A program made the translations under genes and the position numbers. The notes under the pieces were generated by a model, which was not told the DNA's origin, did no database searches, and saw only the letters and a list, made by a program, of their open reading frames with translations. Below, in pieces: positions 1-20,811 of a stretch of 20,811 nt of DNA. Origin of the DNA: a virus; the IMG/VR virus record IMGVR_UViG_3300025151_000379, positions 1 to 20,811 of that record; one strand, 5' to 3'. Each line of letters begins with the position of its first letter. Position 1 is the first letter of the stretch.

Positions 1-1
1 T

Positions 2-289
2 TTAGTCGATTCAATAATTTCAAACAGATGGTCAAATGGAAAAAAGAAAAGAGAATCTGATTATCCAATGGCAGTAGGTATTTGGGCAAATAAATATGAT
101 ATTTGGGGTAAAAAATATCCATTAGAAGAAGGTCAAGAAATAGATAAACATGAAATTTTTGAGCCATTCAAATACGGTATGAGAAAGTTAAATGATAAAG
201 GAATACCATGTTTCAAGTATATTGTATCTGCAAAGTCTGACCCCGAAATGGTTTATAGAGGAATTACTACAATGATAAAGGACTACTGA
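2..289 (+). CDS. C-terminal part of a GTPase-like protein (5' end outside window)
   Basis: The frame is open from the left edge, so this is the last 95 residues of a longer protein; the ATG at 68 is internal. The segment reads PMAVGIWANKYDIW and, 42 residues after the NKYD, FKYIVSAKSDPEMVYRGI. This order (hydrophobic strand, NKxD, helix ending in a GIP-type turn, hydrophobic strand, SAK, final helix) is that of the G4 and G5 guanine-binding motifs of Ras/Arf-type GTPases. In Ras the gap is about 25 residues, so an insertion of about 17 residues (rich in E, K and H) would be present. The P-loop and switch regions would lie upstream and cannot be seen. It heads the visible part of the neck/tail operon. 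What a GTPase would do here is unknown. An unrelated protein with chance NKxD and SAK motifs is the main alternative. Confidence 0.55.
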   Translation, partial: LVDSIISNRWSNGKKKRESDYPMAVGIWANKYDIWGKKYPLEEGQEIDKHEIFEPFKYGMRKLNDKGIPCFKYIVSAKSDPEMVYRGITTMIKDY

Positions 290-294
290 TTATT

Positions 295-975
295 ATGTAT
301 CAAAACAATATTATAGGACAAACTGCACCACAACAATTTAATCCTTCTCTTTCGCCACTTCAACAGGCAAGGGCAAGCGGTGTTGTGCAAGAATATAAGT
401 TTATTTCATACAAACCTAAGACTCAATTAAAAGAACTTAAATTGGTTTTGAAAGCAGAACCAAAGAAGTTTTTGGGTATTAAGTATGGAAAAAAGTTTAA
501 TCTTAAAGATAGATGTGTTGTCTGTGGTTTTCATCATGTCTGGGAACAAGGAGATTATATGCGCCCACCAATGCCTTTAGATGGGGTAACAAAAGGAAGA
601 CCATTAATGGGAACTTATTGTCCTAAACATGCTTCTATTTATGTTCAATTAGAAATGCTACAACAACAGATACTTGCAGATAAGCATGGTTTGGAATTTA
701 GTTCTTTTAAACCACGAATGCCTAAAATGCTTAAAGGTGGGCCAATTAAAACTTTAAGCAAAGAAGATGTTATGAGCCTTACATCGGCAGGATGGTTTAT
801 AACCCCACCCGCATTAGGAGATTCAAAGACGGCAACGGATGAAGTCATTCGTTTGATTACAGAAATAAATATTATGACAGAAAGACTCAATCATTTAATG
901 CTTAAGCACAATGTTAAAGCACAAAATGAATTACCGCAAGAAGAAGCAAAAGAAGAATTAATTAAGGAGGCATAA
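295..975 (+). CDS. Conserved-looking protein with CxxC/CxxH zinc-type motif
   Basis: The product has 226 residues and I recognise no family. Residues 72-77 read DRCVVC and residues 107-112 read TYCPKH. C74, C77, C109 and H112 could therefore bind one zinc ion, with further histidines at 80 and 81. The loop between the pairs is rich in Met and Pro. The N-terminal 30 residues are Gln/Pro/Ser-rich and probably flexible. The last 50 residues are helical and acidic, ending in a Glu/Lys-rich tail. The start at 295 lies five bases after the upstream stop and has only a weak ribosome binding site, so translation may be coupled to the GTPase-like gene. Lying between that gene and the neck genes, it may be a head-completion or virion protein, but nothing in the sequence proves this. 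Confidence 0.8.
   Translation: MYQNNIIGQTAPQQFNPSLSPLQQARASGVVQEYKFISYKPKTQLKELKLVLKAEPKKFLGIKYGKKFNLKDRCVVCGFHHVWEQGDYMRPPMPLDGVTKGRPLMGTYCPKHASIYVQLEMLQQQILADKHGLEFSSFKPRMPKMLKGGPIKTLSKEDVMSLTSAGWFITPPALGDSKTATDEVIRLITEINIMTERLNHLMLKHNVKAQNELPQEEAKEELIKEA
964..970 (+). promoter_or_regulatory. Strong ribosome binding site for the gene at 978
   Basis: AAGGAGG lies seven bases before ATG 978 and inside the end of the upstream gene, so it fixes the start of the Gln/Gly-rich protein. Confidence 0.75.
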
Positions 976-977
976 AC

Positions 978-1637
978 ATGGGAATTTTAGGAACAAGCAA
1001 CGGAACTGTTTTAGGAGCAGTTCAGGCACAAGGAGATGCAAATTTTAAAACAGTCAATAACTTATTATCATTACAAGAAAATCATGTCGAAGAATTCTTT
1101 CAATATCATGGAGAACAATTTTTAGTTGCTCTTGAAAAGTTAATGGAAGATGTTGTTGAAAGAGTGGTTTCTCAAATGCTGGCTAAATTAGCATTTAGTC
1201 AAAACGGAAACATTATTTCTGTAAATCCTGATGCTATGAGAGAATATGAAAGAATTACTCAAGAAAATATTGATTTAGATATTCAAAAGTTATTGCAATC
1301 GGCTATCAATACTGAAGTAATTATGCAAAGAAAGATGGCAAAACAACAATATCTTGAATCTCAAGGTTTTGGTGGTGGCGGAATACAACAAATAACCCAA
1401 CCTACTGCCGCAGGAGCAATTGCAGGATTAACTGGTAATCAACAGCAATACAATCAAATGCAAGGTGCTATGAATAATGGTTCAGGTTATCCTGTTCCTC
1501 CAAATGGAACAGATGGATATGGTCGTCCTTATTGGATTGATGCTCAAGGACAAATGAGTTATGAACCACCGCAAAGCGGATTAGGATTAGGTTCAGCAAT
1601 TCAAAAAGGTGCTGCTTGGGCAAAATGGCTAATGTGA
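978..1637 (+). CDS. Helical protein with Gln/Gly/Asn-rich C-terminal tail, function unknown
   Basis: The product has 219 residues. Residues 1-120 are mostly helical and contain a heptad-like stretch around 35-70. Residues about 125-219 are low in complexity and rich in Gly, Gln, Asn and Pro (FGGGGIQQ, NQQQYNQMQGAMNN). They end in a short hydrophobic helix (AIQKGAAWAKWLM). A helical first half with a disordered polar tail suits a small structural or assembly (scaffold-like) protein, but this is inference. It starts at an ATG with a perfect AAGGAGG site, two bases after the stop of the zinc-motif gene. Its stop codon overlaps the ribosome binding site of the next gene, so the three genes are one transcript. 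I do not recognise a family. Confidence 0.8.
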   Translation: MGILGTSNGTVLGAVQAQGDANFKTVNNLLSLQENHVEEFFQYHGEQFLVALEKLMEDVVERVVSQMLAKLAFSQNGNIISVNPDAMREYERITQENIDLDIQKLLQSAINTEVIMQRKMAKQQYLESQGFGGGGIQQITQPTAAGAIAGLTGNQQQYNQMQGAMNNGSGYPVPPNGTDGYGRPYWIDAQGQMSYEPPQSGLGLGSAIQKGAAWAKWLM

Positions 1638-1647
1638 GGTGAAATAT

Positions 1648-3279
1648 ATGGTTAATTTCAATTGGGGTAAGCAAACACTTAGTTTGCCTCGTTCAGCATC
1701 TTTTATTGAAACCCAAATGAAAGATTATATTCTTAATGGCGATAAAGAATTTCGTCGTAAAATGAGAAAGGCTATTGAAAGCGTAGAAGAAAGCGAGCCA
1801 AATAGTGCTGCATTAAACAGCGAATTAACTAAAATTTTAGAAAAAGTTCTTAATGAACCGTTAAAGCCTATCTTAGAAAGAGATACTGATTCATGGAAAA
1901 TATTTTCTCGTAAGAGAGATAAAAGTCCTAATGAAGCAAATCTTTCTTTTATTGAAGATAAAAAAGTTGGAGATATTACTAGTGGAAAAGTTATTGGCAG
2001 ATTAAGAGGAACGGATGTTTCTTTTATTCGTGGTGGTAAAACCAAACTACCTGACTTTGATTTTGATGATTTCTTTTCAGCATATGGAAAAGAAGCCCAA
2101 GTTGACTTTGAACTTCTTTTTAGAGAACACGCAAGATATAATGATAGATTTAATTATTCTCACCAACCTGCCCGAAGTGGCCTTAAAGGACACATTGAGG
2201 CTAAGTTTCCTGCATTTGATTACGGTGATTTAGAAAAAGTAAAGGCTGATTTTATCTTAGAAACAACAGGTCAAGAAGCAGGGTATCGGCCAAGTAATAC
2301 AAAAATAAATATTGCAAAGGAAGTAATTGATTACTCTTTTAATATCCCTAAATCGGTTTTAGAACAATTAGGAATAGAATCTGCACAAGATAACTATGTT
2401 ACTGAAGCCATAATAAATGAAGATGGTGAATATGAATCCGTTGGTGAAAAGATTCCGATTTCATCTGATGCTAAAGATGAAATAAACAACTATGTTGTTC
2501 AAGCCGCAACAGACAGTTTAGACAGAACTGATGAAATGAGAGATGAAGATATTATTCAAATCGGAGATAAATATTATACATATCAATTTACTCCTCAAGG
2601 AGAGGCAGATAAACGAGCATATCTTGAATTTGAAGGAGATGGAGCAGGAACGATTGAAGGCTTCTTTAAAGATGAAGCAGTTAAAAATATCATTATGAGG
2701 ATACTTAAACCATTTTTAGTTGTTCCTGATGAAGTTTATTCTTTTAAGGTCATTGGAAATATTAGAACCAAAAAGAAAACTGCGCCAACATATAGAGAAT
2801 TTGCTACCGAATCGGCAGAAGATTTACGAGTAATGGATGTGGAAACAGGAAAAGAAGGAAAGCCATTAACTCAATCTATGATTGATGAGCAATCTAAAAG
2901 GGCATTTAGTCATAAGACAGAAAAAGATGAGGATGGAAACCCAGTTTTTATTTCTGAAGAAGAATATGCTAAATTACCAAAAGAAGAAAAAGAAAACTAT
3001 AAGTCTGAAATTAGATTTTATGAAGTTGGTGAAGGTGGAGTTAAAAGAACAAAAGATTCTGCTGAATTTGGTGAAGAAGCGGTAAAGGCCGAAACTGTTC
3101 GTGCAGCAGACCTTGAAGATGCTTTTAAACAAGCCTATGTTGAATTAACATTTGAAGCAACAAAGCATGGTGAATACAACCTAAGCGGTTCTCGCTCAAG
3201 GCAAAACAGAAGTATGGTTACTTACACAAATAAACTCAAAAAGAATGTAAGAAAATTAAAGAGAATGATTGGTGTCTAA
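1648..3279 (+). CDS. Large acidic protein of unknown function, probable virion or neck-proximal protein
   Basis: The product has 543 residues. I choose ATG 1648 because GAGGTG at 1636-1641 stands six bases before it; the upstream in-frame GTG at 1639 lies inside that site. The protein is highly charged, with Glu/Asp/Lys-rich stretches around residues 260-320 and 410-490 and a basic C-terminus (SRSRQNRS, then KKNVRKLKRMIGV). A mixed alpha/beta segment around residues 310-380 (GDKYYTYQFTPQ, KPFLVVPDEVYSFKVIG) looks like the folded core. There are no membrane helices and no enzyme motif that I can see. It directly precedes the head-tail adaptor, with one base between stop and start, so a role in the head or neck is plausible. 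It could also be a minor capsid or decoration protein. Confidence 0.8.
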   Translation: MVNFNWGKQTLSLPRSASFIETQMKDYILNGDKEFRRKMRKAIESVEESEPNSAALNSELTKILEKVLNEPLKPILERDTDSWKIFSRKRDKSPNEANLSFIEDKKVGDITSGKVIGRLRGTDVSFIRGGKTKLPDFDFDDFFSAYGKEAQVDFELLFREHARYNDRFNYSHQPARSGLKGHIEAKFPAFDYGDLEKVKADFILETTGQEAGYRPSNTKINIAKEVIDYSFNIPKSVLEQLGIESAQDNYVTEAIINEDGEYESVGEKIPISSDAKDEINNYVVQAATDSLDRTDEMRDEDIIQIGDKYYTYQFTPQGEADKRAYLEFEGDGAGTIEGFFKDEAVKNIIMRILKPFLVVPDEVYSFKVIGNIRTKKKTAPTYREFATESAEDLRVMDVETGKEGKPLTQSMIDEQSKRAFSHKTEKDEDGNPVFISEEEYAKLPKEEKENYKSEIRFYEVGEGGVKRTKDSAEFGEEAVKAETVRAADLEDAFKQAYVELTFEATKHGEYNLSGSRSRQNRSMVTYTNKLKKNVRKLKRMIGV

Positions 3280-3280
3280 A

Positions 3281-4582
3281 ATGGGTCAAACAATCTCGCC
3301 AAGCGATTTTACAGAAATTAATCCCGATTATTCTCAAGGTCGGGGCTTCTATACAAATGCTACTGAGGTTGCTAATTTACTCCAAGTTCCTGCTTTTTCA
3401 GCATCAACATACCCTACATTGGCTCAAATAGGGTCAATCATTAAAAGGGTTGAAGGAATCGTTGATGACAAGGTAAAGCGTTCATACCGTCCAATTATCA
3501 CAAAGGACGAGTATCATAACTTTGAATTTTCTCACCTGCCACACAAGGCATATTATGGCGGTCATGTTGGTTTTGTGCAATTAACCAAAATGAAAGTAAG
3601 AAAGATTGTTTCTCTACTTTTATGGCAAGGAAGCCAGTATATTGAAATTGCATCGGCTCAAGCAAAAATAACCTTGCTTGATAATTTTAGAGATTTAAAT
3701 TCTATTATTTTACAATTACCAAATAGCGGAGTTTCTTTTGAAATGTTGGCTGAAAATGATTTGACTGATTTAGCAAACGATGAGTTCAATAATACCTTTG
3801 GTATTAAAACAACCAATGAAGAAATCATCTCTTTAGTAAATGAATCATTTCCTTCAATGTCTCAATTTACTGGTGCAACTGCTCCAAAAAGCCTCACTTC
3901 TACTAATTTATCCATTTCAGACTTTTTCTATGCAGCAAAGGCTAAGTCAAATGGCAAGCAAATCCTCTTCTCATCCCTACTTTCGGGTGATGATGGGGCT
4001 GATTGTGTCATCAAGGCGACCATAAAACAGTCATGCACGACTACTAATACATCAACGGCTCTTACTGTTGCTGATTCGTCTAAATTAGCCGTAGGTATGA
4101 TTGTTAGTGGAACAGGTATTACAGGAACAATTACTATCTCTTCAATTACTGATGCGACAAATGTTGTGTTAAGTGGAGCAGCGTCGGGAAGCGGAACAAA
4201 TACTTTAACATTTACTACTACTAGTGAAATTCCAACTGTTTGCACATTAGAACCATTTACAGATAAAGAAGATTTAAGAAGGCTTGGCGACTACTGGACA
4301 ATCAATGAAGAAGGCCGTATTTTCTTTTTGAAAGATTATCCTTATCATAGAAATAATTCAGTAATTGTTTCATATATTGCTGGTGATAATAGAGTTCCTT
4401 CTGCTATTCATGAAGCAACAACAAAATTAGCAGCATCTGAAATTATACGACATGATGACCAAAGTATTCTAATTACAGAATCGGGTGGTAATATTTCTAC
4501 TAAAGAAAAATATGATATACTTCGTAAAGAAGCAATGGATATTTTGAAAAGTAAAGGCGATTTAGTTTATTTCTTAGATTAA
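3281..4582 (+). CDS. Head-tail adaptor (connector) protein with inserted beta module
   Basis: The product has 434 residues from ATG 3281, which has GGTG six bases upstream inside the previous gene; in-frame TTG 3269 and GTG 3272 are less likely. Helical segments around residues 35-65 (IGSIIKRVEGIVDDKVKRSY) and at the C-terminus (PSAIHEATTKLAASEIIRHD) flank a beta-rich core. This layout is typical of gp6/gp15-like adaptor proteins, which form a ring under the portal. Family members usually have 100-250 residues, so this one is large. Part of the excess is residues 250-312, a Thr/Ser-rich beta module (LTVADSS, VGMIVSGTGI, TLTFT) that recurs in the tube and hub proteins. Position before a probable tail terminator and the tube supports the call. 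The exact adaptor family is inferred by eye. Confidence 0.6.
   Translation: MGQTISPSDFTEINPDYSQGRGFYTNATEVANLLQVPAFSASTYPTLAQIGSIIKRVEGIVDDKVKRSYRPIITKDEYHNFEFSHLPHKAYYGGHVGFVQLTKMKVRKIVSLLLWQGSQYIEIASAQAKITLLDNFRDLNSIILQLPNSGVSFEMLAENDLTDLANDEFNNTFGIKTTNEEIISLVNESFPSMSQFTGATAPKSLTSTNLSISDFFYAAKAKSNGKQILFSSLLSGDDGADCVIKATIKQSCTTTNTSTALTVADSSKLAVGMIVSGTGITGTITISSITDATNVVLSGAASGSGTNTLTFTTTSEIPTVCTLEPFTDKEDLRRLGDYWTINEEGRIFFLKDYPYHRNNSVIVSYIAGDNRVPSAIHEATTKLAASEIIRHDDQSILITESGGNISTKEKYDILRKEAMDILKSKGDLVYFLD
4028..4216 (+). repeat. Beta module copy 1 (inside the adaptor)
   Basis: This encodes 63 residues beginning QSCTT and ending TLTFT, with LTVADSS, VGMIVSGTGI and ISSIT between. It matches copy 4 in the hub at about 40 of 63 positions by eye and matches copies 2 and 3 more weakly. 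Confidence 0.8.
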
Positions 4583-4583
4583 T

Positions 4584-4787
4584 ATGAAATTTGATATTGA
4601 TACACGCAAATTTGAGGAACTGCTTCAAATTCAAATAGAAAGACAGAAGGCAATGAAAGAACTCTCAGAAGTTTTAGGTTATGACATTTCTTTTAGTGAT
4701 GAAGAAGTTAAAAAATTTGCTGTCGAAGAATTTAAAAAATACGTTGAAGGGGGGATTAGTGAATGGATGAAGTCTCTCTTCTCTTAG
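4584..4787 (+). CDS. Small charged helical protein, unknown
   Basis: The product has 67 residues, starting one base after the adaptor stop and ending 25 bases inside the next gene. It is predicted to be almost entirely helical and rich in Glu and Lys, with one short hydrophobic end (WMKSLFS). No ribosome binding site is visible, so translation is probably coupled to the adaptor gene. In many siphovirus operons the head-closure (stopper) protein sits here. This product is shorter than a usual stopper and I cannot assign it. The operon spacing and clean overlap make it a likely real gene. Confidence 0.65.
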   Translation: MKFDIDTRKFEELLQIQIERQKAMKELSEVLGYDISFSDEEVKKFAVEEFKKYVEGGISEWMKSLFS

Positions 4788-5275
4788 ATTTATTATCAAA
4801 CAATTGGTCATCTAATGCTACTGCTCTTGTTAGTGCAGGAGAAATTGATGCTTCTCATGCCGTTACTCCTGATTTTATTGACATTAGAACATTGTCTGCA
4901 AATAAGGGTGTCCGTGTGGATTTGAGCAGAACACCTGCAACAATCGTTGTGTTTGAAGATTCACAAAACATAGAATACCCAACAATTCACTATGATATAA
5001 GAAATGAAACGTATTCATTTACTTTGCACATAAGAGTATTACACGATGAGCGAGGCGGGGCAGATGCCTCACACGGAAAGGATAGGCTAAGGGCTATATA
5101 CTTGATACTCCGTAGGACGCTTGAGAGCAAACGCAAAGGTTATACTGCAAGTAGCGGAGAAAAATTCAATCAGTTATTTGTTGGTTCAAGAAGCGAATCA
5201 AATGATAGAGCCAAGCGTTTATTCGGATATAAAGTGTCATTAGAAGCAAAAAGATTCGCAATTTCAATTCCCTAA
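4763..5275 (+). CDS. Probable tail terminator (tail completion) protein
   Basis: The product has 170 residues. The ATG at 4763 follows a G-rich site (GGGGGGAT) and overlaps the previous gene by 25 bases. The middle holds beta strands (RVDLSRTPATIVVFEDSQ, and TYSFTLHIRVLH) separated by a predicted helix (DRLRAIYLILRRTLES). The C-terminus has two further strands (GYKVSLEAKRFAIS). Size and order of elements resemble the alpha/beta fold of tail terminator proteins such as lambda gpU or SPP1 gp17, which cap the tail tube and join it to the neck. Position just before the tail tube gene agrees. No sequence motif is diagnostic, so the call rests on size, predicted structure and gene order. Confidence 0.5.
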   Translation: MDEVSLLLDLLSNNWSSNATALVSAGEIDASHAVTPDFIDIRTLSANKGVRVDLSRTPATIVVFEDSQNIEYPTIHYDIRNETYSFTLHIRVLHDERGGADASHGKDRLRAIYLILRRTLESKRKGYTASSGEKFNQLFVGSRSESNDRAKRLFGYKVSLEAKRFAISIP

Positions 5276-5306
5276 CGTAAGTAAGTAAGGAAAAGGGGGA
5301 GATAGC
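5276..5306 (+). promoter_or_regulatory. Leader of the tail tube gene with strong ribosome binding site
   Basis: The short gap holds three GTAA/TAAG repeats (GTAAGTAAGTAAGG), then GGGGGAG at 5295-5301, five bases before the ATG. A strong binding site fits a protein made in hundreds of copies. I see no clear promoter box. Confidence 0.5.
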
Positions 5307-7166
5307 ATGGTATTAAACAAAGATATATTTTTAGGAGCAGGAACTACATTAGCATTTATTCCCGAATGCGATTTGTATTTAGGTGTTGGGCGACAAAGCG
5401 ATGATTCGGCATTTCCCACAAATGGTTCATTAACAACGGGTGAAGTTAAAGCATCTGCTGGATTTTTAGCAAATTTTTCTTTGGTTGAAAATTTGTATAT
5501 TGGTTGTTTAGTAGAAAGATATTCAGGAGCAGACGATACTTTGATTTCTACTCATAGAATCAAATCAAATACTTCTACTACCATTACTACTACCCATTCC
5601 TTTAAGCCGCATCAGGATGATTACTTTGTTATTAAAGCATATGGCGCACCAACACCTGCTACGACCTCAACCGCCAAAAGACTTCTTTCTGACCAATGGT
5701 TAGGTATTCTCGAAAGTGCTACTTTCCCAACTGTTGAACCTGACTTTAAACAACTTAACTTAAGTCTTGGTGGTTCAAGAAACTTTACTTATCAGTATAA
5801 AGGAATTACAAACTTTGGAACTGCTGATTTAGGATTGGTCGCTAATCACGGTGCTTGGTTGTATTATTTCTTAGGAAGATGCACTAACATTAATTGTTCT
5901 ACTGCTGAATTAGCCGCATCAGATAATTCACCAGATGATAGATTTACAGCAGATTCAAACGATGCAAATGCTATTATGATTGAAGGATTAGATTCAGCAG
6001 GTGCTAATGTTCCTGTTGGAGCAGGTAAAGATATTGGTGGATTTGCTGATACTGGGCCATTCTTTTATAGAACGATAGGTCAAGACATTTGCCCACCTTT
6101 AGCAGATAACGCAATTGCTGTTATTTCTAATATGGATGCTTTAACAAGACCAACAATTGATACAAGTGGACAAATAACAAACGCAATCACTTATACATTT
6201 GAAGAATCTAATACAGATACATTGCCTTCATTTGCTATTGAAAGAAGTGATAGTAAATTAGCGGCTACTACTCCGTTTAGAACAGATACAACTTCTATTT
6301 CAATTACAGGTGGCTCTACTACTGTTAATAGCACTACAATTACATTTACTGATAACGCTAATTCTGCTTTAATGCAAGTCGGTATGTTAATTAGTGGAAC
6401 TGGTATTCCTGCACATACTCGTATTGCACAGATTGTTAGTGGTGTAAAAGCAGAATTAACCAATGCTGCATCTGCGACAGGTTCTTCTCTTACCTTTACT
6501 TTAACAGAAGATGAGGATAATTCCTTTGTTCAAATTGCAAGAGGTTGTAGAGTCAATACTTTAACAATGACAGCAAATGAAAATGAAGAAGTCAAGATGA
6601 CTCTTAGCCTAAATACTCGAAATGTTCACCTTCCAAGTGAAACAGAACAATATGATGCAAGAAGGGCAGTAAGCGAGGAAAGAAGTTTCTTTAATTTTGA
6701 AGCCTCTACTACTGGTGCTAATTCGGCTCAAGAGTTTAGAGAACCATTTTTCTTTTCAGATGGAACTTTTAAGGTATTAGGTCAAGAGTTTTTGAAAATC
6801 AATACTTTAACATTGACTATGAACAATAATCTACAAGACCGAAGATTCTTAGGTGTTGGCAGTAAGGAAGTTCAAGAAGCAATTCCTGCTCAAAGAAATT
6901 ATGAAATTCAATTTACTGGACACGTTACAGATAATGCTTTATACAAAGCACTTAGAGATGATTCTGAAAATATTACTCAAACGATTGAATTGGTGTTTAA
7001 TAAGCCAAATGGAGAGGCAATTACTTTAAACTTTACTGATTATTTCGTTAGTGCAAATAATTTCCCGATTGTTGATGATAACTCACCTCTTGCAGTTGAA
7101 GCAACAGTTATGCCAAGAAATCTAAGTCTTTGCACAGTAAAGACTCATTGGGTTTTGCAGGGGTGA
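5307..7166 (+). CDS. Major tail (tube) protein, very large, with inserted beta module
   Basis: The product has 619 residues, against about 150-300 for usual tube proteins. The last 120 residues carry the pattern I associate with tail tube proteins: NTLTLTMNNNLQDRRFLGVG, then a charged stretch (EIQFTGHVTDNALYKALRDD), then a beta strand ending in LNFTDYFVSANNFPIV. Residues about 145-195 (LNLSLGGSRNFTYQYKGITN, GLVANHGAWLYYFLG) look like the other half of a tube fold. Between them, residues 331-398 form the beta module also found in the adaptor and the hub, and further Thr/Ser-rich sequence may decorate the outside of the tube. It lies between the probable terminator and the chaperone pair, as expected. 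No separate sheath or second tube gene is present, which points to a non-contractile tail. A sheath-like function cannot be fully excluded. Confidence 0.65.
   Translation: MVLNKDIFLGAGTTLAFIPECDLYLGVGRQSDDSAFPTNGSLTTGEVKASAGFLANFSLVENLYIGCLVERYSGADDTLISTHRIKSNTSTTITTTHSFKPHQDDYFVIKAYGAPTPATTSTAKRLLSDQWLGILESATFPTVEPDFKQLNLSLGGSRNFTYQYKGITNFGTADLGLVANHGAWLYYFLGRCTNINCSTAELAASDNSPDDRFTADSNDANAIMIEGLDSAGANVPVGAGKDIGGFADTGPFFYRTIGQDICPPLADNAIAVISNMDALTRPTIDTSGQITNAITYTFEESNTDTLPSFAIERSDSKLAATTPFRTDTTSISITGGSTTVNSTTITFTDNANSALMQVGMLISGTGIPAHTRIAQIVSGVKAELTNAASATGSSLTFTLTEDEDNSFVQIARGCRVNTLTMTANENEEVKMTLSLNTRNVHLPSETEQYDARRAVSEERSFFNFEASTTGANSAQEFREPFFFSDGTFKVLGQEFLKINTLTLTMNNNLQDRRFLGVGSKEVQEAIPAQRNYEIQFTGHVTDNALYKALRDDSENITQTIELVFNKPNGEAITLNFTDYFVSANNFPIVDDNSPLAVEATVMPRNLSLCTVKTHWVLQG
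6297..6500 (+). repeat. Beta module copy 2 (inside the tail tube protein)
   Basis: This encodes 68 residues with the pattern STTITFTDNANSALMQVGM, ISGTGIPAHT and SSLTFT. It is more diverged than copies 1 and 4 but has the same order of elements. Confidence 0.65.
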
Positions 7167-7170
7167 TTAC

Positions 7171-7284
7171 ATGGTTTCAAGAATAGAAAAATTAGCAATG
7201 GTTAAAAGGCTAAAGGCTGAGGCTAAAAAGCCAAAGAAAGAAAAGAAAATAGAAGAACCTAAAAAGTCTAAATTAGCAGAATAA
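7171..7284 (+). CDS. Small Lys-rich protein (37 residues)
   Basis: The product begins MVSRIEKLAMVKRLKAEAK and ends KKSKLAE, with about a third Lys. The start is well supported: GGGGTGAT at 7160-7167 overlaps the tube stop codon and lies three bases before the ATG, matching the other sites in this operon. The ORF ends 49 bases before the start of the first chaperone gene. It is probably a single charged helix. Such a peptide could be a small assembly factor or a nucleic-acid-binding peptide, but no family is recognised. It could also be non-functional and only reflect coupling to the tube gene. Confidence 0.6.
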   Translation: MVSRIEKLAMVKRLKAEAKKPKKEKKIEEPKKSKLAE

Positions 7285-7288
7285 TATT

Positions 7289-7328
7289 CCACCAACACCG
7301 TTTGTTTGTTTGTTGGTATAGAAGGTGG
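7289..7328 (+). promoter_or_regulatory. Possible two-state RNA hairpin before the chaperone gene
   Basis: ACCAACA at 7291-7297 is a perfect complement of TGTTGGT at 7311-7317, with a 13-base loop containing TTTG repeats. CCACC at 7289-7293 is also a perfect complement of GGTGG at 7324-7328, which is the ribosome binding site of the gene at 7334. The two pairings share three bases (ACC), so they compete, and one of them would hide the site. This is read by eye, with no folding energy computed. Confidence 0.4.
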
Positions 7329-7333
7329 ATAAA

Positions 7334-7702
7334 ATGTTAAATAAGAAAATTATAACAGATAAGAGTGTGCTTTTTGCACTAAGCGAGCCTACGCTACATT
7401 ATATTAAAGTAGCACCCGAAAGCGATGAATACTTCAAGGTGTGGGTTAAAGAACCCACATGGCTTGAAGTAGATAAAGCCATTAATAGCGTTATGAATAT
7501 TAACACAAGAACGCAACAAATGGACTTAGACTTGAATGCTATGTTTAAATACATGGTTGAAAATTTCATTACAAAGACCGAACCAAGTCTTTCGGCAATT
7601 GATATTCTCAGGTTAAATACTTACGTTGGAAATCAACTCAAAGATATTTTACCAAACCCATTTGAATCTTTATCAGGAGATGAAGAAAAAAACGAAGATT
7701 GA
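7334..7702 (+). CDS. Tail assembly chaperone, gpG-like (0-frame product)
   Basis: The product has 122 residues. I choose ATG 7334 because AAGGTGG at 7322-7328 precedes it; GTG 7325 lies within that site. It is alpha-helical after a short beta start, with motifs such as EPTWLEVDKAIN and an acidic end (SGDEEKNED). Family knowledge: in lambda and many other siphoviruses, two overlapping genes between tube and tape measure make a short chaperone (gpG) and, by -1 frameshift, a longer one (gpGT) that coats the tape measure during assembly. Size, position and the downstream partner fit. A canonical slippery heptamer lies at 7687-7693, just before the stop. Sequence similarity to a known family is not something I can confirm by eye. 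Confidence 0.6.
   Translation: MLNKKIITDKSVLFALSEPTLHYIKVAPESDEYFKVWVKEPTWLEVDKAINSVMNINTRTQQMDLDLNAMFKYMVENFITKTEPSLSAIDILRLNTYVGNQLKDILPNPFESLSGDEEKNED
7440..7459 (+). other. Perfect 8-bp inverted repeat inside the chaperone gene
   Basis: TGTGGGTT, then AAAG, then AACCCACA forms an eight-base-pair stem with a four-base loop, about 228 bases before the slippery site. Whether it folds in the mRNA is not known. Confidence 0.45.
7675..7693 (+). promoter_or_regulatory. Predicted -1 ribosomal frameshift site (A AAA AAC with upstream AGGAG)
   Basis: The heptamer A AAA AAC at 7687-7693 is in the right phase: the gene reads GAA AAA AAC GAA GAT TGA, so both decoding codons can re-pair one base back. 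AGGAG at 7675-7679 stands seven bases upstream, similar to the Shine-Dalgarno stimulator of E. coli dnaX. After the slip the frame reads CGA AGA TTG AGA GGA GCG ATG and continues to the stop at 7900-7902. The fused product would have about 189 residues. No downstream pseudoknot was identified by eye. Confidence 0.6.
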
Positions 7703-7710
7703 GAGGAGCG

Positions 7711-7902
7711 ATGAAAAGTGGTAAAATACAACCACAGGACGTTTCTCTCGTTGTCGTTTATACGATTTCTAAGGCTTTGGCGATTAGCCCCTTAGAAGTA
7801 TATAAAATGCCAAACAGTTTAGTTAATGATTTGTTAATGATGATAAATATACAAAATGAACTTGAAGCCGAAGAGATGGAGAAAGCAAGAAAAGGAAAGT
7901 GA
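7711..7902 (+). CDS. Tail assembly chaperone, T-domain partner (own start, or -1 frameshift fusion)
   Basis: From ATG 7711 the product has 63 residues. The frame is also open upstream to the slippery heptamer at 7687-7693, so it can be made as the C-terminal part of a fusion. The segment ALAISPLEVYKMPNSLVNDL, followed by a helix rich in Glu, resembles the short second domain of tail chaperones, which often has a helix, an SP.EV turn and another helix. GAGAGG at 7701-7706 gives a possible independent start. The gene ends in a four-base overlap with the tape measure GTG start. I infer a role in holding the tape measure protein before tube polymerisation. Which of the two expression routes is used cannot be told from sequence alone. 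Confidence 0.6.
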   Translation: MKSGKIQPQDVSLVVVYTISKALAISPLEVYKMPNSLVNDLLMMINIQNELEAEEMEKARKGK

Positions 7903-10052
7903 TTACTTTGGCTGATGAATCTCTTCGAGGACTTGCCGAACAAGTTCAAAAAATGAATAAACATTTAGAAGAGCAATCTGAAAAATTTGCAACACTTAAT
8001 GCTCATATAGAACAGCAATCTAACAAATTCAGAACACTTAAAAATAGGGTGGCTCTATACAAGACTGAAATTGAAACTTTACATGAAAATTATGACGCTG
8101 CTCAAAATGCAGTATTAAATTTAAATCGAACTAATACTGATTTATTAGTAAGTTTTACAAATAGTGCCGATAAAACGGCAGAAATTTTAGAAAAGATAAA
8201 TGATAGAAGCATTAAAGAAGTGAAGGCAAGAAAAAAATTAGAGAAAAAATTTGCCAAAGAACAAATAGAAATACAACAAAAGTTGCAGGTTTCTATTGAA
8301 GCAGTAACAACTGCTATGCAAAATCAAGCACAGGCCCAAAATCCTCAAGATGCTGAGGAAATGATTAGGAAGGAAAAGGAACGTGTTGAAGCATTTAAAC
8401 AACTTCAAGAAGAATATGGTAAGTTTGTTAAAAAGGAAATTCAAGCAAATGAAAACTTAGATACTCGGAGTAGAATACTTGGAGTTGCAATTGCTAAATA
8501 TAAAAAAGAAACAGGCGACAGAAAGTTGCCTTTCTTTGAAGGAATGTCATTGTATTTAGAAGAAGGCGGGACAAAGGCTGAATATCTCGCTCAGTTTTTA
8601 ACTTCAACAAGAGAAGAATTAAAAGTATTTGGTGTTGAAGTCGCTTCTGTTAGAAAATTCATGTATGGATTTTTACCACCTGGAACTTTTAGATTAGTAA
8701 ATAAATTTGCTTCTACTTTAAATTTCATTGGCGGAACAATGAGGACTCTTAAGGCTGATGCCGAAGGAACGGGTAATATTTTAACTACTACGTTATTTTC
8801 AGGAACAATAGATAAAAAAGGTCTTCGTAGATTATCGGCAAGAAGGGATGAATTAACTGGACAAATAGGGGAAACTAAAACAAAGTTCCAAGAACAGTTG
8901 AATCTTTCTACTGATGCAAGTATAAGTCAATTAGATAGAGATGCCGCAAAGCAGCAAGCAGAATACCTTGAAGGAATACTTAATGAACTTAAAGAAGAAA
9001 AGAAAGGAGTTAAGCAAAAATTAAAAAAGCGAGGTAATATTCTTGCTAAAATATTAGAAAATGGCTTTGGTCTTCAAACATTTAGAAAGTATAGTGAAAA
9101 GGGATTAGAATACAATGAAAGAATAACTCAAGGATATGAAAAATTCATTGAAAAACAAGATGAAATAATAAAAAATGCTAATAATGCATATACAAAGGGA
9201 CAACAATTCCGTGCTAGAATTAAAAAGATTGCAGTTCAAGTAGGTAGATTTTTACTCATGGCTTCAATGTATATATTATTATTCAGTTTCTTATTCATAT
9301 TTATCAAGAAATTTTTCGAAGCCAATTCCGAGAGAATAAAAAAGTTTTATGAAATTGTAAGTGGAATATTTAAATGGTTATTCGGAACAGTTGTTAGTGG
9401 TGTTATAGATACAATAAGTGGAATTAGCAAAGTTATTACAGGCTTACTTGGCGGAAAAGTTGGGAAAGTATTTGAGGGAGTAATAGAAATTGTTTGGGGC
9501 TTACTTCAAGTATTGGGTGGTTTGGCATTAACGGCTCTTGCAGGAGCATTGTCAGTAGTAGGAGCATTAGGTTATTCTCTTCTTATGCAAGGAATCGAAT
9601 GGGGTATAGGTTTCTTTAAGGCAGATGCTTTCCTTAAACGAGTAGGAGATTTAGTTGCATTAGTTTTGGCTGTTAAGGCATTATTATTTATCATCAGTTT
9701 ATTACCAGTTTCATTACCGTTTATTCTTGTAGCAGCATTAGGAGTTGTCATTTTCGCAGCAGTTAGAAAAATAATAAGTGTAATTCCAGGATTTGCAGAA
9801 GGTGGAGTTTCAGCAGGTGGATTAGCAGTTGTTGGAGAAAAAGGTCCAGAATTAGTTAATTTACCAAAGGGTTCAAGAGTCCATTCAAATACTGATAGCA
9901 GAAAAATGACAGGTAGCACAGTAAATAATTTCAATATAACTATCAATGCAAGAGATTCCTCTAAGGCAGAAATGAGAAGAATGGCAGATGAGATTGGAAG
10001 AATGATAAGTTCAAAAATTAATAGAAGCACATCTTCAAGCACATTAAGGTGA
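7899..10052 (+). CDS. Tail tape measure protein
   Basis: The product has 717 residues. The start is GTG 7899, overlapping the previous stop by four bases, or TTG 7908, where the preceding AGTGATTAC resembles the GTGATTAC before ATG 7171. Residues 1-170 are coiled coil rich in Gln, Glu and Lys. Strongly hydrophobic segments lie at about 448-472, 525-564 and 583-626. Residues 632-653 hold FAEGGVSAGG, VGEKGPELV and then PKGSRV, the well-known glycine-rich motif near the end of phage tape measure proteins. The C-terminus is a Ser/Arg-rich tail. The protein sets tail length and, in related phages, assists DNA passage across the cell envelope. At about 0.15 nm per residue the tail would be near 107 nm. 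Its place after the chaperone pair agrees fully. Confidence 0.92.
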   Translation: MITLADESLRGLAEQVQKMNKHLEEQSEKFATLNAHIEQQSNKFRTLKNRVALYKTEIETLHENYDAAQNAVLNLNRTNTDLLVSFTNSADKTAEILEKINDRSIKEVKARKKLEKKFAKEQIEIQQKLQVSIEAVTTAMQNQAQAQNPQDAEEMIRKEKERVEAFKQLQEEYGKFVKKEIQANENLDTRSRILGVAIAKYKKETGDRKLPFFEGMSLYLEEGGTKAEYLAQFLTSTREELKVFGVEVASVRKFMYGFLPPGTFRLVNKFASTLNFIGGTMRTLKADAEGTGNILTTTLFSGTIDKKGLRRLSARRDELTGQIGETKTKFQEQLNLSTDASISQLDRDAAKQQAEYLEGILNELKEEKKGVKQKLKKRGNILAKILENGFGLQTFRKYSEKGLEYNERITQGYEKFIEKQDEIIKNANNAYTKGQQFRARIKKIAVQVGRFLLMASMYILLFSFLFIFIKKFFEANSERIKKFYEIVSGIFKWLFGTVVSGVIDTISGISKVITGLLGGKVGKVFEGVIEIVWGLLQVLGGLALTALAGALSVVGALGYSLLMQGIEWGIGFFKADAFLKRVGDLVALVLAVKALLFIISLLPVSLPFILVAALGVVIFAAVRKIISVIPGFAEGGVSAGGLAVVGEKGPELVNLPKGSRVHSNTDSRKMTGSTVNNFNITINARDSSKAEMRRMADEIGRMISSKINRSTSSSTLR

Positions 10053-10053
10053 T
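10046..10053 (+). promoter_or_regulatory. Ribosome binding site AAGGTGAT deciding the start at 10058
   Basis: The site spans the tape measure stop codon and lies four bases before ATG 10058. The in-frame GTG at 10049 lies within it and is therefore unlikely to be the start. Confidence 0.7.
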
Positions 10054-10057
10054 AATT

Positions 10058-10708
10058 ATGACAAGCACAGTATATTTAAAAATAGCAAAACATTCAGGAA
10101 GTAGTGCTAGTATTGATACTATTCCATTAAATGTAACAAGTGTTAGTATTTCTGTTGATAAACAAATTCCTGCTTTTCCTATTCCTTTAAGTGGTTTAGC
10201 AACAGGTGAATCGCAAACAGCAGCCTTAGATTTGGGAATGTCAAGTAAAAGAATCAGTTTAAATGGTTTTATTACAGAAACAACAATAAGACGAACTCAT
10301 AAAGAAACAGGCGGAATTGTTGATACTTTAACTTTTACTCCACAAGAAGTTGCTCAATTAATTGCTTCTGGAGTTGATTCTACTGGACTTGCTGAATATC
10401 AGGCTATTAATGAATTAGTTATTTTAATACCTTCTAATGTTAATGAAAACTATGTTGATAGGGGAAAAGCGGCAGACGCTTCAATAACAACTAATGGAAC
10501 ATTAACTGAAAATATTCCATTATCATTTAGAGCGAGAGGTGGTGCGAATGAATTAGATAATACTGGAGTAAGTAGTTCTTTGGCTTTTCCAACACCAACT
10601 TCGGGAGGGCTTAAAGGATTCATTCAACAGTTTGGTTGTGAATTAAGTGCAGAAAGTGTTGATATAAGTTTTAATTTAGAATTTGTTGTTGCTTTTATCT
10701 TACCTTGA
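10058..10708 (+). CDS. Dit-like or tail-tip adaptor protein, beta-rich
   Basis: The product has 216 residues, almost all predicted beta strand: VYLKIAKHSGSS, IPLNVTSVSISVDKQIPAFP, then SKRISLNGFITETT and ESVDISFNLEFVVAFIL at the end. The opening, in which a strand pair defines a coordinate-like set followed by ISLNGFI, resembles proteins that continue the tail tube at its lower end. Gene order after the tape measure is where distal tail proteins (Dit, lambda gpM/gpL-like) are found. The stop overlaps the ribosome binding site of the next gene. No cysteine cluster or enzyme motif is seen. The specific family is inferred from position and predicted fold. Confidence 0.5.
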   Translation: MTSTVYLKIAKHSGSSASIDTIPLNVTSVSISVDKQIPAFPIPLSGLATGESQTAALDLGMSSKRISLNGFITETTIRRTHKETGGIVDTLTFTPQEVAQLIASGVDSTGLAEYQAINELVILIPSNVNENYVDRGKAADASITTNGTLTENIPLSFRARGGANELDNTGVSSSLAFPTPTSGGLKGFIQQFGCELSAESVDISFNLEFVVAFILP

Positions 10709-10717
10709 GGTGTTATT

Positions 10718-11893
10718 ATGTCTTATGCTATCTTTACAGGAAAACAACGCTCTCTTGTTTTTCCTGTTATGTGTAATGGTTTTTTAACGATAGATTATTC
10801 TGATAATATTTCTACTACTGATGCAAGTGCAAGTGATATTAAATATGGTCTTTGGGCATTAGATGATAATTTTACATTTGAGTGTGTTTTAACTCCTTAT
10901 GATGTTAATGGTTATGGTATTCATAGAACTACGGGTGGTATTACTAAACCATCAAATATTACTACACATTTAATTAGTGGTGGATATTCATATAATACTT
11001 CTACTAAAAAAATAATGCCTGCAATTGGTCAAGATACTGTTGCATTAGGAAATAAAGATAATTACGAAAACGAAAGATACTTACCAAGAGCAAATCGCAT
11101 TTCACACGAAATGCGAATATTTCACAATAGTAATTTTCAAGTAAGTTTAGTAAACGATACTTTGCACACAGAAAACAATCCAGCAAGATATAAAATTAAA
11201 GTTGGAATTAAATTAGGTTCGGCCTCTATGGAATATTTTACAAGCGATGCGGTCATCTTACCAAACTTAGGAACTCAATATGATTCCTTTGTAGCAAAGG
11301 GTTTTGAGTCTGATGGTAAAATGAAATACAAGAGCATTGGTTCTACAACAAGTGCTTTTAGCAGTAAGGCCGCTAACTTAGCAAATGCTAATCAAAAAGT
11401 ATTTGATGGTAAAGAAGTTTTTATTCGAGACGGATTAACCTTTACTTCTTTTGGTATTGTTGATTCCGCTAATTCTACTAGTTTTACTTTGAAACTAGAC
11501 CCTTCAGTTTCTGTTCCTTCGGGAAGTGAGATTTTTATTCATGATGATTTCTTTGAACCGAGTTATATTAACAATACTTATCACATAGCGTGTGCATGGG
11601 ATAATCAAAATAAAACTATTGAAATCTTTTTTGACGGGCGTTTAGTTAAAACAGGAACTCATACACGAACAGATTCATTTACTTTAGCAGCAGAAGATTG
11701 TTATATCGGAGCGAATGGAACTGGCACAAATACTGCATTAAATACTGCTACTTCTAATAATCAATTTATGGGAGAACTACATGAACTTAGCATTATGAAT
11801 ATTAAAAGAACACAATTTAATGCTATTAATAATCTGATGCCTAATTATAACAATACTGTTCTTTACTTAAGATTTGAGGAGGTGGATGAATGA
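10718..11893 (+). CDS. LamG/concanavalin-like lectin domain protein, probable host-binding tail protein
   Basis: The product has 391 residues. GAGGTG at 10707-10712 sits five bases before the ATG. Near the C-terminus the pattern NTYHIACAWDNQNKTIEIFF, then DGRLVKTG, CYIGANGTG, and QFMGELHELSIMN with a final strand VLYLRFEE is the classic end of a LamG/laminin-type jelly-roll. The matching first strand (NFTFECVLTPYDVNGYG) lies near residue 50, so the fold seems to be interrupted by about 200 residues of insertion, or else there are two related domains. Such domains bind sugars and are common in tail and receptor-binding proteins of marine viruses. It overlaps the giant hub gene by four bases (ATGA), so the two are made together and may form one tip complex. 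Carbohydrate specificity cannot be predicted. Confidence 0.7.
   Translation: MSYAIFTGKQRSLVFPVMCNGFLTIDYSDNISTTDASASDIKYGLWALDDNFTFECVLTPYDVNGYGIHRTTGGITKPSNITTHLISGGYSYNTSTKKIMPAIGQDTVALGNKDNYENERYLPRANRISHEMRIFHNSNFQVSLVNDTLHTENNPARYKIKVGIKLGSASMEYFTSDAVILPNLGTQYDSFVAKGFESDGKMKYKSIGSTTSAFSSKAANLANANQKVFDGKEVFIRDGLTFTSFGIVDSANSTSFTLKLDPSVSVPSGSEIFIHDDFFEPSYINNTYHIACAWDNQNKTIEIFFDGRLVKTGTHTRTDSFTLAAEDCYIGANGTGTNTALNTATSNNQFMGELHELSIMNIKRTQFNAINNLMPNYNNTVLYLRFEEVDE
11876..11885 (+). promoter_or_regulatory. Very strong ribosome binding site for the giant hub gene
   Basis: GAGGAGGTGG lies four bases before ATG 11890 and is the longest match to the 16S tail in the window. It encodes the end of the LamG protein at the same time. 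Confidence 0.75.
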
Positions 11894-14800
11894 GTTTAAC
11901 TATTCAGGGTGATGATTTTAATGCACCCACAAATCCTCAATTAACTTCTACTTCTTCTGATTTTTCAGATGGTGATAGAATATATACTGCTATTGTAAAA
12001 CATGGCGGAGTTTCTGTATCTATTACTGGGTTTGGCGGAACTGTTACTGAAAATTCTAATCTTACTAATACAAAGGGTTTTAGAATAAAATGTTATGATG
12101 CTTTAACTACAACAGGTGTTAGATTTAATCCGACTGATTGGAACGCTACAACACAAAAATTTACAACAAATGATTACTTTGTTTTATTGTATTCGGATAG
12201 CCCATTTCAACACCACTTCGCTAAAATTACAGAAGTCAAAACAGAAGATTTGATAGGTGATGCTTTTGAATTTGAACCAAAATTAGGTAATGAAATACCA
12301 AAAGATACTAAATTTATTATATTCCAAGTTACACAAAACACAGATATTGTTGCTCTTTCTTTAGGTATGCTTCAAGATGATGATGCTGAAACAGAAGATG
12401 AATTGGCAAGAAGAATGTCTGTTGCTCGGCCATTATTCTATTTTTATGATGGTTTAGATAAAAAAAGAGAGTTAGACCACAATACTAAATATTATGCTAT
12501 GAGAGAATGTGGAACTGCAAATACTTATACTTTAGATAATACCGACCCTTCAAGAGCATTTGTTACAGTTCAAGACTTTGGAAAAACAGTTATTGATTAT
12601 AGCAAATTTACTCATAGAGTTAAATTGACTGATAAATTAAGAGATTTGGATGCGGTTGGAACGGCAACAAATGAAGGCTTAACTGGTCTTAATAGTGGCT
12701 TAACTACAGATTATAATAATTCTTATCGAAATGCAAGAAGAATAACAGATGACGAAATCAATTCGCCTACATATACTGGGCCAATTAGATATTTGCATTA
12801 TGACTTTTCGCCAACAAAATCAAACGTGTTATACAACATCTATGACCATGTAAATACAGAATCTATTGACGGCAAAGGTGGATTTTCAGAAACTTCTATT
12901 ATAGATAATGCTAGAATTATTCCGAAAAAGATAAAAGAATTTAGTGCGTATAGGGTGCGCCATAATATTCATCGTGGTGATTTAAATGCATTTTTTCAAT
13001 TAAAGGCCACTTACGACTCATCAACATCAGCATTTGTATTTTCGTTTGAAACTGAGTATGATTTAGGAACGGTTTTAAATACAGGTGATGAGGTTAAATT
13101 AGGCGATAAAATTTTAATTGTTAATTCTTTTGGAACTCTCTCAGGAACAACGCAGACGATTACCTTTCAAAATGACACTTCAGACCCCTATGCAAGAGGC
13201 GAGGATGATGGAGTTTTTACTGCACAGGCCGTCAGCCCATCAAGCGGAGAAGTGCTTCACAGGCGAGCATATAACGCAAATGATGGCACACTTATGCTCG
13301 ATACTCACTTATTAAATGGAAGGTTTAGTAAGATGTATGTCGCTTTTACTTCATTAAATCATAATGAAAGATTTGCGTCTGTTACGGCTTGCGATGCCAC
13401 TAAAAATATGATTACTTTATCATTTGATGATGATTCCTATAATAGTAATCCTTTAAGTTTTACAAAAGGACAATATCAATTATTCATTGAAAGATTCAAT
13501 GGAGAAATAGAAAGCATAACATCCAAAAAAGAAAGTGGACAGTCTGTTGTAGACATTAAAGGAAGAGACAAGTTTAACAAATTACTTTCGCCCGTTGTTA
13601 ATCTTAATACTTTGTTTAGTGAAGATATTATTTATTCTAGCAGTAGTCCATATAATAAATTAGGTAATATTAAATCAGGAAACACTTATACTGTTGCTTT
13701 AGGTGCTACTGAAATAGATACTGGTATTGTCGCAGGTGTTTCCTTTTTTGATAATTATCCCGTTACTGGAACGAGATTATTTGGAGCAAATGGATATGTT
13801 GGGGAAGTAGTTGCATTATCTTTACATGCTTCCACAAATAGAAAATTAATTATTACACCCGCTATAACTGAACTTAATTCAGAAGCACTTTACATGGACA
13901 TAGAAAAAAACTATGTGTTATCAAAATCGTTAGGTTCATCGCACTTAGCAACAAATAAGGCTACTTCATTAACAGGAGCAGCAAATAAAGGCTTAATTTT
14001 TACAGCAGGTAATGAAATTAAATCAATAACAAAAAGTGGCATTACTGCATCTTCAAGTGCTACTGTTACTGTTGCAGATACTTCTGATTTAATCGTAGGA
14101 ATGGCAGTTAAAGGCCATCTTTCTATTCCAACAGGAAGCACTATTGTTTCCATTGATAGTGCTACTGAAATAACAATTAGTGCAAATGCTACTTCTGCAT
14201 TTACTCAAGATATTCTCTTTTTTGGTGGAGAGGGAGATAGTTTAGTCGCTACTAGTGCTAATACAAGTGAAGGAGCAATAGGGTATGCAATTAATAGTCC
14301 TTCATCTATTTCAAATGATTTTTCTTTTCAAACTTTATTGAAAGATGAACATGGTAGTGCAGGAATATCTTCTTTTGATACAATAAATACTTTAATGGAT
14401 TTTGAAGTAGTTAATATCAGCCAAAAAGAAAACACTACTGAAATAGAACTAGCACCTTATATTCCTATTACGTTAGGTAGAAAAATTAGTAAATATGGAA
14501 ATGCTAATGAAAACTCAAATGCGGTTGCTGTTGCTATTACTGCATCAAGGGCGGGTCTTGATAATAATATAATTGCAACTAATTCTTCTTCAACCGCTTG
14601 GACTAACTTAGAAGTAGGAGATGCAATATATAAATTAGAGAACGGAGAATATGTATTTTTAGGAATATTTAGAGATATTATGAATGTTTCTACATATAGT
14701 AGTAAAACCGTCCGTTTACAAATGGATAGAAATGTAACATACACTAATGGAATAACTTTGTATAAAATAGACCAAAATTTGCAGGAACTAGTCTTTACAA

Positions 14801-17800
14801 ATGGACAACATCTTTGGGGAGGAAAGGTTTTAACAATTCCACATAACGCATTAATTACGTCGGGAACAAATAAAGGAATTGTTCCATTAAACCATGAAAA
14901 CCCGCATAGTTCTGGAAAAGATATTCATAGCAAATTTGGGCAGTTCTATTATAAAATGAACTCTTTAGCAATTGGTAATTTTAGTTATTTTGAGGCTTTA
15001 GCGGGCTTTTCAGTTTTTAGTAGTGATACTTTTTATAGAAATACATATGGAGACAGAAATTCTAAATTAAACTATTTTTCAGAAGTTTATCAGATAAAAC
15101 CAAATATTGCTAGTTCTAACATTACAATTAGAGGAAAAACAAACACTACCGATAAACATTGGCCTTATGATGAAAGAGGCCAAGTAGATATTTTAGGCTC
15201 TGTTTTTAGAGACACTATTCTTCATAGAAATGATATTAGCACAAGAACAAGAGATGTTGGTGTAGGCGGAAGTAGTCAGAACTTAATTGCAAAGAAAAAT
15301 CAAATTAAAAATTTAGATAATTCTTATCATAGGCTTTTCATGTATATTAATTCAGATGTTCTTCCATATTCTTCTTTGAGAGAAGATAGTTTATTTAATG
15401 GAAGCAAAAACATAAAAAACTATGGATTGCTGTTAATTGATAATAAAAATATAACCGACAATGCACTAAATGATACAGAATCATCTCAAGGAAATAGAAA
15501 AAAATTACAGGATATTAATTTTCAACAGGTTACAATTAACTCTTCTGATTTCTTAAACTCTAATAAAAGATTTGGAATGATGAGATTGACAGAAATGTGC
15601 TTTGATTTCTTATTTAATCCCTTTAATCCAGAAAGACCACTCCCTAAAGAAGTAGATACTCTATCAGCAGTTGCTCCCTTTGTTCATAAACTATACACTT
15701 CTTTGAATGAAACTATTGATGCTACTGCTACTACTGCTTTTCATAGTTCTGGAGATACAAATAAAGTTGTTTTTAGTGGAGCAGTTAATTTAGCAAATGG
15801 TGTGTATTTAGTAGATGAAGAAGGAAATGTTATTGGGGCTGTTGATAACCCTAGTTCCCCGACTAATTCTAATATGCACGTTCTTTCGGCAGATGTTATT
15901 TATACCAATCAAGCAACTGGCGGATTGGCAACATCAACAATATACAAAGAAGAAGATAAAGGCTTTTACAATCCCAAAACTTCCCAAAATGCAGCAAGTC
16001 TTCTGACAAGAAGGGAAAATACTTCAAAAAAACACATGGGAGCAATTATTCCCCATTATTCAAGATATGGAGAAACTCAAGGAGAAGCCTTTATTCAAAA
16101 TGGCAACTCTATTGTTACGAGCATAATAGCAGATAATACGGAATTAATACTTCCATTTTCAGATGTTCTTGATTCTTCTAATCCTACCGAAACAAGCACA
16201 GCAAATACTTCTGATTGTAGAGTATTTGGTGGATTGATTGCAAATATAAGTGATAATACATATAGAGGGGGATTCGCTGTTGCTCTTGATAGATATGACA
16301 TCGAGGATGGAGGAAGGTTCAAATTGGAAAAAGGAATGGTATCTGGCCTTTTAACGAATTTAGATGCAGTTATTATAGGAACAGAAGAATTTATATCCGT
16401 AGATAGTTCTTTGCATTTTAAAGATTTTGAATATGCAGGAGATTCTTCTCCTATAACTCTTGCTCATTCTGATACTATACCATTTGTAGCAGATGGAATT
16501 ATGTTAGGAATGAAGTTTAGATTATGGGTAGATGATTCTGTTACTCGATTTGCCACTAATAATCAATCTTGCACAACTGCTTCTAATACTACTTTAACCG
16601 TTGCTGATTCTAGTATTTTAAAAGTAGGAATGGTTGTTTCAGGAACAGGCATTCCTACTGGAACAAAAATCTCTTCTATCACTAATAGCACTACTGTTGT
16701 TTTAGATACTGCTGCAACAGATTCCGCCACTAAGACATTAACATTTACTATACAAGATGCTACAATTCTTTCATCGAATGGTAACGTCTACAAAAATACA
16801 ATGATTGTAGATGGTAAAAATGAGTTTTTAAAATATGTTGATTTAACTGGTTGCTATTTGGTAGGAGAAGGAACATCAGAAACAAGCCCTGAATATCTAA
16901 ATGAAACTTTAAGAAATTTTCCAACTTATGTTATTTCTCATGAAGTAGACATTTCTAATATTAACCATCATATAATTATAACTTCCAATTCATTAACAGA
17001 CGGAGTAGCATATAGGATAATGCAACCAAATGAAGTTTGTATGTATGATTTTACTCCAGAAGATATTACTTTTAACAAACTATCTAGTAAATATACTAAG
17101 GTTCACAATGAAGATAAGTGCTATGATATTAAATCAGCATATTTATATCAAGACGGCAAAAAAGAGATACAACAGGATGAAGGCTTTTTATCAATGTATG
17201 TTATGGTAGATACCGATAATCAAACGAATGATGGTAATTTAGTTGTAAGCGACTCCAATGACATTTATACTAATTTTCTTACAGAAGGAAGTTATCCTTT
17301 ATTCATGAGCGATGGAGAAAATAATAAAAAAGTTGTATTAACAGTAAGAAGAACACAAAATGGAATTGAAAGTTCAATATCGGAAACATTTTTTGCTAAA
17401 GGAATTGTTTCTTTGAGTGAAACATTTACTATACAAACACAAAATGCATTGGATATTTCACCAACAAGAGCGTGTATTGGAACAACCGTTAGCGTTGGAT
17501 TAGAAGGGGAAGATTTAATCAATGAACTTTTGGAAACAGAAGAAATTCAATTTCAAACAACAGGAACAGATACACCTATGTATTTAGCACCAAATTATCA
17601 AGGTGTTGATTTATACTCGGCTATTAATTACATCTTAGATAGAAAGGATATGAAGATTGTAGAAGAAAATAATGTTTTTAAGATTGCACCTGAAGATGAA
17701 AACGAATATTATACTAATATTACTATTGATGATAGTGGAGATTACCTAATATCTGAATTTGAAAAACAGACTACTTTATTTGACTTCTATAATGAAATTA

Positions 17801-18393
17801 TTGTATATGGTTCTTCGCACAAAGCAACTCGTAAAGACTTACGTTCTATTAATAAAAGAGGAAGAAAAACATTAGAAGTGGTTGATGGCACATTACTTAC
17901 ACAAGAAGAAGTAGATAAAAGAGCAACAAAACTACTTAGAATCCACTCAAGATTTAATCAAAAGTTATCTTTCACTATGCAAAGTAAAGGAATAAATCAA
18001 CTGAGAGTGGGTGATATTGTAACGGTTTCTATTCCTAGAGAAAATATTGAGACTGGAGAATTTATTGTTTTAGAAATGGAACACCAACTTACTGGTTTTA
18101 TTAAACTGCAATTAGGAAGATATACAAAGGACTTATCCGATATTTTCTCAGAATTATTAATTGCTAGTAAAGAAACTAAATCTGCATTAAGAAGTGCTGA
18201 TTTGAATTATAATGAGATTTCATTCAATTTCTTAGACACCCTCAACACCAAAGAACTTAAATTGTTGGTGCGAAAGAGAGGTTCAACGGGAGCAGCGTTA
18301 GGATTTACTACACCGCTTGGTTTTGGATTACCACTCGGTTTCGGTGCAGGAACAATTACAATTACTGATTTAGTGGAGGAAGATTTAGCATGA
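11890..18393 (+). CDS. Giant tail hub / central tip protein (2167 residues) with beta modules
   Basis: The product is about twice lambda gpJ. Residues around 535-570 (RFNGEIESITSKK, VVDIKGRDKFNKLL) resemble the first hub barrel of phage tail hubs, where GRD followed by a helix is frequent. Residues about 1890-2095 hold the second part: DLYSAINYILDRKDM, then FYNEIIVYGSSHKATRKD, EEVDKRATKLL, LRVGDIVTVSIP and GEFIVLEMEHQLTGFIKLQL. This pattern is typical of gp27/gpJ/Tal-like hubs. Between them lie about 1300 residues, mostly Asn/Ser/Thr-rich beta sequence, with the shared beta modules at residues 713-780 and 1558-1621. The C-terminal tail contains TPLGFGLPLGFG. A trimeric hub closing the tube and contacting the host is expected. 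No peptidase or lysozyme motif was seen. N-terminal residues 1-520 are unassigned. Confidence 0.75.
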   Translation: MSLTIQGDDFNAPTNPQLTSTSSDFSDGDRIYTAIVKHGGVSVSITGFGGTVTENSNLTNTKGFRIKCYDALTTTGVRFNPTDWNATTQKFTTNDYFVLLYSDSPFQHHFAKITEVKTEDLIGDAFEFEPKLGNEIPKDTKFIIFQVTQNTDIVALSLGMLQDDDAETEDELARRMSVARPLFYFYDGLDKKRELDHNTKYYAMRECGTANTYTLDNTDPSRAFVTVQDFGKTVIDYSKFTHRVKLTDKLRDLDAVGTATNEGLTGLNSGLTTDYNNSYRNARRITDDEINSPTYTGPIRYLHYDFSPTKSNVLYNIYDHVNTESIDGKGGFSETSIIDNARIIPKKIKEFSAYRVRHNIHRGDLNAFFQLKATYDSSTSAFVFSFETEYDLGTVLNTGDEVKLGDKILIVNSFGTLSGTTQTITFQNDTSDPYARGEDDGVFTAQAVSPSSGEVLHRRAYNANDGTLMLDTHLLNGRFSKMYVAFTSLNHNERFASVTACDATKNMITLSFDDDSYNSNPLSFTKGQYQLFIERFNGEIESITSKKESGQSVVDIKGRDKFNKLLSPVVNLNTLFSEDIIYSSSSPYNKLGNIKSGNTYTVALGATEIDTGIVAGVSFFDNYPVTGTRLFGANGYVGEVVALSLHASTNRKLIITPAITELNSEALYMDIEKNYVLSKSLGSSHLATNKATSLTGAANKGLIFTAGNEIKSITKSGITASSSATVTVADTSDLIVGMAVKGHLSIPTGSTIVSIDSATEITISANATSAFTQDILFFGGEGDSLVATSANTSEGAIGYAINSPSSISNDFSFQTLLKDEHGSAGISSFDTINTLMDFEVVNISQKENTTEIELAPYIPITLGRKISKYGNANENSNAVAVAITASRAGLDNNIIATNSSSTAWTNLEVGDAIYKLENGEYVFLGIFRDIMNVSTYSSKTVRLQMDRNVTYTNGITLYKIDQNLQELVFTNGQHLWGGKVLTIPHNALITSGTNKGIVPLNHENPHSSGKDIHSKFGQFYYKMNSLAIGNFSYFEALAGFSVFSSDTFYRNTYGDRNSKLNYFSEVYQIKPNIASSNITIRGKTNTTDKHWPYDERGQVDILGSVFRDTILHRNDISTRTRDVGVGGSSQNLIAKKNQIKNLDNSYHRLFMYINSDVLPYSSLREDSLFNGSKNIKNYGLLLIDNKNITDNALNDTESSQGNRKKLQDINFQQVTINSSDFLNSNKRFGMMRLTEMCFDFLFNPFNPERPLPKEVDTLSAVAPFVHKLYTSLNETIDATATTAFHSSGDTNKVVFSGAVNLANGVYLVDEEGNVIGAVDNPSSPTNSNMHVLSADVIYTNQATGGLATSTIYKEEDKGFYNPKTSQNAASLLTRRENTSKKHMGAIIPHYSRYGETQGEAFIQNGNSIVTSIIADNTELILPFSDVLDSSNPTETSTANTSDCRVFGGLIANISDNTYRGGFAVALDRYDIEDGGRFKLEKGMVSGLLTNLDAVIIGTEEFISVDSSLHFKDFEYAGDSSPITLAHSDTIPFVADGIMLGMKFRLWVDDSVTRFATNNQSCTTASNTTLTVADSSILKVGMVVSGTGIPTGTKISSITNSTTVVLDTAATDSATKTLTFTIQDATILSSNGNVYKNTMIVDGKNEFLKYVDLTGCYLVGEGTSETSPEYLNETLRNFPTYVISHEVDISNINHHIIITSNSLTDGVAYRIMQPNEVCMYDFTPEDITFNKLSSKYTKVHNEDKCYDIKSAYLYQDGKKEIQQDEGFLSMYVMVDTDNQTNDGNLVVSDSNDIYTNFLTEGSYPLFMSDGENNKKVVLTVRRTQNGIESSISETFFAKGIVSLSETFTIQTQNALDISPTRACIGTTVSVGLEGEDLINELLETEEIQFQTTGTDTPMYLAPNYQGVDLYSAINYILDRKDMKIVEENNVFKIAPEDENEYYTNITIDDSGDYLISEFEKQTTLFDFYNEIIVYGSSHKATRKDLRSINKRGRKTLEVVDGTLLTQEEVDKRATKLLRIHSRFNQKLSFTMQSKGINQLRVGDIVTVSIPRENIETGEFIVLEMEHQLTGFIKLQLGRYTKDLSDIFSELLIASKETKSALRSADLNYNEISFNFLDTLNTKELKLLVRKRGSTGAALGFTTPLGFGLPLGFGAGTITITDLVEEDLA
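14026..14229 (+). repeat. Beta module copy 3 (first in the hub)
   Basis: This encodes 68 residues, including ASSSATVTVADTSDLIVGM and IPTGSTIVSIDSATEITI. It aligns with the other copies over VADxSxLxVGM and the IP.G...SI segment, with a changed middle (VKGHLS). Confidence 0.65.
16561..16752 (+). repeat. Beta module copy 4 (second in the hub)
   Basis: This encodes 64 residues, including QSCTTASNTTLTVADSS, VGMVVSGTGIPTGTKISSIT and TLTFT. It is the closest relative of copy 1 in the adaptor and shares the single Cys in QSCTT. Confidence 0.8.
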
Positions 18394-18728
18394 TTACAGA
18401 TAAATTAAAAACATTAGTTGCCACTCACATTAAAGATAATCTTTTTGATAGTGCTAAGATAGGTCTTGGGGGTAATTCAACGAATACTACTGCTACTGAT
18501 TTAGATGTTCCCTTAAGCGTTACTCCATCTATTATTATTACAAAATCAGATTTAAATGTTCTTGAAGTAAAAGTATCTATATCAGGAAGTAGTATTCAAG
18601 GAAAGGTAATTCGTGAAGTCGGCCTATTTGATGGGAGCGATATGGTATATAGAGCCAATTTTGATGGTGTTGGCCCATTTTCCACAACAGAAACATTAGA
18701 ACTGTTTATTTTGTTGGAGGTTGAATAA
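18390..18728 (+). CDS. Small tail-fibre-associated protein (DUF3751-like)
   Basis: The product has 112 residues, and its ATG overlaps the hub stop by four bases. The C-terminal half reads GKVIREVGLFDGSDMVYRAN, then FSTTETLELFILLEVE. An EvGLFD element followed by a strand and a final ELFI-type strand is a pattern known from phage tail-collar and fibre N-terminal proteins of the DUF3751 type. These attach fibres to the tail tip. It lies between the hub and the long fibre, which supports that role. The N-terminus (MITDKLKTLVATHIKDNL) is a short helix. It may form the base to which the fibre trimer binds. Family assignment is from the visible pattern only. Confidence 0.6.
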   Translation: MITDKLKTLVATHIKDNLFDSAKIGLGGNSTNTTATDLDVPLSVTPSIIITKSDLNVLEVKVSISGSSIQGKVIREVGLFDGSDMVYRANFDGVGPFSTTETLELFILLEVE

Positions 18729-18729
18729 T

Positions 18730-20310
18730 ATGGTAAATAATCCGAACTTTTATGGACAAAGCACGACTGGAACACCTAATCAAATAGAAGATGGCGTAGA
18801 TTTTCCGCATACTGGAATTATTAAAGCCCTTTCTTTAGGATTAGGACAAAATTATGTTATTAGTGGTTTTAATATAACTGCTGGAACAAATGCATATACT
18901 CAAGTAAATGTTTCCGCAGGAGTAATTTGTAGAGAAGGTAAGGTTATTTCTTCTGGAGGCCATTTGGCAAGCGGAGTATCTAATTTGACGATGGGTTTTA
19001 CTACTGCTAATGGTTATCATCTTTTGGTTGTTGATAGCAGCAATAATATCGTTTTTCGTTCTCCAAGTGCAGTAGATAAAGTTCCTGAATATCAAACTAG
19101 TGATATTATTATTGGAGTAGTAACATATAAAGGCTCATCTACTAGTCCTAATTATCAATATTTGACTTTCAAGAAGGCAGAAAATTCTTTTTCAATTGCC
19201 CGAAGTGCAAGTGGAACATATACTGAAATGGGAACAATTACTTGTGATACTGACAGTATAGATATTGCTACGACTAATTCAAATGCTGCTATTAATTTAA
19301 CTCCTCATGGAACAGGCGATATTAAATTAGGAACTTTAACCATTGATGGCGACCAAACAGTAGGGTCTGGGCAAAATGGCTATGCTTTAATTTATACCCA
19401 CTCTAATGCTAAAGCCGCTTTAGCCGCTATTCCTGCTGCTTATACTGATGCTGATGCTATTTCAGCCGTTCAAGGAGAAGCAACGTTAGATTTAACTGGT
19501 GATGTAACAATTGCAGCAGGTAAAGATTTAACAGTCGATACAAGCACATTACACGTTGATTCTGCAAATAATAGAGTAGGTATTGGAACTACTTCTCCTG
19601 ATGTAGATTTAGATGTTAAAGCAGCAGGAACTACTATTGCGAGAGTAGCAAGCACAGGTTCTCATGCTAATTTACGCTTTGGTCGGGCTAATTCTTCTTA
19701 TGATGCTGCTATGTTATTTTATGATAATATGGCTACTTCTCCTTCATTACAATGGCGTATTCAAATGACAAATGGTGGAACTGATTTAACTATCCGAGAT
19801 GAAGATGGAAGTCCTGATGGTAATGAAATAATGAAATTTAAAGATGGTGGCGGTATTGATATTAATGCCGATGTAGCGATTGCATCGGGGCATAAGTTGG
19901 ATGTTGGCAATTCAATAGGAGCAGCAGCATATTTAGGTTCAGTAACAATAATTGCAGGAAATGGTTCGGGTGGCCCTCCTGTTAATGCGTTGGCTTTAAG
20001 TTCTAATACACATAGGACTATTATTGCCAGTTCTTCAGCATCAGCACCAAATCCTCCCAATAATCTAGCATTAACATTACCAGCCGCAAGTGGAGCGCAT
20101 CAAGGGTGGGAAATGAGAATTATTTGCACAAATAATGCGGGTGGGGTAGATAACGTAACTTTAGATGTAACAGGTGGTTCTGATGTTATATTAAATGAAA
20201 CTTTTGCTACTGTTGGGAATTCTTCGGCTGGATTAACTTTGGCTACTGGTAAAATCTATTCAGTAATACACATTAGTTCTACTCAGTATATGGCAATTCA
20301 ATTAAACTGA
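18730..20310 (+). CDS. Tail fibre protein with GIGTTSP-type repeat
   Basis: The product has 526 residues from ATG 18730. GGAGGT at 18715-18720 is nine bases upstream; the TTG at 18721 is directly next to it and too close. The N-terminal 160 residues are a beta domain (NYVISGFNITAGTNAYTQVN, VSAGVICREGKVISSGG) like the attachment region of other fibres. Then comes thin repetitive shaft sequence (LTPHGTGDIKLG, LTVDTSTLHVDSANNRVGIG, TTSPDVDLDVKAAG) that is common in triple-stranded beta fibres. The C-terminal 110 residues (NALALSSNTHRTIIASSSAS, LTLPAASGAHQGWEMRIICT) form a probable receptor-binding knob, ending in a hydrophobic strand (QYMAIQL). No self-cleaving chaperone (peptidase S74) domain is seen at the end, although the GIGTTSP element often precedes one. 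Confidence 0.8.
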   Translation: MVNNPNFYGQSTTGTPNQIEDGVDFPHTGIIKALSLGLGQNYVISGFNITAGTNAYTQVNVSAGVICREGKVISSGGHLASGVSNLTMGFTTANGYHLLVVDSSNNIVFRSPSAVDKVPEYQTSDIIIGVVTYKGSSTSPNYQYLTFKKAENSFSIARSASGTYTEMGTITCDTDSIDIATTNSNAAINLTPHGTGDIKLGTLTIDGDQTVGSGQNGYALIYTHSNAKAALAAIPAAYTDADAISAVQGEATLDLTGDVTIAAGKDLTVDTSTLHVDSANNRVGIGTTSPDVDLDVKAAGTTIARVASTGSHANLRFGRANSSYDAAMLFYDNMATSPSLQWRIQMTNGGTDLTIRDEDGSPDGNEIMKFKDGGGIDINADVAIASGHKLDVGNSIGAAAYLGSVTIIAGNGSGGPPVNALALSSNTHRTIIASSSASAPNPPNNLALTLPAASGAHQGWEMRIICTNNAGGVDNVTLDVTGGSDVILNETFATVGNSSAGLTLATGKIYSVIHISSTQYMAIQLN

Positions 20311-20396
20311 TGTATATGGAAATAATAGTATTAGCGATTATAGCCTTTATCTGCGGCTTTCTCCTAACATGGTTAGGAACAATTGACGATTTATGA
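20310..20396 (+). CDS. Tiny single-span membrane protein (28 residues)
   Basis: The ATG shares one base with the fibre stop (TGATG). The product MYMEIIVLAIIAFICGFLLT, followed by WLGTIDDL, is one hydrophobic segment of about 18 residues with a charged end, so a membrane span is very likely. Coupling to the fibre gene and the following ATGA overlap support that it is translated. A holin-like or lysis-helper role is possible for such a peptide at the end of a late operon, but no other lysis gene is visible here and there is no direct evidence. An inverted repeat (TCCTAAC, ATG, GTTAGGA) lies inside it at 20362-20378. Confidence 0.55.
   Translation: MYMEIIVLAIIAFICGFLLTWLGTIDDL
20362..20378 (+). 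other. Short perfect inverted repeat (7-bp stem, 3-base loop)
   Basis: TCCTAAC and GTTAGGA flank ATG inside the 28-residue gene. It could fold in the RNA, but no terminator-type T run follows. Confidence 0.4.
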
Positions 20397-20500
20397 CCAA
20401 CTTTTTCGTAGCAGTTTTTCATATGAAAAACCGAAGGAACGCAACAACACCGTTTGCTAATAGACGTAAATCTTCTCATTTAGCCCAACAAAATTCGTAA
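20393..20500 (+). CDS. Tiny basic protein (35 residues)
   Basis: The ATG overlaps the stop of the 28-residue gene in an ATGA arrangement, the same as for other genes of the operon. The product is MTNFFVAVFHMKNRRNATTP, then FANRRKSSHLAQQNS. It is basic (NRR twice) with a short hydrophobic start. An internal ATG at 20423 would give a 25-residue version. The coding sequence contains the 18-base palindrome at 20414-20431. No family is recognised. The overlap is the only evidence that it is real, so confidence is moderate. Confidence 0.45.
   Translation: MTNFFVAVFHMKNRRNATTPFANRRKSSHLAQQNS
20414..20431. promoter_or_regulatory. Perfect 18-base palindrome (possible operator)
   Basis: GTTTTTCATATGAAAAAC is identical to its own reverse complement. 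Nine-base half-sites with no spacer suit a dimeric DNA-binding protein, or a hairpin in the RNA. It lies inside the tiny basic ORF at the end of the operon. Confidence 0.45.
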
Positions 20501-20511
20501 TAAGCGAATTT
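20491..20511 (+). other. Short hairpin (AAATTCG/CGAATTT) over the last stop codon
   Basis: A seven-base-pair stem with loop TAATAAG covers the TAA stop at 20498-20500. It is AT-rich and followed by AAAATAAGG rather than T residues, so I do not call it a terminator by itself. Confidence 0.35.
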
Positions 20512-20534
20512 AAAATAAGGCATTGAGAAAAATC

Positions 20535-20579
20535 CAAAAAAAAGAGAGGGAGCATACGCTCCCCCTCAATTTGTTTTTT
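20535..20579. terminator. Bidirectional hairpin terminator between convergent genes
   Basis: GAGAGGGAGC at 20544-20553 pairs with GCTCCCCCTC at 20558-20567 around the loop ATAC, with nine of ten pairs matched. An A-run lies on the left (20535-20543) and a T-rich tract on the right (20570-20579), so it reads as stem plus T-run from either strand. It separates the plus-strand late operon from the minus-strand genes, and the stop codon of the zinc-ribbon gene lies in its right arm. Confidence 0.75.
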
Positions 20580-20709
20580 CCGACCAAATGGCATTACAGG
20601 CTCTACATTCCCACAATTTTACTTGTTCAGTAGAACCAACATAAAAGCCAAGTAATCGTCTTGCTACTGTCTTTTCTTTACAGTAGAAACATTCTTGCTT
20701 TAATGCCAT
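20566..20709 (-). CDS. Small zinc-ribbon protein (47 residues)
   Basis: The minus-strand frame gives MALKQECFYCKEKTVARRLL, then GFYVGSTEQVKLWECRACNA, IWSEKTN. Two knuckles, CFYC and CRAC, are spaced about 25 residues apart, as in a zinc ribbon that binds one zinc. The start is preceded by GTGATGAT, similar to the other ribosome binding sites. It lies four bases after the stop of the upstream minus-strand gene, so it is probably in an operon with it. Zinc ribbons of this size in viruses often act as transcription or protein-interaction modules, but no function can be named. Its stop lies within the terminator stem. Confidence 0.8.
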   Translation of the reverse strand: MALKQECFYCKEKTVARRLLGFYVGSTEQVKLWECRACNAIWSEKTN

Positions 20710-20713
20710 ATCA

Positions 20714-20811
20714 TCACTTTTGGCTATCGTCGCCCATCAAACGCTTCATGTATTCTTCAACGCTTTCATCGGTGATATTAGTTCCACCAAAAGCAGCAAA
20801 GAATAAAAGCA
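20714..20811 (-). CDS. C-terminal end of an unidentified minus-strand protein (partial)
   Basis: From the right edge the minus-strand frame reads LLFFAAFGGTNITDESVEEY, then MKRLMGDDSQK and a stop at 20714-20716. Only 32 residues are inside the window, with the 5' end beyond it. The first part is hydrophobic and the rest is an acidic helix. No family can be assigned. Tight spacing to the zinc-ribbon gene suggests a shared transcript running away from the late region. Confidence 0.6.
   Translation of the reverse strand, partial: LLFFAAFGGTNITDESVEEYMKRLMGDDSQK

Follow-up and report, generated by a model that had tools for sequence, protein, structure and literature searches.

In phage lambda the slip site is G_GGA_AAG. 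This phage makes its tail chaperone in two lengths, gpG and gpGT, through a -1 slip immediately ahead of the tape measure gene (PMC5009743), and frameshifting of tail-chaperone genes has already been proposed for the archaeal viruses HVTV-1, HCTV-1, -2 and -5, and HSTV-2 (PMC5009743, PMC8211752). For HVTV-1 (gp129/gp130) and HCTV-1 (gp122/gp123), both Druskaviridae, the accounts given in PMC5009743 and PMC8211752 credit the -1 frameshift proposal to Pietila 2013 and Sencilo 2013. Archaeal frameshifting comprises one tested -1 case, that of a Saccharolobus fucosidase, in addition to predictions in a few haloviruses and in chelatase genes (PMC8211752).

We report a related system in viral DNA of 20,811 nucleotides (IMG/VR record IMGVR_UViG_3300025151_000379, positions 1 to 20,811; the whole stretch is referred to as the window). 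Judging from the sequence and its homologues, a programmed -1 ribosomal frameshift would yield two tail-assembly chaperones from one start, a reading to which we assign a probability of about 0.95. We class the system as a tail-chaperone frameshift of the G/GT type, the homologue of that proposed for Druskaviridae, and the kind of mechanism is therefore already known, because the proteins are homologous to the HVTV-1 chaperone with its proposed -1 frameshift.

The gene order is tail tube, ORF1/ORF2 and tape measure, where ORF1 and ORF2 overlap (Table 1); the earlier note had placed both frames between tube and tape measure genes, and this is borne out by the Pfam Phage_tube_2 and PHROG matches. 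Mechanically ORF1 opens at GTG 7325; we used ATG 7334 as the start, shortly 5' of which there is an SD sequence, AAGGTGG. The last codons in the ORF1 frame are GAA(7685) AAA(7688) AAC(7691) GAA GAT TGA(7700), so A_AAA_AAC is correctly phased for a -1 slip, and the -1 frame after the heptamer is without a stop until 7900-7902. A fusion protein would hence consist of 120 codons from ATG 7334 to 7693 and 69 codons from 7693 to 7899, i.e. 189 aa. Heptamer, phase and fusion coordinates had all been given correctly in the earlier note.

Table 1. Features of the chaperone locus and its neighbours (positions in the window)
Feature	Position	Strand	Basis or remark
Tail tube protein, upstream	5307..7166	+	Pfam Phage_tube_2, E 5e-12
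ORF1, G-type tail assembly chaperone, 122 aa	7334..7702	+	ATG 7334; PHROG, fold and profile matches
SD-like putative 5' stimulator, cAGGAG	7674..7679	+	Column frequencies, motif spacing and codon choice in 103 representatives
Slippery heptamer A_AAA_AAC, predicted -1 shift site	7687..7693	+	Sequence, phase, conservation
ORF2, T-type extension	7693..7902	+	69 sense codons from CGA 7693, entered via the predicted -1 slip
Putative 3' stimulatory RNA structure, two stems	7700..7750	+	Outer stem 7700-7710/7740-7750; inner hairpin 7718-7722/7731-7735
ATG proposed as separate ORF2 start	7711..7713	+	Not conserved
Tape measure protein, downstream	7899..10052	+	PHROG tape measure, E 3.5e-9

The PHROG matches of ORF1 and ORF2 are weak (E 0.0019 and 0.0063), and all those with an assigned function are tail assembly chaperones. 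The ORF1 profile matches the G part of the HVTV-1 chaperone, gp129, at 22 bits and the ORF2 profile matches the T part at 14 bits; gp129 and gp130 carry the annotation tail assembly chaperone, and the longer of the two is joined from two pieces. The structural model of ORF1 matches the HHTV-2 tail assembly chaperone (Foldseek E 1.8e-6, TM 0.71). It also matches chaperones of Bacillus phages and, less strongly, Mu FS-gp41. Searching the PDB for folds gave no significant match (the HK97 tail chaperone 2ob9 ranked 4, E 2.0), the ORF2 fold search gave nothing at E <= 0.001, and tblastn of ORF1 and the tube protein against INPHARED phages gave nothing; the homology to haloviruses is visible solely via profiles and folds. 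The HCTV-1 proteins had no sequence match to the profiles built here, and lambda gpG showed no sequence relation either. Taken together, PHROG matches, HVTV-1 gp129/gp130 homology and predicted fold support the tail-chaperone identity suggested earlier.

The locus resembles HVTV-1 and HCTV-1 in its position before the tape measure gene, in having an in-phase heptamer (G_GGA_AAG and G_GGA_AAC in those viruses) and in a G-rich SD-like stretch, located 8-10 nt upstream there. The differences are the haloarchaeal hosts and an ORF1 stop that starts 34 nt after the heptamer start, compared to 13 nt in the window. With lambda it shares the two-length tail chaperone, the (here predicted) -1 slip and the tape measure gene next in order, and the lambda-type G_GGA_AAG is present in four of the junctions studied here; unlike in lambda, the heptamer is flanked by an SD-like element and, at sites of the A_AAA_AAN type (A-type), by a 3' stem-loop. 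These features recall Escherichia coli dnaX, where an A_AAA_AAN heptamer likewise has an SD-like sequence 5' and a stem-loop 3', albeit in an unrelated gene, with an SD spacing of 10 nt rather than 7 nt, and outside the archaeal translation that applies here.

The 20.8-kb window stops short of the PolB and capsid genes, and a relative with 87% identical ORF1 (L006) sits in one of ten large related contigs (96.8 kb, G001). Each of these ten large relatives (86-102 kb) has a family B DNA polymerase, divided between two separate open frames in 8 of them, and a protein homologous to the major capsid protein of HVTV-1; 8/10 have a chaperonin. On the basis of the split PolB, the HVTV-1-type capsid protein and the chaperonin we consider these viruses magrovirus-like. 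Searching the large relatives for PCNA gave nothing, and TFB and MCM gave weak matches only. Magroviruses have been linked to Poseidoniales archaea, and a Poseidoniales archaeon as host is taken from that work (PMC10768690). The literature searched (subscription papers were outside the search) yielded no earlier frameshift report for magroviruses, 'magrovirus' and 'frameshift' co-occurring only through a reference title, and what is new here is the comparative evidence for SD-like and stem-loop sequences as putative stimulators in archaeal viruses. Maricaulis was rejected as a host clue: the lone genome-contig match (L118, NZMJ01000011.1) is a 10.5-kb magrovirus-like contig within a MAG labelled Maricaulis sp., a bacterium, and is probably a misbinned viral contig. 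Separately, IMGVR_UViG_3300021958_000021 (184,733 bases) carries two different copies of the chaperone locus 91 kb apart (L077 and L107) and looks like two viral genomes merged into one record.

Relatives were collected from IMG/VR in scans that used ORF1, ORF1 profiles and, as an independent query, ORF2; one genome contig was included. This gave about 280 stretches, many overlapping, with 183 distinct 210-nt junctions, among which those differing at >6 of 61 bases constitute 103 representatives. An in-phase X_XXY_YYZ heptamer in the overlap, with ORF2 in the -1 frame, is present in 179/183 distinct junctions, whereas elsewhere in ORF1 such heptamers occupy 0.8% of codon positions (75/9713). 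Moreover, 103/103 representatives have a slippery heptamer where 29.6 are expected from the encoded amino acids and local codon usage, the observed and expected counts being a measure of strength and not an exact probability, as the sequences share ancestry and the trials are not independent. On both comparisons the heptamer is not a product of chance, and conservation of heptamer and phase among homologues, which the earlier note had put forward as the test, came out in favour of frameshifting. The 179 heptamers are distributed as 97 A_AAA_AAC, 43 G_GGA_AAC, 17 G_GGA_AAA, 8 A_AAA_AAA, 7 G_GGA_AAT, 4 G_GGA_AAG and 3 A_AAA_AAG; that is, the sequence swaps between A_AAA_AAN and G_GGA_AAN (G-type) across relatives and slipperiness is retained. 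Homopolymers are error-prone, and truly fused genes could appear split if the A-run had been misread or misassembled, but many samples, which together provide 179 distinct junctions, show the same frame relation, also at the homopolymer-free G_GGA_AAC sites. No fused ORF1-ORF2 frame was found among the 183 distinct junctions, and near-identical relatives from other samples also have seven As, which excludes such an error and disposes of an earlier caveat; we give this explanation no credence.

The second codon of the heptamer, i.e. the A-site codon, is AAC in 74, AAA in 20, AAG in 5 and AAT in 4 of the 103 representatives. E. coli prefers AAG in the A site, whereas AAC predominates here, partly forced by the -1-frame Arg codon. 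A further observation concerns a -1-frame stop, TGA, located 6 to 4 bases before the heptamer, each base of which is kept in >90% of sites. Since it is preserved just 5' of the heptamer, the -1 frame opens only close to the slip site; its retention may simply be a consequence of conserved Asp-Asp/Glu codons.

Could ORF2 instead be a separate gene with its own start, ATG 7711 or TTG 7699, reached through reinitiation or translational coupling and with the A-run being incidental? ATG 7711 does have GAGGAG close 5', and many relatives have some ATG, GTG or TTG near the N-terminus. However, just 2 nt separate the GGAG from ATG 7711, compared to a peak spacing of 7 nt for GGAGG-led starts in these viruses; ATG 7711 is replaced by TTA in the close relatives L004 and L006; and ahead of the conserved ORF2 core 71/103 relatives have no ATG and 25/103 have none of ATG, GTG and TTG. 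In addition, the -1 frame is conserved as KKR..R from the heptamer onward, ahead of the ORF1 stop; its third codon from the heptamer specifies Arg in 91 of the 100 sites sharing the stop distance, where nine codon types are found. AlphaFold2 models ORF2 as four helices (mean pLDDT 93). With residues numbered from the heptamer, the first helix occupies positions 2-11, and a start at ATG 7711 would delete most of it. A separate start also leaves the heptamer and the SD-like site unexplained, and we regard it as very improbable. The earlier reservation about ATG 7711 can therefore be dropped, and the absence of a conserved independent ORF2 start among the homologues favours frameshifting.

Frameshifting is the reading that accounts for the sequence 5' of the slip site as well. 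In the window, AGGAG (7675-7679) is separated from the heptamer by 7 nt, and in most representatives 7 nt separate the end of the family consensus, (A/G)GG(A/G)GG, from the heptamer, the gap being 10 nt in a few. The codon spanned by this motif encodes Glu or Gly in 98 cases; of these, 87 use GAG or GGG, compared to 18.9 expected from codon use (z 17.5). The amino acid alternates between Glu and Gly while GAG/GGG is kept, which argues for selection on the nucleotides. Sequence and gap thus agree with what the earlier note described as dnaX-like, but the spacing is not of the dnaX type, since bacterial -1 frameshift sites have SD spacings of 9-14 nt (PMC5009743), and the shorter distance counts against the frameshift reading. 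Among GGAGG-led genes of these viruses the spacing to ATG peaks at 7 nt (10/16), and the distance from the SD-like site to the P-site codon is 8 nt, which would become 7 nt after a -1 slip; it is appealing to suppose that this change may explain the fixed SD distance.

Downstream of the heptamer we predict an RNA structure that was overlooked in the earlier note. The spacer between heptamer and stem is 6-7 nt in the window, within the 5-9 nt range of dnaX-like cassettes, and folding of the 72 nt 3' of the heptamer gave an MFE of -21.2 kcal/mol (z -3.0). With synonymous-codon shuffles of ORF2, in which protein and codon use are preserved, the mean z is -3.27 for 70 A-type representatives (91% below -1.64) and -0.21 for a control stretch within the same genes. 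RNAalifold predicted no common structure and no pairs for the 69-sequence A-type alignment, and covariation was therefore counted on the window's own fold using slid and shuffled controls. For these 69 sites, in an ungapped alignment, the outer stem pairs in 75% of cells and the whole structure in 69% of cells vs 41-51% in slid controls; inner-helix pairing, in the register of the window's fold, is only 56%. Cells in which both sides have changed number 154, compared to 62 in shuffles and 34-69 in slid controls. Given these pairing counts, the RNAalifold result indicates that the exact stem register varies. Our data show that the predicted downstream structure is under RNA-level selection at A-type sites. 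The stem is not universal, since a strong fold follows the heptamer at just 35% of G-type sites, and an Rfam search of the window gave no match. As a side observation, G_GGA_AAN viruses (most of L120-L197) often are without the stem that A_AAA_AAN viruses retain, as though stimulation mattered less where the slip site is stronger.

A seven-A run followed by a hairpin could also suggest that RNA polymerase slips on the A-run, producing mRNAs of changed length, and that the ribosome does not shift. Against this, about 40% of the distinct sites (71/179) are G_GGA_AAN, with no long homopolymer and in the same phase, the X_XXY_YYZ phase of the heptamer is invariably the ribosomal one, and an SD-like sequence would have an effect in translation only. 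Such transcriptional slippage is in our view even less probable than a separate ORF2 start; an independent start, transcriptional slippage and sequencing error were each tested and rejected.

Ribosomal frameshifting would operate as follows. From a single start, translation would mostly give a short G-like protein (122 aa) and less often a G-T-like fusion of 189 aa. The SD-like sequence would pair with the elongating ribosome's anti-SD and the stem-loop would resist unwinding at the mRNA entry site, and together the two stimulators would hold the ribosome while tRNA-Lys (AAA) and tRNA-Asn (AAC) occupy A_AAA_AAC. A fraction of ribosomes would then slip to AAA_AAA and continue into ORF2. If lambda is a guide, the G part may serve as a coat for the tape measure protein, and recruitment of tube subunits may fall to the T part. 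We infer the slippage itself, its efficiency and the roles of both proteins. About 180 distinct natural versions of the cassette, from marine archaeal viruses, show what evolution keeps, i.e. the heptamer, the SD-like site at 7 nt and, in one large group, the stem-loop; this comparative evidence suggests that SD/anti-SD contacts matter during archaeal elongation, and it supplies ready reporters.

One magrovirus-like clade (L282-L287) of six contigs from six samples (IMGVR_UViG_3300037991_001356, 3300025168_004245, 3300037847_002819, 3300030118_003002, 3300002483_000024 and 3300030372_001589) departs from this pattern in that the -1 frame meets a stop after KKG and ORF2 is in the -2 frame. All six carry GCAGGAGGATGAAGAAAAAAAGGATGATTAA, and the SD-like site, the A7 run and the stem-loop are all kept, which suggests programmed -2 frameshifting and is likewise new. 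The -1 relatives L093 and L267 group with the clade in the tree; compared to L093 there is one base fewer between heptamer and stem, making the spacer 1 nt shorter. The A7 run would let AAA/AAG re-pair on AAA/AAA at -2, and a -2 slip in L282 would give KKRMIKD where a -1 slip in L093 gives KKRLIKD. Distant members have dS above 1 (near saturation) and dN of about 0.2 or less in ORF2, and the clade's 31 junction bases are unchanged despite these near-saturated synonymous sites. Using a pattern that permits extra bases we found no hidden eighth A; there are exactly seven As in six of six contigs. ORF2 might alternatively begin at the ATG inside GGATGATTAA, but here AGGAGG is 15 nt off, not 7. 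A review of spacer experiments places the optimum for -2 frameshifting at a spacer 1-2 nt shorter than for -1 (PMC7618472). We consider it rather probable, on sequence grounds, that a 1-nt deletion between heptamer and stem turned a -1 site into a programmed -2 frameshift. The clade resembles phage Mu in the -2 frame of ORF2 and in the same tail-gene position, and the ORF1 model has a weak likeness to Mu FS-gp41; the difference is that the site here, with its predicted -2 product, would be derived from a -1 cassette by one-nucleotide deletion. If true, the clade would be a rare natural case in which the size of the frameshift has switched and a matched sister group has kept the -1 slip, and it would let nature test the mRNA-tension model, under which a -2 slip goes with a shorter spacer (PMC7618472).

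Finally, most relatives have a strongly conserved non-coding leader, TTCCACCAACACCGTTTGTTTGTTTGTTGGT...AAGGTGGA, 5' of ORF1 (7288-7329 in the window). It has no Rfam match and is present in a single copy within the window. Its UCCACC can pair with the ORF1 SD, GGUGGA, and the leader may be a cis-regulatory hairpin.
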